From Gemmatirosa kalamazoonensis (GTDB lineage Bacteria > Gemmatimonadota > Gemmatimonadetes > Gemmatimonadales > Gemmatimonadaceae), in the NCBI RefSeq assembly GCF_000522985.1, contig NZ_CP007130.1, forward strand, positions 682,001 to 746,000: a DNA stretch of 64,000 nt, given 5' to 3'. The notes under the pieces were generated by a model. That model was not told where the DNA came from and ran no database searches. It was given only the letters and a program-made list of their open reading frames with translations. Made by a program: the position numbers and the translations under genes. Below are positions 1-64,000 of this stretch, piece after piece; within the stretch, counting starts at the first letter, position 1; each line of letters begins with the position of its first letter.

Positions 1-1
1 C

Positions 2-1291
2 GACCCCGTGGACGCCGGGACGCGCTTCGCCATCGGCTCCACCACGAAGGCGATGACCGTGGCGGCGCTGGGCATGCTCGTCGACGAGGGGAAGCTCAAG
101 TGGGACGACCCGGTCACGAAGTACCTCCCCGACTTCCGTCTCTCCGACCCGTGGGTCACGCCGCAGATCACCGTGCGCGACCTGCTCACGCACCGCACGG
201 GGCTCGGGAACGCCGACCTGCTGTGGGCGGGCGCCGACTACTCGACGGCGGAGATCATCCGACGCGTGCGCTACCTGCCGCTCGCGTACTCGCCGCGGTC
301 GCAGTTCATCTACCAGAACATCATGTACGCGGCCGCCGGCCAGGTCGTCGAGGCGGTGTCCGGGATGCCGTGGGAGCAGTTCCTCCGCACGCGCATCTTC
401 GCGCCGCTGGGCATGAGCGCCACGGTGCCGCTGCTCGCCGACCTCGCCGGCCAGCCGAACGTCGCGTCGCCGCACGCCGAGATCGACGACACCATGCGCG
501 TGATCACGAACCGCACGGTGGATCCGGTGAAGGCCGCCGGCTCGGTGTGGTCGAGCGTGAGCGACATGGCGAAGTGGATGAAGTTCATCCTCGACAGCGG
601 CCGCGTGGGAGGCAACCAGTTGCTGAAGACGGCGACGGTGAAGGAGATCCTCACGCCGCAGGTGGTCGCCGACCACGAGTACCCGACGTTCGACGCGGTG
701 CACGCGCACTTCTTCGACTACGGGCTCGGCTGGTTCCTGCAGGACTACGCCGGGCAGGCGATCGCGATGCACACGGGGAGCATCGACGGCATGTGCGCGA
801 TCATCGGCCTCATCCCCGACAAGCGGATCGGCGTCTACGTGCTCGAGAACGCCGATCACATCGAGCTGCGGCACGCGCTGATGTACCAGGTGTTCGACAT
901 GTACCTGGGCAACACCGGCCATGACTGGAGCGCGGAGCTGAAGAAGCTCTACGACGGCCTCACGGCGCAGGCGCGGACGGCGCAGCAGCGCGCCGAGGCC
1001 CAGCACGTCACCGGCACGCACCCGAGCCTCGCGCTCGACCGCTATACCGGCACGTACCACAGCGACGCGTACGGCGACGTGCGCGTGACGCTGAACGGCG
1101 AGACGCTGCACGCGACGTTCGGCCGCGCCTACGACGGCGACCTCACCCACTGGCAGTACGACACGTTCCGGGCCAACTGGAAGAACCGACAGAGCGGCCG
1201 GGGAACGCTGGTCTTCGTCCCCGACGGGACGGGCGGCGTGCAGGCGCTGCGCGCGTTCGGAGCCACGTTCACGAAGATCAAGCAGAACTAG
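2..1291 (+). CDS. Serine hydrolase, beta-lactamase class C / DUF3471 family (5' truncated by window)
   Basis: Penicillin-binding-protein-like serine hydrolase of the class C beta-lactamase superfamily, probably an exported esterase or D-aminopeptidase. The frame is open to the window edge, so the N-terminus and any signal peptide lie upstream. Numbering from the GTG at 8, the SxxK nucleophile motif STTK is at residues 11-14, the YxN motif is Y102-Q-N and the third-box HTG begins at H255. The last 90 or so residues (LDRYTGTY onward) look like the small C-terminal beta domain (DUF3471) common in these enzymes. The next gene follows after a long palindromic repeat and also acts on peptides. Substrate cannot be told from sequence. 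Confidence 0.9.
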   Translation, partial: DPVDAGTRFAIGSTTKAMTVAALGMLVDEGKLKWDDPVTKYLPDFRLSDPWVTPQITVRDLLTHRTGLGNADLLWAGADYSTAEIIRRVRYLPLAYSPRSQFIYQNIMYAAAGQVVEAVSGMPWEQFLRTRIFAPLGMSATVPLLADLAGQPNVASPHAEIDDTMRVITNRTVDPVKAAGSVWSSVSDMAKWMKFILDSGRVGGNQLLKTATVKEILTPQVVADHEYPTFDAVHAHFFDYGLGWFLQDYAGQAIAMHTGSIDGMCAIIGLIPDKRIGVYVLENADHIELRHALMYQVFDMYLGNTGHDWSAELKKLYDGLTAQARTAQQRAEAQHVTGTHPSLALDRYTGTYHSDAYGDVRVTLNGETLHATFGRAYDGDLTHWQYDTFRANWKNRQSGRGTLVFVPDGTGGVQALRAFGATFTKIKQN

Positions 1292-1310
1292 CGCATGGGC
1301 GCCTGCTCAC

Positions 1311-1447
1311 GACTCCGCGTACGAGTTTCTGTACGACTGAAGAAGGACTGAAGAGGGACTGAAGAAGGACCAAACACAACGTCTTTGTTGTCCTTCTTCA
1401 GTCCTCCTTCAGTCCTCCTTCAGTCCTAACAAACCACGTACGTGGGA
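1311..1447. repeat. Palindromic tandem-repeat element (gactgaagaag type), copy 1
   Basis: The left arm (1335-1371) is three tandem copies of about 12 bases reading gactgaagaag. After a 19-base spacer, the right arm (1390-1426) is their reverse complement. Outside it lie related flanks (ctccgcgtacgagt at 1313, cacgtacgtgggag on the right). It is homologous to the element at 5131-5283. It sits between two co-directional genes and could act as a terminator hairpin. Confidence 0.85.
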
Positions 1448-1485
1448 GCGGGCACGGCGCACCACGACTCTCACCCGGAGACACG

Positions 1486-2646
1486 ATGGAGAACGTCGAC
1501 CGGCGGACGGCAATCAAGGGAGCGCTCGGAGCCGCGGCCGCGGCGTTCGCCGCGCCGATGATCAATCGGGGCCGCTACCGGCTGTTCGCCGAGCCGGCAC
1601 CGGAGTACTCGGCGCGCGCGGTCGCGCTCATGCAGCGGTCGCTGGTGATGGACATGCTGAGCGTGTTCACGCTCAACTTCCCGCTCGGCGACCAGTGGCA
1701 GGCGAGGCCGGAGACGTTCGGGCCCGACGTCATCGCGAAGTTCAAGAGCTCGGGGATCAACGTCTTCCATCCCGCGGTCGGCATCGGCGGCCCCGACGCG
1801 TTCGACCAGGGGATGCAGTTCTTCGCGGGCTGGAACAGCTTCCTCGCCGGGCGCGACGACGTCCTGATGCGCATCGACAGCCCGGGCGACTTCGCGCGCG
1901 TGAAGAGCTCCGGCAAGATCGCCGTCATCCTCGGACTGCAGAACGCCGAGCACTTCCGGCGGCCGAGCGACGTCGATCTGTTCTACGGCTACGGCCAGCG
2001 CATCGCGCAGCTCACGTACAACTCGCGCAACCGCATCGGCAACGGATCCACCGAGCGCCGCGACGAGGGGCTGAGCGACTTCGGCCTCGCCATCGTCGAC
2101 CGGATGAACAAGGTCTGCATGGCCGTCGACGTCTCGCACTGCGGCGACCGCACGACGCTCGATGCGTTCGAGGTGTCGAAGAAGCCGGTGCTGATCACGC
2201 ACTCCAACGTGCGCGCGCTCGCCAACGGCCATCCGCGCGACAAGAGCGACGAGGCGATCCGCGCCGTGGGGAAGGCGGGGAGCGTCATGGGGATCACCGG
2301 CGTGCGCATGTTCGTGAAGGACCGCGAGCCGACGACGATCGAGGACGCGCTCGACCACTTCGACTACGTCGCGAAGATGATCGGGCCCGAGCACCTCGGC
2401 GTCGGCAGCGACATCGACCTCGACGGGTACGACGACATGCCGCCGGAGCTGAACAAGCAGCTGCGCGCGAGCTACAAGGGGAGCTACGGCTTCCGCGAGC
2501 GGATCGACATCGAGGGGCTCGACCACCCGAAGCGGATGTTCGACCTCACCGAGGGGCTCATCCGGCGCAAGTACACCGACGCGCAGATCGAGGGGATCCT
2601 CGGCGGCAACTTCCGGCGCGTGCTCTCCGAGATCTGGAGCGTCTGA
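1486..2646 (+). CDS. Membrane dipeptidase homologue, peptidase family M19, with degenerate metal site
   Basis: 386 residues with a Tat-like N-terminus (DRRTAIKG, then an Ala-rich hydrophobic stretch to about residue 28), so probably exported. The TIM-barrel M19 (renal dipeptidase) signatures VDVSHCGD with H218, LITHSNVRAL with H239 and GVGSDIDLDG are clear; the H-H spacing of 21 equals that of human dipeptidase (H198/H219). The N-terminal ligand motif HxD is replaced by VMDML, and the region matching the bridging glutamate reads LGLQNAEH, so up to three of five ligands are changed. A purine-rich ccggag at 1475-1480 supports the ATG at 1486. The stop overlaps the next start (TGATG). It belongs to a dipeptide/D-amino-acid block; true dipeptidase activity is uncertain. 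Confidence 0.88.
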   Translation: MENVDRRTAIKGALGAAAAAFAAPMINRGRYRLFAEPAPEYSARAVALMQRSLVMDMLSVFTLNFPLGDQWQARPETFGPDVIAKFKSSGINVFHPAVGIGGPDAFDQGMQFFAGWNSFLAGRDDVLMRIDSPGDFARVKSSGKIAVILGLQNAEHFRRPSDVDLFYGYGQRIAQLTYNSRNRIGNGSTERRDEGLSDFGLAIVDRMNKVCMAVDVSHCGDRTTLDAFEVSKKPVLITHSNVRALANGHPRDKSDEAIRAVGKAGSVMGITGVRMFVKDREPTTIEDALDHFDYVAKMIGPEHLGVGSDIDLDGYDDMPPELNKQLRASYKGSYGFRERIDIEGLDHPKRMFDLTEGLIRRKYTDAQIEGILGGNFRRVLSEIWSV

Positions 2647-3803
2647 TGGCTCATCGAATCGAACCACAGAGGACGCAGAGGACGCAGAGGACACCGACGA
2701 CGACCGGTGTCGTTCTTCTCTGCGTCCTCCGCGTCCTCTGCGGTTCAAGTTCGTTAGGCGCCCAGCCGGTCGACACCGCCTTCCGCCAGCTCCTCACCAG
2801 CGGCAAGCCCGCGCCCGCGCCGCCGGCGTGGCGCGCGCTGATCGGCGAGTACGGCGCGACCGACAGCGACACGCTGTTCGTGCTCGAGCGCGACGGCCGG
2901 CTCACGACGCTGCGGCACGGCACCTACGCGGCGCTCACGGAGGTCGCCCCCGACACGTTCCTCCTCGCCGACGGGCGGCTGACGGTGGAGCGCGCGGGCG
3001 GCAAGGTGGCCGCGGTGTCGGTCGGCGGCGCGCGGCTGCCGAAGCGCGCGCTCGGCACCGAGGACGGCTCGCAGTTCACCATCACGCCGCTGCGGCCGGT
3101 GGCCGAGCTGCGCAGGGAGGCGCTCGCCGCCACGCCGCCGCACGAGCAGGGCCCGTTCCGGCCGAGCGATCTCGTCGCCGTGACGACGTTCGACACGACC
3201 GTGCACCTGGACGTGCGCTACGCGACGCGCAACAACTTCATGCGCACGCCGTTCTACTCCAGCGCGCGCGCGTTCCTGCAGCGCCCCGCGGCCGAGGCGT
3301 TGGGGCGGGCGAGCGCGATGCTGCGGCCGTTCGGCTACGGGCTGCTCGTGCACGACGCGTATCGACCGTGGTACGTGACGAAGATGTTCTGGGAGGGGAC
3401 GCCCGTGCCGCAGCGCGTGTTCGTCGCCGATCCGGCGCAGGGCTCGCGGCACAACCGCGGCGAGGCGGTGGACCTCACGCTCTACGATCTGCGCACGGGG
3501 AAGCCGGCGGAGATGACCGGCGGCTACGACGAGATGACCGCGCGCAGCTACCCCGTCTATCCCGGCGGCACCTCGCTCCAGCGGTGGCAGCGCGACCTGC
3601 TGCGCGTCGCGATGGAATCGGTCGGGTTCACGGTGTACGACGCGGAGTGGTGGCACTTCGACTTCAAGGACTGGCGGAGCTACCCGATCGGCACGCAGAC
3701 GTTCGAGCAGCTCGACACTCGGGACTCGGGACTCGGGACTCGTCGGGGGGCAGTTCCCGAGTCCCGAGTCCCGCGTCCCGAGTCCCGACCCCTCCAGCCA
3801 TGA
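2646..3803 (+). CDS. D-Ala-D-Ala dipeptidase, VanX-like (peptidase family M15D), exported
   Basis: Zinc dipeptidase expected to split D-Ala-D-Ala. The zinc motifs are intact: SRHNRGEAVD (H269, D276) and EWWHF (E334, H337). Residues about 45-165 form a DUF3471-like beta domain, and the peptidase domain follows. The start overlaps the stop of the M19 gene (TGATG), and the stop at 3801-3803 overlaps the next start (ATGA), so the genes are translationally coupled. Residues about 6-35 are encoded by the palindrome at 2661-2747 and make the signal peptide: basic RTQRTQR, then hydrophobic VVLLCVLRVLCG, ending LGAQ. The last 25 or so residues after FEQL read through a second palindrome (3716-3791) and are not part of the family fold. 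The repeat-derived ends may be accretions on an older gene. Confidence 0.9.
   Translation: MAHRIEPQRTQRTQRTPTTTGVVLLCVLRVLCGSSSLGAQPVDTAFRQLLTSGKPAPAPPAWRALIGEYGATDSDTLFVLERDGRLTTLRHGTYAALTEVAPDTFLLADGRLTVERAGGKVAAVSVGGARLPKRALGTEDGSQFTITPLRPVAELRREALAATPPHEQGPFRPSDLVAVTTFDTTVHLDVRYATRNNFMRTPFYSSARAFLQRPAAEALGRASAMLRPFGYGLLVHDAYRPWYVTKMFWEGTPVPQRVFVADPAQGSRHNRGEAVDLTLYDLRTGKPAEMTGGYDEMTARSYPVYPGGTSLQRWQRDLLRVAMESVGFTVYDAEWWHFDFKDWRSYPIGTQTFEQLDTRDSGLGTRRGAVPESRVPRPESRPLQP
2661..2747. repeat. Palindromic tandem-repeat element (cagaggacg type) inside the VanX-like gene
   Basis: The left arm begins aaccacagagg and carries repeats of the 9-mer cagaggacg. After about 15 bases the right arm (ctctgcgtcctccgc...ctgcggttc) is its reverse complement. 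It lies wholly inside the 5' end of the D-Ala-D-Ala dipeptidase gene and encodes its signal peptide. As mRNA it would fold into a long hairpin just downstream of the start codon, which could reduce translation or transcription of this gene relative to the one before. Confidence 0.88.
3716..3791. repeat. Palindromic tandem-repeat element (gggactc type)
   Basis: Tandem gggactc units (3716-3742) face cgagtcc units (3754-3788) across a G-rich loop. The element is read in frame as the C-terminal tail of the VanX-like dipeptidase and ends just before the permease start. Confidence 0.85.
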
Positions 3804-5155
3804 CGACTTCACACCGTACACTGGAACGCACGTTAGGCACGTGGGACCTCGTGCTCATCGTCGTCGGCACGGTGATCGGGTCGGGCATCTTCATCGTCCC
3901 GGCCACGGTGCTGCGGCAGACGGGCGGGCTCCTCGGACCCGCGCTGCTGGTGTGGCTCGTGGCCGGCGTGCTGTCGCTGCTCGGCGCGCTCACGTACGGG
4001 GAGCTCGGCGCGTCGCGGCCCGACGCGGGAGGACTCTACGTCTACATCCGCGATGCGTTCGGGCCGCTGCCGGCGTTCCTCTACGGGTGGACGAAGTTCT
4101 TCGTCATCAGCGCCGGCTCGGCGGCGACGCTCGCGGTGGCGTTCACCTCGTACCTCCAGCAGTTCGTCGCGCTGTCGCCGCTCGCCGCGAAGGCGATCGC
4201 GATCGCGATGCTCGCCGTGATCGCGGCGGTGAACGTGCGCGGCACGCGGCAGGGCGCGCGCGTGCAGAACCTGAGCACGGGGCTCAAGGTGGCGGCGATC
4301 CTCGTCATGAGCGTGGCGCTGCTGTCGCGCGGGGTGGGGTTCGCGTCGGCGCCCGCGGCGTGGCCCGATGCATGGTCGGGCGGGCTGCTGTCGGGGATCG
4401 GGCTCGCGATGATCGGCGTGCTGTGGGCGTACGAGGGGTGGCAGTACGTCACGTTCTCGGCCGGCGAGGCGCGCGACGCGCAGCGCACGCTGCCGCGCGC
4501 GCTCCTCGTCGGCACCGCGGTGCTCATCGCGATCTACCTGCTCGCGAACGTCGGCTACGTCGCCGCGCTCGGCGTCGACGGCGCGCAGCGCACCGACCGC
4601 GTGGCCGCGACCGCGGTGGCGGCGCTCTACGGCGGCGCGGCGGGCAAGCTCATCGCGGCGGTGATCCTCGTGTCGATGTTCAGCGCGACGAACGGGCTCA
4701 CGCTCACCGCGCCACGGCTGTTCTACGCGATGGCGCGCGACGGGGTGTTCTTCCGCAAGCTCGGCGAGGTGCACCCGCGCTTCGGCACGCCGGCCGTGTC
4801 CATCCTCGCGGGCACCGCGTGGGCGATGGTGCTCGCGGCATCGGGGACGTTCGAGCAACTGCTGACCTACGTCGTGTTCGCCGGGTGGATCTTCTACGGC
4901 CTCGGCGCCGCCGCGGTGTTCGCGCTGCGGAAGAAGGAGCCCGACGCGCCGCGGCCGTTCCGCGTGCCGGGCTACCCGGTGACGCCCGCGCTGTTCGTGC
5001 TCGCCGCCGCGGCGATCGTCGTGAACGCGATGATCTCGGCGCCGGGCCGCGCGGCGGTCGGGCTGCTCGGCGTGGCGACCGGCGTGCCGGCGTATTTCCT
5101 GTGGCGGCGACGGGCCGTCGTGATCGACACGACTCCACGTACGAGTCTTCCATAG
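3800..5155 (+). CDS. APC-family amino acid permease
   Basis: 451-residue polytopic membrane protein of the amino acid/polyamine/organocation superfamily, about 12 predicted hydrophobic segments. The first helix carries the VIGSGIF signature, and the helix around GGLYVYIRDAFG is typical of LAT/SLC7-like carriers. The start at 3800 overlaps the dipeptidase stop (ATGA), giving tight coupling. The gene probably imports the amino acids or D-alanine released by the neighbouring dipeptidases; the substrate is inferred from context only. The last residues (TPRTSLP) come from the outer arm of the following palindrome. Confidence 0.92.
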   Translation: MTTSHRTLERTLGTWDLVLIVVGTVIGSGIFIVPATVLRQTGGLLGPALLVWLVAGVLSLLGALTYGELGASRPDAGGLYVYIRDAFGPLPAFLYGWTKFFVISAGSAATLAVAFTSYLQQFVALSPLAAKAIAIAMLAVIAAVNVRGTRQGARVQNLSTGLKVAAILVMSVALLSRGVGFASAPAAWPDAWSGGLLSGIGLAMIGVLWAYEGWQYVTFSAGEARDAQRTLPRALLVGTAVLIAIYLLANVGYVAALGVDGAQRTDRVAATAVAALYGGAAGKLIAAVILVSMFSATNGLTLTAPRLFYAMARDGVFFRKLGEVHPRFGTPAVSILAGTAWAMVLAASGTFEQLLTYVVFAGWIFYGLGAAAVFALRKKEPDAPRPFRVPGYPVTPALFVLAAAAIVVNAMISAPGRAAVGLLGVATGVPAYFLWRRRAVVIDTTPRTSLP

Positions 5156-5283
5156 GACTGAAGAAGGACTGAAGAAGGACTGAAGAAGGACTGAAAAAGG
5201 GCCAACAACACTTTATTGGTGTCTCCTTCTTCAGTCCTCCTTCAGTCCTTCTTCAGTCCAACGAGCACTCGTACGTGGAGCCG
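5131..5283. repeat. Palindromic tandem-repeat element (gactgaagaag type), copy 2
   Basis: Four left-arm units of gactgaagaag (5155-5195) face cttcttcagtcc units (5225-5259). The outer arms ctccacgtacgagt (5133-5146) and actcgtacgtggag (5267-5280) are a perfect 14-base inverted repeat. The spacer holds ttattggt, unusual A/T for this genome. It is homologous along its whole length to the element at 1311-1447; the two copies bracket the M19/VanX/permease genes. Confidence 0.88.
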
Positions 5284-5305
5284 TGCATCACCTCTTGGAG
5301 ACCAG

Positions 5306-6919
5306 ATGACACGTGGAATCCTCGCCGTCGCCCTCGTCGCGACGTTAGGCGCACGCCTGCCCGCGCAGGAGTACGACGTCGTCATCCGCAACGGCCGCGT
5401 GCTCGACGGCGCGGGGAACCCGTGGATCCTCGCCGACGTCGCGATCAAGGACGGCCGGTTCGCGCGGATCGGCAAGATCGACGCGAAGGGGCGCACGGAG
5501 ATCGACGCGCGCGGCAAGTACGTGTCGCCCGGCTGGATCGACATGATGGACCAGTCGGGGAGCGTGCTGCCGCGCAACGGGCTGGCCGAGAACAAGCTGC
5601 GACAGGGCGTCACCACCGCGATCGGCGGCGAGGGCGGCACCCCCGTGCCGGCATCGCAGATCGCCGACTACTTCAAGCGGCTCGAGACGCAGGGCATCAG
5701 CATCAACTTCGGCACGTACTTCAGCGAGACGCAGACGCGCGTCCCGGTGCTCGGCATGTCGGCGCGCGCGCCGAACGCGGCGGAGCTGGACCGCATGCGC
5801 GCCATCATGGACACCGCGATGCGGGCCGGCGCGATGGGGATGACGACGGCGCTCATCTATCCGCCGAGCTCCTACGCGACGACCGACGAGCTGGTGGAGG
5901 TCGCGAGGGCCGCCGCGAAGTACGGCGGCGTGTACGCGAGCCACATCCGCGGCGAGGGGAAGGAGGTCGTGCAGTCGGTGCGCGAGCTGATCGAGATCTC
6001 GGAGCGCGCCGGGCTGCCCGGCGAGGTGTTCCACCTCAAGGTCGCGCACAAGCCCGGCTGGGGTGTGCTGATGGACTCCGTGCGGCAGCTCGTCGACGCG
6101 GCGCGCGCGCGTGGCGTCGACGTCGCGGCCGACATGTACGTCTACACCGCCGGCGGCACGGGGCTCGAGGCGACGATCCCGAGCTGGGCGTTCGAGGGCG
6201 GCGACGACTCGCTGAAGGCGCGCCTCGCGAACCCGGCCACCCGCGCGCGCCTCAAGCGCGAGCTGGGCACCGGCTCGCCGGGGTGGTGGAACATCGTCGA
6301 GGCGGCCGGCGGCTGGGACGGCGTCGTGCTCGTGAACGCGCGCAACCCCGACAACGCGAAGTACGAGAACCAGACCATCGCGCAGATCGCACGCGAGACG
6401 GGGAAGGACCCCGCCGACGCGGCGTGGGATCTCGTCGCGCAGGGGCGCGGCCGCGTCATGGCAATCTATCACATGATGGGCGAGGCCGACATCGAGACGG
6501 CGCTCCGCTTCCCGTGGACGAGCATCGGGAGCGACGCCGGCGCCGTGCTGCAGTTAGGCACTCCCGACGCCACGGGCCTGCCGCACCCGCGCTCGTTCGG
6601 CAACGCGACGCGGGTGATCGCGCGCTACGTGAAGGAGCGTCACGTGCTCACGCTCGAGGACGCGGTGCGCAAGATGACCTCGTGGCCCGCCACGCGCATG
6701 CGCCTCGCCGACCGCGGCGTCATCCGCCAGGGCGCGTGGGCCGACGTGACGATCTTCGACCTGGACCAACTGCAGGACCGCGCGACGTACGAGAAGCCGA
6801 TGGAGTTTCCCACGGGCATCGAGTGGGTGCTCGTGAACGGCGTCGTCGTGATCGACCACGGGCGACATACCGGCGCGAAGCCCGGGAAGGTGCTGCGGGG
6901 GCCGGGCGCGGTGAATTAG
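5306..6919 (+). CDS. N-acyl-D-amino-acid deacylase family amidohydrolase, exported
   Basis: 537 residues with a signal peptide (MTRGILAVALVATLG, ending LPAQ). The amidohydrolase superfamily barrel of the D-aminoacylase type starts at YDVVIRNGRVLDGAGNP. Conserved features seen: ASHIRGEG (family metal-ligand His), FHLKVAHKPGW (second His) and TSIGSDAG (catalytic Asp). The usual HxH after strand 1 is absent (GWIDMMDQSG), and the Cys region reads GGEGGTP. Such variants occur in this family but may alter metal use. The start is supported by ttggag at 5295-5300. Alone after a palindrome, it still fits the theme of D-amino acid salvage by hydrolysing N-acylated D-amino acids. The heptamer GTTAGGC occurs twice as L-G codons. 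Confidence 0.88.
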   Translation: MTRGILAVALVATLGARLPAQEYDVVIRNGRVLDGAGNPWILADVAIKDGRFARIGKIDAKGRTEIDARGKYVSPGWIDMMDQSGSVLPRNGLAENKLRQGVTTAIGGEGGTPVPASQIADYFKRLETQGISINFGTYFSETQTRVPVLGMSARAPNAAELDRMRAIMDTAMRAGAMGMTTALIYPPSSYATTDELVEVARAAAKYGGVYASHIRGEGKEVVQSVRELIEISERAGLPGEVFHLKVAHKPGWGVLMDSVRQLVDAARARGVDVAADMYVYTAGGTGLEATIPSWAFEGGDDSLKARLANPATRARLKRELGTGSPGWWNIVEAAGGWDGVVLVNARNPDNAKYENQTIAQIARETGKDPADAAWDLVAQGRGRVMAIYHMMGEADIETALRFPWTSIGSDAGAVLQLGTPDATGLPHPRSFGNATRVIARYVKERHVLTLEDAVRKMTSWPATRMRLADRGVIRQGAWADVTIFDLDQLQDRATYEKPMEFPTGIEWVLVNGVVVIDHGRHTGAKPGKVLRGPGAVN

Positions 6920-6924
6920 AGGCA

Positions 6925-7090
6925 TTGAACCGCAGAGGACGCAGAGGACGCAGAGGACGGCAACGGCTTTTGACCACAGAGGACACAGAGGACACGGAGG
7001 AGACCAACAAGAAGGAGTTCTCCTCTGTGTCCTCCGTGTCCTCTGTGGTTCAACACAAAGAGGCAGTCCTCCGCGGCCCTCTGCGGTTCC
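6925..7090. repeat. Nested palindromic tandem-repeat element between convergent genes
   Basis: Outer arms ttgaaccgcagagg (6925) and ccctctgcggttcc (7077) enclose a second complete palindrome whose arms are cacagagga/tcctctgtg repeats (about 6971-7055). One element thus appears to have been inserted into another. It separates the plus-strand amidohydrolase from the minus-strand DUF4097-type gene and may serve as a two-way terminator. Confidence 0.87.
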
Positions 7091-7096
7091 GTGTCT

Positions 7097-7978
7097 TCAC
7101 GGCCCCCGCAGCCGGATCGTCCCCTTGAACGTGCGCACCGACACGTGGCCGCCGCCGCCGCCGAGGTCCACGCGCAGGGTGCGGCCGCGCCCCGGCTGCG
7201 CCGCTGGCCGCACGCGCGTGTAGCCGTTCACGATGTCGCCGGTGACCGTCGACAGCTCGAACACGCCGGCCGCGCCGCGCGGCAGGAGGCAGTCGACGCT
7301 GCCGCTGTGGTTCGAGAACTCGAGGATCGCGCCCGACGGCGGCGTGCCGACGTAGTGGATGTCGCCGGTGACCGACGCGAAGCGGCCGCGCAGCGTCGCC
7401 TGGCTCGCGACGTCGAGCGTGCCGCCGATCGTCGACACGTCGGCGTCCTGCGGCGCGCCGCGCAGCAGCAGGTGGCCGTCGCCGGTGCGCGCGTGCACCC
7501 ACGGCGCCGACACGTCGAGGCTCACGTTGCCGCTCATCGACTCCGCGTCGATCGACGTCGAGGTGCCCACGAGGTGGATGGTGCCGCTCACGCTGTAGAA
7601 CCATCCCGACACGTCGGCGCCGCTGACGTCGGCGCTCGCCGTTTTCACCGCGATCTGCGAGCGACGCGGCAGGTAGATCACGAGATCGCTCGGCCGCGCA
7701 TCGCCGCCGTCGGCGCGCTCGTCGATCCCCAGCTTCCCGCCGCGCGCCGTGACGTCGTGGTACATCCGCTCGCCCCGCCCCAGTCGGCCGCGCACCACGA
7801 TGGAGTCGCGGTCCCACCCGACGATGCGCAGCGTGCCCACCGGATTGTAGATCTTGAAGCCGGCCGTCGGCTCCACGGCGCGCGCCCACAGCACCGGTCC
7901 CACCGGCTGCGCGCCGGCGCCGGCGGCGAGCAGCGCCGCCGCGGTGCCTAACAGTACGGCCGAGAGCTCACGAGGCAT
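7097..7978 (-). CDS. Secreted DUF4097-type beta-repeat protein
   Basis: 293 residues with a clear signal peptide (MPRELSAVLLGTAAALLAAGAGAQ). The rest is rich in short alternating strands with T-A-S-G-D-V patterns (KTASADVSGADVSG, SGTIHLVGTS), typical of the right-handed beta-helix-like DUF4097/putative adhesin family. Its start overlaps the 3' end of the anti-sigma gene by 11 bases, making it the last gene of a four-gene sigma-factor operon. Proteins of this family are often found beside ECF regulators, but their job is not known. Confidence 0.85.
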   Translation of the reverse strand: MPRELSAVLLGTAAALLAAGAGAQPVGPVLWARAVEPTAGFKIYNPVGTLRIVGWDRDSIVVRGRLGRGERMYHDVTARGGKLGIDERADGGDARPSDLVIYLPRRSQIAVKTASADVSGADVSGWFYSVSGTIHLVGTSTSIDAESMSGNVSLDVSAPWVHARTGDGHLLLRGAPQDADVSTIGGTLDVASQATLRGRFASVTGDIHYVGTPPSGAILEFSNHSGSVDCLLPRGAAGVFELSTVTGDIVNGYTRVRPAAQPGRGRTLRVDLGGGGGHVSVRTFKGTIRLRGP

Positions 7979-8648
7979 TCGCCACCCGCTTGAGGAGGTC
8001 GCGCTTCTGTCGGTACGACGCGGCGAGGAGCTGGCGCAGCGCGGCGTTGTTCGGGTCGTGGCGCAGCGCGTCCTGCAGCTCGGCGATCGCGGCGTCGATC
8101 ACGCGCACGTCGTGGTCCATGCGCGCGGCGACGTCGGGGCGCAGCATCGCGCGCCGGAGCGCCATCTCGTCGAGCAGCGCCTGCACCTGCTGCTCGTACG
8201 CACGCGACGAGTCGGCCTCGGCGGACACGAACGCCGCATCGCCGCTCGATCCCGCGGGCGCGCTGCCGTCGATCGGCGCGGGCCGGTTCGCGCGCAGCAC
8301 CATCACGAGCCCGGCGGCGGCCGCGAGCCCCGCGGCGCCGAGCCCCGACACCCATTGCCAGCGGATCGCGCGACGTGGTGGCGGAGCCGCGGGCACCAGC
8401 GCGACGACCTTGTCGCGCTCGATGCGCGCGCGGATGTCGGGCCACAGCTCGTCGAGCGGCGCGGCCAGCGGCTCGCTCGCGCGGGCGAGCGTGACGACGC
8501 GTCGCAGGCGCGCGACGTCGGCGTCGCACTCGCCGCACGCCGCGAGGTGCTCCGCCACGCGGCGCCGACGCGGCTCGGGCAGCGAGCCGTCCGCGGCGCC
8601 CTGCCGCTCGGCTTCGGTGAGATGCTGGCCGGTGTCGAACGCCGTCAT
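7968..8648 (-). CDS. Zinc-finger anti-sigma factor
   Basis: 226 residues. The N-terminal zinc-binding anti-sigma motif H34-x3-C38-x2-C41 (EHLAACGEC) is present, followed by one membrane helix (WVSGLGAAGLAAAAGLVMVL, about 110-130) and a periplasmic helical C-terminal part. It is expected to hold the ECF sigma factor encoded immediately upstream; their genes overlap by 4 bases (ATGA). The start at 8648 is fixed by that overlap. The inducing signal is unknown. Confidence 0.9.
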   Translation of the reverse strand: MTAFDTGQHLTEAERQGAADGSLPEPRRRRVAEHLAACGECDADVARLRRVVTLARASEPLAAPLDELWPDIRARIERDKVVALVPAAPPPRRAIRWQWVSGLGAAGLAAAAGLVMVLRANRPAPIDGSAPAGSSGDAAFVSAEADSSRAYEQQVQALLDEMALRRAMLRPDVAARMDHDVRVIDAAIAELQDALRHDPNNAALRQLLAASYRQKRDLLKRVANAS

Positions 8649-9190
8649 GGGTCGAGTCGCTTCATCAGGTGACGTCGGGCGCGCCAGAGCTGCGCCCGTG
8701 CGGTGCCGGCGGCGATGCCGGTCATCTGCGCGATCTCCTCGTGCGAGTATCCCTCCAGGTCGTGCAGCACGAACACGGCGCGCGCCCCGGCGGCGAGTCC
8801 CACGAGCGCCGCGTCGAGGTCGAGCCGCGCGTCGATCGCGTCGGTGTCGGAGCGGGTCGCCGGCGTGGTGTCCGCGTCGTCGTCGGTGAAGCGCAGCACG
8901 TCGCGTCTCGCCGCGCGCAGCGTCTCGACGACGAGGTTGGCGGCGAGCCGGTGCAGCCACGTCCCGAACGCGCTGTCGCCGCGGAACGAGGCGAGCCGCT
9001 CCCACGCGCGCACGAACACGTCCTGCACCAGATCGCGCGCCGCGCGCTCGTCGCCGAGCATGCGGCGCACGAGAGAGAAGACCGCCGGTCCGTGCGCGCG
9101 GTAGAGCGACGCGAACGCCTCCACGTCGCCCTGCTGCGCGCGGCGGACGACGTCGTGCGCCGCCGCGAGACGCGCCGCGCCGTTGGTCAC
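8645..9190 (-). CDS. RNA polymerase ECF-type sigma factor
   Basis: 181 residues from a GTG start that overlaps the preceding stop (GTGA). Sigma-2 region: DLVQDVFVRAWERLASF. Sigma-4 helix-turn-helix: YSHEEIAQMTGIAAGTARAQLWRARRHL. The length is normal for group 4 sigma factors. The operon order (secreted protein, sigma, anti-sigma, DUF4097 protein) suggests a cell-envelope stress or surface-adhesion regulon. Confidence 0.93.
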   Translation of the reverse strand: MTNGAARLAAAHDVVRRAQQGDVEAFASLYRAHGPAVFSLVRRMLGDERAARDLVQDVFVRAWERLASFRGDSAFGTWLHRLAANLVVETLRAARRDVLRFTDDDADTTPATRSDTDAIDARLDLDAALVGLAAGARAVFVLHDLEGYSHEEIAQMTGIAAGTARAQLWRARRHLMKRLDP

Positions 9191-9681
9191 CGCCGCGCGG
9201 CCACGGTGGCGAGCGTCGAATCGATCTCGCGCGCCTCCACCGCGCGCGCGAGCGGCAGGCCGGATTGCATCCGCGTCGGCACGTACACGCCGGACACCGC
9301 GCCGGCGCGGTCGAGCGACACGATCGCCGTCGCGGTGCGGAGCAGCGTCACGCGCACCACCCACGCGCCGGCGGCCGGCCACTGCCGGCGCACGGCATAC
9401 AGGTTGGGCTGCGACGTGGGCTCGATGCGGAGCGCGACGCTCTGGCGCTTGCCGTCGACGAGTCCCTCCGCGCTGGCCGTCAGGTCCTCGAGGCTCGTCG
9501 TGTTGCCGTGCAGCCACGTGCGGACGAGGAACGCCGCGTCGCGCGTGGCGGGGTCGTACGGGTTCGCCGGGGACTCGATCGAGATCCAGGGCGGCGACTT
9601 GACGTCGGCGGAGCGCGCGGCGCCGATCGAGGTGCCGGCGAGCGTGAGGAGCAGGGCTGGGGCGATCGTCCGGTAGAGCAT
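9187..9681 (-). CDS. Secreted protein of unknown function, first gene of ECF operon
   Basis: 164 residues. A signal peptide (MLYRTIAPALLLTLAGTSIGAARSA) is followed by a single small domain that looks all-beta (WISIESPANPYDP, AAGAWVVRVTLLR), perhaps an Ig-like fold. No family recognised. It overlaps the sigma gene by 4 bases, so it is co-translated with it and may be a sensor partner or a target of the same regulon. The 80 bases upstream of 9681 show no clear promoter. Confidence 0.75.
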   Translation of the reverse strand: MLYRTIAPALLLTLAGTSIGAARSADVKSPPWISIESPANPYDPATRDAAFLVRTWLHGNTTSLEDLTASAEGLVDGKRQSVALRIEPTSQPNLYAVRRQWPAAGAWVVRVTLLRTATAIVSLDRAGAVSGVYVPTRMQSGLPLARAVEAREIDSTLATVAARR

Positions 9682-9761
9682 CGGAGCCTCCGTGAGGTGG
9701 TCGTACCGGTTGGACGACCCGACTCGGCGGAGTGCTTACGGCGCGATCGCCCGCCGGAGCC

Positions 9762-10754
9762 TCAGGTGATCTTCCACGAGTCGATCGCGGCGCCGATGGC
9801 GTCGCCGTACGAGCGCGGCCGCTGCTGCGCGTACAGATCCCACGAGCCGCCGTGGCGGACGCCGATGCAGTAGTTGTAGAAGCCCGCCTTGAGGTAGTTG
9901 TTCGGATCGACGCCCTTCGGGTTCTGCGCCCCGAAGATGCCGGTGATGGCGGGGGCCAGTGTGAGCCTCGCGTTCGCGCGCAGATCGGTGCACATCGCCT
10001 CCGCGTTGGCCGCTCCCGGCTGGACGTGGGCGGCGATCAGGCTGGCGCCGTTCCGGTAGTACACCACGGCGCAGCCGGTGAGCTGCGTGGTGACCATGAG
10101 GTCCGCGCCGTGCACCATGTTGCCGACAACCGTGCGCGAGTCGTCGCCGACGGTCTTGGCCCTGGCGAGGCCGGCGTACTGCTGCACGTGCAGCTGGTAG
10201 ACCGGCTCGGTGATGTTCACCCAGTTCGCGACGCTGTTGGGCGGCGAGAAGTTGTAGGTGTCGTTGAGCCGATCGAAGTAGAAGTTGTACGTGCACTGGG
10301 ACGACGTCGGCATCCCGGCGACCTGCAGCTTGTTGCGCGAGAGGAACGTGAGCGGGTGCGCCTTCAGCTCGGCGAGCTTCGCCGTGCAGTCGTCGATGAG
10401 CCCCGTGACGTCGGCGAGGGTGTTGCCGAGCGCCGCGGGCAGCGCCGCCGCGTCGGTGATCTGGCCCGCCTCGAGCGCCGCCGTGTTGCGGTCGACGCCG
10501 AGCAGCACGCTGCGGATCAGGATGAGGGCGCGGCGGTAGTGCCGCTGATCCTTCGCCTCGTCGCGTCCCGTGACCGCCCAGTTGGCGCCCTGCGACATCG
10601 CGGGGCTGATGATGCTCGAGATCTGCCCCGCGTTGTCGCGGTCGCGCAGGATGTCGGCGACCGTCGCGCGCTTCGCCTGGTGCACGGGTGGCACCGCGGC
10701 GCCGCGGATGAACGCGATGGTGTCGGTGAGTCGAACCGCGTCGTCCTTGCTCAT
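9762..10754 (-). CDS. Conserved-looking protein of unknown function, downstream of esterase
   Basis: 330 residues from the ATG at 10754, which overlaps the esterase stop (ATGA). No signal peptide and no membrane segment; mostly helical at the N-terminus (ADILRDRDNAGQISSIIS, AALEAGQITDAAALPAAL), with tyrosine- and asparagine-rich strands in the second half. No catalytic motif or family recognised. Co-transcription with a secreted esterase is clear, but a role is not. Confidence 0.7.
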   Translation of the reverse strand: MSKDDAVRLTDTIAFIRGAAVPPVHQAKRATVADILRDRDNAGQISSIISPAMSQGANWAVTGRDEAKDQRHYRRALILIRSVLLGVDRNTAALEAGQITDAAALPAALGNTLADVTGLIDDCTAKLAELKAHPLTFLSRNKLQVAGMPTSSQCTYNFYFDRLNDTYNFSPPNSVANWVNITEPVYQLHVQQYAGLARAKTVGDDSRTVVGNMVHGADLMVTTQLTGCAVVYYRNGASLIAAHVQPGAANAEAMCTDLRANARLTLAPAITGIFGAQNPKGVDPNNYLKAGFYNYCIGVRHGGSWDLYAQQRPRSYGDAIGAAIDSWKIT

Positions 10755-12387
10755 GGGAATCCCTCGAGAGCGGGGTGTCCGGCGGGCGCGTGCCGCTTCA
10801 TGACCGCACCCACCTGCCTGACGAAGTCGGCCCACGTCCACGCGTGCCACGAATGCCCCTTCGTCGGGCGGCCGTACGTGAACGTCGCGTCGCTCCGCGG
10901 ATTCGTCGTCGATTTCAGGAACTCTTCGAAGCGGTAGACGGCGAGGTTGAGGTAGAAGTCGTCCATGTCGCCGGCGAAGAAGTGCAGCTTGCCGGCGAGC
11001 TGCGGGCCTAACGTGGCCCAGTTGCGCTGCGCGTAGTCGCGGAGGTCGAACCCGTGGTCGCGCATGTACGCCGCGACGCTCCGGTCGATCGTGCCGGTGC
11101 GCTTGTCCCACAGCGGCTTCGGGTAGCCGTCGGCGTCGGTGGGGCCGTACACCGCTTCCCACGCCTCGATCTGATATCCCGACCGCCCGCGGCTGCCCAA
11201 CACGTCCTCGAAGCGACTGAGCTGGCGGTTCGTCCACACCACCTGTCCCTCGGTCGTGCGACGGAACGGCCGCTCGGTGGTGGTGAACGGTCCCGTCTGG
11301 ACGACGAACGCGTTCGTGTCGGCGTAGATGTCCACGAGCTGCCAGCGGCGGAAGTCGATCGGGTCGGGCTGGAGCACCCACGCGCCGCCGAAGAAGTCGG
11401 GGTGCTGGAGCTGCAGCGCGAGCGTCTGCCACCCACCGGTCGACGCGCCCTCGACGTGCCGCGCCCATGGTGCCGACACGAGCCGGAACTGCTTCTCGAG
11501 CGCAGGGATCACTTCCTCGACGATCGCGTCCCCGTACGGCCCGTTGTTGGCCGAGTTCACCGAGTACGAGTCGGGGAAGTACGGTGTCTGCTGCTCGAGG
11601 CTGATGGCGACGATGCGCGGAAAGTCGTCGCCGCGCCAGGCGCGGTAGAAGTCGAACCCCGTCTCCATGCCGGTGACCGGGTTGATCTGCCCGACGTTGC
11701 GCGCGCGCGCGCCGAGTCGGTGCTGAAGCCGAACGGCACGCTGTGGCCGAGCGTGTACACCGCGGGATAGCTGCGCTCCGGATGCTCGGCCCATCCGCTC
11801 GGCAGCAGCACCGTCGCGTTCACGTAGATCGGCCGGCCCCAGAACGTCGTGAGCTTCTCGCTCCGGATGCGCGCGTGCTTCACCCACTCGGTATCGGTGG
11901 GCCGTGCGACCGGCGGCACCACCTTGTCGAGCGCGACGCGTACCGCGCCGGCGCCGATGCGCACGCGCTGCACGTCGCCGTACAGGTTGCCGGGCGCGAT
12001 CGTGAAGAACTCCTGCGTGCCGTCGTTCAGGTGCACCCACACCGTCTTCCCGTCGGCACGCGTCGCCTTCTCGTAGACGTTGACGACGGCCTGCACGTAG
12101 TAGTCGCCCGGCGGCAGCGAGTCGAGCGCGGTCGGATAGCTCGACGCGCGCCCGTCGACGACCACCGTCTGGCCCGGCCGCAGCCCCGCGACGTCGACGC
12201 CGAAGATCGCCGGCCCCGAGGGCGACACGAGCATGCGCGGCTCCGGCTCCGCCGCCTTCGCGACGATGACGACGAGCCGCCCGGTGACGGGCCCCGCGCT
12301 CGCCGCGGGCGTGTAGCTCACCTCGAAGCGCGTGGGCTGCGCGAGCGCCAGGCAGGGGGCGAGCAGGAGGGCGAGGAGCAGGCGCAT
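10751..12387 (-). pseudogene. Secreted esterase-family alpha/beta hydrolase, frameshifted at a (GC)6 tract
   Basis: Two adjacent reading frames make one protein of about 545 residues. The 5' part starts at 12387 (or ATG 12408) with the signal peptide MRLLLALLLAPCLALAQ and runs to PFGFSTDSARAR. The 3' part resumes RNVGQINPVTGMETGFDF. The switch falls in gcgcgcgcgcgc at 11699-11710. Putative-esterase features lie in the 3' part: nucleophile elbow GASTGGW, a Trp/Asp-rich core and a late GHSWHAW histidine. Both halves keep normal codon bias, so the lesion is recent, a sequencing error, or slip-strand variation. An identical kind of break occurs at 22582. Confidence 0.8.
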
Positions 12388-12545
12388 GCGGCCAAGCTTA
12401 CCACGCATCGGCGTTAGGCGCCATCTATCTCTCGCGGCGACGCGGAGGCCTCGGCAAACGCCTCGAGCTTCCCCGCCCCGGGGCGCGCTGCTGCTGACGC
12501 GTTCGTCGCCGGCACCCCTTATCGCGGCGCACACGTCGAGAAGTG

Positions 12546-12637
12546 GACGCGGATCGCGCGGATCACGCGGATGATTCCGGATAGGAGCCAGGTTCGTGTC
12601 TATCCGCGTGATCCGCGCGATCCGCGCGATCCGCGCC
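12546..12637. repeat. Palindromic tandem-repeat element (gcggatc type), copy 1
   Basis: The left arm gacgcggatcgcgcggatc (from 12546) faces the right arm ending gcgatccgcgcc at 12637, with ggatag/tatcc tips around the loop. The same unit type is used at 22085-22172. It lies in the 294-base gap between the esterase and the MFS remnant, where I see nothing else. Confidence 0.85.
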
Positions 12638-12681
12638 CAAACACACCAGGAGTCACGCGCGACGAGGAGCCGCGCCGCGCG

Positions 12682-12981
12682 TCACCGCCGATCCACCCGC
12701 ACGAATCCCAGCACGATCGCCGCCAGCAGCGCGAGGAACGCGCCTAACGTGAACGCCGCCGGCGGCCCCACGCGGTCCCACACGAAGCCGAACAGCAGCG
12801 ACGCGGGCAGCGCGGCGAGGCCGATCGCGAGGTTGTACCAGCCGAACGCCGTGCCGCGTCGCGCGCGCGGGACGAGATCGGCCACGAGCGCCTTCTCCGT
12901 CCCTTCCGTCAGGCCGAAGAACAGCCCGTAGACGCCGAACAGCGCCCACGCGCGGTTGAGCCCGGCCGGGGACGACTCCAC
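12682..12981 (-). pseudogene. MFS transporter, C-terminal remnant
   Basis: 99 codons that match the last third of a major facilitator transporter: a helix AWALFGVYGLFFGLTEGTEK, the loop ADLVPRARRGTAFGW, then two further helices ending in FVRVDRR. The family is about 400 residues, so 75 % is missing. Upstream the frame meets a stop (TGA) at about 12995, and the adjoining 85 bases (12982-13065) are non-coding with ttcgagaattc-like A/T-richer words. A deletion probably removed the 5' part. Confidence 0.75.
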
Positions 12982-13065
12982 GTTCTTCGTGCCTCAATTC
13001 GAGGAATTTCGAGAATTCACGGAATCGCTCGCCTCGCTGGAGGTGTCTCCGCTCTCCGCGCTTCG

Positions 13066-15510
13066 CTACGGTCGCCCCGGGATCGTCGGCCAGCGCCACA
13101 GCACGGCGACGCGCTGGCACACCTGCTCGGCGAGCGTCACGCCCAGCGTGGGGAGGTCGGAGCGCACGACGCACGCGGCACGGCGGGCGGCGCGCCACAC
13201 GGCGACCGTGGTGCCGCGCGCGGCGACGTCGGCGACGGTGGTGTCGGCGGCGGGCGCGGTGCCTAACGGCGGCGGCGTCGCGCCGCGGCGCCAGACGACC
13301 GCGCCGCCGTCGGCGACGGTGACGCCGACCGCGCGCGCGCCGTAGCTCCGCGCGAGCCAGTCGACCTCCGCGCCGAGCCACGCGCGCTCGCGGTCCGCGC
13401 TCCACGCCGGCGTGACGCCGCGCACGGGGCCGAACGCCGGCTCCCACAGCAGCAGTCGGTGCGACGGGTCGAGGCGCACCGCGGTCACGCGGCCCGCGGT
13501 CGGGAGGTCGAACGTCTGCACCGAGTCGGTGAGTGCGACGCGCGTGGTGCGCGTGCCGCCCGTGCCGTCCACCGCGACGTCGAGCGGAAGCGCGTACGGC
13601 GTCGTGCGCTGGGTGATGCGCACCCGCACGCGTCCTGCGCCCGCGCCGCGCCACGCGACGTCGAGCACCGGCGCGCCGCCGCGGTCGAGCCAGTCGGCGA
13701 GGAGCCGCGGCAGTCCGTGATCGTTAGGCGCCGCCCGCAGCAGCGCCGCCCGCAGGTCGGCGAGCGACGCCGAGCCGCCGGCGCGGTCGTGCGCGAGCGC
13801 CCGCAGCACGCCGAAGTACACGGAGTCGCCGAGTCGGTCGCGGATCATCTCGTACACGAGCGGGCCCTTCGCGCGGGGCGTGAGCGGGTCGTAGTCGGCC
13901 ATGAGCGGGCGGTCGGCGCCGATGCGCCACAGGTGGAAGTAGCCGCGCGCACTCCATGCCGGCTCGCCGTCGTGCAGCCACTGCCGCGCGGCCGCGCGTC
14001 CGTCGCGCGCCGCGACGACGAGCGCCGCGCCCTGGCTGGCGAGCCCCTCGTCCATCATGTCGTCGCCCGGCGGCCTGGAGTCGACGAGGTTCGGCCACCA
14101 CATGTGCGCGAGCTCGTGCGCGAACAGCGCGACCGGCACGCTGTCGCCGTCGAGCGCATGCTCGTGGGCGAAGAACCAGCCCTGCTCGGAGCGCCCGACG
14201 ATCCCCGGCGGCGCGATCGACGCCGGCATCGCGGCGATGGCGAACGTGGCGAACGGGTACGGCCCGTACGCGCGCGCGAGCACGGCGACCATCGGCGGGA
14301 TCGCCGCGGCGAACGCCGCGATCCTCGCGCGCTGCCGCGGCATGACGTACGCCGCGACGTCGGTGGTGCCGACGCGCCGCCGCTCGACGACGTACGCCGC
14401 CGCGGTCATGCTCCACGCCACGGCTCGATCGCTGGCCCACCGCTCCACGCGCTCCGCGCCGACCGTCGTGCTGTCGACGAGCCGTCCGTTCGACAGCGCG
14501 TGCCACGCGACGGGGATCGACAGCCGCAGCGTGCCCGGCGCGGCGAGGTCGGGATCGGCGTCGGCCGCCGCCGCCGGCCACGGGTACCAGTTCGCGCCCC
14601 ACGACGCGAACGCGCCCTCGGCCCCGACGGCGACGCCCCGACCGACGCGATCGTCGCGCGGCGCCACGCGGAAGCGCGCGACGAGCGGCGCGCCCGCCTG
14701 CGCCGGCACGGTCAGGCGGACGTGGGCCGAGTCGCGCGCGGGGCTGTACGTCACCGTCGCGCCGTCGACGTCGATGGTGTCGAACGCGATCGCGCCCGGC
14801 GCGACGACGAGCGTCGGTCCGGTCGACCCGGTCGCCGGCGCGCGGAGCGTGGCGCGGCCCGCGACCACGAGACGCCGGCCGCGGGCGGCGTCGGGCGCGA
14901 CGCGCACGTCGAGGTGCAGCGTGTCGAGGGACCAGCCGGTGCCGGACGCGTCCATCGCCCGATACGTGTGCGCCGCCTCGAGCGTGCACGCCGGCGGCCA
15001 CGCGTTGGTGAACGCGACGGGCACGGTGCGGCCGCAGGGGAGCGCGTTGTAGCTGGGCGGCAGGTTCGGGCCGCACGTCTGCACGTCGAAGTGGAGATGC
15101 GGCCCCGCGCTCTGCCCGCTGTTCCCGCTGCGCGCGATGCGCTGTCCCTGTCGCACCGTGTCGCCGACGCCGACGAGCGCGCCGCCGCGCGTCAGGTGGA
15201 GGTACCGCGCGACCGTGCCGTCGGCATGCCGCACGAACACGAAGTTCTCGTGCAGGTCCTCGCCGTTGTCATCGGGAAACGAGTCGCGCGTCGCGACGAC
15301 GACCCCCGCGCGCGCCGCGACGATCGGGCTGCCGATCAGCATGCGGAAGTCGATCGCCCAGCGGCCGACGTGGCCGTTGCCGACGACATCGTGCTCGGTG
15401 GTGCGCCACACCTCGTGGGCGTCGCCGGCCGGGTACGGGAGGACGTATCGGGCCGCGGGGCAGCTGTCGGGCAGTGGGGCGCGGTGCTCGGCGTTAGGCG
15501 CGAGGGGCAT
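13066..15510 (-). CDS. M23 endopeptidase domain fused to M1-like gluzincin aminopeptidase domain
   Basis: 814 residues with two peptidase domains. Residues about 25-175 are LytM/M23-like (GRWAIDF, IARSGNSGQSAGPHLHFDV). Residues about 180-790 are an M1-type module: HELAH (H465, H469) and E488 in MMDEGLA, giving the HExxH-x18-E zinc site, then helices and a C-terminal beta part. M23 enzymes cut peptidoglycan cross-bridges and M1 enzymes trim N-terminal residues. No signal peptide is seen after the ATG at 15510. Upstream the frame runs into the 15-base tandem array with no other start, so the true 5' end may have been altered by the array. Confidence 0.85.
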   Translation of the reverse strand: MPLAPNAEHRAPLPDSCPAARYVLPYPAGDAHEVWRTTEHDVVGNGHVGRWAIDFRMLIGSPIVAARAGVVVATRDSFPDDNGEDLHENFVFVRHADGTVARYLHLTRGGALVGVGDTVRQGQRIARSGNSGQSAGPHLHFDVQTCGPNLPPSYNALPCGRTVPVAFTNAWPPACTLEAAHTYRAMDASGTGWSLDTLHLDVRVAPDAARGRRLVVAGRATLRAPATGSTGPTLVVAPGAIAFDTIDVDGATVTYSPARDSAHVRLTVPAQAGAPLVARFRVAPRDDRVGRGVAVGAEGAFASWGANWYPWPAAAADADPDLAAPGTLRLSIPVAWHALSNGRLVDSTTVGAERVERWASDRAVAWSMTAAAYVVERRRVGTTDVAAYVMPRQRARIAAFAAAIPPMVAVLARAYGPYPFATFAIAAMPASIAPPGIVGRSEQGWFFAHEHALDGDSVPVALFAHELAHMWWPNLVDSRPPGDDMMDEGLASQGAALVVAARDGRAAARQWLHDGEPAWSARGYFHLWRIGADRPLMADYDPLTPRAKGPLVYEMIRDRLGDSVYFGVLRALAHDRAGGSASLADLRAALLRAAPNDHGLPRLLADWLDRGGAPVLDVAWRGAGAGRVRVRITQRTTPYALPLDVAVDGTGGTRTTRVALTDSVQTFDLPTAGRVTAVRLDPSHRLLLWEPAFGPVRGVTPAWSADRERAWLGAEVDWLARSYGARAVGVTVADGGAVVWRRGATPPPLGTAPAADTTVADVAARGTTVAVWRAARRAACVVRSDLPTLGVTLAEQVCQRVAVLWRWPTIPGRP

Positions 15511-15540
15511 GATGGAACGGGACGGCGGGACGATGTGCGG

Positions 15541-15690
15541 CGGGATGCCTAACGGCGGGATGCCTAACGGCGGGATGCCTAACGGCGGGATGCCTAACGG
15601 CGGGATGCCTAGCGGCGGGATGCCTAGCGGCGGGATGCCTAGCGGCGGGATGCCTAGCGGCGGGATGCCTAGCGGCGGGATGCCTAGCGG
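15541..15690. repeat. 15-base tandem array, 10 units, carrying the GTTAGGC word
   Basis: Ten perfect-length units of cgggatgcctaacgg. Units 1-4 have CCTAAC; units 5-10 have CCTAGC. The first four therefore contain GCCTAAC, the window-wide heptamer. The plus-strand reading would encode MPNGG/MPSGG repeats, but there is no credible gene around it. It lies in the gap 15511-15884, which I regard as non-coding. Confidence 0.92.
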
Positions 15691-15821
15691 CGGGATCGGG
15701 ATGCGGTGGCCGGGATCCGGCCCGCGTCGGATCGGTACCGCGCTGCGATCGCCGGCGCGGAACTATGGGCGAAGGGGGGGGAGCCCCCCTGGTAACTACG
15801 ATCCCGCGCGCGCGATCCCGC

Positions 15822-15881
15822 CGTGGACCGTCCCGCCGTGGACCGTCCCGCCGTGAATCGTCCCGCCGTGAATCGTCCCGC
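15822..15881. repeat. 15-base tandem array, 4 units
   Basis: Four units of cgtggaccgtcccgc / cgtgaatcgtcccgc (two of each), ending at the stop codon of the minus-strand NTF2-like gene. Unit length equals that of the array 130 bases away, though the sequence differs. Confidence 0.85.
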
Positions 15882-15884
15882 CGT

Positions 15885-16376
15885 TCACGGCCTCACCGGC
15901 TCATTCTCCCACAGCACGTTCACGATCACCCACCGCCCGTTGAACTTCGCCAGATGCATGTAGTCCACCCACGTCGCCGCCGTCACCCGCACGCTCGCCG
16001 CGCCCGCGTACGCATCGAGGATCCGCACGTCGTGCGTCCGCTGCGCGTCGGGGATGCGCGAGCCGCCACCGGCACGCGTCCCGTTCACGAGCGACATCGC
16101 GCTCATCTGGATCAGCCGGCTCCGCCCCTGCACGTCCGTCGCCACGTTCCGCTTCGCGAGCTCGGGGTGCAGCGCGCGCGCCATGCGCTCCGCATCGGCC
16201 GCGTACCAGCCGTCGATGTAGTCGAGCGCCGTGGCGCGGATCGCGGCCGAGTCGGCGGCGGTGATCGTGATCGGGTACGGCATGAGCGGCGGCGCCGACT
16301 GGGCATGGCAGCGGCTCGGGACGATGAGGTGCGGCAGCAGCGCGGCGGCGAGGATCGAGTGCAGGACGGTGCGCAT
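15885..16376 (-). CDS. Secreted NTF2-like (putative lumazine-binding / DUF4440-type) protein
   Basis: 163 residues with a signal peptide (MRTVLHSILAAALLPHLIVPSRCHAQ). The mature part fits the cone-shaped NTF2-like fold: an N-terminal helix AIRATALDYIDGWYAADAER, then LHPELAKRNV and strands ending AKFNGRWVIVNVLWE. Such proteins are often small-molecule-binding or enzyme-like, and no active site is obvious here. Divergent from the LytS gene. The stop sits at the edge of the 15-base tandem array. Confidence 0.85.
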   Translation of the reverse strand: MRTVLHSILAAALLPHLIVPSRCHAQSAPPLMPYPITITAADSAAIRATALDYIDGWYAADAERMARALHPELAKRNVATDVQGRSRLIQMSAMSLVNGTRAGGGSRIPDAQRTHDVRILDAYAGAASVRVTAATWVDYMHLAKFNGRWVIVNVLWENEPVRP

Positions 16377-16508
16377 GGCGGTTCGGGCGAGTGGGTTCAC
16401 CGGAGCGTGGCCCGGCCGCGCCGCCGTCACCACGCGCGCGGGACGAGCCGGCCGCGCCGCGGGACGGACTGGCTTGAGCGCATCGCTGCGCGACCGTAGC
16501 GTTGGGCC

Positions 16509-17642
16509 GTGACGTCCGCCGCTCCTCCCCTCGCGCTCGACGACGCGAGCGCCCGCCCGATGTCGCGCGCGGCGCGTGTCGCGTTCTACGTCGCGCTGTG
16601 GACGCTGCTCGCGCTGCTCTCGGCGCTGCAGAGCGCGGCGCGGTGGACGCAGGCCGGCCGCGCCGTGCCGTGGGCGCCGCTGCTCGCCGACCGCTTCGCC
16701 GACTGGTACTCGTGCGCGCTGTTCACGCCGGTCTACTTCTGGCTCGCCGTCCGCGCGCCGATCACGCGGCGCATGTGGCAGCGTACGGTGCCCGTGCACC
16801 TCGCGGCGACGGCCGTGATCGTCGTGCTGAAGTACGCGATGTACGTCGCGGCGGGGATCGCGATCGGCAGCATCGACGGGACGCGCGGCTACCTGGCCAC
16901 GCTCGGCCAGCTCCTCGCGCGCTCGTTCGTGTACGAGAGCATGACGATGTGGGCGGTGGACGGCGCCGTGCACGCAATCGTGTTCTACCGGCGCGCGCAG
17001 GAGCGCGAGGCGCACGCGGCGCGCCTTCGCGCGGAGCTCACCGAAGCGCGCATGGACGCGCTCAGCGCGCAGCTCCGGCCGCACTTCCTGTTCAACGCGC
17101 TCAACGTCGTCTCGTCGCTCATGCATCGCGACGTCGACGCGGCCGACGCGGTGCTCGCACGCCTCGGCGACCTGCTGCGCCGCACGCTGCGCGCCGGCGA
17201 CCGGCACGAGGTGCCGTTGGGCGAGGAGCTCGCCGTGCTCGACGACTATCTCGCCATCGTCGGCGCGCGCTTCCGCGACCGGCTCACGACCGAGGTGCGC
17301 GCGGAGCCGGGCACCGAGCGCGCGCTCGTGCCCCACTTCGTGCTGCAGCCGCTCGTCGAGAACGCGTTGGAGCACGGCATCGCGCGGCGCGCGGGCGCCG
17401 GTCGCGTGGAGGTGTGCGCGGCGCGCCTCGACGGCGATCGCCTGCGCCTCACGGTCGCCGACGACGGTGCCGGACGTGCCGTCGACGGCGCCGACGGAGC
17501 GGAGGGAAACGGCATCGGGCTGACGAACACGCGCCGCCGTCTCGCCGCGCTGTACGGCGACGCGCAGCGGCTCACGCTCGCCGATCGCGCGGGCGGTGGG
17601 CTCGTGGTGACGGTGGAGCTGCCGTGGCGCCAGGCGACGTGA
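16509..17642 (+). CDS. LytS-type sensor histidine kinase
   Basis: 377 residues from a GTG start. Four hydrophobic segments lie in residues about 20-165 (no extracytoplasmic sensor domain of note). They are followed by the His_kinase (LytS/YehU) domain with phospho-acceptor H192 in LRPHFLFNAL, and an HATPase with the N-box LVENALEHG and G-box GNGIGLTNTRRRL. It overlaps the response regulator by 4 bases (GTGA), forming a classical two-component pair. The signal is unknown. Confidence 0.92.
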   Translation: MTSAAPPLALDDASARPMSRAARVAFYVALWTLLALLSALQSAARWTQAGRAVPWAPLLADRFADWYSCALFTPVYFWLAVRAPITRRMWQRTVPVHLAATAVIVVLKYAMYVAAGIAIGSIDGTRGYLATLGQLLARSFVYESMTMWAVDGAVHAIVFYRRAQEREAHAARLRAELTEARMDALSAQLRPHFLFNALNVVSSLMHRDVDAADAVLARLGDLLRRTLRAGDRHEVPLGEELAVLDDYLAIVGARFRDRLTTEVRAEPGTERALVPHFVLQPLVENALEHGIARRAGAGRVEVCAARLDGDRLRLTVADDGAGRAVDGADGAEGNGIGLTNTRRRLAALYGDAQRLTLADRAGGGLVVTVELPWRQAT

Positions 17643-18445
17643 CCGCGCCGGTGCGCGTCGCCATCGTCGACGACGAGCCGGACGCGCGCGAGCGGCTGCG
17701 CGCGCTGCTCGAGCGTCGCCCCGAGGTGCGCGTCGTCGCGGAGTGCGTCGACGGCGCCGACGCCGTGCGCGCGCTGGCCGAGCGGGCGGGCGGCGACGAC
17801 GCGCCGGAGCTGCTCTTCCTCGACGTGCAGATGCCGGAGCTCGACGGGTTCGCCGCGCTCGAGGGGCTCGCCGACGCGTTAGGCACCTCGGCCCTCCCGG
17901 CCGTGGTGTTCGTGACCGCGTTCGACGCGTACGCGCTGCAGGCGTTCGACGTGAGCGCCGCCGACTACCTGTTGAAGCCGTACGACCGCGAGCGCTTCGC
18001 GCGCGCCCTCGACCGCGGCGTCGCCCGCGCCCGCGCCGCGCGCGCCGCGCGCGCCGCCCAGACCGAGCGGGGCGACGGCGACATGCGCGCGCTGCTCGCC
18101 CTCGTGCGCCGCGAGCGCGCGGCCGAGCGGTTCGTCGTGCGCCGCGGCGGCCGGATCTACTTCGTGCGCGCCGCGGACGTGGACTGGCTCGACGCCGAGG
18201 GCAACTACGTCCGCCTCCACGCCGGCGGCGCGGCGCACCTCGTGCGCGACACGCTCGGCGCCGTCGAATCGCGCCTCGACCCCGAGCGCTTCGTCCGCGT
18301 CCACCGCTCCGCCATCGTCAACATCGATCGCGTCGCCTCGCTCGAGCCGTACTTCCACGGCGAGTACGTCGTCACCATGCGCGACGGCACGAAGCTCACG
18401 TCCAGCCGGACGTATTCGGCGAGGCTCCGCGCGCTATTGAAGTGA
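17639..18445 (+). CDS. LytTR-family response regulator
   Basis: 268 residues starting at the GTG that overlaps the kinase stop. The receiver domain has acidic residues DDE near residues 10-12, phospho-acceptor D62 (FLDVQMPELDG) and the KPYDRERF lysine. An Ala/Arg-rich linker leads to a LytTR DNA-binding domain (about 155-268; WLDAEGNYVRLH, FVRVHRSAIVN). The TGA stop at 18443 is the first triplet of a palindrome shared with the convergent asparaginase gene. Confidence 0.93.
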   Translation: MTAPVRVAIVDDEPDARERLRALLERRPEVRVVAECVDGADAVRALAERAGGDDAPELLFLDVQMPELDGFAALEGLADALGTSALPAVVFVTAFDAYALQAFDVSAADYLLKPYDRERFARALDRGVARARAARAARAAQTERGDGDMRALLALVRRERAAERFVVRRGGRIYFVRAADVDWLDAEGNYVRLHAGGAAHLVRDTLGAVESRLDPERFVRVHRSAIVNIDRVASLEPYFHGEYVVTMRDGTKLTSSRTYSARLRALLK

Positions 18446-18520
18446 GCGTGGAGCGTGGAGCGGGGAGCGTGGAGCGATATCGCAGTCGCTCCACGCTCCA
18501 CGCTCCACGCTCCACGCTCA
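18443..18520. repeat. Palindromic tandem-repeat element (gagcgtg type) holding both stop codons of a convergent pair
   Basis: Left arm tgagcgtggagcgtggagc (18443) is mirrored by the right arm ending ccacgctca (18520). The terminal TGA is the stop of the LytTR gene; the terminal TCA is the stop of the minus-strand asparaginase. A bidirectional terminator is likely. Confidence 0.9.
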
Positions 18521-19567
18521 TTGATGTTCCGCGAACATCCTCGCCACCTCCCGCGCGTCAGTCGTCTTCGTCAGCGCGAGCATGAGCAGCACCCGCGCAT
18601 GCTGCACGTTGAGGTCTCCGGTACCCACCATCGCCGGGCCGCTGCCGCGTCGGCTCACGCCCTCGCCGACCGGCACGCTCCCCGATCCGACGCGGCTGCC
18701 GTCGACGACCACCACGCCGTTCGCCATCGCGCGGTCGATCGCCTGCCGCATGGCGCTCGGGGTGCCGCCGCGGCCCGCGCCGGCGACCACGAGACCCTTC
18801 GCGCCCGCGGCGACGAACGCGTCGACCGCCGCGCCGTCGGCGCCGACGTACGCGTAGACGACGTCCACCCGCGGCAGCTCCGACACGCCCGCGAGGTCGA
18901 ACGTCGGCGCGCGGTGCGGCTCGCGGTGGAACACCACGCGCTCCGGATCGGCGACGCCAAGGTCCCCGCGGTACGGGGCGGCGAATGCGTCGGGCCGCAC
19001 GGTGTTCAGCTTCGTCGCGTCGCGCGCCGCCATGATCTCGTCGTTCAGCACCACCATCGTGCCGCGGCCGCGCGACGCCGGGCTCGCGGCGATGCGCACC
19101 GCGGCGAGCAGGTTCGCCGGCCCGTCGATGCCGACGCCGTCGCTCGGCCGCATCGCGCCCGTGACCACGACCGGACGCGGATCGGCCACGGTGAGGTCGA
19201 GGAAGTACGCCGTCTCCTCGAGCGTGTCGGTGCCGTGCGTGACGACGACGCCCGCCAGGTCGGGATGCGCGCGCAGCGTGTCGGCGATGCCGCGGGACAG
19301 CGCGAGCCACATCGCCGGCGTGATGCTCGTCGAGGCGACGTTCGCGAACTGCTGCGCGGTGATGGTGGCGACGGTGTCGAGCGCGGGCACGGCCTCGAGC
19401 AGCGCCTCGACGCCGATCTTCCCCGACTGCCCCGAGTAGTAGTTCGTCGACGCGATGGTGCCGCCGGTCGCGACGAGGTGGACGTGCGGGCGCGGCCGCT
19501 GCGCCGGGAGCGGTGACGCGGCGCCGAGCAGCGTGAGCGCGAGCGTCGAGTGGAAGCGGAGTCGCAT
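18518..19567 (-). CDS. Periplasmic (type II-like) L-asparaginase
   Basis: 349 residues with a signal peptide (MRLRFHSTLALTLLGAASPLPAQ). It hydrolyses asparagine to aspartate and ammonia. Both catalytic threonine triads are visible: the TGGTIAS motif near residue 34 and HGTDTLEETA near residue 110, plus TGAMRPSDGVG of the family. Length and motifs match the EcAII class, so high-affinity secreted activity is expected. Divergent from the DUF5916 gene; its stop lies in the palindrome shared with LytTR. Confidence 0.95.
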   Translation of the reverse strand: MRLRFHSTLALTLLGAASPLPAQRPRPHVHLVATGGTIASTNYYSGQSGKIGVEALLEAVPALDTVATITAQQFANVASTSITPAMWLALSRGIADTLRAHPDLAGVVVTHGTDTLEETAYFLDLTVADPRPVVVTGAMRPSDGVGIDGPANLLAAVRIAASPASRGRGTMVVLNDEIMAARDATKLNTVRPDAFAAPYRGDLGVADPERVVFHREPHRAPTFDLAGVSELPRVDVVYAYVGADGAAVDAFVAAGAKGLVVAGAGRGGTPSAMRQAIDRAMANGVVVVDGSRVGSGSVPVGEGVSRRGSGPAMVGTGDLNVQHARVLLMLALTKTTDAREVARMFAEHQ

Positions 19568-19665
19568 GTGCGCATGCTATGCGGGTGCACGCGCGAACGT
19601 CAGAGTCCGGACAGAGGTCCGTTCGGCGCGCGGCGGTGCGCGGGTCGCCGTCGTAGCGTGGGCGC

Positions 19666-22032
19666 ATGAGCCTCTCCGTCGCCTCGCTTCTCCGGATGCT
19701 GCTGCTCGCCGCGCCCGCGCTCGACCCTGCGCTCGGCGGCCCGGTGTTCGACGGCCGCAGCGGCGCCACGGCGGTGAGCGCGCCGCGCCTCGCCACGTCG
19801 ATCATCGTCGACGGGCGGCTCGACGAGCCGGCGTGGGCGCGCGCCGCGGTGCTCGGCGGCTTCTCGCAGTACGCGCCGGTCGACGGCGTGCCGGCCGTCG
19901 ACTCCACCACGGTGCGCGTGTGGTACTCGCCGACCGCGATCCACTTCGGCGTCGTCGCCTACGAGGCGCACGGCGCGCCCCACGCCACGCTCGCCCAGCG
20001 CGATCACATCGCGCAGGACGACTACGTCGAGATCTACCTCGGCACGTTCCACGACGGACGCCACGCGCTCGTGTTCGGCGTCAATCCGTTAGGCGCGCAG
20101 GCCGACGGCATCCTCACCGAGACGGGAAACATCGCCACGAGCGGCGTCACCTCGGCGGCGGCGACGCGTGAGACGCCCGACCTCTCCCCCGACTTCGTGT
20201 TCGAGTCGAAGGGGCACGTCACGCCGTGGGGCTACGAGGTGGAGGTGCGCATCCCGTTCAAGAGCCTCAAGTACCAGCCCGCCGACCCGCAGCGGTGGAC
20301 GCTCGAGATCGTGCGCCACGTGCAGCACAGCGGAGCCGAGGACACGTGGACGCCGACGCGGCGCGGCGCGGCGTCGTTCCTCGCGCAGGCGGGGACGCTC
20401 GAGGGGCTCACGGGACTGCACCGCGGCCTCGTGCTCGACGCGACGCCGGAATGGACGGTGCGCACCACCGGCGCGCCCGACCCGGCCGGCGACTGGCGCT
20501 ACGGGCGCGCCGCGAGCTCGCTCGGCGGCAGCGCGCGCTGGGGCGCGACGAACGACCTCACGCTCGACGCGACCGTGCGTCCCGACTTCTCGCAGGTGGA
20601 GTCCGACGAGGGACAGCTCGTCACCGACCCACGCTTCGCGCTGTTCTTCCCCGAGAAGCGTCCGTTCTTCCTCGACGGCATCGAGCAGATGGAGGTGCCC
20701 AACGGGTTGATCTACACGCGTCGTCTCGTGCAGCCGCAGGGCGCGCTCAAGCTCATCGGCCGCGTCGCCGGCGCCGACGTCGCCGCCCTCTCCGCCGTCG
20801 ACGACCGCGCGGCGTCGCTCGACGGCGCGCACCCGATCGCGAACGTGCTGCGCGTGCGCCGCTCGCTCCCGAACGGCGTGCAGCTCGGCGCCGCCTACAC
20901 CGATCGCGTGGACGGCGCGCGGAGCAACCGCGTGGCCGACGTCGACGCGCGGGCGCGCTTCGGCGGCGTGTACGCGGCGCAGCTCCAGCTCGCGGCCAGC
21001 CGCACCGGCGGCGACGGCGCGGTGCGTACCGGGCCGCTCTGGGATGCGCGGCTGTCGCGCAACGGCCAGCGCTTCGGCTTCCGCTACGAGCTCACGGCGA
21101 TCGACCCCGACTTCGACGCGCAGCTCGGCTTCATCCAGCGGCCGGCGATCGCGCACCTGCTCGTCGAGCACCGCGTCACGCGGGTGAACGCCACGACCGA
21201 CGTCGTGCAGCGCATCACCGGCGACGTCACGCTCGACGGCACGTGGAAGTACGACCGCTTCGTGTCCGGCCGCGACGCGCTGGAGAAGAAGCTGCACCTC
21301 AACGTGAACGGCGTGCTGCGCGGCGGCTGGCAGGCCAGCGCGACGGCGTTCATCGAGCGGTTCGGCTTCGATCCGGACCTGTACGCGGGCTACCACGTCA
21401 TCGTGCCTAACGGATCGGCGCGCGACACGGTCCCGTTCGGGCCGCGCCCCGCCATCCCGAACCTCGACTGGGCGCTCTCCCTCGCCACCCCGCAGTTCCA
21501 CCACGTCTCGGCGAGCGCGTTCTACGTCTGGGGGCACGACGAGAACTTCTTCGAGTGGGCGAGCGGCGCCATTGGCTTCGCGCTCGCGAACGTGACGTGG
21601 CGCCCGACGGACCAGCTCCGCGTGTCGGGGCAGTATCAGGGACAGTGGTACTACCGCCGTCCGGCGGGCGACCTCGTGGCGCGCGACCACATCCCGCGCG
21701 TGCGCGTCGAGTACCAGCTCACCCGCGCGGTGTTCGTGCGCGTCGTGAGCGAGTACCGCGCGCAGCAGCAGACCGCGCTCCGCGACGACACCCGCGGCGG
21801 CGCCCCGATCGTGCTGCGCGATCCCGTCACGGGACGCTTCGCCGCGCCGGCGCCGTTCCGTCGCAGCTCGCTGCGCGCCGAGGGGCTGTTCTCGTACCAG
21901 CCCGTCCCCGGCACGGTCGTGTTCCTCGGCTACGGCGGCACGTCGGCGCGGTCGGATGCGCTCGCGCTCGACGGGTTGCGGCGGGAGAGCGACGCGCTGT
22001 TCCTGAAGGCGAGCTGGCTGTTCCGGAGATGA
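19666..22032 (+). CDS. DUF5916 protein with N-terminal CBM9-like domain, exported
   Basis: 788 residues. A signal peptide is followed by a carbohydrate-binding-family-9-like sandwich (IIVDGRLDEPAWARA; DDYVEIYLGTF; VEVRIPFKSL; about residues 40-220) and a long C-terminal part rich in alternating amphipathic strands ending in an aromatic-Arg (ASWLFRR), as in outer-membrane beta barrels. This is the DUF5916 architecture. The motif FFPEKRPFFLDG is characteristic of that family. A role in outer-membrane binding or uptake is inferred; the substrate is unknown. Confidence 0.88.
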   Translation: MSLSVASLLRMLLLAAPALDPALGGPVFDGRSGATAVSAPRLATSIIVDGRLDEPAWARAAVLGGFSQYAPVDGVPAVDSTTVRVWYSPTAIHFGVVAYEAHGAPHATLAQRDHIAQDDYVEIYLGTFHDGRHALVFGVNPLGAQADGILTETGNIATSGVTSAAATRETPDLSPDFVFESKGHVTPWGYEVEVRIPFKSLKYQPADPQRWTLEIVRHVQHSGAEDTWTPTRRGAASFLAQAGTLEGLTGLHRGLVLDATPEWTVRTTGAPDPAGDWRYGRAASSLGGSARWGATNDLTLDATVRPDFSQVESDEGQLVTDPRFALFFPEKRPFFLDGIEQMEVPNGLIYTRRLVQPQGALKLIGRVAGADVAALSAVDDRAASLDGAHPIANVLRVRRSLPNGVQLGAAYTDRVDGARSNRVADVDARARFGGVYAAQLQLAASRTGGDGAVRTGPLWDARLSRNGQRFGFRYELTAIDPDFDAQLGFIQRPAIAHLLVEHRVTRVNATTDVVQRITGDVTLDGTWKYDRFVSGRDALEKKLHLNVNGVLRGGWQASATAFIERFGFDPDLYAGYHVIVPNGSARDTVPFGPRPAIPNLDWALSLATPQFHHVSASAFYVWGHDENFFEWASGAIGFALANVTWRPTDQLRVSGQYQGQWYYRRPAGDLVARDHIPRVRVEYQLTRAVFVRVVSEYRAQQQTALRDDTRGGAPIVLRDPVTGRFAAPAPFRRSSLRAEGLFSYQPVPGTVVFLGYGGTSARSDALALDGLRRESDALFLKASWLFRR

Positions 22033-22084
22033 ATCGTCGCGCCGCATCGGGCCCCTCGGCCGAGACGCCTCCGTGAGATCCGGA

Positions 22085-22172
22085 ACGCGGATCGCGCGGA
22101 TCACGCGGATAGGCTCACGGCGTAGTGCTACAGTCTATCCGGGAATCCGCGCGATCCGCGCGATCCGCGTCC
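22085..22172. repeat. Palindromic tandem-repeat element (gcggatc type), copy 2
   Basis: Left arm aacgcggatcgcgcggatca (22085) faces the right arm gatccgcgcgatccgcgtcc (ending 22172), with ggata/tatcc tips. Same unit as at 12546-12637. It lies between convergent genes. Confidence 0.86.
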
Positions 22173-22217
22173 AACTCTCGAGGAGCCGTCCCCGCCGAGG
22201 ATCTTCGCGCGGCGCGC

Positions 22218-22660
22218 CTAACGGCGACTTCGGGCCCGCGCCAGCCGCCGCAGCTCCGTGCCGTAATCGCCGTTAGGCGACAGCGCCCCCGTCGGCCGGT
22301 CGTTGAAGTACGTCTCGCAGGCGAGCGTCGCGGGCGCGTCGGCGAACGCGGGGCCGGCGGCCTTTCGCGCCGCGCGCGCCGCCTCCTCGAGCACCACGGT
22401 GATCGGGCGCCGCTCGTACCACCGCGGATGCCCCTCGAGCCGATCGATCTCGGCGAGCGTCTCGGCGTCGACCGCGTACACCTCGCCGCGCACGCGGTGC
22501 ACGGCCGGCGTCGACGCGAGGAACGGGATCCCGTCCACGAACAGCGCGTAGCGCTCCGCGGTCGTCGCGGGGCCGAGGCATCGCGCGCGCGCGCGAGCAG
22601 GGCGTGGTTCGGTCCACCCTGTCGCAGCGTGCCGTACACGAACAGCAGTGTCTCGCTCAT
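22218..22660 (-). pseudogene. Gamma-glutamylcyclotransferase-like protein, frameshifted at a (CG)6 tract
   Basis: The start frame (ATG 22660) gives MSETLLFVYGTLRQGG, the GGCT/AIG2 signature. It loses register in cgcgcgcgcgcg at 22582-22593. The rest (RCLGPATTAERYALF, GEVYAVDAETLAEIDRLEG with the likely catalytic Glu, HPRWYERR) is in another frame to the stop at 22218. Joined, the product is about 147 residues, normal for the family. The TAG stop is part of a GTTAGGC heptamer on the minus strand. Either a sequence error, a recent mutation or a switchable tract. Confidence 0.8.
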
Positions 22661-22724
22661 GCGCGTGATGTTCTCGGCGGTGAGTGGCATGTGAACGTGA
22701 GGTCCCTCGTCCACTCACGCGGAG

Positions 22725-23828
22725 ATGCGCATGTTCACCCCTCGTCCCGCCCACCGTCGGTCGCTCGCGCTGCTCGTCGTTGCGGCGCTCGCCGCCTGCG
22801 CCGACCCGTCGCCGCCGCCCACGGCACCCCACGCCCGGCCGCAGCTCGCGACCGCCGTGCCGCCGACGTACACGCCGTACACGATCAGCTTCCAGCAGTT
22901 GAACATCTCGTTCGACGACGATCCGATGGAGCCGTACACCGAGTGGGGCATCGCCACCGTGCAGTTCGACGGCTCGTCCACCGAATTGTACGCGAACCTC
23001 GTCGTCAACGGCACGTGGCAGGTGCAGAACATCCCGCTGTCGAGCCCCGAGGGCCCGGGCGTGCCGGTCACGCGCTCGTTCGAGTTCGACCTCGGCACCG
23101 CCCCTGGCACGCCCGTCGATGCACTGCAGTACGACTTCGTGCTCGTCGACCGGCCGATCGAGCGCATGCCGCTCGGCGCGACCCCGGCCACCGTCGGTCA
23201 CACCGACATGGTGCTCGCCGGCGGCGTCCAGGGCGGGAGCATCGGCGGGAAGGCGAAGCCGAAGCCGCCGGTGAAGGGCGACACGCCGGTCGATCAGGCG
23301 TCGCACGCGAACTTCCCGAATCAGGACGCCGGCAAGAACGAGTGCGGTCCCACCGCGGCGTCCAACAGCCTGCAGTGGCTGAAGGCGAAGAACAAGCTCG
23401 CCGTCGACGACGCCCTCATCAGCATCGACGCGATGAAGAAGGCGCAGGGCTTCAACGTCGCGACCGGCGTGCCGGGCAACTGGTACCTGCTGAAGGACAA
23501 GTACCTGCGCGAGAAGAAGGTCCCGATCAAGACGCGCGCCGAGGGGGGACTGGGCGGCGCGCTCGCGGCGATGAAGAAGGGGTGCGACGTCGAGATCGGC
23601 ATCTCCGGCAACCCGATCGGCCACCTCGTGGCGCTCACCGAGATCAAGAAGCTGAAGAACGGGTCCTTCGTGCTGCAGATCACCCACGACAGCGACCAGA
23701 GCAAGGTCGGCGGCACGGTGACCGAGACGGTGACGTGGGATCCCGGCACGGGCACGCTGAACGGCACGCCGTGGATCAACGGCCGCACCGTCACGCAGGT
23801 CGTCTCCGAGTGCGTGACGACGACGTGA
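22725..23828 (+). CDS. Lipoprotein with C39-like (papain-fold) peptidase domain
   Basis: 367 residues. Lipobox LAAC with C25 predicts a lipoprotein. The middle (about 45-190) is a beta-rich domain. Residues 200-360 are a C39-like cysteine peptidase: NECGPTAASNSLQWL with C207, and GHLVALTEI with H300 followed by ITHDSD, the Cys-His-Asp/Asn order of the family. It lacks an attached transporter, so it is not an ABC bacteriocin exporter; more likely a surface protease. The GGKAKPKPPVKGD linker precedes the catalytic domain. An alternative start is ATG 22731. Confidence 0.82.
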   Translation: MRMFTPRPAHRRSLALLVVAALAACADPSPPPTAPHARPQLATAVPPTYTPYTISFQQLNISFDDDPMEPYTEWGIATVQFDGSSTELYANLVVNGTWQVQNIPLSSPEGPGVPVTRSFEFDLGTAPGTPVDALQYDFVLVDRPIERMPLGATPATVGHTDMVLAGGVQGGSIGGKAKPKPPVKGDTPVDQASHANFPNQDAGKNECGPTAASNSLQWLKAKNKLAVDDALISIDAMKKAQGFNVATGVPGNWYLLKDKYLREKKVPIKTRAEGGLGGALAAMKKGCDVEIGISGNPIGHLVALTEIKKLKNGSFVLQITHDSDQSKVGGTVTETVTWDPGTGTLNGTPWINGRTVTQVVSECVTTT

Positions 23829-23856
23829 CGCGTCGGGCGATCGTTAGGCGTGGCCG

Positions 23857-24303
23857 TCAGGCGATCTTCGCGGTCAGCACGGGCGGGTCGAGGCGCAGCG
23901 TCTCGATCCGCTCGCGCACGATCGCCGGCAGCTCCACCGAGACGCGCCGCAGCAGGTCGAAGTACACGCCGACGATCTCCGTCGTCGCGACCTCCTCGTC
24001 GTTGGCGCTGTCGTACATGCGGTGCACGAACCGCAGGCTGCGCCGCCCGACCTCGAGCAGCTCCGTGGTGACGTGCACCAGCGAGCCGCCGAACACCTCG
24101 CGCCGGTACTGCGTGTGCTGGTCCGCGGCGACCGCGGCGCGCCCCTCGTCGCGCAGCGACGCCGGCGTGAGGCCGAGGCGGCCGAGGAACTGCCACGACG
24201 CCTCGTCGAACCGCGCCGTGTAGAACTGCACGTTCATGTGCCCCACATGATCCACGTTCCAGGGGTAGACGACGCCGCGGTAGGTCTCGATCGCTGTATA
24301 CAT
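23857..24303 (-). CDS. Acyl-CoA thioesterase, 4HBT hotdog family
   Basis: 148 residues. Hotdog-fold thioesterase with the 4-hydroxybenzoyl-CoA thioesterase-type motif YPWNVDHVGHMNVQFY, where the Asp is expected to be catalytic. The C-terminal strands EVATTEIVGVYFDL are also typical. No signal peptide, so cytosolic. Alone on its strand between two plus-strand peptidase genes. The chain length of its acyl substrate cannot be told. Confidence 0.9.
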   Translation of the reverse strand: MYTAIETYRGVVYPWNVDHVGHMNVQFYTARFDEASWQFLGRLGLTPASLRDEGRAAVAADQHTQYRREVFGGSLVHVTTELLEVGRRSLRFVHRMYDSANDEEVATTEIVGVYFDLLRRVSVELPAIVRERIETLRLDPPVLTAKIA

Positions 24304-24498
24304 GACACGATCCTCTATGGGCTGAAGTGGTTCCGCACGACACATCCTACGGGATCTCGGCGGCGCGGCCATTCCGACGATGGCTGGTGCGATCCCTGAC
24401 TTTGGACAGGGCCCCGATTCAGCGAATGCCGCGCGGCGGGCGTTCAATGGGGGAGGCCGCCCCGGCGGCCGGCTCGGCTCATCCGATCTCCGACCCTC

Positions 24499-26226
24499 AT
24501 GCGACTCCGCCCCCTCGGCGCCCTCGGCGCTCTGCTGCTCGCCGCGCGCGCGCTGCCCGCGCAGACCTTCCCCACCGACGACCCGGTGCTGAAACGCATT
24601 TGGGCGCTCGGAACGGACAGCTCCCACACCGAGCAGCTCGCGCACGTGCTGTTCGACTCGATCGGCCCGCGCCTGACCGGGACGCCGCTGCACAAGGCGG
24701 CGAACGACTGGCTCGTCTCGACCTACAAGGCGTGGGGCATCGACGCGCGCAACGAGAAGGTCGGCACGTGGCGCGGGTGGCGGCGCGGCTGGTCGCACAT
24801 CGACCTCGTCGCGCCGCGCGTGCGCACGCTCGAGGGGACGATGCTCGGCTACAGCCCGGGCACGAACGGCAAGCCGCTCGTCGCGTCGACGATCGTGCTG
24901 CCGCGCTTCGCCGACAGCACGGCGTTCGTGCGCTGGCTGCCGCAGGCGAAGGGCAAGCTCGTGCTCGTGTCCGCGCCGCAGCCGACCTGCCGGTCGAGCG
25001 ACGAGATCACGCAGTTCGCCACGCCGGCGACGAAGGCGCGGCTCGACAGCGCGCGCGCCGCGGTGCGCGCCGAGTGGGGCGGGCGCAACGTGCGCGGCAC
25101 CGGCTACAGCCTCGCCATCGGCACGGGGGAGCTCGGCATGCGCCTCGAGGAGGGCGGCGCCGCCGGCGTGATCACGTCGCGGCCGAAGGACGCGCTCGGG
25201 ACGATCGAGATCTTCGAGACGTACGACACGAAGGCGCCGGCGATCGCGCTGTCGTGCGAGGACTACGGGCTCGTGTTCCGTCTCACCGAGGCCGGCGACC
25301 AGCCGAAGCTTCGCCTCGATCTCGACGCGCAGCTCCTCGGCGAGCAGCCGATCTTCAACACCGTCGCCATGGTGCGCGGGTCGGAGAAGCCCGACGAGTA
25401 CGTGATGCTCTCGGCGCACTTCGACTCGTGGGACGGCTCCAGCGGCGCGACGGACAACGGCACGGGCACGCTCACGATGCTCGAGGCGATGCGCATCCTG
25501 AAGCAGGCCTATCCGCACCCGAAGCGCACGATCCTCGTCGGCCACTGGACGGGCGAGGAGGAGGGCGAGGTCGGCTCGAAGGCGTTCACCGAGGACCACC
25601 CCGAGGTGCTCGCCGGATTGCAGGCGCTGTTCAACCAGGACAACGGCACGGGGCGCGTCGTGCGCATGGGCGGCGGCGGCCTGCCTAACGCGGCGGAGCA
25701 CATCGCCACGTGGCTGGACCGCGTGCCGACGGAGCTGAAGACGCAGGTGAACTTCAGCGGTCCCGGCTTCCCGGCCGGCGGCGGCAGCGACGACTTCTCG
25801 TTCGCGTGCTACGGCGCGCCGGCGTTCGGGCTCGGCGCGCTGTCGTGGAACTACAACAGCGTCACCTGGCACACGAACCGCGACACGTACGACAAGGTGA
25901 TCTTCGACGACCTGAAGTCGAACGCCACGCTGACGGCGATGCTCGTCTATCTCGCGAGCGAGGACCCGACCAAGATCACGCGCGAGCGCGTCGACCTCGC
26001 GGCCGAGGCGGCGCGGCTGCAGCAGCAGGCGGCGCAGCGGCCGCCGAACGCGCCGAACGCGCCGAACGCGCCGAACGCGCCGAACGCGCCGAACGCGCCG
26101 AACGCGCCGAACGCGCCGAACGCGCCTAACGCGCCGAACGGCGCCGGGCGTGGGTTCCGCGGCGGGCCGCGCACGTGGCCCGTGTGCGCGAAGGCGCCGC
26201 GCACGACGGATCCGCGGCTCAAGTAG
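24499..26226 (+). CDS. Secreted M28-family zinc aminopeptidase with PNA-repeat tail
   Basis: 575 residues. Signal peptide to LPAQ. A PA-like insert domain (about 90-270) is followed by the M28 catalytic domain with zinc motifs AHFDSWDG (His, Asp), GATDNGTG (bridging Asp), GEEEGEVG (catalytic Glu pair), NQDNGTG and WHTNRD (last His). The C-terminus after residue 510 is an array of PNA tripeptides, then a basic Gly/Arg tail. The array is encoded by 9-base repeats and may be a flexible cell-wall or pilus-like spacer. The start ATG gives a good signal peptide. Confidence 0.92.
   Translation: MRLRPLGALGALLLAARALPAQTFPTDDPVLKRIWALGTDSSHTEQLAHVLFDSIGPRLTGTPLHKAANDWLVSTYKAWGIDARNEKVGTWRGWRRGWSHIDLVAPRVRTLEGTMLGYSPGTNGKPLVASTIVLPRFADSTAFVRWLPQAKGKLVLVSAPQPTCRSSDEITQFATPATKARLDSARAAVRAEWGGRNVRGTGYSLAIGTGELGMRLEEGGAAGVITSRPKDALGTIEIFETYDTKAPAIALSCEDYGLVFRLTEAGDQPKLRLDLDAQLLGEQPIFNTVAMVRGSEKPDEYVMLSAHFDSWDGSSGATDNGTGTLTMLEAMRILKQAYPHPKRTILVGHWTGEEEGEVGSKAFTEDHPEVLAGLQALFNQDNGTGRVVRMGGGGLPNAAEHIATWLDRVPTELKTQVNFSGPGFPAGGGSDDFSFACYGAPAFGLGALSWNYNSVTWHTNRDTYDKVIFDDLKSNATLTAMLVYLASEDPTKITRERVDLAAEAARLQQQAAQRPPNAPNAPNAPNAPNAPNAPNAPNAPNAPNAPNGAGRGFRGGPRTWPVCAKAPRTTDPRLK
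26044..26133. repeat. 9-base coding tandem array (PNA)10
   Basis: Ten units of ccgaacgcg in frame as Pro-Asn-Ala. The tenth unit reads cctaacgcg, a single G-to-T change that creates the GCCTAAC heptamer without changing the protein. Confidence 0.92.
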
Positions 26227-26286
26227 GGTGGAAACGGGGTCGGAGTCGATCGCTACCGGTCGACTCCGATCCCATCTCCGCGGTCG

Positions 26287-26646
26287 TCAACGCGTCCGGT
26301 GGAGCGGGCGCACCGGACGCTCGTAGAGCGCGCGCACGAGCGTGACGGGCCGCTGGTGATACATCGCGGCCAGCAGGTCCACGCCCGTCCGGAGCGCCGA
26401 CCCGCGCGGCGCGTAGCGCCACAGATCCCCGCCGCCGGCGGCGACGAGGCTCGCCGTCTCCAGCTCGCTCAGGATCTCGCGCGCGCCGGCGGCGGTGCTC
26501 AGGTGCGCGGCGGCCGCGATCTGGTCGATGCTGCACGTGCCCGGCTCCGCGGCCCGCAGCGCGAGCAGCATCTCCACGTGCGCCATCGTGCCGACCGGGC
26601 CGTGCACGAGCGCGATCACCTCGGGTGGCAGCTCGGGACTCGTCAT
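26287..26646 (-). CDS. Small winged-helix-like protein of unknown function
   Basis: 119 residues from the ATG at 26646. The segment AHVEMLLALRAAEPGTCSIDQIAAAAHLSTAAGAREILSELETASLV has the helix-turn-helix plus wing rhythm of small transcription factors; WRYAPRGSALRTGV follows. Divergent from the MarR gene, with GGTACACC-like repeats between the two starts. It could be a regulator or an effector-binding partner. No family assigned. Confidence 0.72.
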   Translation of the reverse strand: MTSPELPPEVIALVHGPVGTMAHVEMLLALRAAEPGTCSIDQIAAAAHLSTAAGAREILSELETASLVAAGGGDLWRYAPRGSALRTGVDLLAAMYHQRPVTLVRALYERPVRPLHRTR

Positions 26647-26679
26647 CGGCGTCGTCGCCGGTTCATCGGTGTGCTTCCG

Positions 26680-26759
26680 GGGTACACCCCGCAATGATAC
26701 ACCTCGGGACCGTCGGTCGGGAGCCCATGGCTCAGTTTCCGCATGACGCAGGGTGTACC
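26680..26759. promoter_or_regulatory. Inverted GGGTACACC repeats between divergent regulator genes
   Basis: gggtacaccc (26680-26689) and gggtgtacc (26751-26759) are inverted copies of one word, and a partial copy (tacacc) lies at 26698. They sit between two divergent small HTH genes and may be operators. One copy would fall inside the MarR gene if that gene began at 26743, which favours the start at 26788. Confidence 0.45.
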
Positions 26760-26787
26760 ACGCACCGTCCACGCGTCCCGCGCTCGA

Positions 26788-27294
26788 ATGCCGTCACGTC
26801 CCCGATCCACGACCACCGCTCGCCCGCCCGACGACAGCGTCGCCGCCGCGCTCGACCGCTTCCGCCGCATCTTCCGCGCGCTGCGGCTCGCCGCCCGGCA
26901 GGTGGAGCAAGAGAGCGCGCTGAGCCCGGCCCAGCTCTTCGTACTCGGCCAGATCGCCGCCGAGCCGGGGCAGTCGATCAGCGAGCTCGCGGGGCGCACG
27001 CTCACCGACCGGTCGTCGGCCGCGGGCATGGTCGACCGGCTCGCCGCGCGTGGCCTCGTGCGGCGCGTGCGCAGCACCGAGGACCGGCGGCGCGTGGAGC
27101 TCGAGCTCACCTCGGACGGCGAGGCGGTGATGGCGCGCGCCCCCAGCTCGCCGACCGAGCGGCTGCTCGCCGCGCTGGAGCAGCTCGACGCGGCGACGGT
27201 CGACCGGCTGGCGGGCGACCTGGGGACGCTCGCGCAGGTCATGGGCGCCGCCGAGGGGCCGGTGACGATGCTGTTCGAGGACGACGAGTCGTGA
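26788..27294 (+). CDS. MarR-family transcriptional regulator
   Basis: About 168 residues. The central winged helix-turn-helix is clear: LSPAQLFVLGQIAAEPGQSISELAGRT, then DRSSAAGMVDRLAARGLVRRVRS and the wing TEDRRRVELELT. The family acts as a dimer that often responds to phenolic or oxidant ligands. An upstream ATG at 26743 is possible, but ATG 26788 leaves the putative operator outside the gene. The trehalose-synthase-like gene begins 6 bases after the stop, so the two are probably co-transcribed. Confidence 0.88.
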   Translation: MPSRPRSTTTARPPDDSVAAALDRFRRIFRALRLAARQVEQESALSPAQLFVLGQIAAEPGQSISELAGRTLTDRSSAAGMVDRLAARGLVRRVRSTEDRRRVELELTSDGEAVMARAPSSPTERLLAALEQLDAATVDRLAGDLGTLAQVMGAAEGPVTMLFEDDES

Positions 27295-27300
27295 GGGACG

Positions 27301-29028
27301 ATGCTCGGACCCGGTGACCTCTGGTACAAGTCGGCGGCGATCTACGCGATCAACGTCGACACCTTCCGCGACGCGGACGGCGACGGCGTCGGCGACTTCT
27401 CCGGCCTCACCTCGCGCGTGGACTACCTGCACGCGCTCGGCGTGACGTGCGTGTGGCTGCTGCCGTTCTACCCCTCGCCGAACCGCGACAACCGCTACGA
27501 CGTCGCCGACTACTACGGCGTCGATCCGCGGCTGGGCACCCTCGGCGACTTCGTCGACTTCCTGCGCGTCGCGCGCGAGCGCGGCATCCGGGTGATGATC
27601 GACCTGGTCGTGAACCACACGTCGGACCAGCACCCGTGGTTCCAGGCCGCGCGCGCCGACCGCGCCTCGAGGTATCGCGACTACTACGTGTGGGCCGACG
27701 AGCCCCCGCCTAACGCGCGCGAGGGGATGGTCTTTCCCGGCGTCGAGGAGTCGACGTGGTCGTACGACGACGTCGCCGGCGCGTGGTACTTCCACCGGTT
27801 CTACCGCTTCCAGCCGGACCTCAACCTCGCGAACCCCGCCGTGCGCGAGGAGATCCGCAAGATCATGGGCTTCTGGCTGGAGCTCGGCGTCTCCGGGTTC
27901 CGGCTCGACGCGGCGCCGTTCCTCATCGAGCGCAAGGGCGTGAGCGCGGCGGTCGTCGAGGCGCGCCGGCCGCACACGTTCTTCCGCTACATGCGGAGCT
28001 TCCTGTCGTGGCGGCGCGGCGACGCGGCGCTGCTGGCCGAGGCGAACGTGCTCCCCGACGAGGTCGAGGACTACGTCGGCAGCGGCGACAAGCTGCAGCT
28101 CCTGTTCAACTTCTACGCGAACCAGCACCTCTTCCTCTCGCTCGCCACGGGCCGCGCGGCGCCGCTCGTCGAGGCGTTAGGCGCCCTGCCCGCGCTGCCG
28201 CCGAGCGCGCAGTGGGCGAACTTCCTGCGCAACCACGACGAGCTGGACCTCGGCCGTCTCACCGACGACGATCGCGGCGCGTGCTACGACGCGTTCGCGC
28301 CGGACGTCGACATGCGGCTCTACGGGCGCGGCGTGCGGCGCCGCCTCGCGCCGATGCTCGGCAACGACCGCGCGCGCCTCGAGCTCGCGCACTCGCTCAT
28401 GCTCGCGCTCCCCGGCACGCCGGTGCTGCGCTACGGCGACGAGATCGGCATGGGCGACGACCTCTCGCTCCCCGAGCGCGAGGGCGTGCGCACGCCGATG
28501 CAGTGGACGCGCGGGCCGAACGGCGGCTTCTCGACGGCGCCGCCGGAGCGCCTCGTCCGCCCGATGGTGACCGGCGAGTACGGCCCCGACGCGGTGAACG
28601 TCGCGGATCAGCAGCGCGACCCGGGCTCGCTGCTGAACTGGCTCCAGCGTGCGTTGGGCGTGCGCCACGGCTGCCCGGAGATCGGCTGGGGGAGCGGCCG
28701 CGCGATCGCCGTGGACGTGCCGAGCGTCGTGGCGATCCGCTGCGACTGGCGCACGCGACACGCCGCGGTCGTGCCGACGCCGGTGGGCGAGATCGGCGCA
28801 CCGGACGGGCCGAGCGCGGTGATCACGCTGCACAACCTCGCGCCCGAGCCGTGCACGGTGTGCCTCGCGGCGAGCGACGTCGGCCCGGGCGAGGTGACGG
28901 AGCTGCTCACCGACCGCGACTACGGCCGCGCGCCCGACCTGCGCGGCGAGGTGGCCCTCGGACCGTACGGCTACCGCTGGTTCCGGATCGCGACCGGTGA
29001 CGATCGATCGACCGGACCGGGACGCTGA
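27301..29028 (+). CDS. Trehalose synthase-like GH13 alpha-glucosidase/transferase
   Basis: 575 residues. The N-terminus (LWYKSAAIYAINVDTF, DGDGVGDFSGL, VWLLPFYPSP, DYYGVDP) follows the maltose alpha-glucosyltransferase (TreS, GH13_16) pattern. Catalytic residues are nucleophile D203 (GFRLDAAPF), acid/base E247 (LLAEANV) and D313 (NHDELD). It would convert maltose to trehalose or cleave short alpha-glucans in the cytosol; no signal peptide. It lacks the C-terminal maltokinase seen in some TreS proteins. The 3' end overlaps the HPP gene by 32 bases. Confidence 0.9.
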   Translation: MLGPGDLWYKSAAIYAINVDTFRDADGDGVGDFSGLTSRVDYLHALGVTCVWLLPFYPSPNRDNRYDVADYYGVDPRLGTLGDFVDFLRVARERGIRVMIDLVVNHTSDQHPWFQAARADRASRYRDYYVWADEPPPNAREGMVFPGVEESTWSYDDVAGAWYFHRFYRFQPDLNLANPAVREEIRKIMGFWLELGVSGFRLDAAPFLIERKGVSAAVVEARRPHTFFRYMRSFLSWRRGDAALLAEANVLPDEVEDYVGSGDKLQLLFNFYANQHLFLSLATGRAAPLVEALGALPALPPSAQWANFLRNHDELDLGRLTDDDRGACYDAFAPDVDMRLYGRGVRRRLAPMLGNDRARLELAHSLMLALPGTPVLRYGDEIGMGDDLSLPEREGVRTPMQWTRGPNGGFSTAPPERLVRPMVTGEYGPDAVNVADQQRDPGSLLNWLQRALGVRHGCPEIGWGSGRAIAVDVPSVVAIRCDWRTRHAAVVPTPVGEIGAPDGPSAVITLHNLAPEPCTVCLAASDVGPGEVTELLTDRDYGRAPDLRGEVALGPYGYRWFRIATGDDRSTGPGR

Positions 29029-29563
29029 GTCGCGACCGCGGCCGCCGCGCGACAGCCTGGAGCCCGGGGCGCCGCGCGAGCGTGCGCTGCGCCGCCGGCT
29101 GCCGCTCTCCGGGGAGCTGGCGCTCGCCGCGCTGCCGACGGCGACGGTGCTCGTCGTGCTCGCGCTCGTCGAGCGCGTCACGACGCAGCGGCTGCTGTTC
29201 GCGTCGCTCGCGTCGAGCGCGTTCCTCATCTACCTCGATCCCGAGCACGGGATGAACAGCGTCCGCGCGCTCACGCTCTCGCAGGCGGTCGCCGCGCTGG
29301 TGGGGTGGCTGTGCTTCGCGACGCTGGGGCCCGGCTATGTGGCGGCCGGCGGCGCGATGGTCGTGACGATCACGCTCATGATCGTGCTCGACGTGGTGCA
29401 CCCGCCGGCGGTGGCGACGGCGATGAGCTTCGCGCTGCGCGCCGGCGACGCGTCGAACCTGGGGCTGTTCACGCTGGCGCTCGGGATCACGGCGGCGCTG
29501 GTGCTGCTGCAGCGCGCCGCGGCGTGGGCGCTGACGCGGCTCGGGCCGCGGGCGGATCGTTAG
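28997..29563 (+). CDS. HPP-family integral membrane protein
   Basis: 188 residues from a GTG inside the end of the GH13 gene. A polar, proline-rich N-terminus is followed by four hydrophobic segments. The HPP signature VVHPPAVATAMSF, together with LIYLDPEHGMNSVRALTLSQ, is characteristic. Some HPP proteins carry nitrite in plastids and cyanobacteria; the substrate here is unknown. Its TAG stop is embedded in GTTAGGC at 29559-29565, which also holds the stop of the convergent gene. Confidence 0.87.
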   Translation: MTIDRPDRDAESRPRPPRDSLEPGAPRERALRRRLPLSGELALAALPTATVLVVLALVERVTTQRLLFASLASSAFLIYLDPEHGMNSVRALTLSQAVAALVGWLCFATLGPGYVAAGGAMVVTITLMIVLDVVHPPAVATAMSFALRAGDASNLGLFTLALGITAALVLLQRAAAWALTRLGPRADR

Positions 29564-29955
29564 GCGGTCCGCGCCAGCAGGCGCAGCAGCCAGCCGAGCA
29601 TCGCGACGGGGATCGGGAGCAGCGTGAGGCCGACGGAGAAGACGAACCCGTAGCGGAACAGCGTGGGTCCGATGGGAGCCCAGTCGGGCCCGCCGACGCG
29701 GCGCGCGGCGAGGTCGGCGAGCGCGCCTAACGAATAGCACACGTTGGCCGCGAGCGCGTAGGCGGGGACGACGACGACGAGCGCGGCGCGCGGCGGCAGC
29801 ATGCCGAGGATCGCGAAGACGGCGAGCGTGAGGAGCCCGCACGCCCCGACGGCCGCGTTGTAGCTGAGGCGGCGGCGCTCCCACCACGCGACCACGCGCC
29901 ACGCCGAGCGCGGGTAGTAGACGGTGTCGAAGAAGTATCGCCTGAGGGCGGACAT
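29560..29955 (-). CDS. Small integral membrane protein of unknown function
   Basis: 131 residues with about three hydrophobic segments (AAVGACGLLTLAVFAILGM, AALVVVVPAYALAANV, LFRYGFVFSVGLTLLPIPVA). No family recognised. Convergent with the HPP gene, and the two stop codons overlap within one GTTAGGC word (TAG on plus, TAA on minus). It has a good upstream promoter candidate. Confidence 0.78.
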   Translation of the reverse strand: MSALRRYFFDTVYYPRSAWRVVAWWERRRLSYNAAVGACGLLTLAVFAILGMLPPRAALVVVVPAYALAANVCYSLGALADLAARRVGGPDWAPIGPTLFRYGFVFSVGLTLLPIPVAMLGWLLRLLARTA

Positions 29956-29989
29956 CGGGCGCCTCCGGTATCCAGGCTATCGGAGAAAG

Positions 29990-30017
29990 TATACAACAAG
30001 TGCTTTGTAACGCAAAG
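29990..30017 (-). promoter_or_regulatory. Sigma-70-like promoter for the small membrane protein gene
   Basis: On the minus strand TTGCGT, 16 bases, TATACT precedes the ATG at 29955 by about 35 bases. The stretch is much more A/T-rich than its surroundings. The same gap also holds the upstream region of the SusC gene. Confidence 0.45.
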
Positions 30018-30153
30018 TGCGGTGAACATCGCGTAGGATTGGTCACAAGCTCGCGCGCGCCGGCGTCGCGACGCTGACCTCCGCCTGACAGCGGGGGTCA
30101 TTGACTGTGCGGCCGACCGGCCGTTCGTCCCCCCAATCCTGCACGGAGGATTC

Positions 30154-33100
30154 ATGCTGGACCGCTCCCTCATCCGGTGGCGCGTGGTGCCACTGGCCGC
30201 CCTGCTCTGGGCGGGCACCGCATCCGCACAGGGCGGTGCGGGGCCCGCACGCCCGGCCACCATCACCGGCCTCGTCACCGACTCCGCCTCGGGCACCCCG
30301 CTCGCGAACGCCGAGGTCTACGTCGTGAACATCGGCGGCGCGGCGAGCGACACCCGTGGCGCGCGCACCGGCGCCAACGGGCGCTACACCCTCACCGGCG
30401 TCGCCGGCGGCCCGCAGACCGTGCGCGTTAGGCTGCTCGGCTACGGCGCCTCCGAGCGCCAGGTCGTCGCGCGCGAGGGCGCGACCGTCACGCTCGACTT
30501 CGCGCTCACCGCGCGCTCCGTGCAGCTCGACCAGATCGTCGTCACCGGCACCGGCGGCGCCACGCAGAAGCGCGCGGTGGGCAACGTCATCGAGACCGTG
30601 AAGGCCGACGAGGTGCGCGCCGTCGCGTCGCCGCGCAACGTCGAGCAGCTCGTCGGCTCGCGGACGCCCGGCGTCATCGTGCTGCCCGCCACCGGGCAGG
30701 TCGGCACCGGCGCGCAGCTCCGCATCCGCCAGGCGACGAGCCTGTCGCTGTCCAACGACCCGCTCATCTACATCGACGGCGTGCGCATGGACGCCTCCGC
30801 GGCGCGCGGTCAGGCGCAGCGCGGCGGCGCCGGCGCGAGCCGCCTGAACGACGTCAACCCCGAGGACATCGAGTCGATCGAGATCCTGAAGGGCCCCGCC
30901 GCGTCGACGCTCTACGGCACCGAGGCGAGCAACGGCGTCATCCAGATCATCACGAAGCGTGGCCGCAGCGGGAAGGCGAGCTGGGACTTCACCACGCGTC
31001 AGGGCCTGAACTGGCTCGAGAACCCGGAAGGCCGCGCCGGCATGCTCTACGGCCGGAACACGGCGACGGGGCAGATCGACAGCGTCAACCTCTACCAGCA
31101 CGAGACGGCGCTGAACGGGCCGATCTTCCACAACGGCCGCAACGAGGGCTACAACCTCGGCGCGAGCGGCGGCACCGAGGCCGCGCGCTACTTCCTCTCC
31201 GGCTCGTACGACAATGATGTCGGCATCGTGTCGTGGAACTGGGACCGCAAGTTCACCGGCCGCGCGAACATCGACGCGCTCGTCGGGCAGAAGATGAACC
31301 TGCAGGGCAACGTGTCGTACATCCGCGACCGCATCCGCCTCGCGCAGGTCGGCGGCATCGACGCGGATCCGTTCAGCCAGCTCGTGTGGGGCACGCCGCT
31401 CACGCTGAACCGGGTCCAGCGCGGCTTCAACCAGACGCCGCCCGAGGAGTGGCCGACGGTCCAGAACCGCTACAGCACCGATCGCACGACGATGAGCCTC
31501 ACGGCCACGCACAACCCGTGGTCGTGGTTCAGCCAGCGGCTCGTCACCGGCCTCGACGTCGGCAACGAGGACAACTACCTGCTCTACCCGCGCCAGCCGT
31601 TAGGCAACCTGGACCCGCTCGGCAACAACGGGCTCGGAAGCAAGAACGACCAGCGCGCCAACCGCACGATCCTCACGCTCGACTACTCCGCGAACGCGAA
31701 GTACAACTGGCGGAACGCGTTCGACTTCACGACGACGGTCGGCCTCCAGCACTACCGCAACGAGGTCAGCACGATCACGGCGACCGGCTCCAACTTCTCG
31801 GCGCCGCCGCTCACCACGATCTCCAGCGGCGCGACGACGAGCGCCACCGAGACGTTCACGCCGAACGCCACGGTCGGCGTCTTCGGCCAGCAGTCGATCG
31901 GCTGGAAGAACCGCCGCTTCCTCGTGCTCGCGCTGCGCGGCGACGACAACAGCTCGTTCGGCAAGGACTTCAAGGCCGCGTACTACCCGAAGGTCAGCGG
32001 CTCGTGGGTCATCAGCGAGGAGCCGTTCTTCAAGGTGCCGGGCGTCGACAACCTGCGGCTCCGCTTCGCGTACGGCGCGGCGGGCGCGCAGCCGAACACG
32101 TTCGACGCGTCGCGGCTCTACAACCCGATCACCGGCTACCGCAACCAGCCCGGCCTGCAGCCCGGCTCGTTCGGCAACCCGGAGCTCCGCCCCGAGAAGA
32201 GCTCGGAGCTCGAGAGCGGCTTCGAGACGACGCTGCTCGGCAACCGGCTCGACCTGTCGTACACGTACTACACGCGCCACGTGAAGGACGAGATCGTGCA
32301 GGCGCCGCTCCCGCCGTCGGCCGGGTTCCCGGGGAACCAGGTGCTCAACCTCGGCCGCGTGAACGGGTGGGGGCACGAGCTCGGCGCGAACGTGCGCCTG
32401 CTCCAGGGCTCGCGCTTCGCGTGGGAGGTCGGCACGCAGCTCTCCAAGAACGGCAACCGCATCATCGACATGGGCGGCGTGCAGTCGCTCACCGTCGGCG
32501 GCGGTGGGCAGGCGCAGAACCGCGTCGGGTTCTCGCTCGCCGACATGTTCCTGTACAAGGTCGTCTCGGCGACGCTCGACCCGTCGGTCCCGGCGGGCTT
32601 CCGCGACGCGATGTGCGACGGCGGCACCGGCCGCTCGGGGCTCGAGATGGGCGGCGCGCCGGTGCCGTGCTCGCAGGCGCCGCGCGTGCTGTGGGGGCAC
32701 ACGCAGCCCACGTGGCAAGTCGGCGTGACCAACACCGTGACGCTCTGGCGCAACCTGCGCCTCTACGCGCGCGTCGACGGCAACGGCGGCCACATTCAGA
32801 GCAACACCGAGATCCGCGCGCTGCACAACCAGGGCTCGACGCTCCCCGTGATCAAGCGCGACGATCCGATCTTCCTCGTCTACCGCTCGATCGAGAACGA
32901 CGCGGTGGGCACGTACGAGGCGGGCTTCATGCGGCTCCGCGAGGTCTCGGCGTCGTACACGGTGCCTAACAAGTTCGCGCACCGCGTCGGCGCGTCGGCC
33001 GCGAACCTGAGCCTGGCCGGGCGCAACCTGATGATGCTGTGGACCGCGCAGGACGGCTGGAGCACGTCGCGGGACGGTCTCGTGCACGTCCCCCTCGGCA

Positions 33101-33213
33101 ACCAGCACGTTTGGGACCCCGAGATCCGCGCCGTCGGCGACCTCTCGAACGGCTTCCAGACGATCCTGCCGCCGACCGCGAGCTTCGTGGCGACGGTCCG
33201 GCTCACCTACTGA
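30154..33213 (+). CDS. SusC/RagA-type TonB-dependent outer membrane receptor
   Basis: 1019 residues. Signal peptide (MLDRSLIRWRVV to TASAQ), a carboxypeptidase-regulatory-like N-terminal domain (ITGLVTDSASGTPLANAEVYV, about 30-115), a plug domain with DPLIYIDGVRMD and IEILKGPAASTLYG, then a 22-strand-type barrel ending in VATVRLTY with a terminal aromatic. The strong Shine-Dalgarno ggagga at 30145-30150 fixes the start. It works with the SusD-like lipoprotein encoded 17 bases downstream to capture and import oligomers (glycans or peptides) using TonB energy. No glycosidase operon adjoins, so the ligand is open. Confidence 0.95.
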   Translation: MLDRSLIRWRVVPLAALLWAGTASAQGGAGPARPATITGLVTDSASGTPLANAEVYVVNIGGAASDTRGARTGANGRYTLTGVAGGPQTVRVRLLGYGASERQVVAREGATVTLDFALTARSVQLDQIVVTGTGGATQKRAVGNVIETVKADEVRAVASPRNVEQLVGSRTPGVIVLPATGQVGTGAQLRIRQATSLSLSNDPLIYIDGVRMDASAARGQAQRGGAGASRLNDVNPEDIESIEILKGPAASTLYGTEASNGVIQIITKRGRSGKASWDFTTRQGLNWLENPEGRAGMLYGRNTATGQIDSVNLYQHETALNGPIFHNGRNEGYNLGASGGTEAARYFLSGSYDNDVGIVSWNWDRKFTGRANIDALVGQKMNLQGNVSYIRDRIRLAQVGGIDADPFSQLVWGTPLTLNRVQRGFNQTPPEEWPTVQNRYSTDRTTMSLTATHNPWSWFSQRLVTGLDVGNEDNYLLYPRQPLGNLDPLGNNGLGSKNDQRANRTILTLDYSANAKYNWRNAFDFTTTVGLQHYRNEVSTITATGSNFSAPPLTTISSGATTSATETFTPNATVGVFGQQSIGWKNRRFLVLALRGDDNSSFGKDFKAAYYPKVSGSWVISEEPFFKVPGVDNLRLRFAYGAAGAQPNTFDASRLYNPITGYRNQPGLQPGSFGNPELRPEKSSELESGFETTLLGNRLDLSYTYYTRHVKDEIVQAPLPPSAGFPGNQVLNLGRVNGWGHELGANVRLLQGSRFAWEVGTQLSKNGNRIIDMGGVQSLTVGGGGQAQNRVGFSLADMFLYKVVSATLDPSVPAGFRDAMCDGGTGRSGLEMGGAPVPCSQAPRVLWGHTQPTWQVGVTNTVTLWRNLRLYARVDGNGGHIQSNTEIRALHNQGSTLPVIKRDDPIFLVYRSIENDAVGTYEAGFMRLREVSASYTVPNKFAHRVGASAANLSLAGRNLMMLWTAQDGWSTSRDGLVHVPLGNQHVWDPEIRAVGDLSNGFQTILPPTASFVATVRLTY

Positions 33214-33230
33214 CCGACGGAGACGTATAG

Positions 33231-34496
33231 ATGCGATACAAGTTTTCCACGCTCGTCGTGGCGCTCGCCGCGGTGAACGCGGCCGCGTGCGACAAGCTGC
33301 TCTCGGTGGACAACCCGGGACGTGTCCCGGCCGAGACGCTCGCCGATCCGGCGCTCATGCCCGCGCTCGAGGCGGGCGCGCTGCAGCAGTTCCAGTGCGG
33401 CTGGGAGCAGTACGTCGTGACGGCGGGCACGCTCTCCGGCGAGTACTGGGTGTCGAACGGCTTCATCGACAGCCACCCGTGGGAGTGGCGCGGCATCGCG
33501 GAGATCAAGGCGAACCCCGGCGGCTGCGCGACGACGCGCGGGCAGACGTTCATGGGCTTCTACACGCCGCTGCAGCAGGCGCGCTTCCAGCTCGAGGACC
33601 TCGGCAAGCGGGCCGCCGCGTTCACCGACGCGCAGCTCCCGAACCGCACGCGCATCCAGGCGGAGGCGGCGGCGTACGCGGGCTACACGTACGTGCTGCT
33701 CGGCGAGGGCATGTGCGACATGACGATCGACAACGGCCCGAAGATCTCGAGAGCCGACGTGTTCAAGCTCGCCGAGCAGCGCTTCACCGAAGCGTTAGGC
33801 TTCGCCGGCACGTCGACCGACACGGCGCTCGTGAATCTCCGCAACATGGCGTACGTCGGCCGCGCGCGTGAGCGGCTCGACGCCGGGAACCTGGCCGGCG
33901 CGGCGGCCGACGCGGCGCTCGTGCCGGCGGGCTACGTGCGCGTGGCCGAGTACACCGAGGGCGGCGCCGTGTCGCGCGAGAACCGTCTGTACAACATGAC
34001 GATCCGCAACGACTTCCTCTCCGTCGCCCCGGCCTACCGCGGCCTCACGCTGGAGAACGGCCAGCCCGACCCGCGCGTGCGCGTGGTGCAGCCGACGCCG
34101 CCCCGCGCCGGCAACGACAACGTGACGCCGATGTGGCAGCAGCAGAAGTTCATCGCGCAGGCGGGCGGCACGCCGCTGCCGATCGCCTCGTACGCCGAGG
34201 CGCAGCTCATCCTCGCCGAGGCGACGGGCGGGCAGGCGGGGCTCGCGGCGATCAACCGCGTGCGCGCGCTGTCGAACATCCCGGCGATCACGACGCTGCC
34301 GGCGGACTTCCAGTCGCTCATCATCGAGGAGCGCCGCCGCCAGCTCTTCAGCGAGGGGCAGCGCTACGGCGACATGCTCCGCTTCAACATCCCGTTCCAG
34401 TCGGGCACGAACCGCAAGGGGCAGACGTACAGCACCCTCACGTGCGTGCCGCTGCCGGACGTGGAGACGCGGAACAACCCCAACCTGGGCAGCTGA
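33231..34496 (+). CDS. SusD/RagB-like outer membrane lipoprotein
   Basis: 421 residues. Lipobox NAAAC predicts lipidation. Helical TPR-like SusD fold: TRIQAEAAAYAGYTYVLLGEGMC, ALVNLRNMAYVGRARERLDAG, and the late signature SYAEAQLILAEA... IIEERRRQLFSEGQRYGDMLRF. It forms a lid on the SusC-like receptor encoded upstream. The gene ends at a palindrome whose left tip supplies the TGA stop. Confidence 0.94.
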   Translation: MRYKFSTLVVALAAVNAAACDKLLSVDNPGRVPAETLADPALMPALEAGALQQFQCGWEQYVVTAGTLSGEYWVSNGFIDSHPWEWRGIAEIKANPGGCATTRGQTFMGFYTPLQQARFQLEDLGKRAAAFTDAQLPNRTRIQAEAAAYAGYTYVLLGEGMCDMTIDNGPKISRADVFKLAEQRFTEALGFAGTSTDTALVNLRNMAYVGRARERLDAGNLAGAAADAALVPAGYVRVAEYTEGGAVSRENRLYNMTIRNDFLSVAPAYRGLTLENGQPDPRVRVVQPTPPRAGNDNVTPMWQQQKFIAQAGGTPLPIASYAEAQLILAEATGGQAGLAAINRVRALSNIPAITTLPADFQSLIIEERRRQLFSEGQRYGDMLRFNIPFQSGTNRKGQTYSTLTCVPLPDVETRNNPNLGS

Positions 34497-34585
34497 CGGA
34501 CGAGGGCAGGAGGGCAGGAGGGCAGGAGGGCTTCGGACTCTCATGCCCTCCTGCCCTCCTGCCCTCCTGCCCTCGCCCGTCAGCT
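34491..34585. repeat. Palindromic tandem-repeat element (agggcagg type) holding both stop codons of a convergent pair
   Basis: Outer arms gctgacgg (34491) and cccgtcagc (34576) enclose tandem agggcagg units facing cctgccct units. TGA of the SusD gene (34494-34496) and TCA of the minus-strand FKBP gene (34580-34582) both lie in the arms. Confidence 0.9.
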
Positions 34586-35074
34586 CGCCGAGACGACTTC
34601 GACGAGGAAGATGAGTGTCGCGTTCGGTGGGATCGAGCCGGAGCCGGACGCGCCATAGCCGAGCGAGGCGGGGACCAGCAGCAGACGTCGCTCGCCGATC
34701 TTCATGCCCGCCACGCCCTGGTCGAATCCGGGGATGACGCGGCCGGCGCCGAGCACGAACGAGAAGCTGCCGGCGTCGAACTGGGCGCCGTTCACGAGGA
34801 AGCCGGCGTAGTTGACGGCGACGTTCTGGCCCGTGGCGACGGTCGCCGGGCTGCCGGCGGGCGCGATCACCGTGCGGTAGTAGAGGCCGGTCGGCGTCTT
34901 GGTCCACCCCGAGTCGCTCAGCTTGATGCCGAGCGCCGGCGCGAACGTCGTGGTCTCGACGACGCCGGTGTCGTTCAGCGCCAGCGGGGCGGTGGTGTCG
35001 GAGCTGCTGCTGCAGCCCGCGAGCGGCAGGGCCAGCGTGACGGCGAGGAGCGGGGCGAGCAGTCGGGAGCGCAT
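34580..35074 (-). CDS. FKBP-type peptidyl-prolyl isomerase, lipoprotein
   Basis: 164 residues. Lipobox LAGC (about residue 19) after MRSRLLAPLLAVTLALP. The FKBP domain is in the second half: NVAVNYAGFLVNGAQFDAG, FVLGAGRVIPGFDQGVAGMKIGERR, LLLVPASLGYG, ATLIFLVEVV. It catalyses proline cis-trans isomerisation in the periplasm and probably aids folding of exported proteins. An upstream ATG at 35116 is less likely because the lipobox would be too far in. Confidence 0.92.
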   Translation of the reverse strand: MRSRLLAPLLAVTLALPLAGCSSSSDTTAPLALNDTGVVETTTFAPALGIKLSDSGWTKTPTGLYYRTVIAPAGSPATVATGQNVAVNYAGFLVNGAQFDAGSFSFVLGAGRVIPGFDQGVAGMKIGERRLLLVPASLGYGASGSGSIPPNATLIFLVEVVSAS

Positions 35075-35195
35075 CGGCGAGTCGGGTATGAGGTAGCGAG
35101 GGCCAGCCCGTCTCACGCGCGATCCGTGCCGCCTCTCGGTGTAAGCTGTGGAAGAGCTGCGCAGGTCCTTCGGGTCCGCCTAACGCCACTCGCAG

Positions 35196-35675
35196 ATGAT
35201 CATCCGTCCCTGTCGCGACGACGACATCGTGGAGATCCTGGCCATCGTGAACGCCGCCGCGGAGGCGTACCGCGGCGCGATCCCGCCCGACCGGTGGCAC
35301 GAGCCGTACATGTCCGACGCGGAGCTCCGCCGGGAGCTCGCCGCCGGCGTCGCGTTCTGGGGCTACGAGTCCGACGGGGAGCTGCTCGGCGTCATGGGCA
35401 TCCAGCGCGTGCAGGACGTCGATCTGATCCGCCACGCCTACGTGCGCCCCGACCGGCAGCGGCTCGGCGTGGGCGCGGCGCTCCTCGACCACCTGCGCGC
35501 CCTGAGCGACCGCCCGCTGCTCGTCGGCACGTGGGCCGCGGCGACGTGGGCGATCGACTTCTACCGTCGCCACGGCTTCACGCTCGTGCCGCCCGAGCGC
35601 GCCGCGGCGCTGCTCCGCCGCTACTGGTCGATCCCCGAGCGGCAGATCGAGACGTCGGTGGTCCTCGAACGTTGA
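35196..35675 (+). CDS. GNAT-family N-acetyltransferase
   Basis: 159 residues of the GNAT fold: IIRPCRDDDIVEILAIVNAA, then LLGVMGIQRVQDVDLIRHAYV and the acetyl-CoA loop RPDRQRLGVGAALL, ending with FYRRHGFTLVPPE. The substrate is unknown. The TGA stop (35673) is the left tip ttgaacc of the following repeat. Confidence 0.9.
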   Translation: MIIRPCRDDDIVEILAIVNAAAEAYRGAIPPDRWHEPYMSDAELRRELAAGVAFWGYESDGELLGVMGIQRVQDVDLIRHAYVRPDRQRLGVGAALLDHLRALSDRPLLVGTWAAATWAIDFYRRHGFTLVPPERAAALLRRYWSIPERQIETSVVLER

Positions 35676-35865
35676 ACCGCAGAGGACGCAGAGGGCCGCA
35701 GCGGAGTGTCCTCTTTGATCGAACCACAGGTTCGAGGTGCTGGGCGAGAACGACTGGGGATCCGACGGCGATGAAGAGGATCTCGAGATCTTTTCAATCG
35801 CACTTGGATCCCCAGAGTACTCCCCTGGCACCTCGCCCCATCGGTGTCCTCTGCGGTTCAATTCA
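35672..35865. repeat. Composite palindrome with conserved 110-base hairpin core, copy A
   Basis: Outer arms ttgaaccgcagagg and cctctgcggttcaa enclose a core (35729-35845). The core starts ggttcgaggtgctgggcgag, holds ggatcc, the palindrome gatctcgagatc and cttggatccccag, and ends gcacctcgcccc. Core arms of about 30 bases pair with few mismatches. Closely matched cores occur at 44147-44257 and 54932-55040. Lies between convergent genes. Confidence 0.9.
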
Positions 35866-38800
35866 TCAGTCGCCGCCCACCGCCACCGCCTCGCCCACCG
35901 GCGCCCGCCGACGCGCGAGCCGCCGCTGCAGCGCGTCGAAGTACGTGTAGATCACCGGTGTGAGGTAGAGCGTCACGAGCTGCGAGAACGCGAGCCCGCC
36001 GACGACCACGATGCCTAACGGGCGACGCGACGCCGCGCCGGCGCCGAGGCCGAGCGCGATCGGCAGCGTGCCGACGATCGCCGCCATCGTCGTCATCATG
36101 ATCGGCCGGTAGCGCACCAGGCACGCCTCCACCACCGACTCCTCGGCGGACAGGTGCCGCGCGCGCTCCGCCTCCACCGCGAAGTCCACCATCATGATCG
36201 CGTTCTTCTTCACGATGCCGACGAGCAGGACGAGGCCGATGAACGCGTACAGCGTCAGCTCCTGTCCGGTGAGCAGCAGCGCGCCGAGCGCGCCGAACAC
36301 CGCGAACGGCAGCCCGGAGAGGATCGTCACCGGGTGGATGAAGCTCTCGTACAGGATGCTGAGGATGCCGTAGATGACGAGCACCGCGAGCAGCAGCAGC
36401 ACGCCGAGCCCCGCCTGGCTGTCCTGGAACGCCTGCGCCGTGCCCGAGAACTGCGTCGCGATCGTCGCCGGCAGCACCGCGCGCGCCTCGCGCTCCACCT
36501 CCTGCGTCGCGGCGCCTAACGACACGCCCTCGCGCAGGTTGAACGACAGCGTCACCGACGGCACCTGGCCGGAGTGGTTCACCGACAGCGGCCCGACCGT
36601 CGTGTTCGCGGTCGTCACCGAGGCGAGCGGCACCGCCGCGCCGGTCGTGCTCTTCACGTAGAGCAGGCCGAGCGCGCCCGGGTCGCGCTGCGCGGCGGGG
36701 TCGAGCTCGAGCACCACCCAGTACTGGTTCGTCGACGTGTAGATCGTGGAGACCTGCCGCGCGCCGTACGCGTCGTACAGCGTCTGCTCGATCGCCTGCG
36801 GCGAGACGTGCAGCGCGGCCGCGCGGTCGCGGTCGATGGTGAGCGCGGCGGTGGGGTTCGCGAGCTGCAGGTCGCTCGTCACGTCGGCGAGCGACGGCGA
36901 CGCGCGCAGCCGCCCCTCGAGCTGCTCGGCCCCGGCGTACAGCGCCTTCAGATCCGTACCCTGCAGCGTGAACTGGTAGAGCGCCTTCGCCTGCCGCCCG
37001 CCGATGCGGATCGTCGGCGGGTTCTGCACGAACACCTGCACGCCGGGGACGCGGTTCAGCTTCGCGGTGAGCTCGCGCGCCACACCGTCGGCGTCGAGCG
37101 CGCGCTCGTTCGCGTCCTTCAGGCGGATGCTGAGGCGCCCCTGGTTCACCGACGACAGCCCGCCGACGGTGCTCATGAACGCCTCGACGTTCGGGTCCTT
37201 CTGCAGCAGCGCCGCGGCCTCGCCCTGATGGCGCACCATGTCGTCGTAGCTCGTGCCCTGCGCCGCCTCCACCGTCGCGCTCAGGAAGCCGGTGTCGTCG
37301 CTCGGCAGGAAGCCCGTCGGCACCATCCTGAACAGGAAGTACGTCCCGACGAGCGTGATGCCCGACACGCCGAGCACGTACACGCGGTGGCGCATCGCCC
37401 AGTGCAGCGTGCGCGCGTAGCCGTCGTGCGACGCGTCGTAGATCCGCTCGAACAGGTCGAGCGGCGCGCGGAGCCACCGCGGCGCGCCCTCGTGCCCGTG
37501 GGCGCCGATCATCCGCGACGCGAGCATCGGCGTGAGCGTGAGCGACACCACGCCGGAGATGAGGATGCTCACCGCGATCGTCACCGCGAACTCCCGGAAC
37601 AGACGCCCGATGATGCCGCCCATGAACAGCAGCGGCAGGAACACCGCGGTGAGCGACAGCGTCATCGACAGCACCGTGAACCCGACCTCACGCGAGCCGT
37701 CGAGCGCCGCCTCCATCGCCGGCTTTCCCATCTCGCGGTGGCGCATGATGTTCTCGAGCACCACGATCGCGTCGTCGACGAGCAGTCCCACGGCGAGCGT
37801 GAGCGCCATGAGCGACAGGTTGTCGAGCGAGTAGTCGAGCGCCTTCATCACCGCGAACGTGCCGGCCACCGAGAGCGGCAGGGCCAGCGACGGGATGGCC
37901 GTGGCGCGCGGCGAGCGCAGGAACACGAACACGACGAGCACCACCAGCACGAGCGTGAGGAGCAGCGTGAACTCCACCTCGTGCACGTTCTCCTTGATGG
38001 TGCGCGAGCGGTCGAAGATGACGTCGATCTTCACGCCGCCCGGCAGGTTGCCGGTGAGCTGCGCCATGAGCGCCTTCACCCCGTCCGCCACCTCCACCGT
38101 GTTCGTCCCCGGCTGGCGCTGGATGGCGAGCGCGATGGCGCGGTGCGGCTCGCTCCCCGCCGCGGGCCCGCCGAACCACGCCGCGGTCTTGTCGTTCTGC
38201 ACGCCCTCGTACACGCGGCCGATGTCGCCCACGCGCACCGGCGCGCCGTTGCGGTAGGTGACGACGATGTTCGCGAACTGGTCGGCGGTGGAGAGCTGCC
38301 CGTTCGCCTGCACGGTGACCGCGCGCCGGTCGCCCCACAGCGTGCCGGAGGGGAGGTTCGGGTTCCCCTGCGAGATCGCCGTCGCGACGTCGGAGGTGCC
38401 GAGCTGCAGCCGTGCCATGCGCTGCGGGTCCATCTGCACGCGGATGGCGCGCTTCTGCGTGCCGAACACCTGCACCTGCGCCACGCCGTTCACCGTCGAC
38501 AGCCGCTGCGCGAGCTGCGTCTGCGCGATCTCGTCGAGCTGCGACAGCGGGATGGTGGAGCTGGACAGCGCGACGAACAGGATCGGGCTGTTCGCCGGGT
38601 TCACCTTCTGGTAGCTCGGCGGCGTGATGTCCTGCGGCAGCTGCCGGAGCGTCGCGCTGATGGCCGCCTGCACGTCCTGCGCGGCCGCGTCCACGTTGCG
38701 CTCGAGCGAGAACTGCAGCGTGATCTGCGTCGAGCCGAGCGTGCTGCTCGACGTCATGTTGTCGATGCCGGCGATCGTCGAGAACTGCTTCTCGAGCGGC

Positions 38801-38994
38801 GTGGCGACCGACGCGGCCATCGTCTCCGGGCTCGCGCCGGGGAGCGACGCGCTCACCGTGATCGTCGGGAAGTCGACGTTCGGCAGGTCGCTCACGGCGA
38901 GCGAGCGGAACGCGAACAGGCCGGACAGGAACAGGCCGAGCATCAGCACGGTCGTCATGACCGGGCGTCGGATGAACTGCGCGAGGGCGTTCAT
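35866..38994 (-). CDS. RND (HAE1/AcrB-type) multidrug efflux transporter
   Basis: 1042 residues, normal for AcrB/MdtB-type pumps. N-terminal helix FIRRPVMTTVLMLGLFLSG, pore-domain repeats PLEKQFSTIAGIDNMTSSS, the proton-relay helix with the charged pair in AVGLLVDDAIVVLENI, and the second-half helices AFIGLVLLVGIVKKNAIMMVDF. A proton-driven inner-membrane component that joins the adaptor and TolC-like protein encoded upstream in the same operon. A palindrome lies in the 184-base gap before it. Confidence 0.96.
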   Translation of the reverse strand: MNALAQFIRRPVMTTVLMLGLFLSGLFAFRSLAVSDLPNVDFPTITVSASLPGASPETMAASVATPLEKQFSTIAGIDNMTSSSTLGSTQITLQFSLERNVDAAAQDVQAAISATLRQLPQDITPPSYQKVNPANSPILFVALSSSTIPLSQLDEIAQTQLAQRLSTVNGVAQVQVFGTQKRAIRVQMDPQRMARLQLGTSDVATAISQGNPNLPSGTLWGDRRAVTVQANGQLSTADQFANIVVTYRNGAPVRVGDIGRVYEGVQNDKTAAWFGGPAAGSEPHRAIALAIQRQPGTNTVEVADGVKALMAQLTGNLPGGVKIDVIFDRSRTIKENVHEVEFTLLLTLVLVVLVVFVFLRSPRATAIPSLALPLSVAGTFAVMKALDYSLDNLSLMALTLAVGLLVDDAIVVLENIMRHREMGKPAMEAALDGSREVGFTVLSMTLSLTAVFLPLLFMGGIIGRLFREFAVTIAVSILISGVVSLTLTPMLASRMIGAHGHEGAPRWLRAPLDLFERIYDASHDGYARTLHWAMRHRVYVLGVSGITLVGTYFLFRMVPTGFLPSDDTGFLSATVEAAQGTSYDDMVRHQGEAAALLQKDPNVEAFMSTVGGLSSVNQGRLSIRLKDANERALDADGVARELTAKLNRVPGVQVFVQNPPTIRIGGRQAKALYQFTLQGTDLKALYAGAEQLEGRLRASPSLADVTSDLQLANPTAALTIDRDRAAALHVSPQAIEQTLYDAYGARQVSTIYTSTNQYWVVLELDPAAQRDPGALGLLYVKSTTGAAVPLASVTTANTTVGPLSVNHSGQVPSVTLSFNLREGVSLGAATQEVEREARAVLPATIATQFSGTAQAFQDSQAGLGVLLLLAVLVIYGILSILYESFIHPVTILSGLPFAVFGALGALLLTGQELTLYAFIGLVLLVGIVKKNAIMMVDFAVEAERARHLSAEESVVEACLVRYRPIMMTTMAAIVGTLPIALGLGAGAASRRPLGIVVVGGLAFSQLVTLYLTPVIYTYFDALQRRLARRRAPVGEAVAVGGD

Positions 38995-39052
38995 GACAGG
39001 AGTACCGGAAGCGACGGACGAAACGAGGCGCGGCCGGGCTGCCCGGCTTCGC

Positions 39053-39147
39053 GGACAGGATGAGCAGGACGGACAGGATGAAAACCAACAACAAGAGCAC
39101 TGCTGTCGTTGTTGGTTCTCATCCTGTCCGTCCTGCTCATCCTGTCG
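39053..39147. repeat. Palindromic tandem-repeat element (ggacagga type) within the efflux operon
   Basis: ggacaggatgagcaggac (39053) and its complement gtcctgctcatcctgtc (ending 39147) enclose aaccaacaac/gttgttggtt arms and a 15-base loop. It lies between the adaptor and pump genes and could set their expression ratio. Confidence 0.88.
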
Positions 39148-39178
39148 AAACGAACAGCCACGGTGATCCTGTCCGCTC

Positions 39179-40399
39179 TCATCGCGTCTCCCCCGCGCTG
39201 GTCGACACCTCGAGCGCGGCGCTCGTGTCGCCGCGCACGTTCGGCGAGGCCGCCGACGGATCGGGGACGTGCACCGCGACGGTGCGGCTGATCGTCATCG
39301 TCGCGCCGGCGAACAGGCGCGACTGGCCGTCGATCACGACGCGGTCGCCGGGCGCGACCCCCTTCGACACGACCGCGACGTCGCCGACGGTGCGCTCGAC
39401 GACGACCGCCACCTGCTTCGCCTTGCCCGCCGCGTCGGGCGTGAAGACGTAGGATCCGTTAGGCCCCTGCTGCACCGCCACCGACGGCACGAGCACCGCG
39501 TTCGCGAGCTGGCCGAGCGTGAGGGACACCGGAACGAAGGAGCCGGGCCACAGCCGGCGGTCGGCGTTCGCGAAGCGCGCCTTCAGCATCACCGTGCCCG
39601 ACACCGAGTCCACCGCGTTGTCGACGAAGTCCACGACGCCGTGCTCGGTGACGCCGGCCGTCCCCGGCGCGCTGACGGACGTCGCCACGCCCACCGCGAC
39701 GTCGAGCCCACCGGTGCGCTGTGCGGCGCGCACCGCGGGAAGCTGCCGGTCGGGCACCGGGAAGCGCACGTGCACCGGCGTCACCGCGTTGATGACGACG
39801 AGCGGCGGGCCGCCGTTCGCGGCGACCTGGTTCCCGACGCGCACGTTCAGGTTCCCCGTCTGCCCTGCGATCGGCGCGCGCACGGTGGCGAAGCTCAGGT
39901 TGAGCTCCGCCTGCCTGACGGCCGCCTCGTCGGCCGCGACGGTCGCGGCGAGCGCCTCGGCGCTCGCGCGCTGCTGCTCGGCCTGCGACTGCGTGACGTA
40001 GCCCTTGCTCACGAGCGAGGCGTAGCGCTCGGCGTCGGAGCGCGCGGCGGCGGCGGTCGCGCGGTCGCGCGCGAGCACGGCGCGCGTCTGATCGAGCGCG
40101 ACCTGGTACGGCCGCGGGTCGATCTCGAACAGCACCTGCCCCTCGCGCACCGGATCGCCCTCGGCGAACCGCACCGCGACGACGGGGCCGCTCACGCGCG
40201 CCTGCAGCGCGACGGTCTGCAGCGGCTCCACCGTGCCGTTCGTCGCGAGCGTCACGGGCACCGTGCCGGTGGCGGCGACGGCGACGACGACGGGGATCTT
40301 CTGTGGGCCGTGCGCCTGCCTGTCGTCGCGGTGGCAGGCGGCGAGGGTGCCTAACGAGAGCGCGGCGAGCGCGTGGCGGGACACGATGTATGAGCGCAT
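39179..40399 (-). CDS. RND efflux membrane-fusion (periplasmic adaptor) lipoprotein
   Basis: 406 residues. Lipobox LAAC. HlyD/AcrA architecture: barrel and lipoyl halves (TVALQARVSGPVVAVRFAEGDPVREGQVLFEIDP), a helical hairpin (about 110-160), then the second lipoyl half (APIAGQTGNLNVRVGNQVA), the beta barrel and the membrane-proximal domain. It couples the RND pump to the outer-membrane channel. Starts 3 bases after the TolC-type gene. Confidence 0.94.
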   Translation of the reverse strand: MRSYIVSRHALAALSLGTLAACHRDDRQAHGPQKIPVVVAVAATGTVPVTLATNGTVEPLQTVALQARVSGPVVAVRFAEGDPVREGQVLFEIDPRPYQVALDQTRAVLARDRATAAAARSDAERYASLVSKGYVTQSQAEQQRASAEALAATVAADEAAVRQAELNLSFATVRAPIAGQTGNLNVRVGNQVAANGGPPLVVINAVTPVHVRFPVPDRQLPAVRAAQRTGGLDVAVGVATSVSAPGTAGVTEHGVVDFVDNAVDSVSGTVMLKARFANADRRLWPGSFVPVSLTLGQLANAVLVPSVAVQQGPNGSYVFTPDAAGKAKQVAVVVERTVGDVAVVSKGVAPGDRVVIDGQSRLFAGATMTISRTVAVHVPDPSAASPNVRGDTSAALEVSTSAGETR

Positions 40400-40402
40400 G
40401 CG

Positions 40403-42484
40403 TCAGCGAGACGAGGACGGAATGATCGTGGGCGCCGCGGCGCCCGGACGCGTGGTGGGCGGCACGGCCGGCGCGGCGACGGCGGGTAGCTCGCCCGCGG
40501 CGCCGAGGATCCCGGCGTCGCGCGACAGCTCGGCGAGCGCGGACGCCCACCCCCAGCGCGACTGCGCGGCCTGCGCGCGCGCCGTGGCGAGCGCGCCCTG
40601 CGCGGTGACGAGGTCGACGACGCTGCCGACGCCCTCGGTGTAGCGACCGCGCGCGACCTCCTCCGAGCTCACCGCGCTCGCGAGCAGTGCGGCGCTCGTC
40701 GCCACCTGGTCGCCGGCGAGGCGCAGCGCGTCGGCCGACGCGACGACCTGATTCACGACGCCGGTGCGCACGGCCTCGGCGCGCAGTTGCGCCGCCTCCT
40801 GCTCGGCGCGCGCGGCGTCGAGATCGGCGTGACGCGCACCGCCGTCGAACAGCGGGAGCGCGAGGCCGAGCTGCACGTTGTAGCTCTGCCCCGCGAGGTT
40901 CGCCTGGTTCGCGACCACGTGGCCGGCCGACGCGCCCACCTGCACGCTCGGCAGCAGCGCACTGCGCGCGACGCGCACCCGCTCGCCGGCGACGGCGGCG
41001 TTCGCGCCGGCGGCGCTGACGTCGGGGCGCTCGCGCAGCGCGTGCGCGACGAGCGAGTCCACGTTCGCGGTGAGCGCGGCCGTCGCGGCGCGCGTCGCGT
41101 CGGCGTCGGGCGCCGGCTCGATGGCGACGGCGAACGGCGTGTCGGCGCGGGCGCCCATCGCGGTGGCGAGCGTCGCGCGCGCGGCGGCGAGCCCGGTGCG
41201 CGCGCTCACCGCGGCGACGCGCGCCTGGGCGAGCGCGGTCGCCGTCTGCAGCGTGTCGGCGACCGTGGCGAGTCCCGCGTGGTAGCGTCCGACGGCGGCG
41301 TCCCGGCTCGCCGTCGCAGTGCGCACGTTCGCCTCCTGCGCGTCGGATAGCGCGCGCGCCGCCTGGTAGCCGAAGTACGCCTGCTCCGCCTGGAGGAGCG
41401 TCTGCTGCACGGTGGCGTCGCGCGTGAGCGAGAGCACGCTCGCCGTCTCGCGCGCCGCGCCGACCGTGCCGGCGCGGCCGCCGACGTCGAACAGCAGATA
41501 CGACAGGTTGACCGACGGCCCGAACGTGACGCGCTGCGCGCCGCCTAACGACGGGGCGCCGCCGCCCGCGCCGCCGCCGCTCGACGCGCTCTGTGCCGCG
41601 ACGAACGAGGGCGCGAACGTCAACGTGGGGAGCCAGCTCCCGCGTGCCGCGGCGTACTGCTCCGCGGCCACGCGCGCTTCGGCCGCCGCGGCTCGCGCCG
41701 TCGGATTCGCGCGCAGCGCGGCGTCGACGACGTCGGCGAGCGTGAGCGGCCGGGTGGACGCGGGCGTCGTCGGCTGCGCGTCGAGCAGCACGGCGTGCGC
41801 GACGAGGCTCAGCGCCGCGAGCGCGAGCGCGCGCCGCGGCACGGTGCGCTTCCGCGACGTGGGACGCGGTGCCGCACGCGGCGCCATGCCGTCGAACAGC
41901 AGCGACACGAGGATCTCGGCCAGCGCCTCCAGCGTCACGGTGCCGTCGGCGATGAGGTCCGCGTAGTCGCCGCGGAACACGCGCACGATGTGGCGGACGA
42001 GCAGCGCGGTGGGGACGTCGGTGCGGCAGTCGCCCTCCGCCTTGCACGTGTCGATCATGCGGCCGTAGCGCGCCCACACGCGCTCGCGGCGCTTGCGCAG
42101 CGCGGGCGCGTCGCGGAGCGCGCCGGGGAGCTGCGCGCGCGTGCCCCACAGCGCGTTGTGCACGCCGATCGCGTCGCGCAGATGGCGCTCGAGGCGCGCG
42201 CGGGCGCGCTCCCCGGCGGCGATGTCGGCCTCCGCGGCGGCGAGGCGCTCCTCGGCGCGCGACAGGTTGCGCACGAGGACGGCCTGCGCGATGGCGTCCT
42301 TCGACGGGAAGTGCTGGTAGAGCGTCGGCTTGGAGACGCCGACGTGCGCGGCGATGTCGTCGACGCTCGTGGCGGCGTAGCCGTGCTCCGCCATGAGCGC
42401 GGCGGCGGCGTCGAGGATCGCGGTCTCGCGGAGGCCGCGCTGTCGCTCGTGCCAGGACGCGCCGGGGGTGTGCGTTTCGGTCAT
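40403..42484 (-). CDS. In-frame fusion of TetR-type repressor and TolC-family outer membrane efflux protein
   Basis: 693 codons with no stop between two distinct proteins. Residues 1-200 are a TetR regulator: helix-turn-helix TSVDDIAAHVGVSKPTLYQHFPSKDA, then a helical ligand domain with ALLVRHIVRVFRGDY. Residues about 205-235 are a signal peptide (SRKRTVPRR, then ALALAALSLVAHAVLL, DAQ), and the remainder is a TolC/OEP channel (LTLADVVDAALRANPTARAA; VNLSYLLFDVGGRAG; LALPLFDGGARHADL). A cytosolic repressor and an exported barrel cannot work as one chain, so internal initiation at ATG 41887 (MAPRAAPRP) or cleavage is expected. The operator lies just upstream. Confidence 0.88.
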   Translation of the reverse strand: MTETHTPGASWHERQRGLRETAILDAAAALMAEHGYAATSVDDIAAHVGVSKPTLYQHFPSKDAIAQAVLVRNLSRAEERLAAAEADIAAGERARARLERHLRDAIGVHNALWGTRAQLPGALRDAPALRKRRERVWARYGRMIDTCKAEGDCRTDVPTALLVRHIVRVFRGDYADLIADGTVTLEALAEILVSLLFDGMAPRAAPRPTSRKRTVPRRALALAALSLVAHAVLLDAQPTTPASTRPLTLADVVDAALRANPTARAAAAEARVAAEQYAAARGSWLPTLTFAPSFVAAQSASSGGGAGGGAPSLGGAQRVTFGPSVNLSYLLFDVGGRAGTVGAARETASVLSLTRDATVQQTLLQAEQAYFGYQAARALSDAQEANVRTATASRDAAVGRYHAGLATVADTLQTATALAQARVAAVSARTGLAAARATLATAMGARADTPFAVAIEPAPDADATRAATAALTANVDSLVAHALRERPDVSAAGANAAVAGERVRVARSALLPSVQVGASAGHVVANQANLAGQSYNVQLGLALPLFDGGARHADLDAARAEQEAAQLRAEAVRTGVVNQVVASADALRLAGDQVATSAALLASAVSSEEVARGRYTEGVGSVVDLVTAQGALATARAQAAQSRWGWASALAELSRDAGILGAAGELPAVAAPAVPPTTRPGAAAPTIIPSSSR

Positions 42485-42501
42485 GCCGGGTGGACCAGTT
42501 G

Positions 42502-42537
42502 GTCAAGGAACTTTACTGGCTAGTAAAGTCGCTTGAC
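42502..42537. promoter_or_regulatory. Two-tier palindromic operator upstream of the TetR-TolC/RND operon
   Basis: GTCAAG-n3-CTTTACT-ggct-AGTAAAG-n3-CTTGAC is a perfect nested inverted repeat of 36 bases, 18 bases from the TetR start codon. The core CTTTACT-n4-AGTAAAG is the size of a TetR-family operator and is far more A/T-rich than the region. It probably mediates autoregulation of the efflux operon. Confidence 0.75.
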
Positions 42538-42670
42538 GAGAAGGTTCCCGCCAGCCCCTGGCCCGCACCCGGCAGCCCCGGCCACGGCCCCCTTGCGCGC
42601 ACGCTCGGCCGGCCGATGTTCGGGGACCGGACACGGCACGCATGGCAACCCCGATGAGGAGCATGGACCC

Positions 42671-44056
42671 ATGGAGCCACTGACGACCGCCACCGTCCCG
42701 ATGTCGTCGTACGACCCCACCGCCGTGCTGCCCGGCACGGTCATCCGCCCGGGCGACGCGAGCTACGACGATGCGCGCCGTCTCTGGAACGGGATGATCG
42801 ATCGACGCCCCGCGCTCATCGTCCGCTGCCGCGACGCCCAGGAGGTGCGCGCCGCCGTCGTCGCCGCGCGCGCCCGCGGGCTCCCCGTCGCGGTGCGCGG
42901 CGGGGGCCACAATGCGGCGGGGCTCGCCCTCTGCGACGACGGGCTCGTGATCGACCTCTCGCAGATGCGCGGCGTGACCGTCGACCCCGACGCGCGCACC
43001 GCCCGCGTCGAGGGCGGCGCGACGTGGGCCGACGTCGATGCGGCCACCCAGGCGCACGGCCTCGCCGTCACCGGCGGCGCGATCTCCACCACCGGCGTCG
43101 GTGGGCTCACCTTGGGCGGGGGCATCGGCTGGCTGATGCGCCGGCAGGGCCTGGCGTGCGACAACCTCGTCGCGGCGGAGCTCGTGACGGCCGACGGCCA
43201 CGCCGTGCGCGCGAGCGACCACGAGAACCCGGACCTGCTGTGGGGTCTACGCGGCGGCGGCGGCAACTTCGGCGTCGTCACCGCGTTCACGTTCCGGCTG
43301 CAGCCGCTCGACGGCGTCGTCTCCGGCCTGCTCGTGCACCCGCTCGCGCGCGCGAAGGAGGTGCTGCGCTTCTACCGCGAGTTCACGCGCTCCGCGCCCG
43401 ACACGCTCACCGTCTTCGCCGGCCTGCTGACGTCGCCCGAGGGCGCACCGATCTGCGCGCTGATCCCGAGCTGGTGCGGGCCCGCCGAGGAGGCGGAGGC
43501 CGCGCTGCGCCCGCTGCGCGAGTTCGGCCCGCCGCTCGCCGATCTCGTGCAGCCGATGCCGTACGTCGCGCAGCAGCGGCTGCTCGACGACGGGATGGCG
43601 CCGTCCGGCTTCCAGGTCTACTGGCGCGGCGAGTTCCTGCGCGCGCTCACGGACGAGACGATCGACGCGCTCGTCGACGCCTATGCCGCCGCGACGTCGC
43701 CGCTGTCGGTGCTCGTCATCGAGCAGATGGGCGGCGCGGTGGCCCGCGTGCCGCGCGACGCGACGGCGTTCCCGAACCGCGACGCCGCGTTCAACCTCGC
43801 GATGGTCGGCCGCTGGACCGATCCGGCCGAGCGCGACGTGCACGTCCGATGGGTGCGCGACGTCCACGACGCCGTGCGCCCGTCCGCGCTCGGCTCCTAC
43901 GTCAACTACCTCGGCGTGGAAGAAGGCGCCGACCGCGTGCGCGGCGCGTACGGTGACGCGACGTACGCACGGCTCGTCGCGCTGAAGAACGCGTGGGACC
44001 CGGAGAACGTGTTCCGGTTCAACCAGAACGTCGCGCCGAACTGGCGGCTGGCGTGA
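42671..44056 (+). CDS. FAD-linked oxidoreductase, berberine bridge enzyme-like
   Basis: 461 residues. PCMH/FAD-binding type-4 domain: LPVAVRGGGHNAAGLALCDDG (His for covalent FAD attachment), GVGGLTLGGGIGWLMRRQGLACDNL (the Cys that makes the second covalent bond in this family) and GGGGNFGVVTAF. C-terminal BBE segment ALGSYVNYLGVEEG... ALKNAWDPENVFRFNQNV. It oxidises alcohols, sugars or alkaloid-like compounds with oxygen. The start is supported by gaggag at 42655. An upstream in-frame ATG at 42533 lies beside the TetR operator and is unlikely. Confidence 0.92.
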   Translation: MEPLTTATVPMSSYDPTAVLPGTVIRPGDASYDDARRLWNGMIDRRPALIVRCRDAQEVRAAVVAARARGLPVAVRGGGHNAAGLALCDDGLVIDLSQMRGVTVDPDARTARVEGGATWADVDAATQAHGLAVTGGAISTTGVGGLTLGGGIGWLMRRQGLACDNLVAAELVTADGHAVRASDHENPDLLWGLRGGGGNFGVVTAFTFRLQPLDGVVSGLLVHPLARAKEVLRFYREFTRSAPDTLTVFAGLLTSPEGAPICALIPSWCGPAEEAEAALRPLREFGPPLADLVQPMPYVAQQRLLDDGMAPSGFQVYWRGEFLRALTDETIDALVDAYAAATSPLSVLVIEQMGGAVARVPRDATAFPNRDAAFNLAMVGRWTDPAERDVHVRWVRDVHDAVRPSALGSYVNYLGVEEGADRVRGAYGDATYARLVALKNAWDPENVFRFNQNVAPNWRLA

Positions 44057-44063
44057 CCGTGTG

Positions 44064-44298
44064 AATTGAACCGCAGAGGACGCAGAGGGCCGCAGAGGAC
44101 GGCTCTCTTCGAATTGAACCACGAGGACTCGACGTTCTGTTCGGCCGGTTCGAGGTGCTCGGCGAGTACCCTGGGGATCCAGCGGCGATGAAGAGAATCT
44201 CGAGATCTTTTTGATCGCCCTTGGATCCCCAGAGTACTCGCCTGCCACCTCGCCCCATCGGTGTGCTATGCGGCCCTCTGCGTCCTCTGTGGTTCAAT
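44064..44298. repeat. Composite palindrome with conserved 110-base hairpin core, copy B
   Basis: Starts gaattgaaccgcagagg, ends cctctgtggttcaat. The core (44147-44257) reads ggttcgaggtgctcggcgag, then ggatcc, aatctcgagatcttt, ttggatccccagagtactcg and ccacctcg. Its arms (44150-44179, 44222-44252) pair over about 30 bases with few mismatches. The 256-base gap between convergent genes holds nothing else. Confidence 0.9.
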
Positions 44299-44312
44299 GC
44301 AGTTCGAATCGC

Positions 44313-45365
44313 TCACCTCAGTCGATCGACCCGCCCCAGCTCGATCGCGCGCGTCGCCAGCCAGCTCACGCCGCGCACCGCATCGATCAGCGCCGCGAAC
44401 CGTGGGTCCGACGTGAGACCTCGGCGGTGGCGCGCGTAGATCTGCTGGGCGATCACGCCGACCTTGAACAGGCCGAACGCGAAGTGGAACGGCGCGTCGG
44501 TCACCGGCCGCCCGCTCGCCGACTCGTAGCGCGCGACCACCTCGGCGCGCGACAGGTTGCCCGGAAGCGACGTCGGGTTGTGCAGCGACGCGCCTAACAG
44601 ATCCGGCGGGTCGTCGGCGTCGGTCCAGTAGGCGAGCGACGTGCCGAGGTCGAGGAGCGGGTCGCCGAGCGTCGCCATCTCCCAGTCGAGCACCGCGACG
44701 ATCCGCGTCGCGTCGTCGGGGTCGAGCACGACGTTGTCGTACTTGAAGTCGTTGTGCACGACCGCCGCGCGCGACTCGCCCGGCCGGTGCGCGTCGAGCC
44801 ACGCCGCGACGCGATCCATGTCGGGCACGTCGTCGGTGCGCGCGCGACGCCACCGCTCGGCCCACCCGCGCACCTGCCGTTGCACGTAGCCCTCGGGCTT
44901 TCCGAGATCCGAGAGTCCCGCCTCGCGCGGATCGATCGCGTGCAGCTCGGCCAGCCCGTCCACGAGGCGGCCCGACAGCTCGCGCATCGTCGCCGGCGCC
45001 GGCGGATCCTGCGGCACGCCGCGCAGGATCGTGCCGCGCACGCGCTCCATGAGATAGAACGGCCCGCCGAGCACCGTGGCGTCGTCGCACGCGAGCACGG
45101 GACGCGGCGCCTTCGGCCAGCGCGCCGAGAGCCGCTCGAGCACGCGGTGCTCCCGCAGCACGTCGTGGCCGCCCTTCACGTCGGCGCCGATCGGCGGGCG
45201 CCGCAGCACCAGCTCGCGGTCGCCCGCGCGCACGAGATACGTGAGGTTCGAGAAGCCGCCCGGGAACTGCTCGACCTCCAGCTCGCCCACGAGGCCGTGC
45301 GCGGCGAGCCACGCGCCCAACGCGTCGAGGTCGAGCGGGTCGCGCGGCGTGATGGTCGCGTCCAT
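44313..45365 (-). CDS. Acyl-CoA-associated phosphotransferase, APH fold (ACAD10/11 kinase-like)
   Basis: 350 residues. Aminoglycoside-phosphotransferase-like kinase: GGFSNLTYLVRAGDRELVLRRPP (nucleotide loop and Lys/Arg region), catalytic loop VVHNDFKYDNVVLD, and metal DWEMATLGDPLLDLG. The domain resembles the kinase half of mammalian ACAD10/ACAD11. In the same operon lies a separate acyl-CoA dehydrogenase, so the two halves of that fused enzyme are split here. Probable role: phosphorylating a 4-hydroxyacyl-CoA. Overlaps the cupin stop/start by one base (TGATG). Confidence 0.88.
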   Translation of the reverse strand: MDATITPRDPLDLDALGAWLAAHGLVGELEVEQFPGGFSNLTYLVRAGDRELVLRRPPIGADVKGGHDVLREHRVLERLSARWPKAPRPVLACDDATVLGGPFYLMERVRGTILRGVPQDPPAPATMRELSGRLVDGLAELHAIDPREAGLSDLGKPEGYVQRQVRGWAERWRRARTDDVPDMDRVAAWLDAHRPGESRAAVVHNDFKYDNVVLDPDDATRIVAVLDWEMATLGDPLLDLGTSLAYWTDADDPPDLLGASLHNPTSLPGNLSRAEVVARYESASGRPVTDAPFHFAFGLFKVGVIAQQIYARHRRGLTSDPRFAALIDAVRGVSWLATRAIELGRVDRLR

Positions 45366-45754
45366 CAGTCGCCCGTGGGCACGATCGCCGCGGTCTCCAC
45401 CATGAGGATCACCGCGCGCTCCGGCGCGCGCGTGCGATGGACGACGCCGCGCGGCACCACGACGCCCTCGCCCGGCCCGAGCTCCACGACGCGACCGGGC
45501 TCGCCCGCCGGCGACGGCTCGAGGTCGACGAGAAACCGTCCCTCGAGCGTGAAGAAGAACTCGTCGTCGGCGTCGTGCTTGTGCCAGTGATACGCGCCCT
45601 GCATGACGCCGAGTCGCACCACCGAGTCGTTCACCCGGCAGAGTGTCTGGTTGTACCACGGGTGCGTCACCGACGCGACGAGCGGCGCGAGCTCGATCTT
45701 CTGCAGCGCGGGGAACAGCACGTTCAGCCGCGTGTCGTACGGGAATTCGGTCAT
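45365..45754 (-). CDS. Cupin-domain protein
   Basis: 129 residues, single cupin: motif 1 HWHKHDADDEFFFTLEGRF (His-x-His and Glu ligands) and motif 2 PRGVVHRTRAPE with a His. Possibly a metal-dependent isomerase, dioxygenase or ligand-binding subunit. It sits between the acyl-CoA dehydrogenase and kinase genes and is translationally coupled to the kinase, so it may act in the same acyl pathway. Confidence 0.88.
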   Translation of the reverse strand: MTEFPYDTRLNVLFPALQKIELAPLVASVTHPWYNQTLCRVNDSVVRLGVMQGAYHWHKHDADDEFFFTLEGRFLVDLEPSPAGEPGRVVELGPGEGVVVPRGVVHRTRAPERAVILMVETAAIVPTGD

Positions 45755-45785
45755 CGGACGCGGGGCGGGTGGAATGGGGACGGGC

Positions 45786-46985
45786 TCAGATCGCGACGTC
45801 GACGCCGTACGCCTTCAGCATGTGTCGCGCGACCACCGACTTGTGCACCTCGTCGGGCCCGTCGTAGATCCGCGCCGCGCGCTCGTGCCGGTAGATCCAC
45901 GACAGGATCGTGTCGTCGGTGACGCCGAGCGCGCCGCACACCTGCACGGCGCGGTCGACGACGCGCTGCAGCGTGCCGGCGACGTAGAACTTGATGAGCG
46001 ACACGTCCACGCGCGCGGCGTGCGCGCCCGCGTCGTCGATCTTCCGCGCGGCGTCGAGCACCATGAGCCGCGACGCGTGGATCTCGGCCCGCGACTCGGC
46101 GAGCCAGTGCTGCACGGCCTGCTGCGCGCCTAACGGTCGACCGGGTGCCAGCTCGCGCGACGCCGCGCGGCGGCACATCACGTCGAGCGCCCGCTCGGCC
46201 AGGCCGATCCACCGCATGCAGTGATGGATGCGCCCGGGGCCGAGCCGCTCCTGCGCGAGCACGAACCCCGCGCCCTCGGCGCCGATGCGGTTCGCGCGCG
46301 GCACGCGCACGTCCACGTACTCGATCTCCGCGTGGCTGAACCAACCCCGGCCCGTCTCGCCCATCACCGGGATGGTGCGCACGATGCGCACGCCCGGCGT
46401 GTCGAGCGGCACCAGGATCTGGCTCGCGCGCGCGTGCGGGCTCGGCACGTCGGGGTTCGTCACGGCCATGACGACGGCGAACGCGGCGCCGTCCGCGCTC
46501 GACGTGAACCACTTGTGCCCCGCGATGACGTAGTCGTCGCCGTCGACGCGCGCGGTCGTGTCGAGGTGCACGGGGTTGGAGCCCGCGCGCTCCGGCTCGG
46601 TCATCGAGAAGCACGACCGCACCTCGCCGCGCACGAGCGGCGCGAGGAAGCGCGCCTTCTGCGCCGCGCTGCCGTGGCGGTGCAGCAGCTCCATGTTGCC
46701 GACGTCGGGCGCCTGGCAGTTGAACGCGTAGTGGCCGAGCGGGCTCCAGCCGAGCACCTCGCTCAGCCGACCGAAGTCGGCGAGCGACAGGCCGAGCCCA
46801 CCTTCGCCGCGCGGCATGTGCGGCGCGAGGAGCCCGAGCGCCTTCACGTGGTCGCGCGCGGAGGCGAGCGCGGGGAGCAGGCGGTCGTAGTCCTGCGCGA
46901 GCAGCAGCGGCTCGAGCGGCACGAGCGCGTCGCGGACGAACGCCTGTGCCGAGCGGAGCGTCTGGTCGAGCGGCGGGTCGGTCAC
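45786..46985 (-). CDS. Acyl-CoA dehydrogenase
   Basis: 399 residues from a GTG start. FAD-binding acyl-CoA dehydrogenase: helical N-terminus, CFSMTEPERAGSNPVHLDT (flavin loop), AGHKWFTSSADGA, and C-terminal VQVCGALGVTDDTILSWIYRHERAARIYDGPDEVH with the conserved IYDG. Signatures match ACAD10/11-like members. Together with the kinase two genes on, it suggests removal of a hydroxyl by phosphorylation followed by elimination. Divergent from the MFS gene by about 30 bases. Confidence 0.92.
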   Translation of the reverse strand: MTDPPLDQTLRSAQAFVRDALVPLEPLLLAQDYDRLLPALASARDHVKALGLLAPHMPRGEGGLGLSLADFGRLSEVLGWSPLGHYAFNCQAPDVGNMELLHRHGSAAQKARFLAPLVRGEVRSCFSMTEPERAGSNPVHLDTTARVDGDDYVIAGHKWFTSSADGAAFAVVMAVTNPDVPSPHARASQILVPLDTPGVRIVRTIPVMGETGRGWFSHAEIEYVDVRVPRANRIGAEGAGFVLAQERLGPGRIHHCMRWIGLAERALDVMCRRAASRELAPGRPLGAQQAVQHWLAESRAEIHASRLMVLDAARKIDDAGAHAARVDVSLIKFYVAGTLQRVVDRAVQVCGALGVTDDTILSWIYRHERAARIYDGPDEVHKSVVARHMLKAYGVDVAI

Positions 46986-47015
46986 GGTACGGTTTCTGAG
47001 TGGTGCCGGTAATCT

Positions 47016-48266
47016 GTGACCAGTACCGCCGCGCAACAGACGCCCGAGCGCCGCTCCTCGCTGCGCGCGCTCCGCCACCGCGACTTCGCGCTCTACTTCA
47101 CCGGCAACGTCCTCTCGAACTGCGGCACGTGGTTCCAGAACGTGGCGCTGTCGCTGCTCGTCTACCGGCTCACGCGGTCGTCGTTCTGGGTGGGCGCGGT
47201 GAACTTCGCGCAGTTCGCCGGCGTGCTGCTGCTCGCGCCGTGGGCGGGCGCAGCGGCGGACCGTGGCGATCGCCGGCGGCTCATCGTCGCCACGCAGGTC
47301 GTCGCCACGCTCACGAGCGGCGCGCTCGCCGCGGCGGTGGCGCTCGGCGCGGGCACGCTGCCGGTGGTGCTGTCGCTCGCGCTCGTGCTGGGTCTCACGA
47401 CCGCGTTCGCCACGCCGGCGATGCAGGCGATCCTTCCCGCGCTCGTGCCGCGCGACGATCTCCCGGCGGCGGTCGCGATGAACTCGGTGACGTTCAACCT
47501 CGCGCGCGCGGTGGGGCCCGTGGCGGGCGCGTTCGTCGTCGCGCGGCTCGGCCTGGCGTGGGCGATCGGGCTCAACGCGTTCTCGTACCTCTTCTTCGCC
47601 GGCGCGATGCTCGTCGCGCACCCCGCGGCGCAGACGACGCGGGCCGGCGGACGCGCGCGGCTCCGCGACAGCATGCGCATGGTGCTGGCGGAGCGGCATC
47701 TCTTCATCCTGCTGCTCGTCGTCGCCGCGGTGTCGCTGTCGATGGACCCGGTGAACACGGTGGCGCCGGCGTTCGCGACGCGCGTGTACGGGCGCCCGGA
47801 CACGTTCGTCGGGATCCTCATCGGCGCGTTCGGCGTCGGCGCGGTGACGGCGTCGGTCATCCCGTCCGGCGAGGGACGTCGACCCGCACGGACGATCGCG
47901 ATCATGCTCGCGCTGTTCGCCGCCGGCATGATCGGCTTCGCGCTCTCGCCCGCGCTCGAGGCGGGGCTCGTCGCGCTCGCCGTGGCCGGCTTCGGCTATC
48001 TGTCGAGCCAGACGCGCGTCACGACGCTGCTGCAGCTCGAGGTGAGCGACGCCGAGCGCGGTCGCGTGATGGCGCTGTGGAGCGTCGCGTTCCTCGGCAC
48101 GCGCCCGCTCGCGAGCCTCGTCGACGGCGGCCTGGCGACCGTGCTCGGGCCGCGCGCGGCGACGCTGCTCATGGCCATGCCGATCGTCGTCGCGTCGGCC
48201 GCGATGCTCATGGGCCCGGGGCGGACCGTCGGCGAGGCGCTCGAGCGGTCACGCGTCAGGCGTTAG
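47016..48266 (+). CDS. MFS transporter, enterobactin-exporter-like (EntS/DUF894 type)
   Basis: 416 residues, about 12 hydrophobic segments. N-terminal LRALRHRDFALYFTGNVLSNCGTWFQNVALSLLVY and loop PWAGAAADRGDRRRL are typical of the EntS-like drug or siderophore exporter group. GTG start. The stop (TAG) is inside a GTTAGGC word. No siderophore genes are nearby, so the substrate is unknown. Confidence 0.92.
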   Translation: MTSTAAQQTPERRSSLRALRHRDFALYFTGNVLSNCGTWFQNVALSLLVYRLTRSSFWVGAVNFAQFAGVLLLAPWAGAAADRGDRRRLIVATQVVATLTSGALAAAVALGAGTLPVVLSLALVLGLTTAFATPAMQAILPALVPRDDLPAAVAMNSVTFNLARAVGPVAGAFVVARLGLAWAIGLNAFSYLFFAGAMLVAHPAAQTTRAGGRARLRDSMRMVLAERHLFILLLVVAAVSLSMDPVNTVAPAFATRVYGRPDTFVGILIGAFGVGAVTASVIPSGEGRRPARTIAIMLALFAAGMIGFALSPALEAGLVALAVAGFGYLSSQTRVTTLLQLEVSDAERGRVMALWSVAFLGTRPLASLVDGGLATVLGPRAATLLMAMPIVVASAAMLMGPGRTVGEALERSRVRR

Positions 48267-48273
48267 GCACGTG

Positions 48274-48355
48274 CGTCTCACGCGGAGCCGCGGAGAACGC
48301 GGAGCCAACCCATTCATTTGGTCTTCTCGGCGTTCTCCGCGGCTCCGCGTGAGAC
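48274..48355. repeat. Palindromic repeat element (cgcggag type)
   Basis: Left arm gtctcacgcggagccgcgga and its mirror tccgcggctccgcgtgagac (48336-48355), with a spacer around cattcatttgg. It lies between convergent genes, and part of the right arm encodes the C-terminus of the ATP-grasp protein. Confidence 0.88.
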
Positions 48356-49219
48356 GACACGAGCGATGCCATCCGCCAGCAGCTCCGCCGCGTCCGCTCG
48401 CATCTCCAGGAAGAGGTGCGGCTCCACGAGCTCCAGCTCCATGAGTCGGAAAGCGCCGTCGTCGACGACGCCGTCCACGCGGGCGTAGAGACAGTCCGCC
48501 GCGTACCGCGCCACGATCGACGCCGCCTGCGCGATCACCGACGCGGCCGGCTCCGCTCTCACCGACGAGCCGCCGTGCTCCTGCTGCACGCGGAAGTCGC
48601 CGGCACGCGGCCGCTTCAGCGCGGCGTGGCTGTACGCGCCGCCGAGGAAGACGAGCGACCATTCCCCCTCGCCGACGACGGCGCGCACGAACGGCTGCAC
48701 GAGCGCCGGCCCCGCGGCGAGCGTGGCGCGGAACTCCGACTCGTGCGCGAGCGCGTCGCGCGCCGACACGCGCCACGTGCGGAACGCGGACGCCGAGACG
48801 GCGGGCTTCACGACGGCGTCGGCCCATCCGCTCGACGCGAGCAGCTCGGCGAGCGACTCGCGCGTCGACCCGTCGGCCCACCGCGTCGGCACCGTCGGCA
48901 CGCCGTCGCGGGCGAGATCGCGCAGGTAACGCTTGTCGGCGTTCCAGCGCAGCACGCGCGGTGGGTTCCACAGCGGCACGCCGGCGCCCTCGAGTCGGTC
49001 GATCCATCGCGCGAACGCGTCGGCGCGCAGGTGGTAGTCCCAGCACGAGCGCACGACCACGGCGCCGTAGTCCGTCCACCGGACCGTGGGGTCGTCCCAC
49101 ACCACCGGCTCGGCGCGGACGTCCCGCCGCGCGAGCGGGGCGAGCAGCAGCCGGTCGTCGGGGGCGAGCTCAGGGTACGCGGCGCTCGTCGCGAGCGCCA
49201 CGGTGTTAGGCGCCGTCAC
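48314..49219 (-). CDS. ATP-grasp-like protein
   Basis: 301 residues from a GTG that overlaps the MocR stop (GTGA). The RimK/glutathione-synthetase-like ATP-grasp pattern is visible: SCWDYHLRADAFARWIDRLE, VPLWNPPRVLRWNADKRYL, ADAVVKPAVSASAFRTW (ATP-binding Lys), GPALVQPFVRAVVGEGEWSLVFLGG, FRLMELELVEPHLF (metal-binding Glu). It probably ligates a small amine or amino acid. The last 11 residues come from the palindrome. Confidence 0.85.
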   Translation of the reverse strand: MTAPNTVALATSAAYPELAPDDRLLLAPLARRDVRAEPVVWDDPTVRWTDYGAVVVRSCWDYHLRADAFARWIDRLEGAGVPLWNPPRVLRWNADKRYLRDLARDGVPTVPTRWADGSTRESLAELLASSGWADAVVKPAVSASAFRTWRVSARDALAHESEFRATLAAGPALVQPFVRAVVGEGEWSLVFLGGAYSHAALKRPRAGDFRVQQEHGGSSVRAEPAASVIAQAASIVARYAADCLYARVDGVVDDGAFRLMELELVEPHLFLEMRADAAELLADGIARVVSRGAAENAEKTK

Positions 49220-50625
49220 AGCGTGGGCGCGCGGCGCGCGGGCTCGTGGGCGAGGATCGCGGCGAGCGCGCGCAGCGCCCGCTCGAGCGCGGCGCGGTCG
49301 GGCGCGCTGCCGAGCGCGAGGCGCACCGCGTTCGGCACCGGTGCGGGGCGCGCCGAGCCGTCGGGGCGCACGTACCAGTCGGCCGGCGTCACGCGGATGC
49401 CCTGCTGCTGCGCCTCCGCCACGAACCCGGCGACCGTCCACGTCGACGGCAGCCGCAGCCAGGCGTGGATCGACCCCGCCGGCGCCGAGACGTTAGGCGC
49501 GCCGAGCAGCGCCCGGGCGAGCGCGCCGCGCGCCGCCGCCTCGCGCGAGATGTCGGCCACCGCGCGCGCCGCCGTGCCGTCGGCGACCCACGACGCGGCG
49601 ACGGCGAGCGGCAGCGGTGAGAGCATGAGCACCGACGCGCGCACCGCGGCGTCGAGCCGCGCCGCGTCGTCGCGCGACGGCGCGAGCACGAACGCGGTGC
49701 GGAGCCCCGGCGCCACGCACTTCGACAGGCTGCCGACGTACGTCACGACGTCCGGGGCGAGCGCGGCGAGCGGCGTCGCCGCGTCCTGCAGCAGCGGGCC
49801 GCAGATGTCGTCCTCCACCACGCGCAGCCCGCGCCGGCGCGCGACGTCGACGATCGCCTGCCGACGCGCGAGCGACATGACCGCGGTCGTCGGGTTCTGC
49901 AGCGTCGGCACGCAGCACAACAGCGTCGCGCCGTGTCGCCGGCACGCGGCGTCGAGCGCGTCGGGCCGCAGTCCCTCCTCGTCCACCGGCACGCCGACGA
50001 GCCTCACGCCGGCCGACGCCGCGGAGCCCTCGAGCCCCGGGTAGCACAGCGCCTCGACGAGCACCGTGTCGCCCGGCCGCGCGAGCGTTGCGAGGAGCAG
50101 CGCGAGCGCGTGCTGCGCCCCGCCGGTGACCGCGACGCGCTCGGCCGACGCATCGATGCCGCGGCCGCGCAGCCACGCCACGCCCGCCTCGCGTGCCATG
50201 GCGTCGCCGCGGCGCGTACGGTAGGTGAGCATCTGCCGCACGACGTCGCCGTCGGCGCCGACGCTCTCGATCGTGGCGCGCAGCGCGCCGCCCATCCACG
50301 CGGGCACCGGCGGCGCGTTCACGCTGAGGTCGACGTCGCGCGTCTCCTCCGGCACCGCCGCGGTGGACGCGGCCGATCCGTTAGGCGCTCCGGCGACGAA
50401 CGTGCCGCTGCCGACGCGCGCGTCGAGCAGCCCACGGCGGCGCGCCTCGGCGTACGCGCGCGTCACCGTCGTGAAGTTCACGCCGAGCCGCTCGGCGAGG
50501 TCGCGCTGCGTGGGGAGCGCGTCGCCGGCGCCGAGGCGGCCGGCCTTGATGTCGGCCTCGAGCGCGTCGGCGATGGCCCGGTAGACGGGGCCGCCGCCGC
50601 GGGGGAGCCGCGGGTTCCAGCGCAT
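49216..50625 (-). CDS. MocR-type GntR regulator with PLP aminotransferase domain
   Basis: 469 residues. GntR winged HTH at the N-terminus (YRAIADALEADIKAGRLGAGDALPTQRDLAERLGVNFTTVTRAYAEARRRGLL) joined to an aspartate-aminotransferase-fold domain (GGAQHALALLLATLARPGD, VGSLSKCVAPGLR with the PLP lysine). PLP binding usually modulates DNA binding. It faces the GNAT gene across a short A/T-rich region with an 8-base inverted repeat and overlaps the ATP-grasp gene by 4 bases. Confidence 0.93.
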   Translation of the reverse strand: MRWNPRLPRGGGPVYRAIADALEADIKAGRLGAGDALPTQRDLAERLGVNFTTVTRAYAEARRRGLLDARVGSGTFVAGAPNGSAASTAAVPEETRDVDLSVNAPPVPAWMGGALRATIESVGADGDVVRQMLTYRTRRGDAMAREAGVAWLRGRGIDASAERVAVTGGAQHALALLLATLARPGDTVLVEALCYPGLEGSAASAGVRLVGVPVDEEGLRPDALDAACRRHGATLLCCVPTLQNPTTAVMSLARRQAIVDVARRRGLRVVEDDICGPLLQDAATPLAALAPDVVTYVGSLSKCVAPGLRTAFVLAPSRDDAARLDAAVRASVLMLSPLPLAVAASWVADGTAARAVADISREAAARGALARALLGAPNVSAPAGSIHAWLRLPSTWTVAGFVAEAQQQGIRVTPADWYVRPDGSARPAPVPNAVRLALGSAPDRAALERALRALAAILAHEPARRAPTL

Positions 50626-50714
50626 GTGACGGGTCGGTCGGAGCGGGTGCTTGCCGGTGGGGCCGGGTCGTTATATGATGCCAGACAATCGCCATTCAAT
50701 TGCAGCCAATCATA

Positions 50715-50734
50715 CATACAATCCGCATTGTATG
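50715..50734. promoter_or_regulatory. Inverted repeat in MocR/GNAT divergent promoter
   Basis: catacaat-ccgc-attgtatg is a perfect 8-base inverted repeat whose right end is the ATG of the GNAT gene. The surrounding 60 bases are A/T-rich. A natural operator for the divergent MocR regulator. Confidence 0.6.
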
Positions 50735-51241
50735 CAACAGGCTGATGCGGCTCGCGCGGCGTACGCGGCTGATGCGATCGAGGCGCGGCGCGTCGCGTAC
50801 CTCGTGTCGACCGACCCGGCGCGCCTCGACCTCGCGGCGGTGCACCGCTACCTCGCGCGCTCGTACTGGTCGCCGGGAATCCCGGAGGACGTCGTGCGGC
50901 GCGCCGCCGAGCACTCGCTGTGCTGCGGGCTGTATCACGACGATGCGGGCCAGGTCGGCTACGCGCGCGTCGTCACCGACCGCGCGACGTTCGGCTACCT
51001 CGCCGACGTCTACGTGCTCGAGGCGCACCGCGGCCACGGGCTCGGCGCGTGGCTCGTCGGCACGCTGCTCTCGCACCCCGATCTGCGCGGGCTGCGGCGC
51101 CTGTCGCTCATGACGCGCGACGCGCACGGGCTGTACGAGCGGTTCGGCTTCCGCAACGCGCCGGTGCCGTCTCGGTTCATGGAGCGCGTCGTCGCCCCGA
51201 CCGTGCTGTGGCCCGCGCCCGCCGCGGCGGGAGGAGGCTGA
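50732..51241 (+). CDS. GNAT-family N-acetyltransferase
   Basis: 169 residues from the ATG at the end of the inverted repeat. GNAT core: YWSPGIPEDVVRRAAEHSLC, GQVGYARVVTDRATFGYLADVYVLEAHRGHGLGAWLVGTLL (acetyl-CoA pyrophosphate loop), LYERFGFRNA. Probably regulated with the MocR gene and co-transcribed with the following AraC-family gene (2-base gap). An upstream start at 50651 would run through the operator and is less likely. Confidence 0.88.
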   Translation: MQQADAARAAYAADAIEARRVAYLVSTDPARLDLAAVHRYLARSYWSPGIPEDVVRRAAEHSLCCGLYHDDAGQVGYARVVTDRATFGYLADVYVLEAHRGHGLGAWLVGTLLSHPDLRGLRRLSLMTRDAHGLYERFGFRNAPVPSRFMERVVAPTVLWPAPAAAGGG

Positions 51242-51242
51242 C

Positions 51243-52127
51243 GTGCTCACGTCCGACCGCCTCGCGATGCCGCACGGACGGCTGCTGTTCCGCGGCGATC
51301 TCGTCACCGTGCGCGAGACGACCGTCGTCGAACGGTGCGCCACGCGCCACCAGGTCGTGTTCTCGCGCTCGCAGCCGCACGCGTGTGGGATTCAGCGCAT
51401 GCGACTCGGCCCGCCGTCGCCCGCGGTGGATCCGACGCGCGTGCTGCTGCTGAACGCCGGCGACGCACCCCGGCGCGCGGATCACGCGACCGGCCACGTC
51501 GTGATCGGCCTCGCCCCGGGAGCGTTCGGCGGCGAGCGCGCCGCGCGGCCGTTCGCGCACGCCCAGGCGACGGTCGGCCCGCGCGTGCTCCTCGCGCTGC
51601 ACGTGCTGCGCGCCGCGCTCGCGCGCCCGCTCGCCGACGTGCACGCGCCGGCGGTGGACGACGCCGCGCTGGCGCTCGTGGCGCAGGTGCTCGCCGTACC
51701 CGCGCACCGCGCCGCGCCCCCGGTGCCTAACGACGCCGCCGCGCTCGGCCGGCTGCGCCGCCGGCGCGACCTCGTGACGACGGCGCGCGACACGCTCGCC
51801 CGCGCCCCGGGCCGCGCACACCATCTCGCGGACGTCGCCGCGGCGCTCGACATCTCGCCGTCGCATCTCGCGCACGTGTTCACCGCGGAGGTCGGGATGC
51901 CGCTGCACCGCTACCTGCTGCACCTGCGGCTCGCCGTCGCGCTCGAGCGGCTGGCCGACGGCGAGCCGCAGCTCAGCGCCGTCGCGCTCGACCTCGGCTT
52001 CGCCACGCACAGCCACTTCTCCGCCGCGTTCCGGCGCTGGTGCGGCGTGACGCCCGCGGCGGCGCGCGCCATGCTCGCCACCGGACGGGCGCTCGCCGAC
52101 GTGATGCCGCGCCGCGCGGCATCGTGA
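51243..52127 (+). CDS. AraC-family transcriptional regulator
   Basis: 294 residues from a GTG. The N-terminal effector domain is followed by a C-terminal double HTH: HHLADVAAALDISPSHLAHVFTAEVGMPLHRYLLHLRLAVALERLADGEPQLSAVALDLGFATHSHFSAAFRRWCGVTP. It lies between the GNAT and threonine-dehydratase genes and may control the latter. Confidence 0.9.
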   Translation: MLTSDRLAMPHGRLLFRGDLVTVRETTVVERCATRHQVVFSRSQPHACGIQRMRLGPPSPAVDPTRVLLLNAGDAPRRADHATGHVVIGLAPGAFGGERAARPFAHAQATVGPRVLLALHVLRAALARPLADVHAPAVDDAALALVAQVLAVPAHRAAPPVPNDAAALGRLRRRRDLVTTARDTLARAPGRAHHLADVAAALDISPSHLAHVFTAEVGMPLHRYLLHLRLAVALERLADGEPQLSAVALDLGFATHSHFSAAFRRWCGVTPAAARAMLATGRALADVMPRRAAS

Positions 52128-52146
52128 GTTCCTCGGAGATCGGACG

Positions 52147-53133
52147 ATGACGACCGTGACGCTCGACGACGCGACGACGCTCCCGACCCTGCGCGAGCTG
52201 GAGGACGCCGCGTCGCTCGTGCACGCCGTGCTGCCGCCGACACCGCAGTACGCGTGGCCGCTGCTCGCCGCGCGCTGCGGCACCGAGGTCTGGGTGAAGC
52301 ACGAGAACCACACGCCGGTCGGCGCGTTCAAGGTGCGCGGCGGCATCGTCTACATGGACGCGCTGCGCCGCGCGCGGCCCGACGTCGTCGGCGTCGTCAC
52401 CGCGACGCGGGGCAACCACGGGCAGTCGGTGGGCCTCGCCGCGGCGCGCGCGGGGCTGCGCGCGGCGATCGTCGCGCCGCACGGCAACTCGGTGGAGAAG
52501 AACGCCGCGATGCGCGCGCTGGGCGTCGAGCTGCTCGAGCGCGGCCACGATTTCCAGGCCGCGTCGGAGGCCGCCGACGCGCTCGCCGACGAGCGCGGGT
52601 GGCACCGCGTGCCGTCGTTCCATCCGCTGCTCGTGCGCGGCGTGGGTACGTACGCGCTGGAGCTGTTCCGCGCCACGCCGCCGCTCGACGCGGTCTACGT
52701 GCCCATCGGGATGGGCTCCGGCGCGTGCGGCGTGATCGCGGCGCGCGACGCGCTCGGCCTGCGCACGAGCGTCATCGGCGTGACGTCGACCGCGGCGCCG
52801 GCGTTCGCGCGGTCGCTCGCCGCGGGCGCCGTCGTGTCGCACGAGTCGACGACGCGCATCGCGGACGGCGTGGCGTGCCGCACGGCGGATCCCACGGCGC
52901 TCGCCGTCGTGGCGCGCGGCGCCGAGCGCGTCGTCGAGGTCACCGACGACGAGGTGGAGGCGGCGATGCGTGCGCTGTTCGCCGACACGCACAACGTCGC
53001 CGAGGGCGCCGGCGCCGCGGCGCTCGCCGCGCTGCTGCAGGAGCGCGATCGCATGCGCGGCAGGCGCGTCGCCGTGATCCTCACCGGCGGCAACGTCGAC
53101 ACCGACGTGTTCGCGCGCGTGCTCGCCGCCTGA
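52147..53133 (+). CDS. PLP-dependent threonine/serine dehydratase (IlvA/TdcB-like)
   Basis: 328 residues, fold type II. PLP lysine K62 in GAFKVRGG; GNHGQSVGLAAARAG; glycine loop GMGSGACG. No C-terminal ACT regulatory domain, so a catabolic-type enzyme (TdcB-like) or a serine racemase-like relative. It deaminates threonine to 2-oxobutanoate or serine to pyruvate. Confidence 0.9.
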   Translation: MTTVTLDDATTLPTLRELEDAASLVHAVLPPTPQYAWPLLAARCGTEVWVKHENHTPVGAFKVRGGIVYMDALRRARPDVVGVVTATRGNHGQSVGLAAARAGLRAAIVAPHGNSVEKNAAMRALGVELLERGHDFQAASEAADALADERGWHRVPSFHPLLVRGVGTYALELFRATPPLDAVYVPIGMGSGACGVIAARDALGLRTSVIGVTSTAAPAFARSLAAGAVVSHESTTRIADGVACRTADPTALAVVARGAERVVEVTDDEVEAAMRALFADTHNVAEGAGAAALAALLQERDRMRGRRVAVILTGGNVDTDVFARVLAA

Positions 53134-53196
53134 CGCGCGCGTCTGGCGCCGTGCTCCGTGGGACGGCATGATGGACCGCCCCGATCGGAGGACTGC

Positions 53197-54831
53197 ATGC
53201 GCCGCTCGTCGATCGTCGCGCTCGCTCTCGCGCTCCTGCCCGCGCTCGCCGCCGCGCAGCACGACCACGGTGCGCCGCGGCTCGGCACGGTGTCGTTCCC
53301 GAACTCCGGCGTGCGCGCGGCGCAGACGCCGTTCCTGCGCGGCGTCGCGCTGCTCCACAGCTTCGAGTACGAGGACGCCGCGGCCGCGTTCCGCGAGGCG
53401 GAGCGCGCCGATCCGGGGCTGGCGATCGCGTACTGGCTCGAGTCGCTGACGTACTCGCCGATCCTCTGGCGCGAGGACGATCCCGACGCCGGCCGCCGCG
53501 CGGTCGCGCGCCTCGCGCCCACGCCGGCGGCGCGGCTCGCCAAGGCCGGCACCGCGCGCGAGCGCGCGTACGGCGCCGCGGTCGAGGCGTTCCTCGCCGA
53601 TACCACGCCGGCCGCGCGCGTCGTCGCGTTCGCCGACTCGATGCGCGCCGTCGCGGAGCGCTATCCCGACGACCTCGAGGCGTCGGCGTTCGCGTCGATC
53701 GGCGCGATGATGGCGCAGCAGGCGGGCGGTCTGCCACCCGCGCGACGGCGCGAGGAGACCGAGCGCGCGACGCGCTTCGCCGAGCGCGTGTTCGCCGCGA
53801 GCCCGAACCATCCGGGCGCCGCGCACTACCTGATCCACGTCGCCGACATGGACCAGTCGTACGCGCCGCGCGCGCTTCCCGCCGCGCGCGCGTACGACAA
53901 GATCGCCCCCGACGCGACGCACGCGCTGCACATGCCGTCGCACGTCTACCTGTCGTTAGGCATGTGGGACGACCTCGTGGCGTCGAACGAGCGCGCGTGG
54001 GCGTCGTCGCGCGCGTGGGTGCGCGCGCGCGGCCGCACCGGCGCGGACCTCAGCTTTCACGCGCTCACGTGGCTGCAGTACGGCTACCTGGAGCAGGGCC
54101 GCTGGCGCGCCGCGCGTGCGCTGCTCGACACGACGCGCGCCGTGCTCGCCGGCGCCGACCTCGCGGGCGCCGCGCACGTCGACGCGCGCTACGCGCCCGG
54201 CGCGCTCGCGTTCCTCTATGCGGCGGAGACGGGGCGGTGGGACGACGTCGCCATCGACGGCCCGACGACCGCGCCGACGGGGCCGTCGACCGCCGCGGGC
54301 CGGGAGGCGGGCTTCCTCGCCGCGTCGCGCTACGCGCATGCCGTCGCCGGCGCGATGCGCGGCGACACGACGGCGGTGATCGCGGTCGCGCGAACGCTCG
54401 GCGGCGTTCCCGACTCGGCGACGTGGACGACGCGGAGCCCGCTCGCCATGCTGAACGCGCTCACGCTCGACGCGCTCGCCGCCCGCGGGCGCGGCGACTC
54501 GGCGCTCGCGCTCGCGCGGCTGCGCGCCGCCGCGGCGTTCGAGGACCGCGTGCCCGTGATCGGACCGCCGTCGTACGTGTCCGCGCACGAGCTGCTGGGC
54601 GGCGCGCTGCTCGCGTCGAACGATCCGCGCGGCGCGGCCGTCGAGTACGAGCGCAGCCTCGCCCACCAGCCGAACCGCTCGCTCGCGCTGTTAGGCCTGG
54701 CGCGGGCGCGCGCCGCGTCGGGCGACCGCGCGGGCGCGGCGGACGCGTACCGCAAGCTGCTCGCGAACTGGGTGCGCGCGGACGCGGATCTGCCTGCACT
54801 GGCGGAGGTTCGAGCGGGCGCGCGCGATTGA
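53197..54831 (+). CDS. Secreted tetratricopeptide-repeat protein
   Basis: 544 residues. Signal peptide MRRSSIVALALALLPALAAAQ with ggagg at 53187 upstream. The mature part begins HDHG and has TPR-like helices throughout (FLRGVALLHSFEYEDAAAAFREAERADPG, HPGAAHYLIHVAD, LSLGMWDDLVASNERAW). The family has no assigned activity. The TGA stop is the left end of the following repeat. Confidence 0.85.
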   Translation: MRRSSIVALALALLPALAAAQHDHGAPRLGTVSFPNSGVRAAQTPFLRGVALLHSFEYEDAAAAFREAERADPGLAIAYWLESLTYSPILWREDDPDAGRRAVARLAPTPAARLAKAGTARERAYGAAVEAFLADTTPAARVVAFADSMRAVAERYPDDLEASAFASIGAMMAQQAGGLPPARRREETERATRFAERVFAASPNHPGAAHYLIHVADMDQSYAPRALPAARAYDKIAPDATHALHMPSHVYLSLGMWDDLVASNERAWASSRAWVRARGRTGADLSFHALTWLQYGYLEQGRWRAARALLDTTRAVLAGADLAGAAHVDARYAPGALAFLYAAETGRWDDVAIDGPTTAPTGPSTAAGREAGFLAASRYAHAVAGAMRGDTTAVIAVARTLGGVPDSATWTTRSPLAMLNALTLDALAARGRGDSALALARLRAAAAFEDRVPVIGPPSYVSAHELLGGALLASNDPRGAAVEYERSLAHQPNRSLALLGLARARAASGDRAGAADAYRKLLANWVRADADLPALAEVRAGARD

Positions 54832-55044
54832 ACCACGGAGGACACGGAGCACACAGAGCACACCAACGAAAGGTTCTCCTCCGTGCCCTCCGTGTCCTCC
54901 GTGGTTCGAGAGAACTTGACGTTCTCCGACAGGTTCGAGGTGCCGGACGAGTACGACCGGGGATCCAACGGCGATGAAAGGGATCTCGAGATCTCTTCGA
55001 TCGCACTTGGATCCCCAGGGTACTCGCCTGTCACCTCCCCGCGC
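54829..55044. repeat. Composite palindrome with conserved 110-base hairpin core, copy C
   Basis: A cggaggacac/gtgtcctccg tandem palindrome (54829-54908) is followed by the core (54932-55040): ggttcgaggtgccggacgag, ggatcc, gatctcgagatc, cttggatccccag, tcacctccc. Here the core lies after, not inside, the tandem palindrome. It separates convergent genes. Confidence 0.9.
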
Positions 55045-55050
55045 TCACGA

Positions 55051-57714
55051 CTAATCGACCCGCAGCGCCGCCACCGGGTCCACGCGGCTCGCGCGCCACG
55101 CCGGCATCCACGCCGAGCCCACGGCCACCGCGACGAGCGTCGTCGCGACGGCCGCGAGCAGCATGACGTCGGTGGACTCCACGCCCGCGAGCGCGGAGGC
55201 GAGCACGCGACCCGCGGCGATCGCGCCCGGCACGCCGACGAGCAGACCGACGCCGGCGAGCCCGAGCCCCTCGCCGACGACGGCCCGCACGACCTCGCGA
55301 CGCTGCGCGCCGAGGGCGAGCCGCACGCCGATCTCCGCGCTGCGCTGCGCGACCGTGTACGACAGCACGCCGTAGATGCCGACCGCCGAGAGCAGCAGCG
55401 CCGCGCCGGCGAACAGCGTGAGCAGCAGCGCGTTGAACCGCGGCTCGGCCGACGCCTCGCTCACCAGGTCGCGCATCGGGCGGAGCGGCTCCACCGGCAG
55501 CTGCGCGTCCACCGACCACACCGCGCGGCGCACCGCGTTGCCTAACGATCCGACCGACGTGCCGGGCGCGTGGCGCACGACGAGCCACATCTCCTGGAAC
55601 GGGAACTGGGCGTGCGAGAAGTACAGCGTCGGCTGCGGCGGGCCGCCGGGGCCCGTCACCGGCTCGTCGGCCACCTCGCCGACGATGGTGAACGTCGTCG
55701 GCTGCCCCTTCCACCACGACTGGCCGCGGTCGATCGCGCGGCCGATCGGGTTCGCGTCGCCGAAGTGGCGGTGCGCGAACGCGCGGTTCACGACGATGAC
55801 GCCCGGCGCGTTCATGGCGTCGGTCGCGGCGACGTCGCGGCCTCGGAGGAGCTGGAGCCCCACGGTCGAGAAGTACCCCGGTGCCACCGGACGCACGATC
55901 GCCTCCGGCTCCGACCCGGGCGTCGGCGCCGGCTGGCCGACGACGCGGTAGCTCGACGTCCACCCCTGATCGAGCGGGTGCCCATAGCCTAACGACACGC
56001 TGCGCACGCCGGGCAGCGCCGCGACCGCATCGCGCATGCGGTCGAGGGCGATGACCGCGTCCGTGGCGCCGTAGCGCGTCTCGGGGAGCGAGAGATGCAC
56101 GAGCGCGAGATCGTCGGGCTGGAAGCGGAGGTCGGCGTGGGTGAGGCGCCACAGCCCCTGCATGAGCAGCCCGGCGCCGCTCACCAGCACCGTGGCGAGC
56201 GCGATCTCGCCGGCGACGAGCAGCCGGCGGAGTCGCCGCCGCGCGCGGTTCGCCGTCGCGCCGCGCGCGTCGCGCAGCACGCCCGCGCCGCCGCCGCGCT
56301 GCAGCACCGCCGGCAGCGCGCCGAACGCGAGCCCCGTCGCCGCCGACACGCCCAACAGGAAGAGCAGCACGCGTCCGTCGAGCGTCACCTCGTCGGCGCG
56401 CGGGATGGAGCGCGGCGCGAACAGCAGCAGCGCGCGCATCCCCGCCCACGCCACGGCGACACCGGCCACCGCGCCGCCCGTGGTGAGCAGGAAGCTCTCC
56501 GTCATCCACTGCCGCAGCAGGTGCCCGCGTCCGGCGCCTAACGCCGAGCGCACCGCCATCTCGCGCTCGCGCGCCGCGGCGCGGGCGAGCAGCAGCCCCG
56601 CCAGGTTCGCGCAGCCGACGACGAGCACGAGCGCGACGGCGGCGAGGAGCACGAGCAGCGCGGGGCGCACCGGCGCGACGATCTGGTCCTGCAGCGGCGC
56701 GACGCGCGCGCCGCGCTTCGTGTTCGACTCCGGGTACTGCACCTCGAGCGCGCGCGCGATCGCGCTCGCCTCCGCCTGCGCCCGCGCGAGTGGCACGCCG
56801 GCGCGCAGCCGACCGAGCACGGTGAGGCGGTGCGCGCCGCGCTGCGCGTCGAGCGGCCCGGGGACGAGCGGCCGCCACAGCGCGAAGTCGCGCGCCACGG
56901 GGTCGGGGGGCATGACGCCGATCACCGTCACCGGATGCCCGTCGAGCGTGATCGTGCGGCCGACGATGCGCGGGTCGGCGCCGAAGCGCGTGCGCCACAG
57001 CGCGTCGGAGAGCACCGCCACCTCGGGCGCGCCCGGCCGCTCGTCGTCCGCGCTCACGCCGCGGCCGCGCGCCGCCGCGATGCCCAGCGCGCGGAAGAAG
57101 TCCGCCGTCACGTAGCCGACGTCGAGCTTCGCCGGCTCGGCGTCGCGCGCGGTGAGCGTCGTCTGCCACGGCCACAGCGCGCCGAGCGCGGCGAACGCGT
57201 GCGCGCGGGCGTGCAGGTCGCGGAAGTCGGGGTACGACGTCGACGGGCCGACCTTCTCCGCGTTGCCGTCGGTGGGGATGCCTTCCAGACGCACCACGCG
57301 CTCCGGCTCGGGGAGGGCGAGCGGCCGCAGGAGCACGCCGTTGACGACGCTGAAGATCGCCGTCGTGGCGCCGATGCCCAACGCGAGCGTGAGCACGGCG
57401 ACGAGCGTGAAGCCGGGGCGACGGCGCAGCGCGCGCAGCGCGTACCTGGCGTCGAGGGGGAGCATGGCGGGCATCCCGTCGTGGGCGCGCAGCCACAGGG
57501 CGTCGGTCGACGCGCCGAGGCTGCGCAGGAGGAGTCGGAGCGCGGCCGGCCAGGCCGGCGCGCCGCGGCGGTCGGCGTCGCGACGTGCGTCGCGCCACGC
57601 CCACGCGAGCTCGCCCTCCCACTCGGCCACCCACTCCTCGCGCCGCGGTCGCGGGACGACGGGGGCGAGCGCGCGGACGACGGCGAGGCCGGGGGGCGAC
57701 CCAGGGGCGGTCAT
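55051..57714 (-). CDS. ADOP-type ABC permease (MacB/FtsX superfamily) 1
   Basis: 887 residues. A cytoplasmic N-terminal part (about 1-75) precedes the first helix (RRRPGFTLVAVLTLALGIGATTAIFSVVNGVLL). Then comes a periplasmic MacB-like domain, a three-helix FtsX domain (LLVLLAAVALVLVVGCANLAGLLLARAAARERE), a second periplasmic domain and a final FtsX domain (LLTLFAGAALLLSAVGIYGVLSY). This doubled FtsX layout is that of acidobacterial-type orphan permeases. No ATPase gene is adjacent. Preceded by its PadR gene with a 4-base overlap. Confidence 0.93.
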   Translation of the reverse strand: MTAPGSPPGLAVVRALAPVVPRPRREEWVAEWEGELAWAWRDARRDADRRGAPAWPAALRLLLRSLGASTDALWLRAHDGMPAMLPLDARYALRALRRRPGFTLVAVLTLALGIGATTAIFSVVNGVLLRPLALPEPERVVRLEGIPTDGNAEKVGPSTSYPDFRDLHARAHAFAALGALWPWQTTLTARDAEPAKLDVGYVTADFFRALGIAAARGRGVSADDERPGAPEVAVLSDALWRTRFGADPRIVGRTITLDGHPVTVIGVMPPDPVARDFALWRPLVPGPLDAQRGAHRLTVLGRLRAGVPLARAQAEASAIARALEVQYPESNTKRGARVAPLQDQIVAPVRPALLVLLAAVALVLVVGCANLAGLLLARAAAREREMAVRSALGAGRGHLLRQWMTESFLLTTGGAVAGVAVAWAGMRALLLFAPRSIPRADEVTLDGRVLLFLLGVSAATGLAFGALPAVLQRGGGAGVLRDARGATANRARRRLRRLLVAGEIALATVLVSGAGLLMQGLWRLTHADLRFQPDDLALVHLSLPETRYGATDAVIALDRMRDAVAALPGVRSVSLGYGHPLDQGWTSSYRVVGQPAPTPGSEPEAIVRPVAPGYFSTVGLQLLRGRDVAATDAMNAPGVIVVNRAFAHRHFGDANPIGRAIDRGQSWWKGQPTTFTIVGEVADEPVTGPGGPPQPTLYFSHAQFPFQEMWLVVRHAPGTSVGSLGNAVRRAVWSVDAQLPVEPLRPMRDLVSEASAEPRFNALLLTLFAGAALLLSAVGIYGVLSYTVAQRSAEIGVRLALGAQRREVVRAVVGEGLGLAGVGLLVGVPGAIAAGRVLASALAGVESTDVMLLAAVATTLVAVAVGSAWMPAWRASRVDPVAALRVD

Positions 57715-58040
57715 GCCGGCTCGGGGCCGAGGCCGCGCGCGGCACCGGGCACGGGGACCGCGGCGGCGTCGGGATGCCGCGCGAGCGCCTCGCGCAGCGC
57801 CTCGGCGCCGGCGCCGGTGAGCTGGTAGTAGCGGCGCGGCGGGCGTCCCTCGTCGCGCGCGATCTGCACCGCCTCCCACCGCGACTTCACGAGCCCTGCC
57901 GACTCCAGCCGGCGGAGGATCGGGTACACCGTGCCGCTCGGCAGCCCGGTGGCGTCGAGCAGGTCGAAGCCGTGGCGGAGGCCGCGGGCGAGGGCGACGA
58001 GGACGAGCGCGGTGTGGCGCGTGAGGCGGACGCTGGGCAT
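57711..58040 (-). CDS. PadR-family transcriptional regulator
   Basis: 109 residues. Winged HTH: HTALVLVALARGLRHGFDLLDATGLPSGTVYPILRRLESAGLVKSRW, wing REDEGRPPRRYYQLT-like segment, and a short C-terminal helix. PadR genes commonly precede ADOP permeases. It overlaps the permease start by 4 bases. The 139-base gap to the divergent permease 2 contains ctatgtag, a possible site. Confidence 0.92.
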   Translation of the reverse strand: MPSVRLTRHTALVLVALARGLRHGFDLLDATGLPSGTVYPILRRLESAGLVKSRWEAVQIARDEGRPPRRYYQLTGAGAEALREALARHPDAAAVPVPGAARGLGPEPA

Positions 58041-58179
58041 GCGGGGTGGGCGGGTTGTGCTACCTATGTAGAGTTTCGGCCCTCCCGTCAACCCGGCCGG
58101 TGACGAACGGCGGTCGGGCGCCGCGTTAGGCGCGTGTCGGTTCTTGCGGCGCTCTGCCGCGACGTGCACTGTCGGCCCC

Positions 58180-60648
58180 ATGCTCCAGACCCTCGCGCGC
58201 GACCTGCGCTTCGCCGGCCGGATGCTTCGCAAGACGCCGGTCTTCACCGCCATCGCGGTGCTCGTCATCGCGTTAGGCACCGGTGCGGTGACGACGATCT
58301 TCAGCGTGGCGAACGCGGTCGCGCTGCGCCCACTCCCCGGCGTGTCGAACGCCGACGCGGTCGTCGAGGTGCACCGCGCGCTCCCCGACGGGACCGGCGA
58401 CAACTGGGTGTCGTATCCGCTGTACCGGTTCCTCCGCGACGGCGCCGCGACGCGTCCGATGGCCGACCTCGCCGCCTGGTCGTTCATGCCGCTCACGATC
58501 GACGCCGGCGAGGAGAGCGTCGCCGCGCAGGGCGCCATCGTCACGGGCAACTACTTCGGAGCGCTGGGCGTGCGGCCGGCGCTCGGACGCTTCTTCACGC
58601 CGGACGAGGACGGCGCGCCCGGCGCGCACCCCGTCGTCGTGATCTCGCACGGCTTTTGGACGACGCGGCTCGGCGCCGATCCGCGGGTGATCGGCCGCAC
58701 CGTGCGCGTGAACGGGTACGCGTTCACGGTCGTCGGCGTCGCGCCGCCGAGGTTCGGCGGGGTCTTCGCGCTCATGCGCACGGACGCGTGGGTGCCGATG
58801 GCCGCCCTGCCGCTGCTCTCGCCGGGCAACGACCTCCTCACCAACCCCCGTCCCGGGTGGCTCCAGACGTTCGCGCTCGTCCGCAGCGGCGTCGATCGGA
58901 GCGTGGTCCAGCGCGAGCTCTCGCGCCTCGTGGCGCAGTACGCCGCGGAGGGGAACGGGCCGGCCGACGACCGACGCTACACGACCGTGCGCCTCGCGTC
59001 GCTCTCGGGCCTGCCGTACGACATGCACGGCCGGGTCCTGGGATTCATGGCGCTGCTGCTCGGCGCGTCGGGACTCGTGCTGCTCATCGCCAGCATCAAC
59101 GTCGCGGCGATGCTGCTGGCCCGCGCCGTCGCCCGCCGGCGCGAGACCGCCGTGCGCCTGGCGTTAGGCGCGACGCGCGGCCGCCTCGTTCGACAGCTGC
59201 TCACCGAGAGCCTGCTGCTTTACGTCGTCGGCGCCGCCGGCGGCGTGCTGATCGCGCTGTACGCGACGCGCCTGCTCGCGCGCCTCCCGCTCTCGGTGAG
59301 CCTGCCGCTGGCCCCCGACTTCGCGCCGGACGCGCGCGTGCTCGCGTTCGCGCTCGTCCTGTCGCTCGTCACCGGCGTCGCGTTCGGCCTCGCGCCGGCG
59401 CTGCAGTCGGCGCGCGTCGGCGTCAGCGGGCGGCTGCGCGACGATACGGCCGGCGCGGGCTCGCGGCGCTCCACCGTCCAGAGCCTGCTCATCGCCGGCC
59501 AGATGTCGGTGTCGTTCCTGCTGCTGGTCGCGGCAGGGCTGTTCCTGCGGGCGCTCGATCGTGGGCGTCACGTCGATCTCGGGTTCGACACGTCGAACGT
59601 CGCCGTCGCCGGGTTCGACCTCGGCATGCACGAATACGACGACGCGAAGGGGCGACTCCTCCTCCACGCGTTGAAGGACCGGATCGCGCAGTCGCCGCGC
59701 GTGGTCGCCGTCTCGTACGCGCGCAATCTCCCACTCAGCGGCGGCAACAGCGTGGATCTGCGAATCGACGGCTCGCCCGTGCCGCCGGCGAACGCGGACG
59801 GAACGCCGGTGCGCTTCGAGGAGGTCGACGCGGGATACTTCGAGACCCTGCAGATGCCGATCGTGGAGGGGCGCGGTTTCATCGCCGCCGACGACGAGCG
59901 CGCGGCGCGGGTGGCCGTGGTGAATCAGGCCTTCGTCCGCCGGTTCTGGCCGGCCGGCGGGAGCGCGATCGGGCGCACGTTCCGTCGCGGCAGTGAAGCG
60001 GTCACCATCGTCGGCGTCGCGCGCGACGCGAAGTACTGGTCGCTCGGCGAGGAGCTCCGGCCGTTCGCCTACTTCGCGATCGGGCAGGCCGCGGCGAGAC
60101 GTCGCGCCGACCACGCCGAGCTCCTCGTGCGGACGAGCGGCGATGCGGCGCGCCTCGCACCGGCGATCCGCGCCGCCGTGCGGGAGCTCGACCCCGCGCT
60201 CCCCGCGCCGGCGGTGACGACGTTGAGCGCCGAGACCAGCGGCGTGCTTCTCCCGCAGCGAGTCGGCGCGCTCGTCACGGCGGTGATGGGCGCCGTCGGC
60301 CTGCTCCTCGCCGCCGTCGGGCTGTACGGCATCGTCGCCTACCTCGTCGGCCAGCGCGCGCGCGAGATCGGCGTGCGGATGGCGTTAGGCGCCGGCCGCC
60401 GCGACGTGCTGCGGCTCGTCACCGGCGACGGGATGCGGCCGGTGGCCGTCGGCCTGGGCATCGGGCTCCTGCTCGCGGTGGGCACCACGCGGCTCCTGAT
60501 GTCGTTCCTGCTCGGCGTGAGCCCGCTCGACGTCGTCACGTTCGCCGGCGGCGCCGCGATCCTGATCGCGGTGGCGCTGGCGGCGAGCTGGCTGCCGGCG
60601 CGTCGCGCGGCGGCGACGGATCCGGTGCGGGCGCTGCGTGCGGAGTGA
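58180..60648 (+). CDS. ADOP-type ABC permease (MacB/FtsX superfamily) 2
   Basis: 822 residues. Same two-FtsX layout as the previous permease: first helix RKTPVFTAIAVLVIALGTGAVTTIFSVANAV, FtsX cores LLLGASGLVLLIASINVAAMLLARAVARRRE and VTAVMGAVGLLLAAVGLYGIVAYLVGQ, terminal WLPARRAAATDPVRALRAE. Divergent from PadR and permease 1. No ATPase gene nearby. The usual substrates (antibiotics, peptides) are unknown here. Four heptamers lie in or just before this gene. Confidence 0.93.
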   Translation: MLQTLARDLRFAGRMLRKTPVFTAIAVLVIALGTGAVTTIFSVANAVALRPLPGVSNADAVVEVHRALPDGTGDNWVSYPLYRFLRDGAATRPMADLAAWSFMPLTIDAGEESVAAQGAIVTGNYFGALGVRPALGRFFTPDEDGAPGAHPVVVISHGFWTTRLGADPRVIGRTVRVNGYAFTVVGVAPPRFGGVFALMRTDAWVPMAALPLLSPGNDLLTNPRPGWLQTFALVRSGVDRSVVQRELSRLVAQYAAEGNGPADDRRYTTVRLASLSGLPYDMHGRVLGFMALLLGASGLVLLIASINVAAMLLARAVARRRETAVRLALGATRGRLVRQLLTESLLLYVVGAAGGVLIALYATRLLARLPLSVSLPLAPDFAPDARVLAFALVLSLVTGVAFGLAPALQSARVGVSGRLRDDTAGAGSRRSTVQSLLIAGQMSVSFLLLVAAGLFLRALDRGRHVDLGFDTSNVAVAGFDLGMHEYDDAKGRLLLHALKDRIAQSPRVVAVSYARNLPLSGGNSVDLRIDGSPVPPANADGTPVRFEEVDAGYFETLQMPIVEGRGFIAADDERAARVAVVNQAFVRRFWPAGGSAIGRTFRRGSEAVTIVGVARDAKYWSLGEELRPFAYFAIGQAAARRRADHAELLVRTSGDAARLAPAIRAAVRELDPALPAPAVTTLSAETSGVLLPQRVGALVTAVMGAVGLLLAAVGLYGIVAYLVGQRAREIGVRMALGAGRRDVLRLVTGDGMRPVAVGLGIGLLLAVGTTRLLMSFLLGVSPLDVVTFAGGAAILIAVALAASWLPARRAAATDPVRALRAE

Positions 60649-60665
60649 GGTGCGAGCGTGCGCGG

Positions 60666-61055
60666 CTACGGCTGGCGCACGGGAAGCACCGACAGCATGC
60701 GCAGGTCGGCGGGGAGCCGCACCGCCACGCTCTCGCCCTCGCGCAGCGGCACCGGCCCCGACGTCGGCGTGATGCGCGGCCGCGCGAAGATGCGCGCCGA
60801 GAACGTCACCGTGCCGTCGCCGCCGAGCGCGGTCGCGGGCACCCGGAGCTGCGCGGTGCGTCCCGCCTCCACCGTGCCGATGCGGATCGCGCCGCCGCTC
60901 GACCGCACCGCGTAGACCTCGGCCAGGTCCGCCGAGTCGTTCGTGAAGACGACCGTCGCCGGCGGCGTGGTGCTGTGGTGCGTCGGCCCGCACGCCATGA
61001 GGACGAGCGTCGCGGTGAGGAAGCGGGCGCGGAGTCTGTTAGGCATCGTGGTCAT
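60666..61055 (-). CDS. Small lipoprotein of unknown function
   Basis: 129 residues, lipobox LMAC about residue 22 after MTTMPNRLRARFLTATLV. The mature part is a small beta domain (TVVFTNDSADLAEVYAVRSS... IGTVEAGRTAQLRVPA). No family recognised. An alternative start is ATG 61046. Divergent from the TPP enzyme genes. Confidence 0.78.
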   Translation of the reverse strand: MTTMPNRLRARFLTATLVLMACGPTHHSTTPPATVVFTNDSADLAEVYAVRSSGGAIRIGTVEAGRTAQLRVPATALGGDGTVTFSARIFARPRITPTSGPVPLREGESVAVRLPADLRMLSVLPVRQP

Positions 61056-61109
61056 GTCCGGGAAGGCACCGACGCTTGCCGCGGCGTGCGCGGGGCGCGA
61101 GCGTTCGGC

Positions 61110-61598
61110 ATGTTCACCGGCGAGCAGATCGCGTCCCTCCTCACCGACGTCGGGGTCACCCACGTCGTCACGGTCCCCGACAGCACGCTCGGCACCTGGT
61201 ACGCGGCGATCGAGCGCACCTCCAAGCTGACGCTCGTACGCGTCTGCCGCGAGGGGGAGGCGTGGGGCGTCGCGGGCGGCCTCTACCTCGGCGGCGCGAC
61301 GCCGCTCGTCATGATCCAGTGCACCGGCCTGTTCGAGTCGGGCGACGCGTTGCGCAACGTGCTGCACGACTGGAAGCTGCCGGTGTTCGCGCTCATCGGC
61401 TATCGCAGCTACCTCGATCAGAGCACGCTCCCCGGCGATACGTGTCTCGTGTTCACGGAGCCGGTGCTCGACGCGTGGCGCATCGACTACCGCCTCGTCA
61501 CCGAGCCGTCGCAGCTCGACGCGATCCGCGCGCACTACCTCGCGTGTCGCGAGGCGCGCCGCCCGGGCGCCGCAGTGATCGCGGAGGGCAAGGCGTGA
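61110..61598 (+). CDS. Sulfopyruvate/phosphonopyruvate decarboxylase-like, alpha (Pyr) subunit
   Basis: 162 residues: the N-terminal pyrimidine-binding half of a ThDP enzyme (FTGEQIASLLTDVGVTHVVTVPDS, CREGEAWGVAGGLYLGGATPLVMIQCTGLFESGDAL). The Glu in CREGEA is the expected ThDP-activating acid. It resembles ComD-type sulfopyruvate decarboxylase alpha. The beta half overlaps by 4 bases (GTGA). Confidence 0.85.
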   Translation: MFTGEQIASLLTDVGVTHVVTVPDSTLGTWYAAIERTSKLTLVRVCREGEAWGVAGGLYLGGATPLVMIQCTGLFESGDALRNVLHDWKLPVFALIGYRSYLDQSTLPGDTCLVFTEPVLDAWRIDYRLVTEPSQLDAIRAHYLACREARRPGAAVIAEGKA

Positions 61599-62164
61599 TC
61601 GCGCTCCGTGAGGCGCTCGCCGCGCTCCGCGACCGGCGCGGCGACGACGACGTGGTGGTGACCACGATGGCCGCGGCGCGCGAGTGGATGGCGCTCGGCG
61701 CGCACCCGCTCGACCTCGTGCTCGTGCCGTCGAGCATGGGGCAGGCGACGACGTTCGCGCTCGGCATCGCGCTCGCGCAGCCGCACCGCCGCGTGATCGT
61801 GTGCAACGGCGACGGGTCGATGCTGATGAACCTCGGCTCGCTCGTCACGATCGCCGAGGCGGCGCCCGCGAACCTCGTGGTGCTGCTGTTCGACAACGGC
61901 GTGTACGAGGTGACCGGCGCGCAGCCCACGCCGGGCGCGGGGCGCGTGGACTACGCGGCGCTGGCGCGCGCGTGCGGCCTCGGCGCGACGCACCGGTTCG
62001 GCGATCTCGCCGCGTGGACGACGGCGCTGCCCGAACTGTTAGGCGCGCGCGGGCCGACGTTCGCGGTGGTCGACACGGTGCCGGAGCCGGGCCGCCCGGG
62101 CCCGCGCTCGCCGGGGCCGGCGGGGGAGCGTGGGGAGCGGCTGCGCGAGGCGCTCGCGCGGTGA
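61595..62164 (+). CDS. Sulfopyruvate/phosphonopyruvate decarboxylase-like, beta (PP) subunit
   Basis: 189 residues: the diphosphate-binding half of a ThDP enzyme. The metal/ThDP motif NGDGSMLMNLGSLVTIAEAAPANLVVLLFDN has the GDG...N pattern. With the preceding gene it forms one active site at the subunit interface, as in ComDE. Coenzyme M synthesis is not expected in this organism, so the substrate may be another 2-oxo acid such as phosphonopyruvate. The C-terminus is Gly/Pro/Arg-rich. Confidence 0.85.
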   Translation: MIALREALAALRDRRGDDDVVVTTMAAAREWMALGAHPLDLVLVPSSMGQATTFALGIALAQPHRRVIVCNGDGSMLMNLGSLVTIAEAAPANLVVLLFDNGVYEVTGAQPTPGAGRVDYAALARACGLGATHRFGDLAAWTTALPELLGARGPTFAVVDTVPEPGRPGPRSPGPAGERGERLREALAR

Positions 62165-62287
62165 AAGCGTCCGACGCCTCCTTTGTCCGGAAGTTGTCCT
62201 GTACAAAGCGTTGACAAAACGCCGCGCCCGTGCGAGCTTTCGGGTCGTGGAGCACGCGCTGTGGCACCACCTTCGTGGAGGCGCGGT
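62165..62287 (+). promoter_or_regulatory. Putative promoter region upstream of the small hypothetical gene
   Basis: A/T-richer 62178-62220 contains ttgtccggaagttgtcc and a TTGACA hexamer (62211-62216), a candidate -35; no clear -10 follows. tttgtcc/gacaaaa form a loose inverted pair. Confidence 0.3.
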
Positions 62288-62626
62288 ATGTCGACGCACC
62301 GAGCGCAGCGAGCCGTTGGATGGCGCGCGCTGGTCGAGCAGGAGAGCGAACGTGAGCGCGACGAGCTGCGCGCGTCGTCGCACGGCGGGCCCGAGACCGC
62401 TCCGGCGGTCGAGCGGACCGGGGACGACGCGGTCGTCGCCGTCGGCGCCATCGCGCCCGCCCCGTCGAGCGCCGGGGATGGCCGGGCGGAGCTGGCCCGC
62501 TGGGAGGATGAAGGCGGCCCCGTCGACCCGCGCCCGCCGGTACGTCCGGTCAACGCGGTCGTGCGCGACCTCGTCCGCGCGTGCCTGATTCCCCGCGTGG
62601 TCGTGCCATCGGGTCTTCTCCCGTAG
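62288..62626 (+). CDS. Small hypothetical protein
   Basis: 112 residues from an ATG preceded by ggagg (62275-62279). Begins MSTHRAQRAVGWRALVEQESERERDEL, charged and probably helical; the rest is Ala/Pro-rich low complexity. No family recognised. The ribosome site and start position favour a real gene, but codon context alone is weak. Confidence 0.55.
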   Translation: MSTHRAQRAVGWRALVEQESERERDELRASSHGGPETAPAVERTGDDAVVAVGAIAPAPSSAGDGRAELARWEDEGGPVDPRPPVRPVNAVVRDLVRACLIPRVVVPSGLLP

Positions 62627-62647
62627 CCGCGCGGGGGCGCGGCGGCG

Positions 62648-63049
62648 TCACCGATCGCGCAGTCGGACGGTGAGCGCCCGCATGCGGTCGTTGAGGCACG
62701 TGTTGGCCGCGACGTCGAAACGCTCCCGCACGAGCGGATCCGCGATCTCGCGGTCGGCCTCGAGGTCGGCCGCCACGCCGCGCGCGAGGCCTGCCCAGGC
62801 CGAGCGGTGGATCGGCCCGTCGGGCCAGCCGTTGTTGCGCGCGTCGATCCACCCGTCCCAGAACGTGAGCGCGACGCGCAGCCGGCCGATCCCCGGTCCG
62901 ACCGCGCGCGGGAAGCGGCGCGCCACGTCGTCGAAGCGCCGACCGATCGCGTCGAACAGGTCCGCGTCGTGCGCGGCGGCGTCGGCCCGCAGATGCGTGA
63001 CGAGCTGGTCGCGTGTCGCGTCGGCGGCGGTCGGGGCCTCGGCTCCCAC
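62648..63049 (-). CDS. Hypothetical protein
   Basis: 133 residues from a GTG. Mostly helical with charged and hydrophobic residues in register (QLVTHLRADAAAHDADLFDAIGRRFDDVARRF; LVRERFDVAANTCLNDRMRALTVRLR). No signal peptide or known motif. It lies between the small hypothetical genes and groEL. Confidence 0.65.
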   Translation of the reverse strand: MGAEAPTAADATRDQLVTHLRADAAAHDADLFDAIGRRFDDVARRFPRAVGPGIGRLRVALTFWDGWIDARNNGWPDGPIHRSAWAGLARGVAADLEADREIADPLVRERFDVAANTCLNDRMRALTVRLRDR

Positions 63050-63054
63050 GTCGG

Positions 63055-63237
63055 CTACGGCCGGTGGCCCTTCCGCGGGCCGTTAGGCGGCGCGGTCGCG
63101 TCGCCGGTGCGCGCGCGCTGGAGCTGCGCGTCGGCCGCCATGCGGCCCAAGACGTCCCGCGCGGCGTTCTTCTGGTCGCTGCGCTGCGGGTTCGACGCGT
63201 CGCGCGCCGCCTTCGGCTTCTTTCCGTTTCTGTCCAT
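63055..63237 (-). CDS. Small basic hypothetical protein
   Basis: 60 residues, strongly basic N-terminus (MDRNGKKPKAARDASNPQRSDQKNAARDVLGRM). Possibly a small nucleic-acid-binding or stress protein. Adjacent to groEL, on the same strand, 5 bases upstream of the preceding hypothetical gene. Confidence 0.55.
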   Translation of the reverse strand: MDRNGKKPKAARDASNPQRSDQKNAARDVLGRMAADAQLQRARTGDATAPPNGPRKGHRP

Positions 63238-63310
63238 GCGGTGCTCCAGCCGGTCGCGCCGGCGATGTGAGACGCGGCGCCGTCGTCGGGCCGCGGGTGC
63301 CTAACGAGCC

Positions 63311-64000
<690 letters not shown>

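Follow-up and report, generated by a model that had tools for sequence, protein, structure and literature searches.

TetR/AcrR repressors control RND tripartite efflux operons such as mtrR–mtrCDE and ttgR–ttgABC. A single bacterial chain can also give rise to two proteins: signal peptidase cleaves FbcH, the cytochrome b/c1 precursor of Bradyrhizobium japonicum, at a signal sequence inside the chain. The locus described here encodes two complete proteins, a TetR/AcrR repressor and a TolC-type outer-membrane channel, in one uninterrupted frame with a signal sequence between them, and this holds in two genera. We found no description of a TetR–TolC fusion in the open-access literature. A second fusion in another genus, the unfused relatives and an intact operator show at the level of sequence that the fusion is real and old, and that it is probably functional.

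The window, the whole stretch of 64,000 nucleotides that was analysed, comes from a soil bacterium of the phylum Gemmatimonadota and belongs to a genome of 7.5 Mb and 73% GC (G000) in four contigs, including replicons of 5,311,527, 1,106,233 and 1,040,503 bases. This fits a location of the window on the 1.04-Mb plasmid of Gemmatirosa kalamazoonensis KBS708, whose PacBio genome has replicons of 5,312, 1,106, 1,041 and 21 kb at ~100x coverage (PMC3974934). The fusion is a 693-codon open reading frame on the minus strand (42484..40403), with its ATG at 42484 and a TGA at 40405–40403; the plus-strand frame across the same interval is interrupted by stops. The sequence-only reading of this DNA had described a full repressor, a signal peptide and a channel in one stop-free frame, giving no strand, and Pfam matches and structure alignments bear this out on the minus strand. 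TetR_N (PF00440) is found at residues 23–69 (E 7.2e-21, 74 bits against a cut-off of 24). The TetR half is complete, with residues 14–202 aligned to residues 10–196 of the TetR structure 3f1b, and both this alignment and the conservation among orthologues up to the end of the half indicate that the C-terminal ligand/dimer domain is present. In the channel half OEP (PF02321) matches two stretches, the best at residues 249–444 (E 1.2e-50); the half has the two OEP repeats (~420 residues) by which TolC/OEP outer-membrane factors are recognized, and it aligns to the OprM, CusC and TolC structures over nearly its whole length. Between the halves lies RKRTVPRR-ALALAALSLVAHAVLLDA-Q, with cleavage placed before the Q, in which a basic stretch precedes a hydrophobic core. 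This segment reads as a signal peptide by composition and hydrophobicity, the call being made without a trained predictor, and it is internal unless translation begins at GTG 41842. An AlphaFold model calculated without an alignment has a mean pLDDT of 46 and is confident for the TetR DNA-binding domain only; residues 215–235 are helical in this low-confidence model.

Table 1. Features of the fused gene and of the operon that it heads (positions in the window)
Feature	Positions	Strand	Basis
Operator-like palindrome ACTTTACTGGCTAGTAAAGT	42510..42529	.	25 nt upstream of the fusion start codon
TetR/AcrR repressor part, aa 1–203	41876..42484	-	Pfam TetR_N; TetR structures; orthologue identity
In-frame ATG (Met200), judged an unlikely internal start	41885..41887	-	Anti-SD energy; Leu in orthologues
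Junction, aa 204–214, holding the tetR stop and tolC start in unfused orthologues; stop-free here	41843..41875	-	Orthologue comparison
Internal signal peptide-like segment, aa 215–236; predicted cleavage LDA-Q	41777..41842	-	Hydrophobic core and basic flank
TolC/OEP outer-membrane channel part, aa 237–693, and stop codon	40403..41776	-	Pfam OEP; OprM/TolC structures
Membrane-fusion adaptor (HlyD/CusB-like)	39179..40399	-	Pfam HlyD_D23; start 3 nt past the fusion stop
RND pump (ACR_tran), 1042 aa	35866..38994	-	Pfam ACR_tran, 1024.6 bits

The locus had also been read as part of an RND operon, and rightly: the channel half is genetically linked to adaptor and RND genes directly downstream. On the other side an FAD-linked oxidase-like gene, recognized by inspection of the sequence at 42533–44056 (+), diverges from the fusion, so that both genes have the operator-like palindrome at or close to their start; in the second genome that carries the fusion a different gene lies upstream. 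On either side of the RND operon and the FAD-oxidase-like gene lie copies of two dispersed intergenic repeats, at 35754–35856 and 44171–44273 for one family (103 nt, 90% identity) and at 35672–35718 and 44066–44112 for the other (47 nt, 87% identity). A near-perfect 46-nt inverted repeat with a 1-nt spacer (93%) occupies 39054–39146, between the adaptor and RND genes. Elsewhere in this genome there is a second tetR–tolC pair, unfused and only distantly related (L131, C2:2832000–2840000), as well as a TetR match on the minus strand (L139, C2:1160575–1160712) whose family resemblance is lost past ~110 residues and gives way to apparent nonsense, possibly a frameshifted tetR gene.

Three sets were searched for further fusions: 59 relatives, 395 genomes from the phylum and 179 from the family. 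Across these sets one other genome, from another genus of the same family (G030), encodes TetR and TolC in a single stop-free frame, here of 901 residues, followed by adaptor and RND genes of the same kinds in an identical order. The signal peptide of G030 is retained with a cleavage-like site, ARA-Q. The fusion of G030 (L058:3433–6138) also has a Pro/Ala-rich insert of about 150 residues past the signal peptide and a long Gly-Thr repeat in its channel half. A plasmid collection held no match to the fusion as DNA or protein, and a broad scan of genome contigs returned TetR-domain relatives only (30–56% identity). Among 388 sampled genomes of another phylum, that of L023 (Xanthobacteraceae), no match at E up to 1e-18 spanned both domains, the query being insensitive to distant fusions.

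That the missing stop codon is an error of sequencing or assembly was suggested by the sequence-only reading, which allowed for a recent mutation as well, and the genome is indeed of high GC. The reading took an orthologous locus with a stop codon as the sign of such an effect, and such loci exist, yet G030, an independent genome of another genus, shares the fusion. We therefore reject both a sequencing error and a fresh mutation; the genome also fits the PacBio assembly at its ~100x coverage, and an artefact has next to no probability left. Long open frames are common in a genome of 73% GC, and a stop-free junction of 15–30 codons is common by chance at this composition, so the absence of a stop by itself says little. 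The nine other long TetR frames that we checked in the two genomes have no recognizable second protein downstream as judged by eye, for which reason we also reject a chance open frame at high GC as a sufficient cause. The weight of the fusion comes from its being shared, from equal constraint on its halves, from the operator and from the missing start signals.

The two fusions are 55% identical overall, with 54% in the TetR halves and 56% in the TolC halves. At the second codon position identity is 0.73 in the TetR and 0.73 in the TolC half, and for each of the three codon positions the halves show similar divergence, which is lowest at the second and highest at the third. This implies that the TetR half is not decaying beside a channel that is still needed. 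It also bears on whether stop loss broke the system and left one half, or the operon, non-functional. A soluble repressor fused to an outer-membrane channel looks mechanically awkward, and the fusion occurs in only two genomes among those searched, but in both genera neither half is damaged and the two are under equal constraint, the operator is kept and the adaptor and RND genes are intact. We consider such a degenerate locus very unlikely.

The unfused relatives suggest how the fusion came about. In G253, G236 and G292, from other families of the class, the orthologous tetR is a separate gene whose product is 44–50% identical to the TetR half. The TAG that ends tetR in G253 directly abuts the ATG, in frame with it, that opens the tolC signal peptide; the adaptor gene comes next. 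G236 likewise has TAG-ATG, here at a contig end, with a TolC homologue at the end of another contig; it is likely that this, too, is a tetR–tolC junction. In G292 the tetR stop and tolC start overlap as ATGA. The loss of a stop codon, which had been put forward from the sequence alone, is thus borne out by orthologues that keep a stop exactly there. Three more distant tetR–tolC pairs of the phylum have both genes in the same frame with a start 0–12 nt past the stop (G055, G003 and G047), and three others overlap by 4–8 nt (G046, G036 and G031). Since unfused tetR–tolC junctions abut or overlap, losing one in-frame stop suffices to create a fusion. In a tree of TolC sequences the two fusions are sisters (99/100) and group with those unfused channels that are linked to a tetR (85/74); they are sisters in the TetR tree as well (84/91). 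One fusion event is the simplest reading of these sequence trees, and the stop-separated layout would be ancestral. With the relatives unfused and abutting and the fusions sisters, the fusion would have arisen by stop loss between translationally coupled genes. The closest unfused TolC homologues, from the family and order (L059–L077), have mostly lipobox-like signal peptides and no related TetR was found alongside them; unlike these, the clade of fused and tetR-linked channels has sites of the signal peptidase I type.

The core of the palindrome, TTTACT-N4-AGTAAA, has a single perfect copy in each of the two genomes, G000 and G030, and in both it sits immediately upstream of the fused gene; even if up to two mismatches are permitted, chance would give 0.02 copies in the window. 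The corresponding place in the unfused relatives holds TTTACTCGCGAGTTT (G253 and G236) or TTTACCGGTGAGTTT (G292). As judged from presence and conservation, the locus thus has an operator-like palindrome near its own gene, as is typical of TetR/AcrR regulators. A unique, conserved palindrome upstream of both fusions strongly suggests, from comparison of the sequences, that the TetR half still works and represses its own operon locally. A scan for sigma-70 promoters near the palindrome gave nothing.

How the channel half is translated depends on the start signals around the junction. In the unfused relatives the ATG of tolC has anti-SD energies of –4.9, –5.9 and –11.6 kcal/mol. Both the stop and this ATG are absent from the fusions, and neither fusion has an ATG with an SD sequence near the junction. 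The sequence-only reading had proposed initiation at ATG 41887. This codon is in frame, as claimed, but it is a weak candidate: its anti-SD energy is +0.4 kcal/mol, it falls within DG[M/L]xPR, a motif conserved in the tail of TetR, and its position is Leu in the four closest orthologues (G030, G253, G236 and G292). We reject it as a conserved tolC start on account of the lack of anti-SD pairing and the Leu in orthologues. The best internal candidate in G000 is GTG 41842, also in frame, with GGAAG upstream and a partial SD of –3.5 kcal/mol; a product begun there would open with MPRRALALAALSLVAHAVLLDA-Q, which looks like an ordinary signal peptide. The equivalent position in G030 lacks a start codon. 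Near the junction of that fusion there are GTG codons only, at –2.5 and –3.2 kcal/mol; the nearest usable one, at –2.5 kcal/mol, precedes the hydrophobic core by 23 codons, and nothing but an ATC is closer. RNA structure at the junction is not more stable than that of shuffled sequences (z 0.70).

These signals allow a dual-coding reading, in which ribosomes begin TolC inside the frame, close to the signal peptide and most plausibly at GTG 41842, and the read-through chain serves as a repressor whose tail is idle or degraded. In G030 a normal signal peptide could likewise begin at one of the GTG or ATC codons, and translation of the separate genes in unfused relatives looks coupled. The lack of an SD does not settle the matter, because SD use in the window is weak (–6 kcal/mol or below in 29% of gene starts versus 10% of internal codons) and unfused TolC proteins of the family often seem to be initiated at GTG with no SD. 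Against this, the candidate start of G000 has no counterpart in G030, ATG 41887 is neither conserved nor preceded by an SD, and the full read-through chain would still be produced whenever the repressor is. Internal initiation is a serious contender, though we lean against it.

We favour a single precursor that is split at its internal signal peptide. This ranks ahead of internal initiation as the most likely reading, and we hold it with middling confidence. The earlier objection that function as one chain is implausible is too strong, as a chain that is cut at its internal signal peptide need not hold both parts in one place. The ancestral state would be an autoregulated tetR–tolC–adaptor–RND operon whose first two genes abutted, the stop being lost before the lineages of G000 and G030 split. 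The fused gene would be translated as one chain. Its N-terminal TetR half would fold and dimerize in the cytoplasm and repress the operon from TTTACT-N4-AGTAAA, presumably by binding it as an operator. The basic-hydrophobic segment would act as a signal peptide, with the N-in orientation favoured by its basic flank, and thread the C-terminal half through Sec. Signal peptidase I is predicted to cut after Ala236 (LDA-Q; ARA-Q in G030) to give the mature TolC channel. The repressor would be left with a C-terminal membrane helix, and so pass through a membrane-tethered stage, until this helix is trimmed. As both come from one chain, repressor and channel would be made 1:1. Because the cut repressor would bear this helix unless trimmed, one may speculate further that repression senses export: each repressor would start out joined to one channel, the signal helix would hold it at the inner membrane, and its release or activity would report successful TolC export and processing, feeding the state of the channel back on transcription of the pump operon. 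We think such a secretion-coupled autorepressor rather unlikely.

Translation as one chain would make the product a bacterial polyprotein that sends a repressor to DNA and a channel to the cell surface from each translation event, with synthesis fixed at 1:1. The locus is also a tractable case for asking whether a signal sequence that stands behind a 200-residue cytoplasmic DNA-binding domain can be dealt with by Sec and signal peptidase. With separate and fused states in one phylum, it traces a plausible evolutionary path from abutting, coupled genes through stop loss to a stable fusion. As in mtrR–mtrCDE and ttgR–ttgABC, a TetR gene stands beside genes for an adaptor, an RND pump and a TolC-type channel, with an operator upstream; in contrast to those systems, repressor and channel share one frame here, and the repressor comes first in the operon that it is thought to control. 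The unfused tetR–tolC operons of G253, G236 and G292 have orthologous TetR and TolC proteins, a related operator-like site and the same order of tetR before tolC, and differ from the fusion in the stop codon between the genes. The likeness to FbcH lies in one gene, one chain and an internal signal sequence, with cleavage predicted in the present case; whereas both products of FbcH are subunits of a single membrane complex, the fusion joins a DNA-binding repressor to an outer-membrane channel.
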